Part shown: positions 1-32,776 of the stretch, piece after piece | How the letters are laid out: the number at the start of each line of letters is the position of its first letter | How positions within the stretch are numbered: the first letter of the stretch is position 1 | Origin: a virus | Reading direction: 5' to 3' (one strand) | Virus record (IMG/VR): IMGVR_UViG_3300032516_004471 | Span: 1-32,776 of that record | DNA length: 32,776 nt | Program-made: the position numbers and the translations under genes | The notes under the pieces: generated by a model | Seen by the model: the letters and a program-made list of their open reading frames with translations, nothing else | Told to the model about the DNA's origin: nothing | Databases searched by the model: none

Positions 1-1
1 C

Positions 2-1036
2 CTGCACGACATCTGCGATGAGATCGTGGTCCTGGACACGGGGTCCACGGACGGCACGCAGGCCATCGTCAAGGGATTCCCAAAAGTGAAGCTGTTCGAG
101 CGGTCCTTTGTGCCCTGGGATTTCAGCATCGCCCGCAACTACGCGCTGGCCCTGTGCGCTGGTAAGCGGACCATCATCCTCGACGGCGACGAGGAAGTGC
201 TGGACTTCAACCGCACGGCGCGCGAAGCCATACTGGCCATGACGCCACAACAGGCGGGAAGCGCCTATGTCTCGTTCATGCACTCCGACGGCGACAACAA
301 CTGGCGCGAGGTGGGGTACATGACGCAACCCCGGGTGTTCAGCCTGGAGGGGGATTTCCACTATGAGGGATCGCCACACAACGAACCCAAGTATGGTGAC
401 GCCGAACTGGTCATGCCCGACCTGTGTATCGCGCACTGGCGCGAACAGAAAACCAACAAGGAGGGACAGCGCAACGACCGCACGCGCGATATTATGGCGG
501 GTTTGAAGAAGTCAATCGAGGACGCGAATTATACCGGCGCTGAGGAGAGTTTCAAGGTCATGGACCAATTCCGCCGTCATTACATGATCGCCAAGTTGTC
601 AGCACACTTGCAGGACTTCGATCAAGCCTCGGAGTATTGCGAGAAAGCGTTCGTGCTCTACCTCCAACTTGGGGATCGTGAGAAGGCCCGGATGGTGTCC
701 TACCTCTTGTTAGGCGCCGGTATAAATTTCAGACTCGGAAAACTCCTGGATGTTGCCAAGTACGCGGCCAAGCATCGCGCCTATTGCGGGCCGTGCGCCG
801 ACAACAGCTTCTATGGATTCGCCTATTTTCAGGCGGCGGGCGACCCCATCATGGCCCTCGAATATGGCCGCGAATACCTGCAGTGCATCGAGACCGACAG
901 GCTGCGGCCCATATGGCACTGCGAAACATTTGAGCAATGGGACGATGTTCTGTTGCGGGTTGAACTAACGGAATACTGGTTGCAGAACAAAAATGCCAAG
1001 ATCGACAATCCTGACAATTGCAAACTCCTCGTATAG
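2..1036 (+). CDS. Glycosyltransferase family 2 with TPR-like C-terminus (5' partial)
   Basis: This frame is open from base 2, so the true start lies upstream of the window. The N-terminus reads VVLDTGSTDGT, the nucleotide-sugar-binding turn of GT-A fold family 2 enzymes. It is followed by ARNYALAL and ILDGDEEV, the usual acidic metal-binding strand. After about residue 170 the protein is helical with alternating A/Y/L positions (FDQASEYCEKAF, KLLDVAKYAAKH), resembling TPR repeats as in SunS-type glycosyltransferases. It probably transfers a sugar from a nucleotide sugar; the acceptor (phage DNA, virion protein or host glycan) is not indicated. The next gene overlaps its 3' end by 44 bases. 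Confidence 0.8.
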   Translation: MHDICDEIVVLDTGSTDGTQAIVKGFPKVKLFERSFVPWDFSIARNYALALCAGKRTIILDGDEEVLDFNRTAREAILAMTPQQAGSAYVSFMHSDGDNNWREVGYMTQPRVFSLEGDFHYEGSPHNEPKYGDAELVMPDLCIAHWREQKTNKEGQRNDRTRDIMAGLKKSIEDANYTGAEESFKVMDQFRRHYMIAKLSAHLQDFDQASEYCEKAFVLYLQLGDREKARMVSYLLLGAGINFRLGKLLDVAKYAAKHRAYCGPCADNSFYGFAYFQAAGDPIMALEYGREYLQCIETDRLRPIWHCETFEQWDDVLLRVELTEYWLQNKNAKIDNPDNCKLLV

Positions 1037-1775
1037 GAACCATGCGGAACGCCTTGTCTATTCTTTGAGGCAGACCGGCTACCGGGGCGAGATCACGGTG
1101 CTCACCGATGAAGACAATTTCCACATTGCCGGATGCACGATGCACCACATGTGCTTCCGCGATTACGGGGGCAAGAACCTAAACGACGCCCGCTGGTTGC
1201 AGGTGGACCTTGACCTGCCCTTCCATATCGGTGATCGCGTGATGTACATGGACTGCGACATGGTGGTGCTCCCACGGGCTCCAATCGCCAAACTGTTCAA
1301 GCACGATTTCGGCGCATCCATCGTTGACCGAGTGGGTGGGTGGGAGCACATGGTCCCGCACATCAAACGATTCCTCGGCGGGGTGTGGGACGGCAAGGTT
1401 TACATCGGCGCCCCATTCGTTTTCAAGGTCACCCCGCAAGCGCGGGAGTTTTTCAGAAAGCAGAGGATCTTCGGTTTCCTACCGGCGTCAATCGGGTTCG
1501 GGAACATGATCGCCTACAATCTGGCCTGTCAGCGGTACAGGGCTCCGAAGACGATAGTGCCACGGGACAAGATCATCTACTGGTTTGACATCGAGGCCGA
1601 CAAGCCGGAACAGTCGTTGCGGATACAGAACAAACTCTCCCGGCGCAAGTGGTTTATCCACTACGGGGGCGCGAAACACAAACTGGTCGCGGAACTCGAA
1701 TACAAGACGCTCATGGTTCACCCGGAGGTTGAATACCTCCCGCGCCTCATGCCTGCGTCCCAATATTTTTTATAG
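993..1775 (+). CDS. GT-A glycosyltransferase (family 8-like)
   Basis: The 260-aa product begins STILTIANSSYRNHAERL, a typical first strand of a GT-A fold, and has the DxD-type motif MYMDCDMVV near residue 90, which would bind Mn and the nucleotide sugar. Later features (GVWDGKVYIGAPFVF, NMIAYNLACQ) fit glycogenin/LgtC-like family 8 enzymes in a loose way. The ATG at 993 lies inside the upstream gene. It is preferred because the conserved first strand starts only a few residues after it. Together with the preceding gene it forms a two-gene sugar-transfer unit. The acceptor is unknown. Confidence 0.72.
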   Translation: MPRSTILTIANSSYRNHAERLVYSLRQTGYRGEITVLTDEDNFHIAGCTMHHMCFRDYGGKNLNDARWLQVDLDLPFHIGDRVMYMDCDMVVLPRAPIAKLFKHDFGASIVDRVGGWEHMVPHIKRFLGGVWDGKVYIGAPFVFKVTPQAREFFRKQRIFGFLPASIGFGNMIAYNLACQRYRAPKTIVPRDKIIYWFDIEADKPEQSLRIQNKLSRRKWFIHYGGAKHKLVAELEYKTLMVHPEVEYLPRLMPASQYFL

Positions 1776-1784
1776 AGATTTATC

Positions 1785-1811
1785 TTGACATTTGCGTGCG
1801 CCGGGTATAAT
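1785..1811 (+). promoter_or_regulatory. Sigma70-like promoter for the 1837-8036 operon
   Basis: TTGACA at 1785-1790 and TATAAT at 1806-1811 both match consensus exactly. The spacer is 15 bases, shorter than the optimal 17. A GAAAGGG ribosome site and the ATG at 1837 follow. It sits in one of the few intergenic gaps and precedes a long run of overlapping genes. Confidence 0.6.
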
Positions 1812-1836
1812 TGATACAACTTTGAAAGGGTTCAAA

Positions 1837-2328
1837 ATGAAGAAGCTGAATTTGGGATGCGGCAAAGACATCCGGCAAAACGATGGATGGATCAATATCG
1901 ACATCCGCCCCGGTCCCGGAGTCAACTTGGTGCACGATCTCGGATTCCCGTTGCCGTTCTCCGAGGGCGAGGTCGATGAAATACTGGCCCAGGATGTACT
2001 CGAACACTTCCCCATCGCCATGACCCAGACCCTTCTCCGCGACTGGCGGCGCGTGCTGAAGGTCGGCGGCGTGGCGGTGATCGAAGTCCCGGACATCAAG
2101 GCGCAGGCCGCGCAGTGGTTGCGGGGCCAGGTCGCGGGCGCCAGGCCCGATCAGCACATCGACGCCCGGTTCTCGGAAATCGTCTACGGCAAGCAGGACT
2201 ATCCGGAGAACACTCATTACCAACTTTTTACCGAGGATCGTTTCAAAATCGAACTCCACGCCGCGGGATTCATCGGATGGACATTTTATTCGCGCGGCCG
2301 AGCCCTTGGTGTAAAGGCGGTAAAATGA
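1837..2328 (+). CDS. Class I SAM-dependent methyltransferase
   Basis: The 163-aa protein starts KKLNLGCGKD, the glycine-rich SAM-binding motif I at the extreme N-terminus. GWINIDI (motif II), ILAQDVLEHF (motif IV) and LKVGGVAVIEVPD follow, which is the order of Methyltransf_11-type enzymes often linked to glycan pathways. I chose the ATG at 1837 because it follows a GAAAGGG ribosome site and leaves only a short lead before motif I. An upstream TTG at 1792 would lie inside the promoter. Substrate unknown; the adjacent glycosyltransferases suggest a sugar or glycan. It overlaps the next gene by ATGA. Confidence 0.8.
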   Translation: MKKLNLGCGKDIRQNDGWINIDIRPGPGVNLVHDLGFPLPFSEGEVDEILAQDVLEHFPIAMTQTLLRDWRRVLKVGGVAVIEVPDIKAQAAQWLRGQVAGARPDQHIDARFSEIVYGKQDYPENTHYQLFTEDRFKIELHAAGFIGWTFYSRGRALGVKAVK

Positions 2329-2618
2329 ACGAGGTAAAAGTGTGCTTCTTCTTCACCGATGCGGGGTTGGTGCCATGCAGCTGCCACATTGTAGGCGCTC
2401 ATGTGGTCCCAGATGACGCCGGAGAGTTGGTGTTTCACTCCGCCCTCGCCCAGAAGGACGCGGTGAACAGTGCGTTGTTGGATATGATGTGCGAAATGTC
2501 ACAGTGCGGGAGGTGCGAGTACCTGGTGGGATGCGAGTCCCATGAACCCAGTACCGATGCTTGCGCGGCACACCTGCTGTCCGAAGCCGAGCGCAGGGTT
2601 GAAGGGAATAAGGTATGA
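2325..2618 (+). CDS. Small Cys-rich hypothetical protein
   Basis: A 97-aa protein whose ATG at 2325 overlaps the stop of the preceding methyltransferase (ATGA), suggesting translational coupling. It contains VPCSCHIV near the N-terminus and CEMSQCGRCEYLVGC in the middle, spacing that could bind zinc. I recognise no family. It begins a string of small Cys-rich proteins running to 8036. Confidence 0.6.
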   Translation: MNEVKVCFFFTDAGLVPCSCHIVGAHVVPDDAGELVFHSALAQKDAVNSALLDMMCEMSQCGRCEYLVGCESHEPSTDACAAHLLSEAERRVEGNKV

Positions 2619-2848
2619 AGTGCCAAAGATGCGATAGGGATGTGCCGTATGTTATGTGTCCACAGGGCCATGCCATAGAAGCCCCCTGCCCCTCCTGCAA
2701 GGAGCATGAGAAGGTGGAGGGCGTGCTTGCCGCCGCGATAATTGCGGCTACCGGAAAAGATGTCACAGTTGAAAAGGTTATCGAAATGGCACGGCAGGTT
2801 AATAATGAACTCGAAGCCCGCCGCTCCGCCAGTGGTGGGAAAGGGTGA
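2615..2848 (+). CDS. Small zinc-ribbon protein ending in SASGGKG
   Basis: A 77-aa protein coupled to its neighbour by an ATGA overlap at 2615. It opens with MKCQRCDRDVPYVMCPQGH and then APCPSCKEH, that is CxxC, C and CxxC groups typical of a zinc ribbon. The rest is a short helical region (VEKVIEMARQVNNELEARR). The opening resembles the proteins starting at 3648 (CERCHGEIPHVECPHC), 5775 and 6249, so it looks like a member of a local paralogous family. Its last residues (RRSASGGKG) are encoded by the repeated junction at 2821-2856. Function unknown. Confidence 0.6.
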   Translation: MKCQRCDRDVPYVMCPQGHAIEAPCPSCKEHEKVEGVLAAAIIAATGKDVTVEKVIEMARQVNNELEARRSASGGKG

Positions 2849-2856
2849 TGGGATGG
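2821..2856 (+). repeat. Junction repeat, copy 1
   Basis: The first of four near-identical segments that carry the end of one gene, its stop, a purine-rich ribosome site and the next ATG. The shared core is TGGTGGGAAAGGGTG followed by A(A/T)GGGATG. This copy differs from copies 2 and 3 at two positions (CAGTGG and GTGATG). It ends the gene at 2615 and starts the gene at 2853. Confidence 0.85.
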
Positions 2857-3419
2857 AAGAAATAATCATGCGCGAGTCGCCATTGGCCGCGAGTCTAAAA
2901 AGTGTGGATGGTTGGGTTTCAAGGAATGGTTTCTATTTTGGGACCGACGAGGGCGCGGCACGGTACGATGGTTGCACTCATGTTAAATGCATGAAGTGCG
3001 GCCTGCCCACGCCCAAAAGTCATCTTTACTGCTCCAAGTGTTCGTCTGATATGTCGCGGGAAAAGTACCTTGAAATGCCGCGTCTGGAATGGGACGGCGA
3101 GGCAATGATATATTCCCACACTCGCGACAAGTATTATTGCGACATTGAACAGATATGCGATGAACTGCAAGACGAGAGCGGGACGGACACGCTTGACAGT
3201 CTGCAACTGGTAATTTGCGAGCCAACATTCGGAAGCGAGATATGCGCCGACCATTTCGCTGACGAGCTTCCCGAAGACGGGGAAGTACCCGATCAACTGT
3301 TGGATGCTATTGACGAATTCAACAAAGCGGTAAGAGTCGCGGGTCCGCTATCATGGCATCCAGGGAAGTACGCGCTGTGCATCCCCCGCTCCGTCAATGG
3401 TGAAGGGAGGAAGGTATGA
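2853..3419 (+). CDS. Hypothetical protein with a central zinc ribbon
   Basis: The 188-aa protein starts at the ATG that ends junction repeat copy 1. The frame is open further upstream, but that part overlaps the preceding gene. It contains CTHVKCMKCGLPTPKS and HLYCSKC near residues 43-65, a probable CxxC...CxxC zinc ribbon. An acidic part follows, with ICDELQDESG, LQLVICEPTFG and ADELPEDGEVP. I do not recognise a named family. The tail overlaps the next ATG by four bases (ATGA). Confidence 0.65.
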   Translation: MEEIIMRESPLAASLKSVDGWVSRNGFYFGTDEGAARYDGCTHVKCMKCGLPTPKSHLYCSKCSSDMSREKYLEMPRLEWDGEAMIYSHTRDKYYCDIEQICDELQDESGTDTLDSLQLVICEPTFGSEICADHFADELPEDGEVPDQLLDAIDEFNKAVRVAGPLSWHPGKYALCIPRSVNGEGRKV

Positions 3420-3643
3420 CATACGACTCTCCCAATCCCAACCATCCCGACTGCAAAAGGCATCGGTGGCAGTTGGTACAAAACCCTACCATACGATTGG
3501 CGTATCGCGTCTGGTGTCAGAACTGTGGGTTGGGGTCTGAATACGATGTGCTTATCAGCCAAGACGATAAACCCGCACTAAAAAGGCGGCTTATCAAAAG
3601 CGTACCGCGCCGTCGCCGCTCCGCCACTGGTGGGAAAGGGTGA
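3416..3643 (+). CDS. Small basic Cys-containing protein ending in SATGGKG
   Basis: 75 aa, started by an ATGA overlap with the preceding gene. It carries HPDCKRHRWQ and VWCQNCGLG, which together could form a C...H...CxxC zinc site, and a very basic tail (KSVPRRRRSATGGKG). The last residues are encoded by junction repeat copy 2. No family recognised. Confidence 0.6.
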   Translation: MTYDSPNPNHPDCKRHRWQLVQNPTIRLAYRVWCQNCGLGSEYDVLISQDDKPALKRRLIKSVPRRRRSATGGKG

Positions 3644-3651
3644 AGGGATGG
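3616..3651 (+). repeat. Junction repeat, copy 2
   Basis: Matches copy 3 (4132-4167) over about 35 of 36 bases. It supplies the RSATGGKG tail and stop of the gene at 3416, plus the ribosome site and ATG of the gene at 3648. Confidence 0.88.
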
Positions 3652-3938
3652 AATGCGAAAGATGCCACGGCGAAATACCGCATGTGGAATGCCCGCATTG
3701 CTTTGCATGTAATGATATTCCTTGCGATAGAGAGGCGATTGATAACGCGCTAAAATTATTATTGCAGAAATATACAAAACTTACTGGCGGTTACTGGTGC
3801 GAATCGGAACGGTTGTATGGCAAGGCTCAAGATGCCATCAAGGCGGGCCGAGGGATGGGAATATCGCCCAAATTGTTGCTTGCGATTACCGAGGCTGTTT
3901 TGTCTATTCGCCCCGCTCGCGAAGTGAAGGAGGGATGA
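3648..3938 (+). CDS. Zinc-ribbon protein, CERCHGEIPHV family
   Basis: A 96-aa protein beginning at the ATG that closes junction repeat copy 2. It opens with CERCHGEIPHVECPHCFAC, a CxxC...CxxC pattern with the same core (hydrophobic, P, H/Y, V) as the N-termini at 2615, 5775 and 6249. The remainder is helical (IDNALKLLLQKYTKL, LLLAITEAVLSI). The likely role is nucleic-acid or protein binding, inferred only from the ribbon. Its stop overlaps the next ATG (ATGA at 3935). Confidence 0.6.
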   Translation: MECERCHGEIPHVECPHCFACNDIPCDREAIDNALKLLLQKYTKLTGGYWCESERLYGKAQDAIKAGRGMGISPKLLLAITEAVLSIRPAREVKEG

Positions 3939-4159
3939 GTATGGTAACGGCATTGGTAGTTTTTGGATGGGTGATTGGATACATAGCGACACTGGCAAGC
4001 GCGATAGTTGAATCAAGGAAGTCGGAATCATGTGATGCCGCTGTGCGACTTCCAGAAGTGTGTATCTGGCTGGTGTTACTGTGGCCGTTATTCGGATGTA
4101 TGGCCCTCGCGTTCTGTTTGGCAGACCATACCCGCTCCGCCACTGGTGGGAAAGGGTGA
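3935..4159 (+). CDS. Small membrane protein, two predicted TM segments
   Basis: A 74-aa product from the ATGA overlap at 3935. It has two hydrophobic stretches, VTALVVFGWVIGYIATLA (about residues 4-21) and VCIWLVLLWPLFGCMALAF (about 46-64), separated by a charged loop. The C-terminus HTRSATGGKG is encoded by junction repeat copy 3. It is the only membrane protein among the zinc-ribbon genes. Function unknown; an anti-defence or superinfection-exclusion role is possible but unsupported. Confidence 0.55.
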   Translation: MSMVTALVVFGWVIGYIATLASAIVESRKSESCDAAVRLPEVCIWLVLLWPLFGCMALAFCLADHTRSATGGKG

Positions 4160-4167
4160 AGGGATGA
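4132..4167 (+). repeat. Junction repeat, copy 3
   Basis: Almost identical to copy 2. It joins the end of the membrane-protein gene (3935) to the ATG of the gene at 4164. Confidence 0.88.
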
Positions 4168-4379
4168 AGGTTGTATTCGTAAAACGAACCCGCAAGAAGA
4201 GCGGCCCGTACTATGTGTCGCTTGATATCTATCACCAGAGTTTTATGGTGGGGCCATATTGGGATACCAAGACAGAGGCTAATTGGTACGCAAACAATTT
4301 GCGGGTTGCACTGAAAAAGATTGTAACCCCCATCAAGGAGGGCGAGTCTGATGATAAAACCACTGGTGGGAAAGGGTGA
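4164..4379 (+). CDS. Small basic hypothetical protein ending in TTGGKG
   Basis: 71 aa. The ATG at 4164 is supplied by junction repeat copy 3. The sequence (MKVVFVKRTRKKSGPYYVSL, WDTKTEANWYANNLRVALKK) looks like a small beta-alpha protein with a basic start and a single helix at the end. It has no Cys, unlike its neighbours. The tail (TPIKEGESDDKTTGGKG) is made of two repeated modules: the CCCCATCAAGGAG module at 4328 and junction repeat copy 4. No family recognised. Confidence 0.55.
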   Translation: MKVVFVKRTRKKSGPYYVSLDIYHQSFMVGPYWDTKTEANWYANNLRVALKKIVTPIKEGESDDKTTGGKG

Positions 4380-4387
4380 AGGGATGG
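4360..4387 (+). repeat. Junction repeat, copy 4 (shorter)
   Basis: Shares the 28 bases from CCACTGGTGGG to GGGATGG with copies 2 and 3 but lacks the upstream CCGCTCCG part. It ends the gene at 4164 and starts the gene at 4384. Confidence 0.85.
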
Positions 4388-4683
4388 ATACACTTGGTGG
4401 GATCATAGAAAAGTTCAAACCGTTTGGTATCCATCCATTGGATATTGAAATGAACGAATTGTGGCCAGAGATCAGCCGCAAAATCACCCGTATTCGCAAG
4501 GACCGTAAATGCGGGTGGTGCGCTAAAATGATACCCAAGGGCGAATGGATGCGTATTGCGTCAGGTAAGACGGAGCGCAGGGAGATGGTTTCAACCTATT
4601 ACTGCATGGATTGTATGCTTGAATTTGCAGATGGCTACCCCCGTTCCACCCCCATCAAGGAGTCCCCCGATGCGCGGCCGTAA
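4384..4683 (+). CDS. Small protein with a CxxC...CxxC zinc site, tail PIKESPDARP
   Basis: A 99-aa protein starting at the ATG from junction repeat copy 4. RKCGWCAKMIPKG and YYCMDCMLEF give a two-CxxC zinc site spaced about 30 residues apart, as in small treble-clef or ribbon proteins. Its last 10 residues, PIKESPDARP, are also the last residues of the Dam-like gene ending at 6262, because both ends lie in the same 65-bp direct repeat. It overlaps the mini-ORF at 4670 by 14 bases. Confidence 0.6.
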   Translation: MDTLGGIIEKFKPFGIHPLDIEMNELWPEISRKITRIRKDRKCGWCAKMIPKGEWMRIASGKTERREMVSTYYCMDCMLEFADGYPRSTPIKESPDARP

Positions 4684-4714
4684 AAACTGCGGGGCCGATG
4701 TGGTCCATGTGCCG
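4650..4714 (+). repeat. 65-bp direct repeat, left copy
   Basis: Matches 6229-6293 with 2 mismatches in 65 bases. It holds CCCCATCAAGGAG, the C-terminal codons of the upstream gene, and the ATG and ADVVHV codons of a mini-ORF. The two copies lie about 1.58 kb apart and flank two DNA methyltransferase genes. Confidence 0.9.
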
Positions 4715-4744
4715 GGTGCGAACTTTAAGGAACCCAAGCCATGA
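4670..4744 (+). CDS. 24-aa mini-ORF, ADVVHV family (copy 1)
   Basis: The ATG at 4670 follows AAGGAG with good spacing. The stop overlaps the next ATG (ATGA at 4741). The peptide is MRGRKNCGADVVHVPGANFK plus four residues. A closely related peptide is encoded at 6249 and a more distant one at 5775. This copy keeps only one Cys (the positions of CTNC in the 6249 copy read GANF), so a zinc ribbon is incomplete here. It may be a decayed member or a leader that couples translation of the methyltransferase. Confidence 0.45.
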   Translation: MRGRKNCGADVVHVPGANFKEPKP

Positions 4745-5778
4745 TACATATTGGTGATGCATTAACCATCCTAAAAACATTACCGAATCAATCGGTAAAC
4801 TGTTGCGTTACGAGTCCGCCTTATTGGGGCTTGCGAGATTATGGTGTTGATGGGCAGATAGGGCTTGAAAGAACCCCGGAAGAATATGTTTCGCAACTGG
4901 TGGCAGTGTTCGCCGAAGTGCGGCGGGTGTTGCGGGATGACGGGACGCTGTGGCTCAACCTGGGCGATTCGTACAACGCCTATAACGGGAATCGGGGAGA
5001 CTCCAAGGGCGTTCAAAAGAACGCGCACGAGATTATGCCGGACCCTCCTGGTGGATACGGTCTATCATGCAAGACGCTCAAGCCCAAAGACCTCGTGGGA
5101 ATCCCATGGCGCTTGGCGTTTGCTTTGCAAGCCGACGGATGGTATCTGCGCCAGGACATCATTTGGCACAAACCAAATCCAATGCCAGAGAGCGTCACCG
5201 ATCGATGCACCAAGGCGCATGAGTATATCTTTATGTTGGCGAAGCGTCCGAGGTACTACTACGACGCGGAGGCGATAAAGGAACCGGCAATTTATTTTGA
5301 TGACGACAGAAAAAGCAGGGCGGCAGAATGTCATAAATCCATGCCAACAGGTGAGAGAAACGGTATCCGCCCCCTTTACAAAGACGCCCTAAGTTACGAT
5401 GGAAAGCACAGCGACAAACAGCGCGGCCACGGACGTCGCCACGCTGGATTTAATGACAGATGGGATGCAATGAATAAAAAAGGACAATGCAGTTCCATGA
5501 GAAACAAACGCTCCGTCTGGACCGTTCCCACGCATGGATTCAAGGAGGCGCATTTTGCAACATTTCCGGAAAAACTAATCGTGCCCTGCATCCTGGCAGG
5601 GTGCCCCGAAGGCGGAACCGTGCTCGATCCGTTCTTTGGCGCGGGAACCGTTGGGGTTGTTGCCAAGAAGTGCAACCGTAAATACATCGGAATCGAATTG
5701 AATCCCAAATATGCAAAGATGGCACAGGATAGAATCGACAATATCGGAGACATGTTATTTTCGGAGGCCACCCCATGA
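4741..5778 (+). CDS. DNA methyltransferase, N6/N4 type (beta-class order)
   Basis: The 345-aa protein has the catalytic motif IV CVTSPPYWGLRDYG at about residues 22-35 near the N-terminus. The SAM-binding motif VLDPFFGAGTVG comes near residue 300, followed by YIGIELNPKYAKMAQDRI. This order (catalytic first, SAM last) is that of beta-class enzymes modifying N4-cytosine or N6-adenine; the SPPY form is common in N4-cytosine enzymes. The region between them (roughly 180-275) holds the likely target-recognition part. It starts by ATGA overlap with a mini-ORF and ends the same way. Probable role: protecting phage DNA from host restriction. No cognate restriction enzyme is recognised nearby. Confidence 0.9.
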   Translation: MIHIGDALTILKTLPNQSVNCCVTSPPYWGLRDYGVDGQIGLERTPEEYVSQLVAVFAEVRRVLRDDGTLWLNLGDSYNAYNGNRGDSKGVQKNAHEIMPDPPGGYGLSCKTLKPKDLVGIPWRLAFALQADGWYLRQDIIWHKPNPMPESVTDRCTKAHEYIFMLAKRPRYYYDAEAIKEPAIYFDDDRKSRAAECHKSMPTGERNGIRPLYKDALSYDGKHSDKQRGHGRRHAGFNDRWDAMNKKGQCSSMRNKRSVWTVPTHGFKEAHFATFPEKLIVPCILAGCPEGGTVLDPFFGAGTVGVVAKKCNRKYIGIELNPKYAKMAQDRIDNIGDMLFSEATP

Positions 5779-5852
5779 ACCAATCCCAATGCCCCCGCTG
5801 CGAGGCCGATGTGGTGCATGTGACGGGTCAGAAATGTAGGGAGGGCAAGTGA
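5775..5852 (+). CDS. 25-aa mini-ORF, ADVVHV family (copy 2, divergent)
   Basis: It begins by ATGA overlap at 5775 and ends by ATGA overlap at 5852. The peptide opens MNQSQCPRCEADVVHVTGQK and then C, giving CxxC plus a third Cys. The ADVVHV core and the DNA around it (GGCCGATGTGGT) match the mini-ORFs at 4670 and 6249. Its MNQS start is also the start of the gene at 6320. Conservation of the peptide across three sites, each wedged between genes, argues for a real product or a conserved coupling element. Confidence 0.5.
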   Translation: MNQSQCPRCEADVVHVTGQKCREGK

Positions 5853-6262
5853 TGAACCGCGTTGCGTTTTCTTCTATTACAGACCATTGGGAAACCCCGG
5901 TGGAGTTGTACCGATCGCTAAATAAAGAGTTCCACTTCAACTACGATCCGTGCCCCCGGCACCCTGATTGCGATGGGCTCAATACGAAATGGGGATCCCG
6001 AACCTTCTGCAACCCGCCGTACAGCGGCATCAAAGCATGGGCCGCGAAGGCGCACGAAGAAGCGCAGTCCGGAAAAACGGTTGTGCTCCTAATCCCAAGT
6101 CGTACCGATACCCGTTGGTGGCACGCCCATGTTATGACCGCCAACGAAATCCGCTTCTGCCGCGGAAGGCTCAAATTCGGCGGTGCGAAAAATAGTGCGC
6201 CGTTCCCTTCATGTATCGCCATCTGGAACCCCATCAAGGAGTCCCCCGATGCCCGGCCGTAA
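5852..6262 (+). CDS. Phage Dam-like DNA N6-adenine methyltransferase
   Basis: The 136-aa protein shows the compact phage adenine methyltransferase pattern: DHWETPVELYRSL at the N-terminus, FNYDPCPRHPDCDG, then the catalytic FCNPPYSGIKAWA (NPPY near residue 54) and VVLLIPSRTDTRWWH, ending in FGGAKNSAPFPSCIAIW. This matches the DNA N-6-adenine-methyltransferase (Dam) family found in phages, here near its short end. The start is the ATG at 5852, overlapping the mini-ORF stop; a GTG at 5849 is less likely. The tail NPIKESPDARP comes from the 65-bp repeat. It probably methylates adenine in phage DNA. Confidence 0.88.
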   Translation: MNRVAFSSITDHWETPVELYRSLNKEFHFNYDPCPRHPDCDGLNTKWGSRTFCNPPYSGIKAWAAKAHEEAQSGKTVVLLIPSRTDTRWWHAHVMTANEIRFCRGRLKFGGAKNSAPFPSCIAIWNPIKESPDARP

Positions 6263-6293
6263 AACCTGCGGGGCCGATGTGGTCCATGTGCCG
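6229..6293 (+). repeat. 65-bp direct repeat, right copy
   Basis: Second copy of the segment at 4650-4714 (2 mismatches). It again joins the end of a real gene (Dam-like) to a mini-ORF. Recombination between the copies would remove both methyltransferase genes cleanly and leave a functional junction. Confidence 0.9.
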
Positions 6294-6323
6294 TGTACGA
6301 ATTGTAAAGGTGTTACTCCATGA
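6249..6323 (+). CDS. 24-aa mini-ORF, ADVVHV family (copy 3)
   Basis: ATG at 6249 after AAGGAG; the stop overlaps the ATG at 6320. The peptide starts MPGRKTCGADVVHVPCTNCK. Its Cys spacing (C, then CxxC) could complete a small zinc knuckle. It is nearly identical to the 4670 copy up to VHVP, then regains two Cys that copy lacks. Confidence 0.48.
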   Translation: MPGRKTCGADVVHVPCTNCKGVTP

Positions 6324-6844
6324 ACCAATCACGGGTGACGGCGGACATGGTAGAAATCGTAGTCGCCAACCATTTTAACTGGCGGCAAAACCTAATAGTT
6401 CCCAATGTCCATTGGGGCTTGGGGCTTGAATATGAATGCGACATGGTTATAGTGCGGCCCTCGGGCTATGTTATCGAGGTCGAAATCAAAGTAACCGCCG
6501 CCGATTTAAGGCGGGACCGAAACAAGCGCAAGTGGCAATTTATAAACAGCGCCAACCTTTATCGGACCAACCAATTATTTAAGCTCCGATACTTTGCGGT
6601 GCCGGTGGAATTGGCCGGCGAGATTAACAACATCCCCGAAGGTTGCGGTTTTATTGTCGCCGATGTCTTGGCCGAGGATGGGACCGTAAACAGGTATGAT
6701 GGCTGCTGCAAAATCGTCAAGCAATCCCGGGTGAACAAACAAGCGTTGCCGATTTCCCCCGCTAAATGGGACAACCTGCAACGACTGGCGGCGATGCGGA
6801 TATGGTCGCTAAAAGAACACATGATGGCAATGAGGAGAAAATAA
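6320..6844 (+). CDS. PD-(D/E)XK-like nuclease fold protein (MmcB-like)
   Basis: The 174-aa protein has LEYECDMVIVRPSGY followed by VIEVEIKVTAADLRRD. An Asp (D41), then E55-x-K57 about 14 residues later, is the catalytic core of the PD-(D/E)XK nuclease superfamily. A following helix with basic residues and YRTNQLFKLRYFAVP fits the second half of that fold. It resembles MmcB-type repair proteins and small phage nucleases in layout. The actual substrate is unknown; repair, recombination or attack on host DNA are all possible. It starts by ATGA overlap. Confidence 0.65.
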   Translation: MNQSRVTADMVEIVVANHFNWRQNLIVPNVHWGLGLEYECDMVIVRPSGYVIEVEIKVTAADLRRDRNKRKWQFINSANLYRTNQLFKLRYFAVPVELAGEINNIPEGCGFIVADVLAEDGTVNRYDGCCKIVKQSRVNKQALPISPAKWDNLQRLAAMRIWSLKEHMMAMRRK

Positions 6845-7375
6845 ATGTGTCCATGTGATTACAAGCTCTACCCCAAAGACTGGCCCCAGATCCGCGCCCG
6901 CATCCTGGCGCGCGCCGGCGACAAGTGTGAACGGTGCATGGCGCCGAACCATGCCGAGATAGTACGAGATGCAAGTGGATGGAAATTGTACGACCGCCTG
7001 ACGCCGGGGCAGAGGTTCGATTACAATTACAAATCCGTTCGGATCGTGCTCACCATCGCCCATGTTGACCACGCAAGGCCCGCCACAGATGGCAACCTGC
7101 GGGCGTGGTGCCAGATGTGTCACTTGAGATACGATGCGAAATACCACCAGGCACACCGCAAGGAAACTCTCAAGGCCAAGCGAACCTCGCCGTTGTTCGA
7201 TCTATCCATGTGCCCCCGCTGCTCCCGCCCCCAGCCGGATCCCGACGGATTGGGAGTGCTGCACTGCACCGGGTGTGGCTACTGCGTGCACCCCAACGAG
7301 CAGGATGGTATCTGCGGGTTCTGCGGGAGGGCCACTGTGGACAAGCAGGGGCGAGGCCGCGGACCGGGAACATAA
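6845..7375 (+). CDS. HNH endonuclease-like protein with C-terminal zinc ribbon
   Basis: 176 aa. CERCMAPN (about residues 28-35) and LTIAHVDHARPATDGNLRAW then CQMCHLRYD form a zinc-bound HNH-type site (AHxDH...N...CxxCH). After residue 125 there are more Cys pairs: MCPRCSRP, LHCTGCGYC and GICGFCGR, which could form one or two extra ribbons. HNH proteins in phages serve as homing endonucleases or take part in packaging; this one is far from the terminase genes. The start abuts the stop of the previous gene (TAA ATG). Confidence 0.75.
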   Translation: MCPCDYKLYPKDWPQIRARILARAGDKCERCMAPNHAEIVRDASGWKLYDRLTPGQRFDYNYKSVRIVLTIAHVDHARPATDGNLRAWCQMCHLRYDAKYHQAHRKETLKAKRTSPLFDLSMCPRCSRPQPDPDGLGVLHCTGCGYCVHPNEQDGICGFCGRATVDKQGRGRGPGT

Positions 7376-7390
7376 AAGAAGGAGAAACGC

Positions 7391-7615
7391 ATGACATCGG
7401 AACCTATCCAAGAATGCTCCAACTGCGGCGCCACCGGAGTAAAACTCAAGGAGAACAGTGTGCGCGGTGTAAAATGGCAGGATCTTCCCCATATGGTCAA
7501 GTTATGTGCCTATTGTCAATGCATCCCCGAATCTTCAAAGCACGACCAGGGACTAAGGGCCATAGCTCGGATGATGGCAACACTCGAATGCAATATGCGG
7601 GAGGAAAAACCATGA
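7391..7615 (+). CDS. Small zinc-finger protein
   Basis: 74 aa after an AAGGAG ribosome site with good spacing. CSNCGATGVKL and KLCAYCQCI form a CxxC...CxxC pair about 30 residues apart, so a small zinc ribbon is likely. No family recognised. The stop overlaps the next start (ATGA at 7612). Confidence 0.6.
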   Translation: MTSEPIQECSNCGATGVKLKENSVRGVKWQDLPHMVKLCAYCQCIPESSKHDQGLRAIARMMATLECNMREEKP

Positions 7616-7854
7616 CCACCAACGAAGCCAAAGAAATTATTTCCGCCACACAACACGACTTCGACCGGGGAGAGCAAGAGCTTATCGCCTGGATCTCCAA
7701 ACGCACCATCGACGAAATGATTGTCATCATAGAACCCCTGGTAACCGTAGCCAATGCCCGCATCGAGGACGGCAACCAATCAATCAAAGCGTTCTTATCC
7801 CTCTACGGCGTGTCCAAGATACTTGAACTCATAGCCAGGGAACCACACACATGA
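7612..7854 (+). CDS. Small acidic helical protein
   Basis: 80 aa from an ATGA overlap. It is largely helical (TTNEAKEIISATQHDFDRGE, IDEMIVIIEPLVTVANARI, FLSLYGVSKILELIA) with no Cys and no membrane segment. Unrecognised. Coupling on both sides (ATGA at 7612 and 7851) places it firmly in the operon. Confidence 0.6.
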   Translation: MTTNEAKEIISATQHDFDRGEQELIAWISKRTIDEMIVIIEPLVTVANARIEDGNQSIKAFLSLYGVSKILELIAREPHT

Positions 7855-8036
7855 GAGAAATCCGTAAAATCGTATGCTCATGCGGGGGCACCGTAAAGGA
7901 ACAAGATACCACACCCATGGAAGAATCCTTATACGGCTGTCAACAGAAGGGATGCTGTGTCAAGGCATATGTATGCGAGGGTTGTAAAACCAGGTTTGTC
8001 TTCGCACTCGAAGCACCAGAATACAACTATGATTAA
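7851..8036 (+). CDS. Small zinc-ribbon protein, last gene of the early operon
   Basis: 61 aa. VCSCGGTVKEQ, YGCQQKGCCVKAYVCEGCK gives CxC, CxxxxCC and CxxC groups consistent with a zinc ribbon that may be followed by a beta hairpin (TRFVFALEAPEY). It starts by ATGA overlap and ends just before the long intergenic region. Function unknown. Confidence 0.6.
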   Translation: MREIRKIVCSCGGTVKEQDTTPMEESLYGCQQKGCCVKAYVCEGCKTRFVFALEAPEYNYD

Positions 8037-8072
8037 TAGAACCACTACACCATATACGCATATACCCATTCG

Positions 8073-8087
8073 TACACTGATCGTGTA
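8073..8087. promoter_or_regulatory. Possible operator, TACAC-N5-GTGTA
   Basis: A dyad of TACAC and GTGTA around TGATC, lying just upstream of and overlapping the -35 position for the TATAAT at 8100. A repressor site is possible, but only one copy is seen and no repressor gene is recognised in the window. Confidence 0.25.
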
Positions 8088-8140
8088 TTGTTTATTACCT
8101 ATAATCCCTAACCAAGATAAACATAATATCAAGTTTTCTG

Positions 8141-8169
8141 TTGACCTGTTATAGGCCTTATGGTAAGAT
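8141..8169 (+). promoter_or_regulatory. Extended -10 promoter
   Basis: TTGACC (8141-8146), a 17-base spacer, then TAAGAT (8164-8169) with TGG directly before it (extended -10 TGn). Spacing is optimal. The predicted start of transcription is about 8176, the A of an ATG. It should drive the HU-like gene and those after it. Confidence 0.65.
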
Positions 8170-8175
8170 TTTTCC

Positions 8176-8349
8176 ATGGAAACAAATACAGATATGAACA
8201 GTAACAAGCTATATAGTCAATCGCCGGCGCATCACCATGGCGTAACCAAATCAATTATAGCCAATATGGACAATAGCCTAATAGGGGAGGAAAGGTACCC
8301 CGCCTCGTTCCAATATCCCAATTTTATTTCTTTAGGAGCCCCGGTATGA
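8176..8349 (+). CDS. Possible leaderless 57-aa ORF
   Basis: Open from ATG 8176 to TGA 8349, the stop overlapping the next start (ATGA at 8346) in the manner of the real genes here. The product begins METNTDMNSNKLYSQSPAHH and is polar. No Shine-Dalgarno precedes it. The predicted transcription start coincides with the ATG, so translation would be leaderless. It may equally be untranslated leader for the HU-like gene, which has its own AGGAG site at 8334. Confidence 0.3.
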   Translation: METNTDMNSNKLYSQSPAHHHGVTKSIIANMDNSLIGEERYPASFQYPNFISLGAPV

Positions 8350-8732
8350 AGCGTCGTGAGGTGATACGGGTAGAGGCGCCGATGGTGGCAGGTTGTCGGC
8401 CGGTGTCGCATGCCCCGCACTATCCGGGCAGGCGGGAGACGATATGCTGGCGGGTGGCGGCGAGGACGGGTTATAGCCGGCGGGTAACGGACGAAATATG
8501 CAGCGCAATGTTTATCGAGATCATGCAGGTGCTGTGTGAGACGGGTAAGGTGCAGGTAAACGGGTTTGGGCATTGGACGGTAACGAGGTTCCGGGGTGCT
8601 ACTGGCGGGATGAACAACCGGACGGGTAAGCGTATAAGTGTTCCGCCTGGTTGGAGGATACGGTTCAGCGCCACAAAGAGGTGGCGTCAGGTTGTAAGGG
8701 AGGCATACGATGCGGTCAATGACAATGCGTAG
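8346..8732 (+). CDS. HU/IHF-like DNA-binding protein
   Basis: The 128-aa protein contains the HU/IHF fold from about residue 35. WRVAARTGYSRRVTDEICSA then FIEIMQVLCETGKVQVNGFG gives the two N-terminal helices and the GFG turn (about 73-75). HWTVTRFRGATGGMNNRTGK and RISVPPGWRIRFSATKRWRQ give the DNA-gripping arm and the final strand and helix. It is longer than host HU (about 90 aa), with a basic N-terminal extension. The usual arm-tip proline region (RNP) reads MNNRTGK here. It probably bends and compacts phage DNA or helps packaging. AGGAG precedes the ATG at 8346. Confidence 0.82.
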   Translation: MKRREVIRVEAPMVAGCRPVSHAPHYPGRRETICWRVAARTGYSRRVTDEICSAMFIEIMQVLCETGKVQVNGFGHWTVTRFRGATGGMNNRTGKRISVPPGWRIRFSATKRWRQVVREAYDAVNDNA

Positions 8733-8955
8733 GGTGGTCTGTGCGGTGCTATTGGGTATGGTAGTGGGCAATGGGCTATGGGCAATGCCGGTGCCCTCTG
8801 GCGGCATCGTAGTGCGTCCTCGTGGTATTGTGGCGGGTGGTGGTACGGGTGTGGGTGATGGGGATATGCCGATATTAGCCGCTAATATCGGCTCCCAGGT
8901 ATGCCGATATCAAACACTTACGATCAATAATTATTTTCCTGGAACGGGGGTATGA
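8710..8955 (+). CDS. Small exported protein with signal peptide
   Basis: 81 aa. AAGGGAGG ends 6 bases before the ATG at 8710, inside the HU-like gene. The N-terminus MRSMTMRRVVCAVLLGMVVG ends in LWA-MP, a plausible signal peptidase I site near residue 25. The mature part is short and Gly/Val-rich (GIVVRPRGIVAGGGTGVGDG). A perfect 12-bp inverted repeat lies in its coding sequence (8868-8892). It could be a small periplasmic or surface protein; lysis function cannot be shown. Confidence 0.5.
   Translation: MRSMTMRRVVCAVLLGMVVGNGLWAMPVPSGGIVVRPRGIVAGGGTGVGDGDMPILAANIGSQVCRYQTLTINNYFPGTGV
8868..8892. repeat. Perfect 12-bp inverted repeat with flanking direct repeats
   Basis: GCCGATATTAGC, one base, then its exact reverse complement. 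ATGCCGATAT occurs at 8866-8875 and again at 8901-8910. It lies within a coding sequence and no T-run follows, so it is not an ordinary terminator. A protein-binding site or recombination site is possible. Confidence 0.8.
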
Positions 8956-9167
8956 GCCATATGCCAAAACATACCAACCGCGTACGATGCCATATGAAGC
9001 CTCGACACCCCGCCACAGCCAACCCCGTACCCATACCCACATCCCCCACGCCCATGCCAACACAACACCACTGTCAAAAATCCTCACCAGGGGTGCAGCA
9101 TCAATTCCTACGGGAAAAATATGAGGCGGTATATACCCCTCCCTGCGTATATCCCTGGTTCATCCCC

Positions 9168-9191
9168 ATTGGTTACAAGTCTAAAGGGGGG
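9168..9191 (+). repeat. Second junction repeat (GGTTAYAAGTCTAAAGGG), copy 1
   Basis: Matches 9597-9617 over most of its length (both encode PIGYKSKG) and, less closely, 10552-10574. At the other two sites this sequence is a gene end plus the ribosome site of the next gene, so here it marks a probable former gene border. Confidence 0.7.
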
Positions 9192-9234
9192 TGTGACAAG
9201 GCGGGTTGCAATGGTGGGTGGGGCGCGGTGGACC

Positions 9235-9262
9235 GGGCTGGGGATGCCCGGGGTGGTGGGGG
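9235..9262 (+). other. G-quadruplex motif 1
   Basis: Four G-runs (GGG, GGGG, GGGG, GGGGG) separated by loops of 2, 6 and 4 bases on the + strand, just before the DUF1937 coding part. Confidence 0.5.
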
Positions 9263-9272
9263 TACGGAGGTG

Positions 9273-9620
9273 GTGAGTGGGGTGGTGTACCTGGCGAGTC
9301 CGTATAGTCACAGGTTGGGGCGGGTGAGGGAGGCGAGGTATCGGGTGGTGATGGCGGTGGCGGCGGGGATGATACGGCAGGGGATGTGTGTATATAGTCC
9401 GATTGTGTACAGTCACCAGATGGCGGGGGCGGTGGGTGGGGATTGGGGTAGTTGGCGGGTGCACGACCTGGGGATGTTGGCGGTATCGAGTGTGGTGTGC
9501 GTACTGTGTTTGGAGGGGTGGAAGGAGTCGGAGGGGGTGAGGCGTGAGATAGAGGCGGCGGTATCCCTGGGGATACGGGTGCAGTATATGTTTCCGATAG
9601 GTTATAAGTCTAAAGGGTAA
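9273..9620 (+). CDS. DUF1937 family protein (deoxyribosyltransferase-like fold)
   Basis: From VVYLASPYSHRLGRVREARY on, the protein matches the DUF1937 layout: an N-terminal YLASPYSH strand-loop, RYRVVMAVAAGMIRQGMCVY, SPIVYSHQMA, a Trp-rich middle (GDWGSWRVHDLGML), then VCVLCLEGWKESEGVRREIE. The family is related to nucleoside 2-deoxyribosyltransferases, and GWKESEGVRREIE corresponds to the usual catalytic-glutamate region. Its role in phages is uncertain; nucleotide salvage or modification is plausible. The start is unsure. GTG at 9273 overlaps a preceding stop (GTGA) and puts the conserved strand at residue 5; GTG at 9282 or the open frame back to 8952 are alternatives. Very G-rich coding strand. 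Confidence 0.7.
   Translation: MSGVVYLASPYSHRLGRVREARYRVVMAVAAGMIRQGMCVYSPIVYSHQMAGAVGGDWGSWRVHDLGMLAVSSVVCVLCLEGWKESEGVRREIEAAVSLGIRVQYMFPIGYKSKG
9425..9448 (+). other. G-quadruplex motif 2
   Basis: GGGGG, GGG, GGGG and GGGG with loops of 4, 1 and 3 bases, inside the DUF1937 coding sequence on the sense strand. The short loops make it a better candidate than motif 1. Confidence 0.55.
9597..9617 (+). repeat. Second junction repeat, copy 2
   Basis: Encodes the IGYKSKG end of the DUF1937 gene and supplies AAAGGG, 7 bases before the ATG at 9625. Confidence 0.75.
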
Positions 9621-9624
9621 TGGT

Positions 9625-9984
9625 ATGATAACGGCGGCGGAGATCCGGGGTTGGGCGCGGGTGGTGGCGCGGGCGGGGTTGTTTATGGATTCGATATTGA
9701 AAGTGCAGTGCGGGCATAGCCATGGCGCGCGGGGGCGGGTACGGGAGTTGGCGGAGTTGGCGAGGTCGATGATAGCGGCGGCGGCCCGGCACGATGTGGA
9801 CGAGACGCGGATATTGGCGGCGGCGAAAAGGTTGTCGGTGGAGATGTTCGAGGCGGAGGCTATGCCCGAGGTTGTGCAATGCAACGAGCACGGTGTGATA
9901 CCGTGGCACAGAATGCCCGCGCTTAGGCGTCCCGGGCGGCCCCTGGGGAGTAAAAACAAGTTGAAAGGGGCGGGTCGTGGGTAA
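9625..9984 (+). CDS. Helical protein with C-terminal AT-hook
   Basis: 119 aa. The body is Ala/Arg-rich and helical (ITAAEIRGWARVVARAGLFM, RVRELAELARSMIAAAARHD, RILAAAKRLSVEMFEAEA). The C-terminus PALRRPGRPLGSKNKLKG carries an AT-hook core (RPGRPLGSKNK) that grips the minor groove of AT-rich DNA. A DNA-binding role is therefore likely; the body belongs to no family I recognise. The preceding AAAGGG comes from the second junction repeat. It overlaps the next gene by 8 bases. Confidence 0.6.
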   Translation: MITAAEIRGWARVVARAGLFMDSILKVQCGHSHGARGRVRELAELARSMIAAAARHDVDETRILAAAKRLSVEMFEAEAMPEVVQCNEHGVIPWHRMPALRRPGRPLGSKNKLKGAGRG

Positions 9985-10351
9985 ATTACCGTGGGTGCTC
10001 AACGATAAGGACGGTGTGCCCGTGGGTGCATTCCGCACCAGGGCGCTGCGGCGGCTGGTGGCAAGATACCTGCGGGTGGTGGCACTTGGGACACTGCCGG
10101 GTTCCGGTAAGGGGTTGGGCGGGGCGGTGGAAAAGTATGTATGGGGTAAAACAGGTGGTACAATACATGCCGTCGGTAGGGAACCCGCGAAGTTCGGTTT
10201 TAAGGTGAAAAGAGAATTGGGCATGATGCATTGTGATCGGGGGGCGGCGAAAAGACTGCTCGCGGATGCCCGGCGGCTCGTTAATGATCCCAAGTTCAAG
10301 GTTGCGCTCGCCCGCGAATGTGAGAAGTACATCCGGGGCAAGGGTAAATAA
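9977..10351 (+). CDS. Basic hypothetical protein
   Basis: 124 aa from GTG 9977, overlapping the previous stop (GTGGGTAA). It is strongly basic with Arg/Lys-rich helices (RTRALRRLVARYLRVV, AAKRLLADARRLVNDP, ARECEKYIRGKGK). A nucleic-acid-binding role is plausible from charge alone. No family recognised. Confidence 0.5.
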   Translation: MGKLPWVLNDKDGVPVGAFRTRALRRLVARYLRVVALGTLPGSGKGLGGAVEKYVWGKTGGTIHAVGREPAKFGFKVKRELGMMHCDRGAAKRLLADARRLVNDPKFKVALARECEKYIRGKGK

Positions 10352-10352
10352 T

Positions 10353-10568
10353 ATGCCGTGGGCGTGGGTACTGCTGGCGTTCGTATGGTTCGCAATAGCG
10401 GTGATGTTTTTGAGGTATCGGGACCAGGTGCGGTTCCGCGAGGAATCCGAAGCCGCGTTCCGCCACGGCTGGGACCGGAAGATGCCCGCGCGGGACACCT
10501 GGTGGCGGCGGTGGTATGTCGCGGCGAGGAATGCTTGCCGGGCGTGGATGCATAGGTTAGGAATCTAA
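10353..10568 (+). CDS. Small single-pass membrane protein
   Basis: 71 aa from ATG 10353, directly after the preceding gene. MPWAWVLLAFVWFAIAVMFL is one N-terminal membrane segment, followed by a charged cytoplasmic-type part (RYRDQVRFREESEAAFRHGW, MPARDTWWRRW). Holin-like or spanin-like roles are imaginable for its size, but nothing shows either. Its end lies in the second junction repeat, copy 3. Confidence 0.5.
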   Translation: MPWAWVLLAFVWFAIAVMFLRYRDQVRFREESEAAFRHGWDRKMPARDTWWRRWYVAARNACRAWMHRLGI

Positions 10569-10574
10569 AGGGGG
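10552..10574 (+). repeat. Second junction repeat, copy 3 (diverged)
   Basis: ATAGGTTAGGAATCTAAAGG and three more G. Here the TAA inside it is the stop of the membrane-protein gene, in a different frame from copy 2, and AAAGGGGG serves the acetyltransferase start. Confidence 0.6.
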
Positions 10575-10580
10575 ATGAAT

Positions 10581-11510
10581 ATGTGCGATTGCATGAGATA
10601 CGCGCCCGCGGAAGGCGTGAGGGATTGGCGGTGCCCGGAGTGCGGTACCTGGTATGTGTGGGTGTACGCCGAAATGGACGGGTATTGGAAGCCGCAGACA
10701 CTGCCGAACCATTCCGAGGTGAAAAGAACATGGGACGAGGAGCAGGCGGCCGATAGGATGCTGGCGCACGCCACCCCGCAGGAGAACGTCCCGCATCCCG
10801 CGGCTACCGGGGCCGCCACAACGCCTGTGGTGCCCGTAGTGTCGCCCGAGGCGTTCGGCATGGACGAGTTACCCGGCCAGGTAGTAAACACGCTTGTGGG
10901 GCACTACGCGCATCCCAGTGCGATCGTAGACGCAGGCGCCGTGGTCGGCCTCGGTACAAAGATATGGCACTTCGGCCATATCATGGCCGGAGCCCGGATC
11001 GGGGAACGCTGCGTCCTGGGGCAGAATGTACACATCGCATCAGGGGTTCACATTGGCGACGGCGTGAAGATCCAAAATAATGTATCCCTGTACGATGGGT
11101 GCGTTATCGAGGACGATGTGTTTATAGGCCCATCGGCGGTGTTCACCAATGTGAAGACACCGCGGGCGTTCGTAAACCGACACGACGAATACCTGGCCAC
11201 GCGCGTGTGCAGGGGCGCCAGCATCGGCGCGAACGCCACGGTGGTGTGCGGGGTGATAATTGGTCAATATGCGATTGTCGGTGCCGGGTCGGTGGTAACC
11301 AAGAATGTCCGCAGCAGTGATATTGTTGCCGGTGTTCCCGCCAGGTTAATCGGTATTGCCTGCCGATGCGGTACGGTATTGGTAAAAACGAACATTGTTG
11401 ACAATAAATCCAACGTCCAATATAGGTGTCGAATATGCGGTGCCAAGGAGTTTTTGCGCACCCGTGAATGCCCCACTACTACCGCCGATATAATTAAAGG
11501 TACCATATAA
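10581..11510 (+). CDS. Hexapeptide-repeat N-acetyltransferase (WbpD-like) with terminal Zn ribbons
   Basis: About 309 aa. Residues about 110-265 are a left-handed beta-helix built of hexapeptide repeats: [80 protein letters not shown], then [20 protein letters not shown]. The pattern is close to WbpD/WlbB enzymes that N-acetylate UDP-3-amino sugars during O-antigen synthesis. Unusually, it has an N-terminal CDCMRY...[10 protein letters not shown] ribbon and a C-terminal CRCGT...YRCRICGA ribbon, which I do not know from that family. ATG 10581 fits the AAAGGGGG site better than ATG 10575. It may modify a sugar used by the upstream glycosyltransferases. Confidence 0.78.
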
Positions 11511-12142
11511 TGGCAAAGCGTAAATCTGTTCCCGCGCCCGGGCCCAAGGATTTCAACCCGGTGATGATCCCCATTGCCGATCTCAACAAAGCCGAATGGA
11601 ATTACAAGACCGATGACGAGGCCATGGCCGCCAAGCTCGCCGCCAACATCAAACGCAATGGAATCCTGCAGGCGTCCGTGGTATACGAAGCCGGGGGTAA
11701 GATTATTGTATTGGACGGCAATCACCGGCTCGATGCGTACCGCAAACTCGGTATCAAGGCGGCGCCGTGCCTGAATATGGGCCCCATATCCGAGGCCGCG
11801 GCCAAACGCATAGCGATCGAACTCAACGAGACGCACTTCGAGTCCGACCCCATGCGGCTGGCGGAAACCATTAAAGAACTCCTGGCCGAATTCGACGACC
11901 TCGAAGTGACATTCCCGTTTACCGGAGATCAGATACAGGGGTTCGGGGATCTTATCGACTCAAAGCTCGATTGGAACGATGGCGAAGCCGCCGACGCGGA
12001 GCCGCAGATCGATAGGGCTGCTGAACTCAACAAAAAATGGAAGGTGAAAACAGGGGATATGTTTGGTTTGGGCGCGTTCACGGTTTGCCCCAAGTGCGGG
12101 AAGGTTCACAATCTCGACAAGGGGGTTGCAAATGAAATGTGA
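11510..12142 (+). CDS. ParB/Srx-fold protein, split from a methyltransferase partner
   Basis: The 210-aa protein has MIPIADLNKAEWNYKTDDEA, AAKLAANIKRNGILQASVVY and VLDGNHRLDAYRKLGIKAAP, the ParB N-terminal nuclease-like fold with the GNHR motif near residue 71. In many phages this domain is fused to a DNA methyltransferase through a linker like KVKTGD...HRLLCGDST. Here the protein stops soon after WKVKTGDMFGLGAF with a short CPKCGKVHN zinc knuckle, and HRLLCGDST reappears in the next two genes. It overlaps the first methyltransferase by 11 bases and probably acts with both as a complex. Confidence 0.75.
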   Translation: MAKRKSVPAPGPKDFNPVMIPIADLNKAEWNYKTDDEAMAAKLAANIKRNGILQASVVYEAGGKIIVLDGNHRLDAYRKLGIKAAPCLNMGPISEAAAKRIAIELNETHFESDPMRLAETIKELLAEFDDLEVTFPFTGDQIQGFGDLIDSKLDWNDGEAADAEPQIDRAAELNKKWKVKTGDMFGLGAFTVCPKCGKVHNLDKGVANEM

Positions 12143-12851
12143 ATGCGGTCACGAATTTAAACCGAAGATGCAATACCGGCATAGATTGTTATGCGGTGAC
12201 TCGACCAATGCGGAGGATGTGGCGAGGGTGATGGGGGGGGGGAAGGCGGCGGCGGTGCTTTGTGACCCCCCGTATGGTCAAAACCAAAAAGGGGTTGAGC
12301 ATGATTCTCCCGAAGAACATTCCGCTCTCATGAGCGGGGCAATTGCCGCGCTTCCAATTGAAAACGGAGTGATTGCTGCGTTTCAGTCTCCGCGCACTTT
12401 TCACGCATGGACAGACCCGGCAAGGGCGCGTGGGTTTGTGTTTGAGAGAATGCTATGGCTCTACAAGGCCGCACAATGCACCTTCCCGTGGCGGGGATGG
12501 ATTCTGACTTCAGAATCCATCCCCGTTTGTAGTATTGGAAAGCCTCAATGGCAAGATGTTCACCCGTTTTCACACGACTGTTATTATCTGTCGGAGGTTA
12601 GTGGTGAATTGGATCAAGACTCCGGGTGGCACGGGAGCATTAAGCCATTGTCGGTTGTTTCCGATCTGATGAGGCGAATATGTCCGTCTGGGGCAGTGGT
12701 GTTTGACGGATTCCTCGGCTCCGGCACCACACTTGTCGCCTGTGAAAATTTGGGTCGCAGATGCCGCGCCATGGAAATATCTCCCAATTGCTGCGCCATA
12801 ATTTTACAGAGGATGCGGGATGCATTTGGTGTTGTCGGAGTTAAAATATGA
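12132..12851 (+). CDS. DNA methyltransferase 1 of the ParB-linked pair
   Basis: 239 aa. It starts MKCECGHEF then QYRHRLLCGDSTNAEDV, a leader shared with the next gene. Catalytic CDPPYG lies at about residues 44-49, and the SAM motif GFLGSGTTLVACENLGRRC near 195, followed by MEISPNCCAII. This is the N6/N4-type beta-class order. The middle is divergent. A G10 run encodes the Gly stretch just before the catalytic motif (12233-12242), and a perfect 16-bp hairpin encodes RGWILTSESIPV (12492-12525). It is probably a DNA adenine or N4-cytosine methylase that protects phage DNA. ATG 12132 is the only start that leaves the shared leader intact. Confidence 0.82.
   Translation: MKCECGHEFKPKMQYRHRLLCGDSTNAEDVARVMGGGKAAAVLCDPPYGQNQKGVEHDSPEEHSALMSGAIAALPIENGVIAAFQSPRTFHAWTDPARARGFVFERMLWLYKAAQCTFPWRGWILTSESIPVCSIGKPQWQDVHPFSHDCYYLSEVSGELDQDSGWHGSIKPLSVVSDLMRRICPSGAVVFDGFLGSGTTLVACENLGRRCRAMEISPNCCAIILQRMRDAFGVVGVKI
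12233..12242 (+). repeat. Homopolymeric G10 tract
   Basis: Ten consecutive G, inside the methyltransferase 1 gene about 7 codons before the catalytic DPPYG motif. The frame is intact in this copy. Such tracts are prone to slippage during replication and also to sequencing error. Confidence 0.85.
12492..12525. repeat. Perfect 16-bp hairpin inside methyltransferase 1
   Basis: CGGGGATGGATTCTGA, a 2-base CT loop, then its exact reverse complement. It is fully inside the coding sequence and in frame. Confidence 0.92.
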
Positions 12852-13636
12852 AATGTTCCTGTGGCCATACATTCGATCCTGAAATTCAATACCGGCACCG
12901 CCTGCTTTGTGGGGACAGCACCAACGCCCAAGTATGTGATGCATTTATGGCAGGCACCAAGGCCACGCTGGTGTTCACCGACCCGCCCTATGGCGTCAGC
13001 ATCGGCAAAAAAAATGTGATGCTAAACACCTTCCAGAAGGCTGGAAGGTGTTTAGGCAACTTGGACATGGATGATATGCCGCCCAAGGAATTGGGTGAAA
13101 TGTTATTGAAGGTTTTTAAACTGTGGCGCGGATATATGGCGGACGACTGTTCTGTGTTCGTGTGCTCTCCGCAGGGCGGAGGTCTCGGTATGATGATGAT
13201 GATGATGATGGATGCAGGCTTGGAGGTGCGGCACATTCTGAATTGGATTAAAAATTGTCCGACCTTCAGTATGGGCCGTTTGGATTATGATTATCAGCAT
13301 GAACCAATTCTATTCACATGGACCAAAACCCATAAGCGCAAACACGATGGCGCGTTTCGGACTTCGCTGTGGTCCGTGGATAAGCCCCATGCCAACAAGG
13401 AACACCCCACGATGAAACCAATTGAACTTCCTACCTGCGCGATTCTCAACCATACCGATACCGGCGATGTGGTCGTGGACATGTTTGGCGGCAGCGGTAC
13501 TACCATGGTGGCGTCCGAGAACACAAAGCGATCATGCCGTATGGTGGAAATTGATCCCAATTTCTGCGCCGTGATATTGGAAAGAATGACAACTGCATTC
13601 CCAAATATTAAAACAGAAAAACTCCCCAGGAAATAA
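12848..13636 (+). CDS. DNA methyltransferase 2 of the ParB-linked pair
   Basis: 262 aa, coupled by ATGA overlap at 12848. The leader MKCSCGHTF then IQYRHRLLCGDSTNAQV parallels methyltransferase 1. Catalytic TDPPYGVSIG is at the same position (D45). The SAM motif VVDMFGGSGTTMVASENTKR lies near 210, followed by VEIDPNFCAVILERM. Its centre, with WIKNCPTFSMGRLDYDYQHE and PILFTWTKTHKRKHDG, is the usual pattern of phage ParB-linked adenine or N4-cytosine methylases. A 15-bp perfect hairpin (13022-13055) and a run of seven Met codons (13190-13210) interrupt otherwise conserved sequence. Confidence 0.87.
   Translation: MKCSCGHTFDPEIQYRHRLLCGDSTNAQVCDAFMAGTKATLVFTDPPYGVSIGKKNVMLNTFQKAGRCLGNLDMDDMPPKELGEMLLKVFKLWRGYMADDCSVFVCSPQGGGLGMMMMMMMDAGLEVRHILNWIKNCPTFSMGRLDYDYQHEPILFTWTKTHKRKHDGAFRTSLWSVDKPHANKEHPTMKPIELPTCAILNHTDTGDVVVDMFGGSGTTMVASENTKRSCRMVEIDPNFCAVILERMTTAFPNIKTEKLPRK
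13022..13055. repeat. Perfect 15-bp hairpin inside methyltransferase 2
   Basis: CTAAACACCTTCCAG, loop AAGG, then its exact reverse complement. It encodes LNTFQKAGRCLG, 10-20 residues after the catalytic motif. The sequence is unrelated to the hairpin in methyltransferase 1. Confidence 0.92.
13190..13210 (+). repeat. (ATG)7 trinucleotide repeat
   Basis: Seven tandem ATG codons giving seven Met in a row in methyltransferase 2 (GLG then Met run then DAG). Length change would alter the Met count without breaking the frame. Confidence 0.9.
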
Positions 13637-13651
13637 TTGAGGGTTTCCGTT

Positions 13652-14287
13652 ATGGTTAAAATCAGAAAACGCGAGTTCAAGGAGCGCGCCCGGCGCCTCA
13701 AGCATTCCCCCAAGTACGACTGGATCGCGCTCACCCGCGAGTATGTCGACGGGCCATATACGAGCATCCGTGAATACTCGCAGTGGTGCGATATACGCCG
13801 CAAGGATTTCAAGGAGGATCGTCCCTGTCTGGACGCGATATATAAGGCCGCCAAGGATTTCAAGTGGAGCGAACTCAAAGCCCGGCGCATGCGGGCGGTG
13901 ATGGATAATGTTATCGGCGGCCGCGTCGACAAAGGCGTACGCGATAAGATATCGGAAATAGTCGAACTCAAACTCACCGCGACCAAGGCCATGGCCAAGA
14001 TCCTCGTGGATGTCGCCAATGGCAAACGCCCCGTCGAACTCAAGGGCGATCTCTCGGATATCATTAACGACCTCATGCGCAGCCTGGGTGGGCGCACGCG
14101 CGAGCAGGACATGCCCGCGCAAGGCGGGGGCGTGAACATCAACCAGGGCGTGCAGGTGGCTGATAGCTTCCGCAAGGAGATCGAGGGCGCCGATGACAGC
14201 AGCATTGAAAAGCTCGAAGCCGCGGCCCGCAAGTCGGTGGATGAGATCGAGAAGCTAATTGATATCGAGGTGGTGAAGGATAAATAA
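13652..14287 (+). CDS. Probable terminase small subunit
   Basis: 211 aa, from ATG 13652 after GAGGG; the in-frame TTG at 13637 is less likely. It lies directly before the large terminase and overlaps it by one base. YDWIALTREYVDGPYTSIRE and YSQWCDIRRKDFKED look like an N-terminal helix-turn-helix, as in small terminase subunits that recognise the packaging site. The middle is helical (VRDKISEIVELKLTATKAMA) and the tail (SSIEKLEAAARKSVDEIEKL) could be an oligomerising coil. The call rests on position and general build, not on a firm family match. Confidence 0.55.
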   Translation: MVKIRKREFKERARRLKHSPKYDWIALTREYVDGPYTSIREYSQWCDIRRKDFKEDRPCLDAIYKAAKDFKWSELKARRMRAVMDNVIGGRVDKGVRDKISEIVELKLTATKAMAKILVDVANGKRPVELKGDLSDIINDLMRSLGGRTREQDMPAQGGGVNINQGVQVADSFRKEIEGADDSSIEKLEAAARKSVDEIEKLIDIEVVKDK

Positions 14288-16065
14288 TGTACGATGAGAA
14301 ATTGCAACGCGTACAAAAACTCCGGGGTATGATGCTCAACCGCATCGTAGCCAAGTCCCTGGATTTTTTCATGCACCACCACCGCAGCACATCGGATACC
14401 CCGATGTCGTTCAAGGACATGCCGTACCTGAAACAAATCTACCTGGATGCATCGCCGCAGATCGCGCTTATGTCCAGCGTGCAGACGGGCAAATCAGAGT
14501 GGGCGCTCATCAAGGGGTTTGCGTGCGTGGACCTGGGGTTGAATGTGTTTCATGTATTCAGCACCGGCGAGGCCAAGACCTCGTTTGTACGATCACGCAT
14601 CAACGACCTGTGCGATCGCGTGCAGGTGTACAAGGACATGGAACACGACAGCAAACGCAATACATATCTGCGGTCTATCGGGCGCGCGCATTGGAAATTT
14701 GTGCTCTCCAACAGCAAGGCGCAATTCGACGAGTTCCCCGCCGATGCGTCCATGGTCGACGAATACGATTCCTGCAACGAGGAGAATATACCGCTTATCG
14801 ACACCCGCTTGGAGAACAGCAATTACAAATTCAAGTGGAACCTCGGCAACCCCACGGTGGACGGTTATGGTATCGCTTATTTCTTCCGGCACAGTACGGC
14901 CAATGAATGGTATTACCTGTGCGAGAAATGCGGCGAATATTTCCTGGCCGATTTCCTGCAGGCCGTGGTCTACGAGGTCCGGGACAAGGACGGCCAGCAC
15001 CGCGAATATAAATTGCACGATACCGAGTGGAAGGAGGACTGCGGCCGCGACATACTTATGAAATGTTCCTACTGTGCCCACATGCAAAACCGTGGCCCGG
15101 GCATGTGGCAGATTGGCAACGCCGACGCCGCCATAAGCGGGTATCACATATCGAAGCTGATAAAACTCAACTCGCCCATATACGAACTGTGGCGCGAGTG
15201 CCAGGCCGCCAGCGGCAACGATTATAAGACGCAGGTGTTCTACAATAAAAAACTGGGCTTGCCGTATGCGGGTACCGGGTCCAAGCTCACCGCGGATATG
15301 CTCGACAAGTGCACCTTCGATTACCTGGCGAAACTCTCATCCACCAAGGATACCTGCGCCGGCCTGGACGTCGGTTCCAAATTCGATATGCAGATTGTAA
15401 TCAGCGCTCACAACGAGGGACGCCGCAAGCGCCTGGTGCTCAATGCGCTGCGCCTGAATAGCATGGACGAGGTGAAGGCCGCCATCGACACCTACAATAT
15501 TAAAACGATGTGTGTGGGTATCAAACCGGAGCGCAACCTGGTTAAAAGTTTCCGCGAGGAAATGTACGGCAAGTGCGATATCATTATGGTCGAAGAACTC
15601 GAAGGCCGCAGCGGGGCACTTAAGATCCACGGATACCGCGACAGCGAGGACGAGGGGGTTGTAACCGTCGACCGCACATGGATGCTCGACGAGACCATGA
15701 AGCAGGTACGCCATAAAAATATCATTGTGCCTAAGAATTTCAGGTCCATACTTGACGGGTTCTGGATCAAGAGCATGGAGTCCATCACGCGCATATTTGA
15801 AAACGAGAAAGAGGAATACCGCTGGTCCAAGGCCGTGGACGATCACTTTAGGTTCGCGGATGCGTTCAGCATGCTGGCGTGGATGCGGTGCCAGGACGTG
15901 GTTATTATAGGCGACGATTTCCGGGCCCCGCAGGAACCCCGGCAGCGTTCCGGGTTGAGCGAGGCCGAAGCAAAATCACAGTGCCGGGCGGACAGTGTTG
16001 GAATCATCAGGAGGCGTTATGGGATCAATAGGCATGGGTTCTCGCGGCGACAAGAATTTCCGTGA
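14287..16065 (+). CDS. terL: Terminase large subunit (GpA-like)
   Basis: 592 aa. The ATPase motor has Walker A SSVQTGKSEW (residues 63-72) in the lambda gpA-like QTGKS form and Walker B ASMVDEYDS (about 154-162). A zinc finger follows (YYLCEKCGEYF and LMKCSYCAHM). The nuclease domain begins at AGLDVGSKFDMQIVISAHN (about 358), with the expected first acidic strand, and continues to DDHFRFADAFSMLAWM (about 518). It cuts concatemeric phage DNA and pumps it into the prohead through the portal. The C-terminus extends 47 bases into the next gene and ends in an Arg-rich tail. Confidence 0.93.
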   Translation: MYDEKLQRVQKLRGMMLNRIVAKSLDFFMHHHRSTSDTPMSFKDMPYLKQIYLDASPQIALMSSVQTGKSEWALIKGFACVDLGLNVFHVFSTGEAKTSFVRSRINDLCDRVQVYKDMEHDSKRNTYLRSIGRAHWKFVLSNSKAQFDEFPADASMVDEYDSCNEENIPLIDTRLENSNYKFKWNLGNPTVDGYGIAYFFRHSTANEWYYLCEKCGEYFLADFLQAVVYEVRDKDGQHREYKLHDTEWKEDCGRDILMKCSYCAHMQNRGPGMWQIGNADAAISGYHISKLIKLNSPIYELWRECQAASGNDYKTQVFYNKKLGLPYAGTGSKLTADMLDKCTFDYLAKLSSTKDTCAGLDVGSKFDMQIVISAHNEGRRKRLVLNALRLNSMDEVKAAIDTYNIKTMCVGIKPERNLVKSFREEMYGKCDIIMVEELEGRSGALKIHGYRDSEDEGVVTVDRTWMLDETMKQVRHKNIIVPKNFRSILDGFWIKSMESITRIFENEKEEYRWSKAVDDHFRFADAFSMLAWMRCQDVVIIGDDFRAPQEPRQRSGLSEAEAKSQCRADSVGIIRRRYGINRHGFSRRQEFP

Positions 16066-16261
16066 GCAGATACGCGAGGCGGTCAGTGCTCATATCGAGC
16101 AGTACATCGACCGCCCGGACGCGTACCGGGTGATGCGGCAGATATTCGATGCCGAGGTAGCCGAGCAATCCCTGGCGCGCAGCCATAAAATGGTATTTAC
16201 CGCCAAACGCCTGGGAATAACGTTCAGAAGTTTAAAAGACAAATTGAGACGGGGCCAATAA
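16019..16261 (+). CDS. Small Fis-type helix-turn-helix protein
   Basis: 80 aa from ATG 16019 after AGGAGG, overlapping the terminase gene. The C-terminus SHKMVFTAKRLGITFRSLKD then KLRRG fits the Fis/NtrC-type DNA-binding helix-turn-helix (AAxxLGIxxxTLRxKL). The N-terminal helices (FREQIREAVSAHIEQYIDRP, AYRVMRQIFDAEVAEQSLA) could dimerise. Its place between terminase and portal, where lambda has gpW, is odd for a DNA-binding protein, although lambda gpW shows no such motif. It may regulate the promoter just downstream or assist packaging. Confidence 0.55.
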   Translation: MGSIGMGSRGDKNFREQIREAVSAHIEQYIDRPDAYRVMRQIFDAEVAEQSLARSHKMVFTAKRLGITFRSLKDKLRRGQ

Positions 16262-16292
16262 CCCAAATTGTTTTTTCGACAATTCCAGTGTT

Positions 16293-16321
16293 TTGACATA
16301 TATTACATCGTGTGCAATACT
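16293..16321 (+). promoter_or_regulatory. Late-gene promoter before the portal
   Basis: Perfect TTGACA (16293-16298), a 17-base spacer, then AATACT (16316-16321, 4 of 6 matches). The 107-base gap also holds the dyad AATTGT...ACAATT at 16266-16284. AAGGGGG precedes the portal ATG at 16369. Confidence 0.6.
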
Positions 16322-16368
16322 ATTGTCGCAAGTGAAAATTATGCGGTAACTGTATTGAAGGGGGCACG

Positions 16369-17919
16369 ATGCTTGATTTCCTGGGTTCCAAAAAACTGAA
16401 AGAGGCACGCCAGGAGATCGAAACTATGCGCCTCGAGGTCACCGACCTCAAGGAAAAAATCAAGGCCCGACGCATCACCGAAAGCTCGTATTTGTTCTCC
16501 GGTGACCTCACCCCTGACGCCATCGGACAGAGCAAGGAACAACGCAGCGATCTCAACACCGCCGATTATTGGACGCTGCAGAAGCAGTGTTACGACTGCT
16601 TCAAATTGTTTCCGTATGCCAAACGCGTAATTGAGATGACAACTGATTTCTGCCTGGGGAGCGATCCCACTTTCACCGTCGAGGATACGGTCAAAGCCAA
16701 GTACAAAGACGTGCAGATGATCCTCGAGGAATTCTGGAACGACTACGACAACAACTTCGACCTCATGCTCGAGGGTATGACGAACGAGTTGTGGATTCTC
16801 GGGGAACAGATATATCCGTTCGAGATCGACCCCATGACGCGGGTACTTAAACTCGGCATCGTGGACCCGCGCATGGTCGAGAAGATTCTGCGTGACGATA
16901 AGAACCCCAAACGCCTGAATCAGATCGTATTGCAGCGCAATCTCTACGGCAAGCAGAAGGTCTACGGCGTGGTGAACGAGGTCGCCGGCCGGCTGCGGCC
17001 CATGGATAGCGCCATGGCGTCCACACCGGACTATGAGTATGTCGCGCCGGCGTTCCTGTTCCAGTGCAACCGGCTGCCCACGCAGACGCGCGGGTATTCC
17101 GAACTCGCCACCATGATCGAAACCCTGGACATGCTGGATCAATTCATATTCCAGGTGACCGAGCGGTCGCTGCTCATGTTCCATTTCATTGCCGATGTGC
17201 TTATCAAGAATAAGAGCGACGAGGAGATCAAGAACTACCCCGTACCGGACCCGCGCAAGAATGCGGTGTTCAAGCACAGCCAGAATGTCACGCTCGATCT
17301 CAAGACCCCCGACCTCAAGGCCGTGGATGCCGACATGATATGCCGTATGGTTGTGCGGTACATCCTGGCCGGCGTGGGGATCCCCGAGCACTGGATCGTC
17401 AGCGGAGAAAACACCAACCTTTCGACAGCTCGAGAGCAGAACAATCCTATCGAGAAGCGCCTGGAGCGCAAACAGGGCCTGGTGAAATACATGATCCGCA
17501 TTCTGTTTCGCGCCCAACTCGAGGCGCGCATGACCGGTGTCACGCCGGCCGAGATCAACGAGATCATGAAGGGTGTTAGCATCAACCTCCCGGCCGTCGC
17601 CGGCATTGACCGGCGCCTCCGGGCCCAGGTGCTCAGCGAAACCGCCAAGTCGCTTGTGATCGCCGTCAGCCAGGGTTGGGTCACCAACCGGGACGCCGGC
17701 AGCGAGTTTGTGGCGCTGGCCAACAAGTTCGGCATGGAACTTTCCAATCTCGGGCTTGAAAAGGGGCTGTCGGATATCATCCCCGGCAAGAGTGGTCCGC
17801 AGAACATCGACGGTTATTTCAAGAGCATTGATCAGATGGTCAAGCAAATGGACAGCACCAAGCCGGGCATGATGACCAAGCCGCAGATCCCCCAACCCGC
17901 GGGCGCGGAGGCCGAGTAA
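16369..17919 (+). CDS. Portal protein
   Basis: 516 aa. It begins with a short coiled-coil-like helix (KKLKEARQEIETMRLEVTDL). The core contains the portal wing and stem pattern: CFKLFPYAKRVIEMTTDFCL, DLMLEGMTNELWILGEQIYP, VDPRMVEKILRD, then RGYSELATMIETLDMLDQFI. The clip and crown region follows (AGVGIPEHWIVSGENTNLST) and a C-terminal helical and Pro-rich tail (PQIPQPAGAEAE). It forms the dodecameric ring through which DNA is packaged. Assignment rests on these features plus position after the large terminase and before the Mu F-like gene. Confidence 0.85.
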   Translation: MLDFLGSKKLKEARQEIETMRLEVTDLKEKIKARRITESSYLFSGDLTPDAIGQSKEQRSDLNTADYWTLQKQCYDCFKLFPYAKRVIEMTTDFCLGSDPTFTVEDTVKAKYKDVQMILEEFWNDYDNNFDLMLEGMTNELWILGEQIYPFEIDPMTRVLKLGIVDPRMVEKILRDDKNPKRLNQIVLQRNLYGKQKVYGVVNEVAGRLRPMDSAMASTPDYEYVAPAFLFQCNRLPTQTRGYSELATMIETLDMLDQFIFQVTERSLLMFHFIADVLIKNKSDEEIKNYPVPDPRKNAVFKHSQNVTLDLKTPDLKAVDADMICRMVVRYILAGVGIPEHWIVSGENTNLSTAREQNNPIEKRLERKQGLVKYMIRILFRAQLEARMTGVTPAEINEIMKGVSINLPAVAGIDRRLRAQVLSETAKSLVIAVSQGWVTNRDAGSEFVALANKFGMELSNLGLEKGLSDIIPGKSGPQNIDGYFKSIDQMVKQMDSTKPGMMTKPQIPQPAGAEAE

Positions 17920-18812
17920 TGGCGTCCAAGCGGCAGATCGCATACGCCGAGGAAGTCCAAGCCCTCATGGATTCCTATGCCGATGACATTGATATCGGCA
18001 GCATGCGTATTCGGAATCTGCTTATCGAACTTAACCGTTCGCTCACGGTAAAAATCATGGCCATGAGCGAAGACGAGTGGATGCGCATGAATCTCATGCA
18101 GGCGCGCCGCGATCTCACCGAACTCATGGGTAAATTCAAGATCGGTTATGACGCCGAACTCCTGGCCACGCTTAAAAAGGGCGCTACCAAGGGCGTCAAC
18201 AGCGTCATTGAACCGCTGAAAAACAACCTCGATATGACGCTCCTGGCGTTCGAACCCAAGGTGTGGAAGCCGGTATTCATGGACCCCTATATCCGGCAGA
18301 TATGGAATGTATCGTCCACGCTCATCACCGGGGCAACGCAAGAAGTGGCCGAGAAGATCATGACCGACATCACCCTGGGCCTGGCCGGGGGCCTCAGCCG
18401 CGAGACGGTTATCAATTCCATCGTGGGGCAACTCGACGGCGAGGCATTGGGGTTCAAGGACCTCAACGATCGCGCGTGGGCGATATACCGCACCGAGACC
18501 TCGCGCATGTTCAGCCAGGCGTCGTATCTGCAGATGTCAACCGCCGAGGAAATACTTCCCGGCAGCGAAAAGCAGTGGATGCACGGTATCCTGTGGGGTG
18601 CCGGCCAGGAACCGCGCGCGGGGCATGTGGCGTTGGATGGCGAGGTGGTGCCGTTTGATGAGGCATTCCAGGATCCGATTACGGGCGATGCGCTGCGTTA
18701 TCCGTTGGACCCGCTGGCGCCGCCTTCGGCTACGGTTAACTGCGGTTGCACTATGTCGCTCGTGTTACCCGCGGATTCGTTTCTGCGTGACACCACTATG
18801 GTAAACGTTTAA
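17919..18812 (+). CDS. Head morphogenesis protein, Mu gpF-like
   Basis: 297 aa. The C-terminal half matches the Mu F/SPP1 gp7 minor head family: RAWAIYRTETSRMFSQASYL, then PRAGHVALDGEVVPFDEAFQ (about residue 232 on), YPLDPLAPPSATVNCGCTMS. The conserved H...D and CxC near the end are family hallmarks. The protein joins the capsid near the portal and aids assembly or DNA ejection. Its ATG shares one base with the portal stop codon. Confidence 0.85.
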   Translation: MASKRQIAYAEEVQALMDSYADDIDIGSMRIRNLLIELNRSLTVKIMAMSEDEWMRMNLMQARRDLTELMGKFKIGYDAELLATLKKGATKGVNSVIEPLKNNLDMTLLAFEPKVWKPVFMDPYIRQIWNVSSTLITGATQEVAEKIMTDITLGLAGGLSRETVINSIVGQLDGEALGFKDLNDRAWAIYRTETSRMFSQASYLQMSTAEEILPGSEKQWMHGILWGAGQEPRAGHVALDGEVVPFDEAFQDPITGDALRYPLDPLAPPSATVNCGCTMSLVLPADSFLRDTTMVNV

Positions 18813-18824
18813 AGGGGATTTCAG

Positions 18825-19301
18825 ATGTCGAAGAAATCGGAACTCATGGATCTGCTGCGCAAGAACGGCGTTGTCGCCATCCACAACGGGATGAGCACCA
18901 GCGAACTCAAGCTCGCGTGGGACAAGCACCAGGCCGATATGAAGGCGCGTGAGGAAGGCAAGAAGGAAGAAGAACGCCTCGCCAAGATTGCCGAGAATCA
19001 CCCCGCGCCCGCGCCCGTCCCCGCGCCCGTCCCCGCGCCCGTCCCTGCGCCCGTACCCGCGCCTGCCCCCGCGCATGCGTCTGCCCCCGAGACCGTCCCG
19101 GCTTACCGGACCGTCCCCGTTGCCCGCAAGCAGCGCGTCGAGGTGAAAAACGGTACCATCGTGACGCCCGATGATATGCGGCTTATCGACCCGCTGGATG
19201 TCATGGTCCGCCGGGTCGTGGGCAGCGTGATGGTGGTGATCTTCAAGAAGGGCCCCAAGGTCCAGTACAACACCCGGACATTCATGAAGATCAATTCGTA
19301 A
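18825..19301 (+). CDS. Virion-region protein with PAPV repeat linker
   Basis: 158 aa preceded by AAAGGGGATTTCAG, which also precedes the gene at 22354. The N-terminus (SKKSELMDLLRKNGVVAIHN then GMSTSELKLAW) resembles a short SAP/LEM-like or HeH helix-extended-helix motif. A charged helix leads into a Pro-rich PAPV repeat (about residues 60-85), then a conserved-looking C-terminus (DDMRLIDPLDVMVRRVVGSV, MVVIFKKGPKVQYNTRTFMK). The PAPV segment would be an extended linker. Position between the Mu F-like protein and the protease suggests a head role. No named family. Confidence 0.6.
   Translation: MSKKSELMDLLRKNGVVAIHNGMSTSELKLAWDKHQADMKAREEGKKEEERLAKIAENHPAPAPVPAPVPAPVPAPVPAPAPAHASAPETVPAYRTVPVARKQRVEVKNGTIVTPDDMRLIDPLDVMVRRVVGSVMVVIFKKGPKVQYNTRTFMKINS
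19001..19076 (+). repeat. 12-bp tandem repeat encoding PAPV
   Basis: Units of CCCGCGCCCGTC, with small variations, repeat about five to six times and encode an extended Pro-Ala-Pro-Val spacer. Copy number may vary between relatives. Confidence 0.85.
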
Positions 19302-19312
19302 AGGAATTGCAA

Positions 19313-21919
19313 ATGGAACTCCGCGAAATCGTGCAGAAGACCGAGGGCAAGGAAGAATACTGCGTCCTCAGCAAGGACGGCAAGAAAACCCTGGGGTGCT
19401 ATCCCACTAAGGCAGAGGCCGACGAACGATTGAAGCAGGTTGAGATGTTTAAAAACATCAAGGCCGCCATGGACTTCGGGACCGAGGGCGTGGACGCGGT
19501 GCTCATGCAGTTGCTTACCACGGCATACGGCTGCGATGATGCCCAGGCCAAGACCATCGTGGGCGCCGGCATGGACAAGGAAAAGATCAAGGCGGCCATG
19601 GATACGCTTAACCTGGCACCCAAACTGCAGGCGTCGTATCTGGAACTCATCGGCCTGTGGCGCAACGATGTGGCCCAGGATGCGTACACCGACCTCGAAT
19701 TTCTGATGAAAGAATCGCAACTGGAATTCCACCTGCTGGAATCCGCCAATGCCGAGGGTACGGTGTGGAAGGTCGCCGTTATCGAGCACGGCAAGAGTTA
19801 CAACAAGACATTCTACACCCCGGAATCGCTGGCCGACATGAAGCGCATTATCAACGAGGCCCAGGCCGCGGGTGCGCCCATCAAATGCAATGCCTTCAAG
19901 CTCGAAAACACGCTGAACCATTTGCCCGACAAGGCCCGGGATTTCATGAAGGGGTTCGTGGAGAATATTGTCGGCTGGTTCAAGAACGCCGAAATCAAGG
20001 GTAAGCAGCTTGTGGCCGAACTCCACCTGGACGAGGGTGCGGAGAAGGTCCGGTCCCTGCTCATGACCGCCATGAAGAAGGGTATCGCGTATCCCTTCGG
20101 CCTGAGCATTGACGGCGACGCCGGCGATAACGGTGTGGCGAAGGTGTTTGACGGCAAGGAAGAAGTCAAGGAAATCCGTCACGTGGAATCCCTGAACTCC
20201 ATCGACTGTGTAACCTGGCCCAGCGCAGGCGGTAAGTTTTTAGCATTAGTCGAATCTATTTGCAAGGAGGAAGCGATGTTCAAGGTACTGGCCGAAACGC
20301 TGGGGGGCCTGTTCCCCGATCTCGTCAAGGGCGTGGATGCCGCCAAGCTCACGCTCGAAAGCGCGAATGCCCTGTTTGCCGAGGCTGCGAAGGCCGAGCC
20401 CCGGCTGGCGATCGTGCTCACCGAGGCCAACATTCCCGAGTCCATCAAAAGGGTCACGGAGGTCGTTGCCGCCGTCCGTGATGAGCGCGTGCGCGCTGAG
20501 GCTGCGGCAAAAGAAACCAAGGACCAGGAGAAACGTGCCATGGAAACCGTGACCGAGGAGACCAAGAAACTGATGGAAGAGACCAAGGCGCTTAAAGAGG
20601 CCATGGAGAAGGACCGCATGAACATGCTTCTGGACAAGGTGCTCGGCGCCAGTCCGCTGCCGGATCTGTTCAAGGACACGATCCGCGAGGAATTCAAGGA
20701 CAAGACCTTCAAGGAGGAAGATCTCCGCAAGAAGATCTCTGCCATGGAGAAGGCCGTGGCCGCCAACCGCGAGGAAGCCACCACGGGCCAGCGCGTCTCG
20801 GTCATCACCGAGGAACGCGACAAGAAGATGGGCTGGATGCAGAACGAGTTCGACATCATGCTCGGTGAAGGCACCGACGAAAAGGGCAACCTGCGCGAAT
20901 CGCAGCGCGGTATCTTCGGCGGGTCCATCCGCAAAGCCTACACGCAGATCACCGGCGACGACGGTATCGGCGGCGTGTTCCCGCGCCGGGCCAAGAGCCG
21001 GCTGACCGAAGGCATTGAGAGCGGCGACTTCCCCTACCTCCTGGCGAATTCGGCCACCAAAAAGCTGGTGCGCGAATACAACGCCGGCGACGCGATGTAT
21101 CGCAAGATCTGCCGCGTCGTGCCCCTGACCGATTTCAAAACCCAGGATCGTGTGGCGTTCGGCGAGTTCGGCAACCTCGCCACCATGGTCGAGTCCGACG
21201 GGTATGTGGAGTTTACGAACCCCAGCGAGGAGAAGGCGACCTATGCCGCGATCCAGAAGGGGAACTTCATCAGCCTGACCCGCAAGGCCATCGTGAACGA
21301 TGATCTCCGCGCGTTCTCCGACCTGGTGCGCAAGATCGCCCGGGCCGCCCTGCGCACGCTCAATGTGTACACCTTCGACAAGCTGCTGAACTACAGCGAT
21401 TCGATCAACGGCGGCACGATCTACGACGGCCAGGCGCTGTACTACAGCGGCCACAGCAACATCGCCACCGATGCGCTGTCCTGGACCGCGCTGGACGCCG
21501 CGATGACCGCCATGTGGAAGCACAAGGACATCGATTCCAAGCTGGAGCTCGGTATCACGCCCAAGTACCTGGTGGTGCCGCGCGAACTCAAGGCCACTGC
21601 GGAACGCATCGTGAACACCGAGCGCTTCCCCGGGACGGAATACAACGATGTGAACCCGGTGTACAAGGCCGTGGAAGTCCTGGTCAGCCCGTACCTGCGT
21701 GCTGATGCGAACAACTGGTACCTGCTGGCCGACCCGCAGATGTGGGACGGTATCGAACTCGGGTTCATCGGTGGCGCCGAGGCCCCGACGCTCATCACCA
21801 ACTCCGCGGAGAACGTCGACTCGATGTTCACCTACGACAAGCTGCGCTACAAGGTGCGGCACGAGTACGGCGCGGGCGTCCTGGACTATCGCCCGTTCTA
21901 TGCGGGCATCGTCGCCTAA
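19313..21919 (+). CDS. Prohead protease-scaffold-major capsid fusion
   Basis: 868 aa from ATG 19313 after AAAGGA. Residues about 140-315 look like a phage prohead protease: VWKVAVIEHGKSYNKTFYTP, AYPFGLSIDGD (nucleophile Ser in GLSI) and RHVESLNSIDCVTWPSAGGK. Residues about 324-510 are a scaffold-like charged coil (RAEAAAKETKDQEKRAMETV, EETKKLMEETKALKEAMEKD). From about 540 the capsid domain resembles Mu gpT-type major head proteins (FPYLLANSATKKLVREYNAG, ATMVESDGYVEFTNPSEEKA, ITPKYLVVPRELKATAERIV), ending VRHEYGAGVLDYRPFYAG. The protease presumably frees itself and removes the scaffold during maturation. An internal start at 20276 would give the scaffold-capsid part separately. Confidence 0.88.
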   Translation: MELREIVQKTEGKEEYCVLSKDGKKTLGCYPTKAEADERLKQVEMFKNIKAAMDFGTEGVDAVLMQLLTTAYGCDDAQAKTIVGAGMDKEKIKAAMDTLNLAPKLQASYLELIGLWRNDVAQDAYTDLEFLMKESQLEFHLLESANAEGTVWKVAVIEHGKSYNKTFYTPESLADMKRIINEAQAAGAPIKCNAFKLENTLNHLPDKARDFMKGFVENIVGWFKNAEIKGKQLVAELHLDEGAEKVRSLLMTAMKKGIAYPFGLSIDGDAGDNGVAKVFDGKEEVKEIRHVESLNSIDCVTWPSAGGKFLALVESICKEEAMFKVLAETLGGLFPDLVKGVDAAKLTLESANALFAEAAKAEPRLAIVLTEANIPESIKRVTEVVAAVRDERVRAEAAAKETKDQEKRAMETVTEETKKLMEETKALKEAMEKDRMNMLLDKVLGASPLPDLFKDTIREEFKDKTFKEEDLRKKISAMEKAVAANREEATTGQRVSVITEERDKKMGWMQNEFDIMLGEGTDEKGNLRESQRGIFGGSIRKAYTQITGDDGIGGVFPRRAKSRLTEGIESGDFPYLLANSATKKLVREYNAGDAMYRKICRVVPLTDFKTQDRVAFGEFGNLATMVESDGYVEFTNPSEEKATYAAIQKGNFISLTRKAIVNDDLRAFSDLVRKIARAALRTLNVYTFDKLLNYSDSINGGTIYDGQALYYSGHSNIATDALSWTALDAAMTAMWKHKDIDSKLELGITPKYLVVPRELKATAERIVNTERFPGTEYNDVNPVYKAVEVLVSPYLRADANNWYLLADPQMWDGIELGFIGGAEAPTLITNSAENVDSMFTYDKLRYKVRHEYGAGVLDYRPFYAGIVA
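20264..20278 (+). promoter_or_regulatory. Internal ribosome binding site and start in the capsid gene
   Basis: AAGGAGG at 20264-20270 is the strongest Shine-Dalgarno in the region. It is followed after 5 bases by an in-frame ATG at 20276, exactly at the border between the protease and the scaffold-capsid part. Confidence 0.7.
20276..21919 (+). CDS. Nested scaffold-major capsid product
   Basis: 547 aa, read in the same frame as the fusion from the internal ATG (MFKVLAETLGGLFPDLVKGV). It would contain the scaffold coil and the full capsid domain but no protease. This solves the stoichiometry problem of a fusion: hundreds of capsid subunits are needed but only a few protease copies. Nested head genes of this kind are known from lambda (C and Nu3). 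Supported here only by the ribosome site and the domain border. Confidence 0.6.
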   Translation: MFKVLAETLGGLFPDLVKGVDAAKLTLESANALFAEAAKAEPRLAIVLTEANIPESIKRVTEVVAAVRDERVRAEAAAKETKDQEKRAMETVTEETKKLMEETKALKEAMEKDRMNMLLDKVLGASPLPDLFKDTIREEFKDKTFKEEDLRKKISAMEKAVAANREEATTGQRVSVITEERDKKMGWMQNEFDIMLGEGTDEKGNLRESQRGIFGGSIRKAYTQITGDDGIGGVFPRRAKSRLTEGIESGDFPYLLANSATKKLVREYNAGDAMYRKICRVVPLTDFKTQDRVAFGEFGNLATMVESDGYVEFTNPSEEKATYAAIQKGNFISLTRKAIVNDDLRAFSDLVRKIARAALRTLNVYTFDKLLNYSDSINGGTIYDGQALYYSGHSNIATDALSWTALDAAMTAMWKHKDIDSKLELGITPKYLVVPRELKATAERIVNTERFPGTEYNDVNPVYKAVEVLVSPYLRADANNWYLLADPQMWDGIELGFIGGAEAPTLITNSAENVDSMFTYDKLRYKVRHEYGAGVLDYRPFYAGIVA

Positions 21920-21936
21920 TCAAGAGGCATAATGGC

Positions 21937-21967
21937 CGGGCGGGGTGTTCAAAAGGCACCCCGCCCG
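21937..21967 (+). terminator. Strong GC hairpin after the capsid gene
   Basis: CGGGCGGGGTG, a 9-base loop, then its exact complement, 17 bases after the capsid stop. No U-run follows, so it may only attenuate transcription or protect the 3' end of the capsid mRNA. The next gene starts at 21990. Confidence 0.5.
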
Positions 21968-21989
21968 AGCCTTATCCAAGGAGTGAATA

Positions 21990-22343
21990 ATGAAAACGAA
22001 TCTGTCAAACCCGGCCCCTTGCAACGGCGTCCGCATGTGCGGAGAGGAAGGCACGACCGGGACCGGCCCGGAAACGATGGGCTGGATTACGCTTCCCGAC
22101 GCTTCAATCGTGACGGTTCAGTTTCGCCCCAAGGGGACAAACGGAACGCATGTCACGATGGTTCTGCAAGCGTGTGTAGCGGGCGGTGAGGCCGCGCCGA
22201 CCACGATTGCGACCAAAGACCCGACCACGGTGGACAAGTTCTCCACGATTAGCGGTGCGGCATATGACCGTTATCGCATCAATGTAACGGCACAGACCGT
22301 CGCCGGTTCTGGTTCGCAAGCGTTCCTGTCCGCCCGCCGGTAA
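21990..22343 (+). CDS. Small capsid-adjacent protein, possible decoration protein
   Basis: 117 aa after an AAGGAG site. From about residue 40 it is beta-rich: ASIVTVQFRPKGTNGTHVTM, VLQACVAGGEAAPTTIATKD, SGAAYDRYRINVTAQTVAGS, GSQAFLSARR. This part is clearly homologous to the last 75 residues of the IPT-domain protein ending at 25336 (VQGCLHGGQADPKTLAVANP ... SGVVYDRVRAVVTK ... GSQVIVSGRR). Position directly after the capsid gene suggests a capsid decoration or trimeric attachment domain. The N-terminus has two Cys (PAPCNGVRMCGEEG). Confidence 0.6.
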   Translation: MKTNLSNPAPCNGVRMCGEEGTTGTGPETMGWITLPDASIVTVQFRPKGTNGTHVTMVLQACVAGGEAAPTTIATKDPTTVDKFSTISGAAYDRYRINVTAQTVAGSGSQAFLSARR

Positions 22344-22353
22344 GGGGATTTCA

Positions 22354-23178
22354 ATGGCCGAATTACTGCTCAAGGTTGGGGATTCCGGTCGTTTCAAGGA
22401 CGGTGATATTATTCTCGCCCACAACGACGCCCGAATTCTTGATGTCCACGCGCAACACATTTGCGACCCGCGACCGGTGGGATTTAACCGGTACGGGTTG
22501 CGGACCAAGAACGGGATGGTGGAAAAGTATTTGCAGGAAACGGCCGTGTATCGGTTCGAACGCATTTCAAGGACCGAAGTGGCGCGGGTGAATCTGCTTA
22601 CCGGGCAGGGTGACATTGTGGACGACAATCCAAACATGCACGGTGAAAGTATCTTTGTCGAAGCATTCATTGCCCGGCAGACCAAATTTCAGAATCACAT
22701 GATATTCGGTTCTCCCGGAAAAGAGGTATGGTACGGCGGCAGGCGTGAAATCAATGACGGGGTTATCGCCACGGTATGGAACAACATCGAAGAAAACACG
22801 AAGCACCGCAAGGCTGACCATCGTTTATGGCCCATGACCGAGCGCGAAAAGATGGTATTTCTTGGCGTATCCGTTACTGATTTCGACAATGCACGGGCTG
22901 ACGAACTGGTCGCCCCGAAATTAAAGTACGGATTTAACCCGCACATTAACATTGCGGAACTGAAGAAGATGAAGAAAAAGGATGCTCAAAACTTCTTGAA
23001 AGAGCATCAGAAAACAGTCGAGGAAAATACCCTGCACCGGAGAAAACAGTTTGTGAACTATCGTGAAATTGTTTCCACCGGAACAGTAAAAGATATTGTC
23101 AATCCAGAAAAAGCGGTTGACATTCGTGACATTGCATCCCCTTATGATACTGGTGCCATTGTCAAGGCAAAGGAATAG
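22354..23178 (+). CDS. Unknown structural-region protein
   Basis: 274 aa, preceded by AAGGGGATTTCA. It includes VGDSGRFKDGDIILAHNDAR, a motif-like WYGGRREINDGVIATVWNNI, a Lys-rich segment (IAELKKMKKKDAQNFLKEHQ) and VNPEKAVDIRDIASPYDTGA near the end. I do not recognise a family. Its position between two proteins sharing a decoration-type domain suggests a head accessory or assembly role. Confidence 0.55.
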   Translation: MAELLLKVGDSGRFKDGDIILAHNDARILDVHAQHICDPRPVGFNRYGLRTKNGMVEKYLQETAVYRFERISRTEVARVNLLTGQGDIVDDNPNMHGESIFVEAFIARQTKFQNHMIFGSPGKEVWYGGRREINDGVIATVWNNIEENTKHRKADHRLWPMTEREKMVFLGVSVTDFDNARADELVAPKLKYGFNPHINIAELKKMKKKDAQNFLKEHQKTVEENTLHRRKQFVNYREIVSTGTVKDIVNPEKAVDIRDIASPYDTGAIVKAKE

Positions 23179-23179
23179 C

Positions 23180-25336
23180 ATGGCGCAGGTAACAAAGTCC
23201 ATCGGGACGGGGGTGGGCAGGGATTATTCTACTGTTACGGCATGGCACGCCGACCTTGATAGTGATGTTATTTATGACGCTGGCGATATAGCGGTTGGTG
23301 AACTGCACAATGATTCCGTGTTCAATGAAGTCGTGACATTTGACAAGGGCGACACGATTGGACTTGCATCGGCAAGGATAACCGTTGCGGCCGCAGACCG
23401 TCATACCGGCATCGCGGACACGGGCGTGAGATGGCATAAGACCGGGAACAGTTGCATAATCCTGCTGAACGAAATCCCGTTGACGGTTGAATTCGTAGAG
23501 TTTTACGCATGGGGTTCCGTGGGCGGATATTTTTATTGCATTGAAGGGACATTGAGCGGGAATCCAGTAATCGTAAGGAATTGCATTTTCCATGATGAGG
23601 TCAATACGATGGGAGGTGCGTTGCCAAGCCCGGAGAACGCAAATTACGGTGGCGGGGTATTCCCCGGAACCGACGGGGCCTTTATAATCCAGAACAATAT
23701 TTTTTACAGGATGCAAACCGCCGTCACGGATTATGCCGGAACGGAAGCGCACAAACTGTTGAATAACACATCGGTTGATACATGGTATTCGTCGTATTTT
23801 ACCTTTAATATGGGCACTCCGTCGCCAATCGTTGATACCATAAACAACATCGCCCTTGAGTTTGACCCCAACGATTTCAGCGCTATTGGATTTGACCTTT
23901 GCAACGAATCGGCGGCGAGTAAAAACAATCTGTCCGGTGACGATTCGGCGCCCGGACCCGGTTCGAAAATGTACGAAACCCAAGAAAAAGAATTCATTTC
24001 CTGCACCGTTGGTTCAGAGGACTATCACCTAAATGACGGTGCAACTTCGGAGGGGGCCGGTGCTGACATTGGAACTACCAATGATGTAAATATTGCCTGC
24101 GATGGTTGGGACCGGGCTGATTTCGACGAAGATTGGGACATCGGCGCGGCGGCATTCACGGACCCGATTATTGATTCAATTACGCCCGCTTTCGGAACGC
24201 GCAAGGGCGGAACTCCGACAACCATTGCCGGGCATCGTTTCGTCGCCGGTATGACCGTTGTTTTCAATAACGATGCATCCGCGTCTGATGTTGTCATTGT
24301 TGATGACCATACCATCACGGCCGTAACGCCCGAGTATAACGCGGGCGACTACGATGTGAATGTAAGCGACGGAGAGCGCCCCGATGCGGTTCTTGTCGAG
24401 GGGTATGAGTTCAGAAGGATAATGCAAATTGACACGATAACGCCGGACGAAGGCACCGAAAAGGGTGGTACTTCAGTTGTCGTTCGCGGTGATGCATTCG
24501 ACGATACGGACGGAGTTGATGGGGCGAAGGTGTTTTTCGGTTCAACTGAAGGCACCGTAACCGACATCCCAAGTGAGTACGAAATAGATGTCACCGTCCC
24601 GGCCCATGCGATAGGATTGGTTGACATCCGTGTTTTGAACGCGGACTTGACCGAAGTGACCGCAAGTGATGCGTTCACATTCACCGATGACCCGGCTTGG
24701 CCCGTCGAATTGGATTCCATTGACCCGGAAATCGGTTCCGTGGTCGGGGGAACGCTTGTCACCTTGAGCGGAAAGAATTTTGTGGACGGAGCCGAGGTTT
24801 ATTTCGGTGGGGTCGAATCCGCTGATGTGACCTTTGTTGACGATGATGAAGTCACGGCCATAACTCCGGCCGGAACTGTCGGGCTTGTCGATGTTCGAAT
24901 TGTAAACCCGGAACTCGACGAGGCGACGCTTGAGGATGCGTTTGAATACGAGGCCATGCCCGAACCCATCCCGAAAGAGGATGTCACTTTTGCCCGTGGC
25001 AGGAATCAGTCCGGGACATTCAACGGGGCGAGGCTGGTTGGTGATACAGGGGTACAGGAAATCGGCATATATCCGTGGGTGTTCATGGAAGACCAGACCA
25101 GATTGAATTTTACCTTCAAATTGAACGGCACATTGGTTGATGATATTGAAATCGCCGTTCAAGGATGCTTGCATGGTGGTCAGGCGGACCCGAAAACGCT
25201 TGCCGTTGCAAATCCGACAAATGGCGTGACCAGTTATCTTGTATCCGGGGTGGTATATGACCGGGTTCGTGCGGTCGTGACCAAGCTGGCAAATGCGGGC
25301 AAAGGTTCACAAGTCATTGTTTCCGGGAGAAGGTAA
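23180..25336 (+). CDS. Large surface protein with IPT/TIG domains and shared C-terminal domain
   Basis: 718 aa from ATG 23180 (AAAGGA upstream). Residues 1-325 are Asn/Gly-rich and beta-helix-like (GNPVIVRNCIFHDEVN, GAFIIQNNIFYRMQTAVTDY), as in parallel beta-helix fibres. Three IPT/TIG immunoglobulin-like domains follow: IIDSITPAFGTRKGGTPTTI (about 329), QIDTITPDEGTEKGGTSVVV (about 416) and ELDSIDPEIGSVVGGTLVTL (about 510). The last about 75 residues match the small protein at 21990. It is probably a fibre or capsid decoration that binds host surface glycans, with the C-terminal domain as the shared anchoring or trimerising unit. Confidence 0.7.
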   Translation: MAQVTKSIGTGVGRDYSTVTAWHADLDSDVIYDAGDIAVGELHNDSVFNEVVTFDKGDTIGLASARITVAAADRHTGIADTGVRWHKTGNSCIILLNEIPLTVEFVEFYAWGSVGGYFYCIEGTLSGNPVIVRNCIFHDEVNTMGGALPSPENANYGGGVFPGTDGAFIIQNNIFYRMQTAVTDYAGTEAHKLLNNTSVDTWYSSYFTFNMGTPSPIVDTINNIALEFDPNDFSAIGFDLCNESAASKNNLSGDDSAPGPGSKMYETQEKEFISCTVGSEDYHLNDGATSEGAGADIGTTNDVNIACDGWDRADFDEDWDIGAAAFTDPIIDSITPAFGTRKGGTPTTIAGHRFVAGMTVVFNNDASASDVVIVDDHTITAVTPEYNAGDYDVNVSDGERPDAVLVEGYEFRRIMQIDTITPDEGTEKGGTSVVVRGDAFDDTDGVDGAKVFFGSTEGTVTDIPSEYEIDVTVPAHAIGLVDIRVLNADLTEVTASDAFTFTDDPAWPVELDSIDPEIGSVVGGTLVTLSGKNFVDGAEVYFGGVESADVTFVDDDEVTAITPAGTVGLVDVRIVNPELDEATLEDAFEYEAMPEPIPKEDVTFARGRNQSGTFNGARLVGDTGVQEIGIYPWVFMEDQTRLNFTFKLNGTLVDDIEIAVQGCLHGGQADPKTLAVANPTNGVTSYLVSGVVYDRVRAVVTKLANAGKGSQVIVSGRR

Positions 25337-26037
25337 TGAACCTTGATACCGCCATCACAAAACTGAAGCTGATTATCCAGAGTCAGGTCAGGAACTTTGA
25401 CAGCGAGACTGATACCCTCACGGAGTGCATGGAACGCGCTGTGGGGCGTTTTAACGCCGATAAGGGCGTGGTACGGGTGGATGCCCTCGACGGCAACGAT
25501 ACCCCCCTTGTGGGGCTTCCTGCCGCGTTTACGACCGATTTCTCGGTCATACGCCAGGTAGAGTACCCGGTGGATGACGATGCACTCGAACCCACATACC
25601 TGAAACCCGACGAATATATGGTCTACCGCAAGCCCAGCGGGACGCTGTACCTGCGGTTCCTGACGGGCAGCCCGGTGGCCGATAGCGACAATATCAATAT
25701 CACTTATACCGCCCAGGCCGAGATGGTAAGTGACCTGGTTACCGCGGATGCCATCGCGGTGATCGAACTCGGCGCATACTTTGCATGCCTGAGCGAATCG
25801 CAGAAGGCTGCCAACACCACGAACAGCGGCGAGGGCCTGGACTTCGTAGATAAACAATCTTCCAGCCAGCGGTACGAAGTGCTGGGGGAGAAATTCCTAC
25901 GCAATTACAACGACGCGATATTCGGGAGTGCGACCAAGGCCAAGGCGCTCAACGATAATGTCGCGGCGTCCAAAATAGACAACTGGCATACCGATACCAG
26001 GTTTAACGATACTCGCATTATCCACAAGGATGATTGA
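25336..26037 (+). CDS. Probable head-tail connector protein
   Basis: 233 aa; its ATG shares a base with the previous stop codon. An N-terminal helical part (MNLDTAITKLKLIIQSQVRN, TLTECMERAVGRFNADKGVV) precedes a beta part (PVDDDALEPTYLKPDEYMVY, GTLYLRFLTGSPVADSDNIN) and a helical C-terminus (AIAVIELGAYFACLSESQKA). This helix-beta-helix plan and the location between head and tail genes fit a connector or adaptor of the gp6/gp15 type that docks under the portal. No strict motif proves it. Confidence 0.6.
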   Translation: MNLDTAITKLKLIIQSQVRNFDSETDTLTECMERAVGRFNADKGVVRVDALDGNDTPLVGLPAAFTTDFSVIRQVEYPVDDDALEPTYLKPDEYMVYRKPSGTLYLRFLTGSPVADSDNINITYTAQAEMVSDLVTADAIAVIELGAYFACLSESQKAANTTNSGEGLDFVDKQSSSQRYEVLGEKFLRNYNDAIFGSATKAKALNDNVAASKIDNWHTDTRFNDTRIIHKDD

Positions 26038-26039
26038 CC

Positions 26040-26606
26040 GTGAAGGTATATGTCGGCACCGAAGATGTGATCCGCAAGATCGACGCCATGAAAGCGCGGT
26101 GGCCGGTTACATATACCAAGATGATGCGTGAATTCCTTATGGCTGCCGCTTCATACCTGGCGACCAAATCAAAGCAGATCGCCGGCGCCGAGGCCAAGGG
26201 ATCTACGAGTCAATATTTCCAGGCGTTTAATATATCCCCGATCACCACCGAAACCTCGGGCACCATGAGTATCGAGGTCGCCAACCAGATGCTGTATTCA
26301 CTGGTCGTGGAGTACGGCGGCAAGTGGAGCAAGCAGCCTCCGGTGATGGCATTGGATCATTGGGTGCGGCGCATCATCGCCCCCGGGGACGAGAAGGCCG
26401 TCAAGTCCATGTGCTTTGCCATTGCCAACGCTATTCTCAATCGCAGCAAGGCTGCCAAGCTCGGCCAGGTTTTCAAGCATTCTGCGGTTGCCGGCGGCGG
26501 TAAAGTCATGACCATGAACCGCGCATTTGACGCCAGCAAGTCCATCCTGGACCAGGAACTCGAACGCGTTGTGGATAAGGCGATCAAGGGATTATGGGCT
26601 TTCTAA
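26040..26606 (+). CDS. HK97 gp10-like neck/minor tail protein
   Basis: 188 aa from GTG 26040 (AAGGA 9 bases upstream; a TTG at 26034 is too close). The pattern MLYSLVVEYGGKWSKQPPVM after a helical start (REFLMAAASYLATKSKQIAG) is the usual (Y)xxxVExGG signature of gp10-like head-tail joining proteins. DHWVRR and a helical end (SILDQELERVVDKAIKGLWA) follow. It probably helps seal the neck or tail interface. Overlaps the next gene by 13 bases. Confidence 0.65.
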   Translation: MKVYVGTEDVIRKIDAMKARWPVTYTKMMREFLMAAASYLATKSKQIAGAEAKGSTSQYFQAFNISPITTETSGTMSIEVANQMLYSLVVEYGGKWSKQPPVMALDHWVRRIIAPGDEKAVKSMCFAIANAILNRSKAAKLGQVFKHSAVAGGGKVMTMNRAFDASKSILDQELERVVDKAIKGLWAF

Positions 26607-27076
26607 CCGATATAATCGACTCCATTAAAACCCTGGTGGAAAGCGTCACCGGGGTTGAGAATGTTTACGGCCACCGGGTTACCCTGGTGGATGATGCCGA
26701 TTTCGTGAGCAAGTTCAAGAAAACAGACAACACATATCTCGGGTTCCAGATATATCGCGAATCGCGTGAGACATCGTTCCAGGCGTTCGCCGGTCAGGGT
26801 AATAAAGTCCGCAACGCGCACACCATTAAAATCGTCGGCATCATCGGCGTCAAGGAAGACGGCAATACAAGCGACACCAATACGGAACTCTCCGAACTCA
26901 TGGAAGACATAGCCGACGATCTCAGCCAGCACATTACCGTTGACGGCGCGGTGGCGGACAGTGAATTCCCTTCCATCGGCCCCGTCGATTTCGATGTGAT
27001 CAGTGGCCGCGTGTTGTGGCGCTGCGAATTAACATGGATACTGTACGAGGACAAGATCATCCCTAAAATCAGTTAA
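26594..27076 (+). CDS. Probable tail terminator/completion protein
   Basis: 160 aa from ATG 26594, inside the end of the preceding gene. Helix (GFLTDIIDSIKTLVESV), then beta strands (TYLGFQIYRESRETSF, AHTIKIVGIIGVK), a helix (ELSELMEDIADDLSQHITVD) and a final strand pair (VDFDVISGRVLWRCELTWIL). This is the alpha/beta plan of tail terminator proteins of the gpU/gp17 kind. Position between the neck protein and the tube gene supports it. Confidence 0.6.
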   Translation: MGFLTDIIDSIKTLVESVTGVENVYGHRVTLVDDADFVSKFKKTDNTYLGFQIYRESRETSFQAFAGQGNKVRNAHTIKIVGIIGVKEDGNTSDTNTELSELMEDIADDLSQHITVDGAVADSEFPSIGPVDFDVISGRVLWRCELTWILYEDKIIPKIS

Positions 27077-27088
27077 AGGAGACCTGCC

Positions 27089-28018
27089 ATGCTTACGCGC
27101 AAGACGCTGCTCCAGGCCAAGATTGAATTGGTATCCGGTACCGCGGAGACGATGGGTGATACCGATGCCGTGCTCATTTCCAACCTTACGATCGGCGTGG
27201 ACCCCAAACTCATCGAACGCGATGTGTACCGGCCGACCATCAGCGCGTATGGCGCGCGCGTGGGCCGCAAGCTGTTCACCTGCAGCTTCGATGTGGAACT
27301 CAAGGGTACCGGCGAGGTGCCGACATTGATTGCCCCCCCGGAGCAGGACGCTCTCCTGCGCGCGTGCGGGCTCATCGTGAGCGAGGTCGCGGGTAGCGGC
27401 CTGATCTATATGCCCACATCCATCGAATCCGAAATGGCCACAACCACACTGCGGTTTAACCTGGACGGCCAGGAATACTGCATTGCGGGCGCCATAGGTA
27501 CCCCGACATTCAAACTCACTGCCGGCGAATACGGCGTGATCAGCTTTAACTTCACCGGCCTGTGGACCAAGCCCACGGATGTGTCGCAGCCTACTGCGGT
27601 GTACCGCAACGACACGCTGCCGCCCATCGTGGAAAGCATCGGTTGTGAGATCGACAGCTATGCCATTATCGGGGAACTTCTGGAATTCGGCCTCAACAAC
27701 GAGATCACCGAGCGCCCGGACTTCAACAGCCCCGAAGGTCTCAGGGGGCTGCGCATCACCAAGCGCGATGCCGGCGGTACGGTTAACCCCGAGATGATCG
27801 CCGTAGGTACCAAGGATTATTGGTCCAAATTCGAGGACGGCGATAGCATGACGGTCATAGCCGAGGTGGGTACCGAGGTCGGAAATACTTGGGGATTCAC
27901 TATGAGTGCGTGTCAATTGACGGCGATGGCCCCGGGCGATCGTAACGGCCAGCGCACCCTGGACATGAATTTCAAGGCCACGGGTACCGACGATGAAATT
28001 GTTATCTTCGCGCATTAA
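27089..28018 (+). CDS. Major tail tube protein
   Basis: 309 aa preceded by AAAGGAGA. It is rich in beta strands and Gly/Thr: LTRKTLLQAKIELVSGTAET, KLFTCSFDVELKGTGEVPTL, YGVISFNFTGLWTKPTD, NGQRTLDMNFKATGTDDEIV. The N-terminal half (IERDVYRPTISAYGARVGRK, LIAPPEQDALLRACGL) fits phage tail tube proteins of long-tailed siphoviruses. It sits immediately before the chaperone pair and tape measure, the canonical position. It forms the hexameric rings of the tail tube. Confidence 0.8.
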   Translation: MLTRKTLLQAKIELVSGTAETMGDTDAVLISNLTIGVDPKLIERDVYRPTISAYGARVGRKLFTCSFDVELKGTGEVPTLIAPPEQDALLRACGLIVSEVAGSGLIYMPTSIESEMATTTLRFNLDGQEYCIAGAIGTPTFKLTAGEYGVISFNFTGLWTKPTDVSQPTAVYRNDTLPPIVESIGCEIDSYAIIGELLEFGLNNEITERPDFNSPEGLRGLRITKRDAGGTVNPEMIAVGTKDYWSKFEDGDSMTVIAEVGTEVGNTWGFTMSACQLTAMAPGDRNGQRTLDMNFKATGTDDEIVIFAH

Positions 28019-28044
28019 CGCATTTTTATAAAGGGGAGCATGCC

Positions 28045-28449
28045 ATGGCGGTGAAGATGATCGATTCCGGGGATTATGAGTTTTCCCTGCCCGACGATAC
28101 GGGCGATCCCAAAACGGTGTTTGTGGTAAAGCCGTTGGACCAGTTCGAATTCCTGCGGATGTCCGCGGTATTCGGGCGCATTGCCGGCAGCCTGGATGCC
28201 AAGGGCGAGGGCAAGGGGTTCTTCGATTTCCTGGCCAGCGCGGACAGCGAGGGCTTCCAGCGCGCGTACGAGCGGTTCATGGGCGAGCATATCATCGAGA
28301 TCCGCAACATCCGCAACCCCCAGGGGAAACTCGTAACCGTCAAGGGTGCAGAGGTGGACCCCAAGGTTATCGGGCCCATGGACGGTTTTGTTATTTTCAG
28401 CGATGCCATCGGCAGGGTTGCTGTTGCGGGGCAAGAACGAAAAAACTGA
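28045..28449 (+). CDS. Tail assembly chaperone, short form (gpG-like)
   Basis: 134 aa after AAGGGGAG. It includes FVVKPLDQFEFLRMSAVFGR and AYERFMGEHIIEIRNIRNPQ and ends GQERKN. As in lambda G, it lies between the tube and tape measure genes and its end carries a -1 slippery site just before the stop. It should bind tape measure protein during tail assembly and be absent from the virion. Confidence 0.75.
   Translation: MAVKMIDSGDYEFSLPDDTGDPKTVFVVKPLDQFEFLRMSAVFGRIAGSLDAKGEGKGFFDFLASADSEGFQRAYERFMGEHIIEIRNIRNPQGKLVTVKGAEVDPKVIGPMDGFVIFSDAIGRVAVAGQERKN
28440..28446 (+). promoter_or_regulatory. -1 ribosomal frameshift site A AAA AAC
   Basis: The heptamer fits X XXY YYZ in the chaperone frame (CGA AAA AAC TGA) and lies directly before its stop codon. 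Shifting -1 enters the open frame of 28458-28814, which is open well upstream of the site. Confidence 0.8.
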
Positions 28450-28457
28450 AAATCGCG

Positions 28458-28814
28458 GTGCTGTGCAGCGTAGAGGGTTTGAGTTGCCGAATATGTAAAC
28501 CTCGGGACGGCACCGCGAAGGCACTTAAAAGGGCCGAAGAAGCCCGGAGGGACCGAGGATGCATGGAGCCCACGGTCAACCCGCAATTCTCGGACGACGA
28601 AACCGGGGAGAACTTTTACCGTTGTCCCCTGGCACTATTAACCCCCGAGGCCGCGGCAATGGTGGAACTCAGCCAGTATGCTGCCATGGGTATAATGCCG
28701 TTCGGGGGTGGAATCCTGGAACAGCCGGCGTGGATACTGGCACGCATCAGGTATGTCCTTAATTGCCGCAGTGAATATTTAGCCGAAAAGGAAACGCATG
28801 CCCACCGGAAGTAA
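28458..28814 (+). CDS. Tail chaperone frameshift extension (gpT-like part of G-T)
   Basis: This frame has no convincing start of its own: the GTG at 28458 has no ribosome site. It is open through the overlap with the gene before it. Frameshifting at 28440-28446 would join residues 1-134 of the short form to 122 more residues, giving a 256-aa protein. The extension has LSCRICKPRDGTAKALKRAE and LLTPEAAAMVELSQYAAMG, then an acidic/helical end (ARIRYVLNCRSEYLAEKE). It overlaps the tape measure start by 17 bases. Equivalent to lambda gpGT. Confidence 0.7.
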   Translation: MLCSVEGLSCRICKPRDGTAKALKRAEEARRDRGCMEPTVNPQFSDDETGENFYRCPLALLTPEAAAMVELSQYAAMGIMPFGGGILEQPAWILARIRYVLNCRSEYLAEKETHAHRK

Positions 28815-31170
28815 CAAAAGCAAGCAGATGACCATCGTTATCATGGCCAAGGATGCAACCAAGGCCGCGTGGAAATCTGTTGAGGGCAGCGCCCAGGACG
28901 CGATGAACGCACTCAAGACGAGCGTAAAATCCGTTGAACTGGCGTTCCTGGGGCTTGAGACTGCGATCCTGGGTTCGGGGGTGTTCGCGCTCAAAAAGAT
29001 GGTGACGGTTGCCAAGGACATCGGTGTGGCGTCTGTGGCAAGCCGGTCCGAGATGGAGCAGTTGAGTTTCGAGTTCGAGAACATGATGGGGAGCGCCGAG
29101 GAAGGCGCCAAGGCACTGGAATCGCTCACGGCCGCCACGGATAAACTACCGTTCACCACGAAGGCCATATCCGAGACCGCCAAGAAACTGCGTGAGATCG
29201 GCATGCTCGGTCCCAATGTCGGCGCCGGCATGAAGGCCGTGGGGGATATGGCCGTTGATGCGGGGGTGGGCGTCCAGGAGATGGGTGACGCACTTTCCCG
29301 GATATGGCTTACGGGTTCGATCGGATCCCGGGGCCCGTCGGGGTTCATCCGCGGCATGCTCAAGACCAAGATGGGGTTGGATGTTGCGAAACTGTCCACC
29401 ACCGAACTCGGGGAAGCCATTACCAAGCTCATGATGGATCCCCAGTACGGCGTGGTCGGTATCGGTGACAAGTTCAACAAGACTTTCGAAGGCATTAAAA
29501 TCCAGATTCAGAAGACCTGGACCACCGTTAAAAATGCCATTGCCGACACCGGGTTATTCGACGAGGTGAAACGCATTGCCGACACCATCCTGAAATACAT
29601 CAGCGGCCCCGAGTTCATGGGTACGATGAAACGCCTCGGTGATGTGCTCACGGGGGTAGTGCGCAGCTTCCGTGAAAAGCTCGAGGAGATGGTTAAAAAC
29701 GGCGATGTTACCCGGTTGCTCGAACAGTGGGTGGGTATCATCCGCACCATCGGCAATGTCATTAAAAACATCATCAGTAACATACCGCAGATAGCGGGGG
29801 TGATTTTTAACATTGCCGAGAGCATCGCATTGACCATTGAAAGCATTGCAAAGGCGATCGATGGGGTAATGAGGAAGGTCGGGGAGATTACCGGGAAGAC
29901 GCAGGAACTCGAACGGGCGGCAAAGGATACCAATGACGCATGGAAGGAATCGAATACGATCCTGTCGCAGTTGCGGGACCGCCACAAGGAGATAAACGAA
30001 GCACTCAGCGTCGGCCGTGTTACCACCGGCGATGTGGCCAGTGCATACGACGATGTTCTGAATATCGTAACCAAGGTCGGCGGGGGTACTGAAAACTATA
30101 AAACGCAACTCGCGGACATCAATAAATACATGGCTATTTATAACGACGAGCATACTACCGCCCAGGGCCATGCGGCGATGCTCGAGGCAATCACCGAAAG
30201 CATGAATGATATCCTCACCAGCGTGGAAGGCAAGCAGTCCGGTATCTCGGAACAGCTTGGGGTGCAGTATAATACCGTCCAAGATCAGTTGGCCACCTAC
30301 CAGGACAATTATGTGGCCAATGCCGGTATCGGTAGCATTATCGGTGAGAACATAAAGAAACTCAAGGAAATGAAATGGATCGACGAGGAGACCGTCGGTA
30401 CCGTTAATGCAATAGGCGACGGCCACAAAGAAGTGGCGAAAAGTATTGACCAGGAAAACACCACCATGGAGACCGCGGCACAGCTCGCGTTGAAGATGAA
30501 GGACGCCATTAACGCAATAGAGCCGCCGAAGTTAAAACTCAGCGCCGAGGTATGGGACGATTTCATGAACGATTTTGTTGTCAAATACAAGGCCAAGGGT
30601 GCGGATATTGTCGAGATAATGAAAGACACGGCATCGGCCGCCCAGGGTGCGTTCTCGTCGCTGTTTTTCGATGTGCTCACCGGGCAGTTCAAATCGTTCG
30701 GGGATTACCTGAAAGCATTCTGGAATTCACTGGCGCAGGAAATGGCGAATATGATGTCGCGCAAACTCGTGAATTCATTGTTCGATGTATTGGCAAGTGG
30801 TGCTTCCAACTATAGTGGCGGTGGCACCAATGCACAGCCCGCGGCGGCCACGATTAATACCCAGGCCAGCGGATCCCCTGGCGCCGGCGGGTTCCAGCAC
30901 GGCGGTATCGTTATGGGCATGCCGGGGGTGGATCGCAACCCCGTGCGCGCCACCAAGGGCGAGATGATCCTCACGCAGCGTCAGCAGGCCAACCTTTTCA
31001 ATATCGCCAATAGCGGCGGCGGTGGCCGCGGGGATACCATTGTAGTCAACAACCATATCACGGCCATGGATAGCCAGGATGTATTTCGGGCACTGGACAA
31101 AAACAAGGGCGGGCTGTGGGCGGTCATAAACAAATCGAAGCGTTCCGGGTTCCGCGGCGCGAGGGGATAA
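28798..31170 (+). CDS. Tape measure protein
   Basis: 790 aa from ATG 28798 (AAAAGGA). It is a long Ala/Lys/Glu-rich helical protein: VEGSAQDAMNALKTSVKSVE, LGLETAILGSGVFALKKMVT, then hydrophobic helices (IGNVIKNIISNIPQIAGVIF, NIAESIALTIESIAKAIDGV) that could insert into the host membrane. The C-terminal GGFQHGGIVMGMPGVDRNPV and ATKGEMILTQRQQANLFNI is a common tape measure ending. It sets tail length: at roughly 0.15 nm per residue, 790 residues suggest a tail near 120 nm. Confidence 0.9.
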   Translation: MPTGSNKSKQMTIVIMAKDATKAAWKSVEGSAQDAMNALKTSVKSVELAFLGLETAILGSGVFALKKMVTVAKDIGVASVASRSEMEQLSFEFENMMGSAEEGAKALESLTAATDKLPFTTKAISETAKKLREIGMLGPNVGAGMKAVGDMAVDAGVGVQEMGDALSRIWLTGSIGSRGPSGFIRGMLKTKMGLDVAKLSTTELGEAITKLMMDPQYGVVGIGDKFNKTFEGIKIQIQKTWTTVKNAIADTGLFDEVKRIADTILKYISGPEFMGTMKRLGDVLTGVVRSFREKLEEMVKNGDVTRLLEQWVGIIRTIGNVIKNIISNIPQIAGVIFNIAESIALTIESIAKAIDGVMRKVGEITGKTQELERAAKDTNDAWKESNTILSQLRDRHKEINEALSVGRVTTGDVASAYDDVLNIVTKVGGGTENYKTQLADINKYMAIYNDEHTTAQGHAAMLEAITESMNDILTSVEGKQSGISEQLGVQYNTVQDQLATYQDNYVANAGIGSIIGENIKKLKEMKWIDEETVGTVNAIGDGHKEVAKSIDQENTTMETAAQLALKMKDAINAIEPPKLKLSAEVWDDFMNDFVVKYKAKGADIVEIMKDTASAAQGAFSSLFFDVLTGQFKSFGDYLKAFWNSLAQEMANMMSRKLVNSLFDVLASGASNYSGGGTNAQPAAATINTQASGSPGAGGFQHGGIVMGMPGVDRNPVRATKGEMILTQRQQANLFNIANSGGGGRGDTIVVNNHITAMDSQDVFRALDKNKGGLWAVINKSKRSGFRGARG

Positions 31171-31173
31171 ACC

Positions 31174-31779
31174 ATGAGCGACAATTTAATTAATAGCATC
31201 ATAAATTTCAGTTTCCCCTTCGAGGTTACGACCGTATATAACAATACCAAACTGCGGTCGTACAGTGGCCGCGAGGTGGTAATAAACCATTCTCAATACG
31301 ACATGAAAAAGTATAATATCCAGGCCGACGCGCTTACCCGCACCGAAATGAAAGCATTATTGGAATTCTACAACGACCACATGGGCGAATACGATTCATT
31401 TCTTTTCTACGATGCGCAGAATGGGTTTGTACCGCGGTGCACGATCGGTACTGGTACCGGCAGCAAATTCGATTTCCAACTCATGGATGAGTGGGATTTC
31501 GATAGATTCAATATCCTCGAGACCCCGACCGATGCCAAGATGTGGTCTAACAATACGCTCAAGACCAAGACCACGCATTATAATATTACATACCTGGCAT
31601 CGGGTATCTGCCTGTTCACCTACGGCAATGCTCCGGGTAACGGCCACCTGGTGGAGTCCGAATTTTATTATACACGCCGGGTACGGTTCGGCGGCCCCCT
31701 GGTTACGGGCGAGGTCAGCTATGATAATATCAGCCTGGGCTTTGAATTAATCGAGGTGGTGAATCGGGTGGTGCCATAG
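31174..31779 (+). CDS. Distal tail protein, DUF2460-like
   Basis: 201 aa. The sequence INFSFPFEVTTVYNNTKLRS, MKALLEFYNDHMGEYDSFLF, then YDAQNGFVPRCTIGTG matches the DUF2460/TIGR02217 plan (the FYxxxxGxxxxFxFxD region), the gene-transfer-agent gp12 type. It lies right after the tape measure and before a DUF2163 gene, as in those systems. It likely forms the distal tail ring. Confidence 0.75.
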   Translation: MSDNLINSIINFSFPFEVTTVYNNTKLRSYSGREVVINHSQYDMKKYNIQADALTRTEMKALLEFYNDHMGEYDSFLFYDAQNGFVPRCTIGTGTGSKFDFQLMDEWDFDRFNILETPTDAKMWSNNTLKTKTTHYNITYLASGICLFTYGNAPGNGHLVESEFYYTRRVRFGGPLVTGEVSYDNISLGFELIEVVNRVVP

Positions 31780-31780
31780 T

Positions 31781-32587
31781 ATGGACATGAGCGCCGACAA
31801 TCTCAAACTGGTGGAACTCTACGAGATCCTGCTGCGCGACGGCACTTATCTGCGCCGGACCACGAACTACGCCGACATCACATACACCGAGGACAGCAAT
31901 GTCTATACCGCGGCACCGGGTATGATGCGGTCCGATATCAGCTACGACAGCGACGCGAGCGAGGCCGAGTGTAAGATCACCATGCCCCGGGTGTCGCCGT
32001 GGGTTGATCCCGTAAGGCTGCCGATAGGGTATCTCGATGGTGCGTACCTGGTGGCGCGCGTGATAGACCGCACGGACCACAGCAATGGCAAGGTCATATT
32101 CAAGGGATACACTGGCAGTATCAATTACAGCTATACCGGCATCGAAATATCATTTACCTCAGCCATGGGCAAGCAGCGCCGTACCATACCACGGCGTAAA
32201 TATACCCGAGGCTGTGGTCATCCCATGTATGGTACGCGGTGCAAGCTCAACCGTAACGATTGGACGGTCCCAGGTACTATCGACGCCGGCAGCACCACGG
32301 TGCAGTTGCTGGCCGCCGATGTGGTTGATGATGCCGGGTATTTTGATCGCGGTATAATCACATTCACCACGGGCGCATTGGCCGGCGAAGCACGCTGGGT
32401 TAAATCCTACGCTGTGGGTGTATTCAATCTGTACGATGCGCTGCCGGCGGCGCCCGCGGAATCCGATCAATTCGAGGCATTGCCGTTCTGCGGTAAGACA
32501 TTTGATGTGTGCCGGGACACATACAGCAATCAACTCAACTATGGCGGCCATCAGCACATACCCACGCAGGACGAGGCGTACACATGA
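31781..32587 (+). CDS. DUF2163 / phage BR0599-like tail tip protein
   Basis: 268 aa; start ATG 31781, or 31787 (MSADN). It begins LKLVELYEILLRDGTYLRRT and has the C-terminal zinc-site-like part PRRKYTRGCGHPMYGTRCKL then FCGKTFDVCRDTYSNQLNYG and GHQHIPTQ. That C-terminal pattern is characteristic of BR0599/DUF2163 proteins (gene-transfer-agent gp13) that make the tail hub. The stop overlaps the next gene (ATGA). Confidence 0.85.
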   Translation: MDMSADNLKLVELYEILLRDGTYLRRTTNYADITYTEDSNVYTAAPGMMRSDISYDSDASEAECKITMPRVSPWVDPVRLPIGYLDGAYLVARVIDRTDHSNGKVIFKGYTGSINYSYTGIEISFTSAMGKQRRTIPRRKYTRGCGHPMYGTRCKLNRNDWTVPGTIDAGSTTVQLLAADVVDDAGYFDRGIITFTTGALAGEARWVKSYAVGVFNLYDALPAAPAESDQFEALPFCGKTFDVCRDTYSNQLNYGGHQHIPTQDEAYT

Positions 32588-32776
32588 ATTTTATCACGGT
32601 TGAACAGGGGCTGGCGCTGGCACAAACCGCCGAGACATGGGTGGGGACCCCGTTTATTTTCGGGGCATGCAGTAAGGGGCATGGCGTGGATTGCGCGCGG
32701 CTGATCTCCGGGGTGGCCAAGGAGAACGGGCTGGTGCCGGCCGGGTATCAACCTCCCAAGGAACACGCAGATTGGA
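32584..32776 (+). CDS. NlpC/P60 cell-wall peptidase (3' partial)
   Basis: The frame runs off the window end. The N-terminus MNFITVEQGLALAQTAETWV, GTPFIFGACSKGHGVDCARL has the catalytic Cys (C37) in the GxDCxxL motif of NlpC/P60 peptidases. Phages of this layout place it after the DUF2163 gene. It should cut peptidoglycan stem peptides at the tail tip during DNA entry. The catalytic His lies beyond the window. Confidence 0.85.
   Translation, partial: MNFITVEQGLALAQTAETWVGTPFIFGACSKGHGVDCARLISGVAKENGLVPAGYQPPKEHADW

Follow-up and report, generated by a model that had tools for sequence, protein, structure and literature searches.

Phage genomes are mosaics with their seams at gene borders, and it is an old question whether these seams reflect short border sequences held in common or random joining followed by selection (PMC3233612, PMC3029335, as far as the available parts of both papers go). 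In the same sources, short conserved boundary sequences at the gene borders of lambdoid and other phages were proposed to be sites of homologous recombination. One example concerns the Cluster I mycobacteriophage Island3, in which the last 18 residues of gene 68 resemble those of gene 67, and recombination between stretches of about 50 bp was put forward in the accessible text of PMC3029335. Re-checking the records, we found that 65 nt of the ends of Island3 genes 67 and 68 align, that Brujita has one such end (gene 66), and that the 20 bases after Brujita's end are those after Island3 gene 68. Start-Associated Sequences (SAS) of Cluster K phages are described in the portion available of PMC3203893 as 13-nt elements present in 11-19 copies, mostly after gaps of >50 bp. 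Finally, the PeSL elements of T4-type phages, according to excerpts of two reports (PMC4503421, PMC3950731), combine a promoter and a stem-loop between small genes and are thought to mediate shuffling.

The window analyzed here, a whole stretch of 32,776 bases, belongs to a tailed phage, with recognisable families of terminase, portal, head and tail proteins from 14 kb onward. Small + strand genes are found between 2.3 and 8 kb and include DNA methyltransferases and an HNH nuclease. Across positions 2819-4389, four copies of a sequence that we call border A link small genes, the next starts lying at 2853, 3648, 4164 and 4384 (Table 1). Each copy spans 27-40 bases and contains, in frame, the last codons of the upstream gene (RSATGGKG or a variant), its stop codon, a ribosome site and the next start.

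Like the gene ends of Island3 and Brujita, border A gives adjoining unrelated genes a common in-frame 3' end at the DNA level. The anatomy is the same, and in the mycobacteriophages the outcome, gene gain or loss, is visible. However, the Island3/Brujita case involves two copies whose alignment ends around the stop codon, whereas border A has four to five copies that include the next start, and is accompanied by a second border type. As with phage boundary sequences, short DNA common to the borders of unrelated genes is found here; boundary sequences, on the other hand, are compared between genomes, whereas border A recurs inside a single genome and no other was found to carry it. By analogy, our best reading is that border A would work like these boundary sequences and like the Island3/Brujita ends. 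The SAS, as described in the part of the source at hand, likewise adjoin the starts of small genes that are unrelated to one another and lie in the non-virion half of the genome. Unlike SAS, border A reaches over 27-40 nt into the upstream gene, has a 4-nt gap, is clustered, and is not confined to the position of the ribosome site; the 13-bp SAS consensus GGGATAGGAGCCC has two matches in the window (<=2 mismatches) versus 0.85 expected, neither of them at a border. The PeSL elements, in the excerpts mentioned, resemble border A in being repeated between small genes. On the + strand of the border A copies we found no sigma-70-like site, a type that may not be the one used by this phage or its host, and no terminator-like site, and the copies fold no better than shuffles, unlike the PeSL stem-loop. 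A comparable multi-copy border array was not found in the literature searched, which included few subscription papers, and one may still have been published.

Table 1. Positions of the borders and of the small genes that they join
Feature	Position	Strand	Description
Virus record IMGVR_UViG_3300032516_004471	1-32,776		whole IMG/VR record, 32,776 bases; possibly a fragment of a genome
Gene	2853-3419	+	between borders; phrog_11053 (E 4.6e-52), no known function; zinc-ribbon-like cysteines
Gene	3416-3643	+	small basic protein, 75 aa; tail coded by border
Gene	3648-3938	+	small cysteine-rich protein, 96 aa; N-terminus related to 2615-2848
Gene	3941-4159	+	small hydrophobic protein, judged from its sequence probably membrane, 72 aa; tail coded by border
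Gene	4164-4379	+	small protein, 71 aa; tail absent in the L005 relative
Gene	4384-4683	+	small cysteine-rich protein, phrog_16244 (E 2.3e-9)
Border A copy 1	2819-2858	+	end of 2615-2848 (RRSASGGKG-stop), ribosome site, start of 2853-3419
Border A copy 2	3614-3653	+	end of 3416-3643 (RRSATGGKG-stop), ribosome site, start of 3648-3938
Border A copy 3	4130-4169 (exact with copy 2: 4132-4166)	+	end of 3941-4159 (RSATGGKG-stop), ribosome site, start of 4164-4379
Border A copy 4	4350-4389 (exact with copy 2: 4360-4388)	+	end of 4164-4379 (TTGGKG-stop), ribosome site, start of 4384-4683
Border A copy 5, diverged	3386-3418	+	end of 2853-3419 (PRSVNGEGRKV-stop) and start of 3416-3643, same register
Border B copy 1	4650-4728	+	end of 4384-4683 (PIKESPDARP-stop), ribosome site, first part of tiny ORF 4670-4744
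Border B copy 2	6229-6307	+	end of Dam-like gene 5852-6262 (PIKESPDARP-stop), ribosome site, first part of tiny ORF 6249-6323
Border B left part	4326-4340	+	~20 nt upstream of border A copy 4; 15 nt exact with 4648-4662
Border D (weak)	2594-2619	+	joint 2325-2618 / 2615-2848, similar to the 3416 joint

Border A at four gene junctions

A preliminary description of this DNA had reported a four-copy junction repeat of stop, ribosome site and start, and the repeat is real: its 23-nt core matches four times with <=3 mismatches, versus 0.00 expected from 100 shuffles. Exact identity among copies 2 to 4 extends over 35 nt (3616/4132), 29 nt (3624/4360) and 27 nt (4140/4360), and copy 1 differs from copy 2 at two of 40 positions. 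The upstream frame closes in all four copies with the (S/T)GGKG-stop end described before, here always TGA and in the same register, and the next ATG follows 4 nt past the stop, preceded by AGGG (TGGG in copy 1). The joint before 3941 is not of type A.

When the 46 start junctions of the window were compared with one another, 11 pairs scored at least 12, while 100 shifted sets gave a mean of 0.29 and a maximum of 2 such pairs; the single best null score (49) exceeded the observed one (35), which we attribute to overlap between the shifted windows of neighbouring genes. Exact repeats of at least 18 nt that include both stop and start at two junctions form three pairs in the window. The same scan of 35 other sequences (summed length 0.71 Mb) gave none except an 852-nt repeat found at either end of the Andromeda record; it is blind to elements below this length, SAS and the L020 pair described below among them, and to border B, whose tiny ORF is too short for the rule. 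A candidate G-quadruplex at the ribosome site was rejected: of 174 two-quartet patterns, 11 begin at a junction, versus about 8 expected by length share.

The genes between the copies had been called unrelated beforehand, and for most of those flanking border A alignment revealed no relation once the common tails were set aside. That view does not extend to 2615-2848 and 3648-3938, whose N-termini have a related zinc-ribbon stretch (score 66, reached by none of 200 shuffles). GC3 is 0.48-0.58 for the genes from 2615 to 4683, and most packaging and head genes, though not all, have values of 0.70-0.82; since the picture outside the array is mixed (GC3 of 0.55-0.56 in 22354-25336), this contrast is weak support. 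No recombinase gene was recognised among the window genes scanned, in a record that is possibly a fragment. Rfam and tRNA searches of the window gave no matches, and a plasmid search gave no near match.

Copied DNA and conserved peptide

The nine codons CGC TCC GCC ACT GGT GGG AAA GGG TGA recur in three copies, for which the chance of equal codons, given the codon use of the phage, is ~3e-9, a figure that treats the differing Thr/Ser codon of copy 1 as equal and that rises at most 16-fold when this codon is omitted. When the final five codons are taken, in all four copies, the corresponding chance is ~4e-7, and agreement among the copies extends to the start codon and to the bases that follow the stop. 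Because codon identity exceeds what the peptide would require, this shows that border A is copied DNA, more than a conserved peptide.

The ORF at 9160-9351 of one collected locus (L005) is a distant relative of 4164-4379 (score 60, reached by none of 5000 shuffles, the best of which scored 51; 38% identity). Apart from an ES pair it has no match to the tail TPIKEGESDDKTTGGKG, and the protein stops where the border-coded tail begins, a comparison that rests on this single relative at 38% identity. A profile search of IMG/VR viral contigs with gene 4164-4379 returned 40 candidate stretches, none of which was confirmed, and a degenerate DNA search of IMG/VR for the peptide end returned one stretch, which was unrelated.

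A fifth copy and further border types

The diverged copy 5 scored 30, compared with a maximum of 25 in 5000 random windows and of 29 in 60 whole-window shuffles. Its right half resembles border D, the joint before 2615. Border D scores 28 against the 3416 joint; among 5000 random windows, which were allowed to fall on that joint, 4 score as high. The two copies of border B extend over 79 nt and are 92% identical. Given the left part of border B before copy 4 of border A and the D-like right half of copy 5, two borders can be read as hybrids: judged from their sequences, 3386-3418 and 4326-4388 look like hybrids of two border types, as crossovers inside borders would leave, a likeness that is only suggestive. 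The tiny ORFs 4670-4744, 5775-5852 and 6249-6323, of 24-25 codons, have related CxxC..ADVVHV sequences, and each overlaps the start of the next gene.

Border A and the phrog_11053 gene in other genomes

Exact and degenerate searches for border A in IMG/VR viral contigs gave nothing related, the degenerate one returning 13 stretches with one match each and none related; the records nearest the window's own possibly lie outside this search. Border A was not found by an exact search of GTDB genome contigs. INPHARED blastn with 61 bases around copy 2 returned 12 records, all with E of about 5, which we take as chance. Among 45 collected loci, the 16-nt core of border A was matched exactly only in four pieces of the window itself. 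A relative sought through the terminase, L006 (58% identity), starts 4.1 kb before the terminase and stops short of the region. At the sensitivity used, border A was found in no other genome, and no gene exchange at border A was seen.

The phrog_11053 gene (2853-3419) has relatives at 32-46% identity in 13 other loci. A tblastn comparison of 29 window genes with these loci and two whole phage records gave few matches at E <=0.01: besides 2853-3419, only the methyltransferases (4741, 5852, 12848), a portion of the HNH gene and 9977, the last matched over 28 residues. The small genes beside 2853-3419 had no match at this threshold in those loci, the L005 relative of 4164 having been seen by alignment. 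Other phages carry different small genes around the phrog_11053 gene; these loci are too distant, and their differing gene content therefore says nothing about border A.

In one of these loci, L020, a 16-nt repeat lies at both borders of the phrog_11053 gene (5972-5987 and 6537-6552), in register with both start codons, and in L024 an 11-nt pair surrounds the gene. The L020 and L024 pairs each stand above every random pair from the same locus; for the remaining 11 of the 13 loci, at least 18 of about 280-300 random pairs reached the best border match. The L020 pair is a hint that repeated borders occur elsewhere. A 15-nt repeat (CGGGAGGCCAAATGA) at 3129 and 3538 of L032 looks like a ribosome site and start.

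Possible origin and role of the borders

In our view, this part of the non-virion region of the phage is probably a hot spot for small accessory genes, where whole genes would be gained and lost by recombination within border A copies. Such copies may spread and take effect when one border recombines with another: in a single genome this would remove whole genes, and between co-infecting phages it would insert or swap them. With stop, ribosome site and start contained in the common stretch, every crossover product would restore them and leave both flanking genes readable. Recombination, the enzymes involved and any selection for recombination are what we infer. Against this reading, a length of 27-35 nt is short for RecA-type recombination, and, as noted above, the scan of window genes recognised no recombinase.

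The earlier proposal that standardised borders let small genes shuffle stands in part. It is favoured by a DNA-level repeat that includes stop, ribosome site and start, by mostly unrelated genes, hybrid-looking borders, the tail absent in L005 and other small genes around 2853-3419 elsewhere, but nothing shows that the border is kept for that use. Passive scars of past recombination are a safer reading than a border kept for exchange, and the two explain the data equally well. A selected cassette system of interchangeable frame-safe borders (A, B and perhaps D) kept by the phage is quite unlikely. If it were true, a small gene ending in one border and starting from another could be inserted, deleted or swapped while its neighbours stay intact, and the cost would be a border-coded tail on each protein. 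Several frame-safe border copies and apparent hybrids in one genome make the homologous version of the old question on phage mosaicism testable at a single locus.

Other explanations do without exchange at the borders. It is conceivable, if unlikely, that gene ends were copied in ordinary segment duplications, the gene bodies having diverged or been replaced, and that the borders have no role in exchange. The partial relation of 2615 and 3648, and the part of the same tiny ORF carried by both B copies, agree with such duplication; however, each repeat ends on one side at the start codon or no more than a few bases from it, and on the other side it extends over about 10 codons at most, and most genes between the copies show no relation. 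Since every copy contains the ribosome site and the next start, 4 nt past the stop, one might also think of a common translation signal comparable to the Cluster K SAS, to which a factor of the phage or host binds or which is tuned for stop-start coupling. We regard this as distinctly unlikely: identity reaches about 34 nt upstream of the start, well past the ribosome site, the copies are confined to consecutive genes in one 1.6-kb stretch, seven borders have no unusual RNA structure (z -0.54 to +1.30, no better than shuffles), and the SAS consensus is not enriched in the window.

That (S/T)GGKG is a functional C-terminal peptide tag, selected on several proteins, would account for four tails in the same frame with nearly the same peptide. 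This appears very improbable in view of codons that agree beyond chance, non-coding bases and a start that agree too, the single unrelated stretch found for the peptide end in IMG/VR and the L005 relative without the tail. An assembly artefact of a single uncultured record is hardly credible. The border is indeed known from one metagenomic record, with no second genome found that carries it, but a usual read is much longer than these repeats, sequence differences set one copy and the fifth copy apart, and the frames are open through all joints. Recombination within border A copies is the reading that we prefer.

Other repeats in the window

A repeat with copies about 80% alike (GGTTAnnAnTCTAAAGGG) lies near gene ends and starts at 9167-9193, 9596-9622 and 10551-10577, coding for IGYKSKG at two places; it is perhaps a further border type. 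At 12063-13636, after a ParB-like gene, two adjoining methyltransferase genes open with related zinc-ribbon stretches (..QYRHRLLCGDSTNA..), and ATG repeats at 13190-13213 produce a row of methionines inside the second of them, 12848-13636. Tandem repeats of 12 nt at 19001-19096, proline- and alanine-rich, lie inside ORF 18825-19301.

Follow-up and report, generated by a model that had tools for sequence, protein, structure and literature searches.

Three short open reading frames (mini-ORFs), claimed in an earlier note and borne out by the ORF list, lie between larger genes in a virus record from IMG/VR that was analysed at its full length of 32,776 bp, referred to below as the window (Table 1). 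At its 5′ end each overlaps the end of the upstream gene, and at its 3′ end it runs onto the start codon of the following gene. The overlapping start and stop positions described in that note are indeed present, as ATGA at 4741, 6320 and 5775 and as TGATG at 5850-5854. An SD-like sequence stands 7 nt ahead of each mini-ORF start (AAGGAG before 4670 and 6249, GGAGG before 5775), and the 3′ end of each mini-ORF holds the SD for the following gene. The three mini-ORFs are probably translated, since each has an SD. A programmed frameshift joining the upstream gene to the mini-ORF was judged from the sequence to be unneeded, as every ORF comes with an SD and an ATG. ADVVHV and one cysteine are invariant in all three peptides; the earlier note had spoken of shared cysteine positions in the plural, but only this one is common.

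Table 1. Features of the mini-ORF region and neighbouring junctions
Feature	Position	Strand	Description
Mini-ORF 1	4670-4744	+	Peptide MRGRKNCGADVVHVPGANFKEPKP; ancestral Cys kept 1/4
Mini-ORF 2	5775-5852	+	Peptide MNQSQCPRCEADVVHVTGQKCREGK; ancestral Cys kept 3/4
Mini-ORF 3	6249-6323	+	Peptide MPGRKTCGADVVHVPCTNCKGVTP; ancestral Cys kept 3/4
Junction repeat copy 1	4650-4744	+	3′ end of gene 4384-4683 (PIKESPDARP-stop), SD AAGGAG, mini-ORF 4670-4744, methylase start codon at 4741
Junction repeat copy 2	5775-5855	+	Contains mini-ORF 2; 58-nt repeat, 78%
Junction repeat copy 3	6229-6323	+	Contains mini-ORF 3; ends on start codon of gene 6320
N6/N4 DNA methylase behind copy 1	4741-5778	+	PF01555, E=3.5e-52
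Dam-type DNA adenine methylase behind copy 2	5852-6262	+	PF05869, E=1.1e-20, residues 8-127
MmcB-like / phrog_2776 protein behind copy 3	6320-6844	+	phrog_2776, E=3.4e-16; PF06319, E=1.9e-4, just below cut-off
Zinc-ribbon-like N-terminal segment, 77-aa protein	2615-2674	+	MKCQRCDRDVPYVMCPQG; motif
Zinc-ribbon-like N-terminal segment, 96-aa protein	3648-3707	+	MECERCHGEIPHVECPHC; motif
Second repeat family, copy a	2819-2858	+	SASGGKG-stop tail, SD, ATG of gene 2853; 4-copy direct repeat
Second repeat family, copy b	3614-3653	+	SATGGKG-stop tail, ATG of gene 3648; 95%
Second repeat family, copy c	4130-4169	+	SATGGKG-stop tail, ATG near 4164; 85%
Hybrid junction	4327-4389	+	CCCCATCAAGGAG of the mini-ORF repeat, then CCACTGGTGGGAAAGGGTGAAGGGATG of the second family; repeat search, sequence, alignment

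The similarity among the three sites is found at the DNA level and does not stop at the mini-ORFs: on one side it takes in the 3′ end of the upstream gene, and on the other it runs up to the downstream start codon. Copies 1 and 3 form a 79-nt direct repeat (4650-4728 and 6229-6307) with 92% identity, and a 58-nt core is present in all three copies at 78-79% identity. Because the similarity runs past the limits of the mini-ORFs, what is repeated is a gene junction, not a family of peptides. Inside the repeat, an 18-nt core, GCCGATGTGGTSCATGTG, is identical at 17 of 18 bases across the copies while its flanks diverge; the single differing base in this ADVVHV core is synonymous, and the downstream ATG follows the core by the same 29 nt in 3/3 copies. 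The genes entered at that ATG are mutually unrelated. On the upstream side, the 5′ part of the repeat gives two unrelated genes the same C-terminal tail, PIKESPDARP. One of them is the Dam gene, whose homology stops at residue 125 (tblastn, other phages) or 127 (Pfam); the repeat-derived tail starts there, so the end of the Dam protein is junction DNA. The edges of the repeat thus coincide with the end of gene homology (Dam) and with the downstream ATG. The first codons of mini-ORF 2 share a 13-mer, CCATGAACCAATC, with the junction and start of gene 6320, and this 13-mer occurs twice in the window. The window holds no fourth copy of the mini-ORF repeat.

Other junctions of the region are repeated as well. 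A second repeat, CCGCTCCGCCACTGGTGGGAAAGGGTGAAGGGATG, is found at four junctions (2819, 3614, 4130 and 4350), where the C-terminal tails end in GGKG-stop. At the hybrid junction, the repeat of this second family is attached to the opening 13 bases of the mini-ORF repeat, and the four-copy family and the hybrid fall in the same 4 kb as the mini-ORF repeat. A third junction-like repeat, GGTTA.AA.TCTAAAGGG, lies near gene starts at 9167-9193, 9596-9622 and 10551-10577, and one of its copies encodes the C-terminus GYKSKG-stop of a gene. Among 88 control loci (807 kb), four contain a pair of repeats that include an SD and a start, and none contains a larger family; the region is therefore unusual in degree, not in kind.

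The mini-ORFs had been said to resemble the N-termini of the proteins encoded at 2615 and 3648, and this likeness exceeds chance when motif counts are compared with other phage loci and with shuffled sequence. The window contains the motif C-x2-C-x2-[DE]-[VILM]-[VPA]-[HY]-[VILM] at three sites (2615, 3648 and 5775) and has five matches to a looser form. The other phage loci, 810 kb in all, have 0, and shuffled windows have 0.005-0.01 each. The DNA encoding the two N-termini is 47-57% identical to the mini-ORF cores, where the 99th percentile of random comparisons is 42%. The N-terminus at 3648 has all four cysteine ligands in two CxxC knuckles; with it as a guide, we infer that the ancestor of the mini-ORFs would have been CxxC-x8-CxxC. 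The same spacing is seen in short zinc ribbons with two CxxC knuckles, for example Zn_ribbon_InsA (PF03811). Unlike these, no mini-ORF has all four ligands, and their scores fall under the Pfam cut-offs; the match of copy 2 to the InsA ribbon is weak (E=0.0085, below cut-off). The cysteine missing from copy 2 differs from the one missing from copy 3. This pattern suggests that the stubs probably derive from a ribbon and not the reverse. A full-length parent gene was not found in the window, where the DNA at 2615 and 3648 is only 47-57% alike to the stubs, and a search for phage relatives of these two longer ribbons gave none.

We asked whether the reading frames carry signs of selection. Between copies 1 and 3 there are five nonsynonymous and two synonymous substitutions (~71% nonsynonymous, with 75% expected in the absence of selection), so that, within these small numbers, nonsynonymous change is not depleted. 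A substitution in the mini-ORFs has just a 2-4% chance of creating a stop, and open frames are therefore weak evidence. Taken with the cysteine losses, the 5:2 count and the rarity of stop-creating changes speak against selection on a zinc-binding peptide as the reason why the frames are open. The constancy of the ADVVHV core amid diverging flanks weakly suggests constraint; we estimate that it would arise by chance in ~7% of cases at the mean divergence. With only one synonymous base differing, albeit in small numbers, the 18-nt core may be under some constraint.

Relatives of the mini-ORF peptides were found neither in IMG/VR, nor in 84,980 genomes, nor among GenBank phages. An exact search with the DNA core returned six viral matches, every one in an unrelated context, and neither an alignment search nor a degenerate CxxC motif search gave a match. 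The pattern C(G/E/D)ADVVHV matched 69 times in genomes and viruses, with 0 in a CxxC knuckle. The sole tblastn match of an idealised ribbon, H32, was rejected as an unrelated double-CxxC protein. The second junction-repeat family of the window had no match in IMG/VR. By terminase, the only relatives are L090 and L092, at 58%; their upstream gene content differs and they are without these junction repeats. No terminase relatives were found in genome contigs, and the collections searched contained no close relative, empty site or exchange partner. In its C-terminal part, a single 868-aa ORF of the phage (19313-21919) has a match to phage capsid protein (PF25209), and its long N-terminal part may be a fused prohead protease; L090 has a similar ORF of 945 aa. 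L092 carries tandem 23-bp repeats, CCCTAGTTAACTTTTCGGAATAT, at its contig end (1-161).

We interpret the mini-ORFs as stubs, the truncated 5′ ends of an old zinc-ribbon gene, lying within a gene-junction repeat that was copied during cassette shuffling, and assign this reading a probability of about 0.68. The copied unit would consist of the 3′ end of an upstream gene, an SD, the stub ORF, a further SD and the downstream ATG. Recombination at short homologies would have brought in or shuffled unrelated DNA-modification and repair genes and copied the junction along with them, each incoming gene landing exactly behind the ATG of the repeat. The main remaining effect of translating the stubs, if any, would be to feed ribosomes to the next start (translational coupling); the peptide would no longer bind zinc as a ribbon, and the copies would decay. 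On this reading the stubs are translated yet mostly non-functional, and are perhaps kept as translational-coupling leaders. The earlier note had offered coupling leaders that evolved into zinc ribbons. The coupling is plausible, given the SD in each mini-ORF and the stop that overlaps the next start, but the evolutionary direction is probably backwards, as the copies resemble ribbon stubs in decay.

The features that make coupling plausible could also mean that selection maintains the repeat for translational control: ribosomes ending the mini-ORF would start the methylase or repair gene, and the peptide sequence would be irrelevant. The SD 7 nt before each mini-ORF, the internal 3′ SD, the stop/ATG overlap in 3/3 copies and the fixed offset from core to ATG are all consistent with functional leaders of this kind. 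However, overlaps of the ATGA type are normal between neighbours here (2325, 2615, 3416, 7612 and 7851), so overlap alone shows no special role. RNA at the three mini-ORF junctions folds no better than shuffled sequence (z 0.66 to 2.14) and matches no Rfam family, and an RNA element at these sites was rejected on the same grounds. Moreover, candidate coupled ORFs of 15-45 aa precede just 9 of 80 related methylases, and none of them contains CxxC. On balance, we consider selected leaders unlikely. A bolder form, in which the repeat is a portable coupling cassette (a mini-ORF with its SD, a stop/ATG overlap and a landing site behind it) reused by phages, seems to us improbable; if true, methylase or repair genes that phages install this way would be ready for expression immediately. 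A sub-threshold Rfam match to snoU54 at 6825-6902 is taken as chance.

The near-identity of the 18-nt core amid diverging flanks, its fixed offset and the functionally related genes behind it would also fit an operator or RNA-binding site that co-regulates the three DNA-modification and repair genes, in the manner of the SAS described below. Duplication accounts for the same bases, however, and the site shows no stable fold, has no fourth copy in the window and has no counterpart in L090 or L092; we give a cis-regulatory site little credence. We give slightly less still to a selected family of mini zinc ribbons, put forward in the earlier note as an undescribed microprotein family. The common ADVVHV, the kinship to the ribbons at 2615 and 3648 and the weak InsA match of copy 2 speak for such a family. 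Against it, at least one zinc ligand is missing from every copy (three of four in copy 1), there is no synonymous excess, and the collections searched hold no relatives.

Repeats at phage gene junctions are already known, and the one described here is a variant with an ORF inside. In cluster K mycobacteriophages, SAS and ESAS repeats lie immediately before the starts of unrelated genes and have a proposed role in translation initiation; SAS is a 13-bp sequence, GGGATAGGAGCCC, ESAS adds 17-bp inverted repeats, and both are conserved across the cluster (PMC3203893). Our repeat is similar in that the same element precedes the starts of unrelated genes in one genome (the methylase, Dam and MmcB-like genes). 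It differs in being 58-79 nt long and in carrying an ORF. The SAS sequence has two matches in the window at two mismatches, neither at a mini-ORF junction (chance 0.85). The 17-bp inverted repeat of ESAS is imperfect; folding of the mini-ORF junctions gave no stable structure. In a model of phage module boundaries, short homologies at gene boundaries allow gene exchange, and module ends are gene ends (PMC3233612). The repeat resembles such boundary sequences, being a short homology at gene boundaries with edges that match gene ends. That model concerns exchange between phages, whereas here the copies lie within one genome, include the mini-ORF and have no exchange partner that we could find. 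By this comparison the repeat would work in part like SAS and boundary sequences, the closest known phenomena.

Comparable arrangements are present at related methylases of unrelated phages. In L035, a coupled ORF of 32-35 aa directly ahead of the methylase is composed of two neighbouring gene ends: its first part (YTHRTDTA) is a copy of the 5′ end of the gene that follows the methylase, and its last part (MERLKRSPDLLDALLMTFTFSE) is a copy of the 3′ end of gene 2241-3770. In L054, a perfect 24-nt start-codon repeat is found at both ends of the methylase, and in L007 longer repeats at both ends of the methylase match. The window is therefore not alone in having mini-ORFs that arise from the ends of neighbouring genes where a methylase is inserted; the 13-mer at the start of mini-ORF 2, shared with the junction of gene 6320, is a similar case. 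The L007 repeats (4288-4531 and 5885-6090) encode a common C-terminal segment (GRLRAYGNAIVAQAA..).

Including those at 4741 and 5852, DNA methylase genes number at least four in this phage. At 11510-13636, two N6/N4 methylase genes whose N-termini are alike (MKC.CGH.F.P..QYRHRLLCGDSTNA) come after a ParB_N-like protein (sub-threshold, E=0.0005); the arrangement looks like a split and duplicated ParB-methylase. An HNH endonuclease gene at 6845-7375 continues past its phrog_1571 match into an additional C-terminal segment (7201-7375) with many CxxC pairs.

These observations suggest that gene shuffling can leave behind what look like microprotein families in phages. When junction DNA is repeated, it yields several short, similar, well-placed ORFs that bear an SD, and catalogues of small genes could list them as a family. 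The region, in which several repeat families and a hybrid junction lie within 4 kb, would be a snapshot of gene accretion, with parallels at the methylases of unrelated phages.
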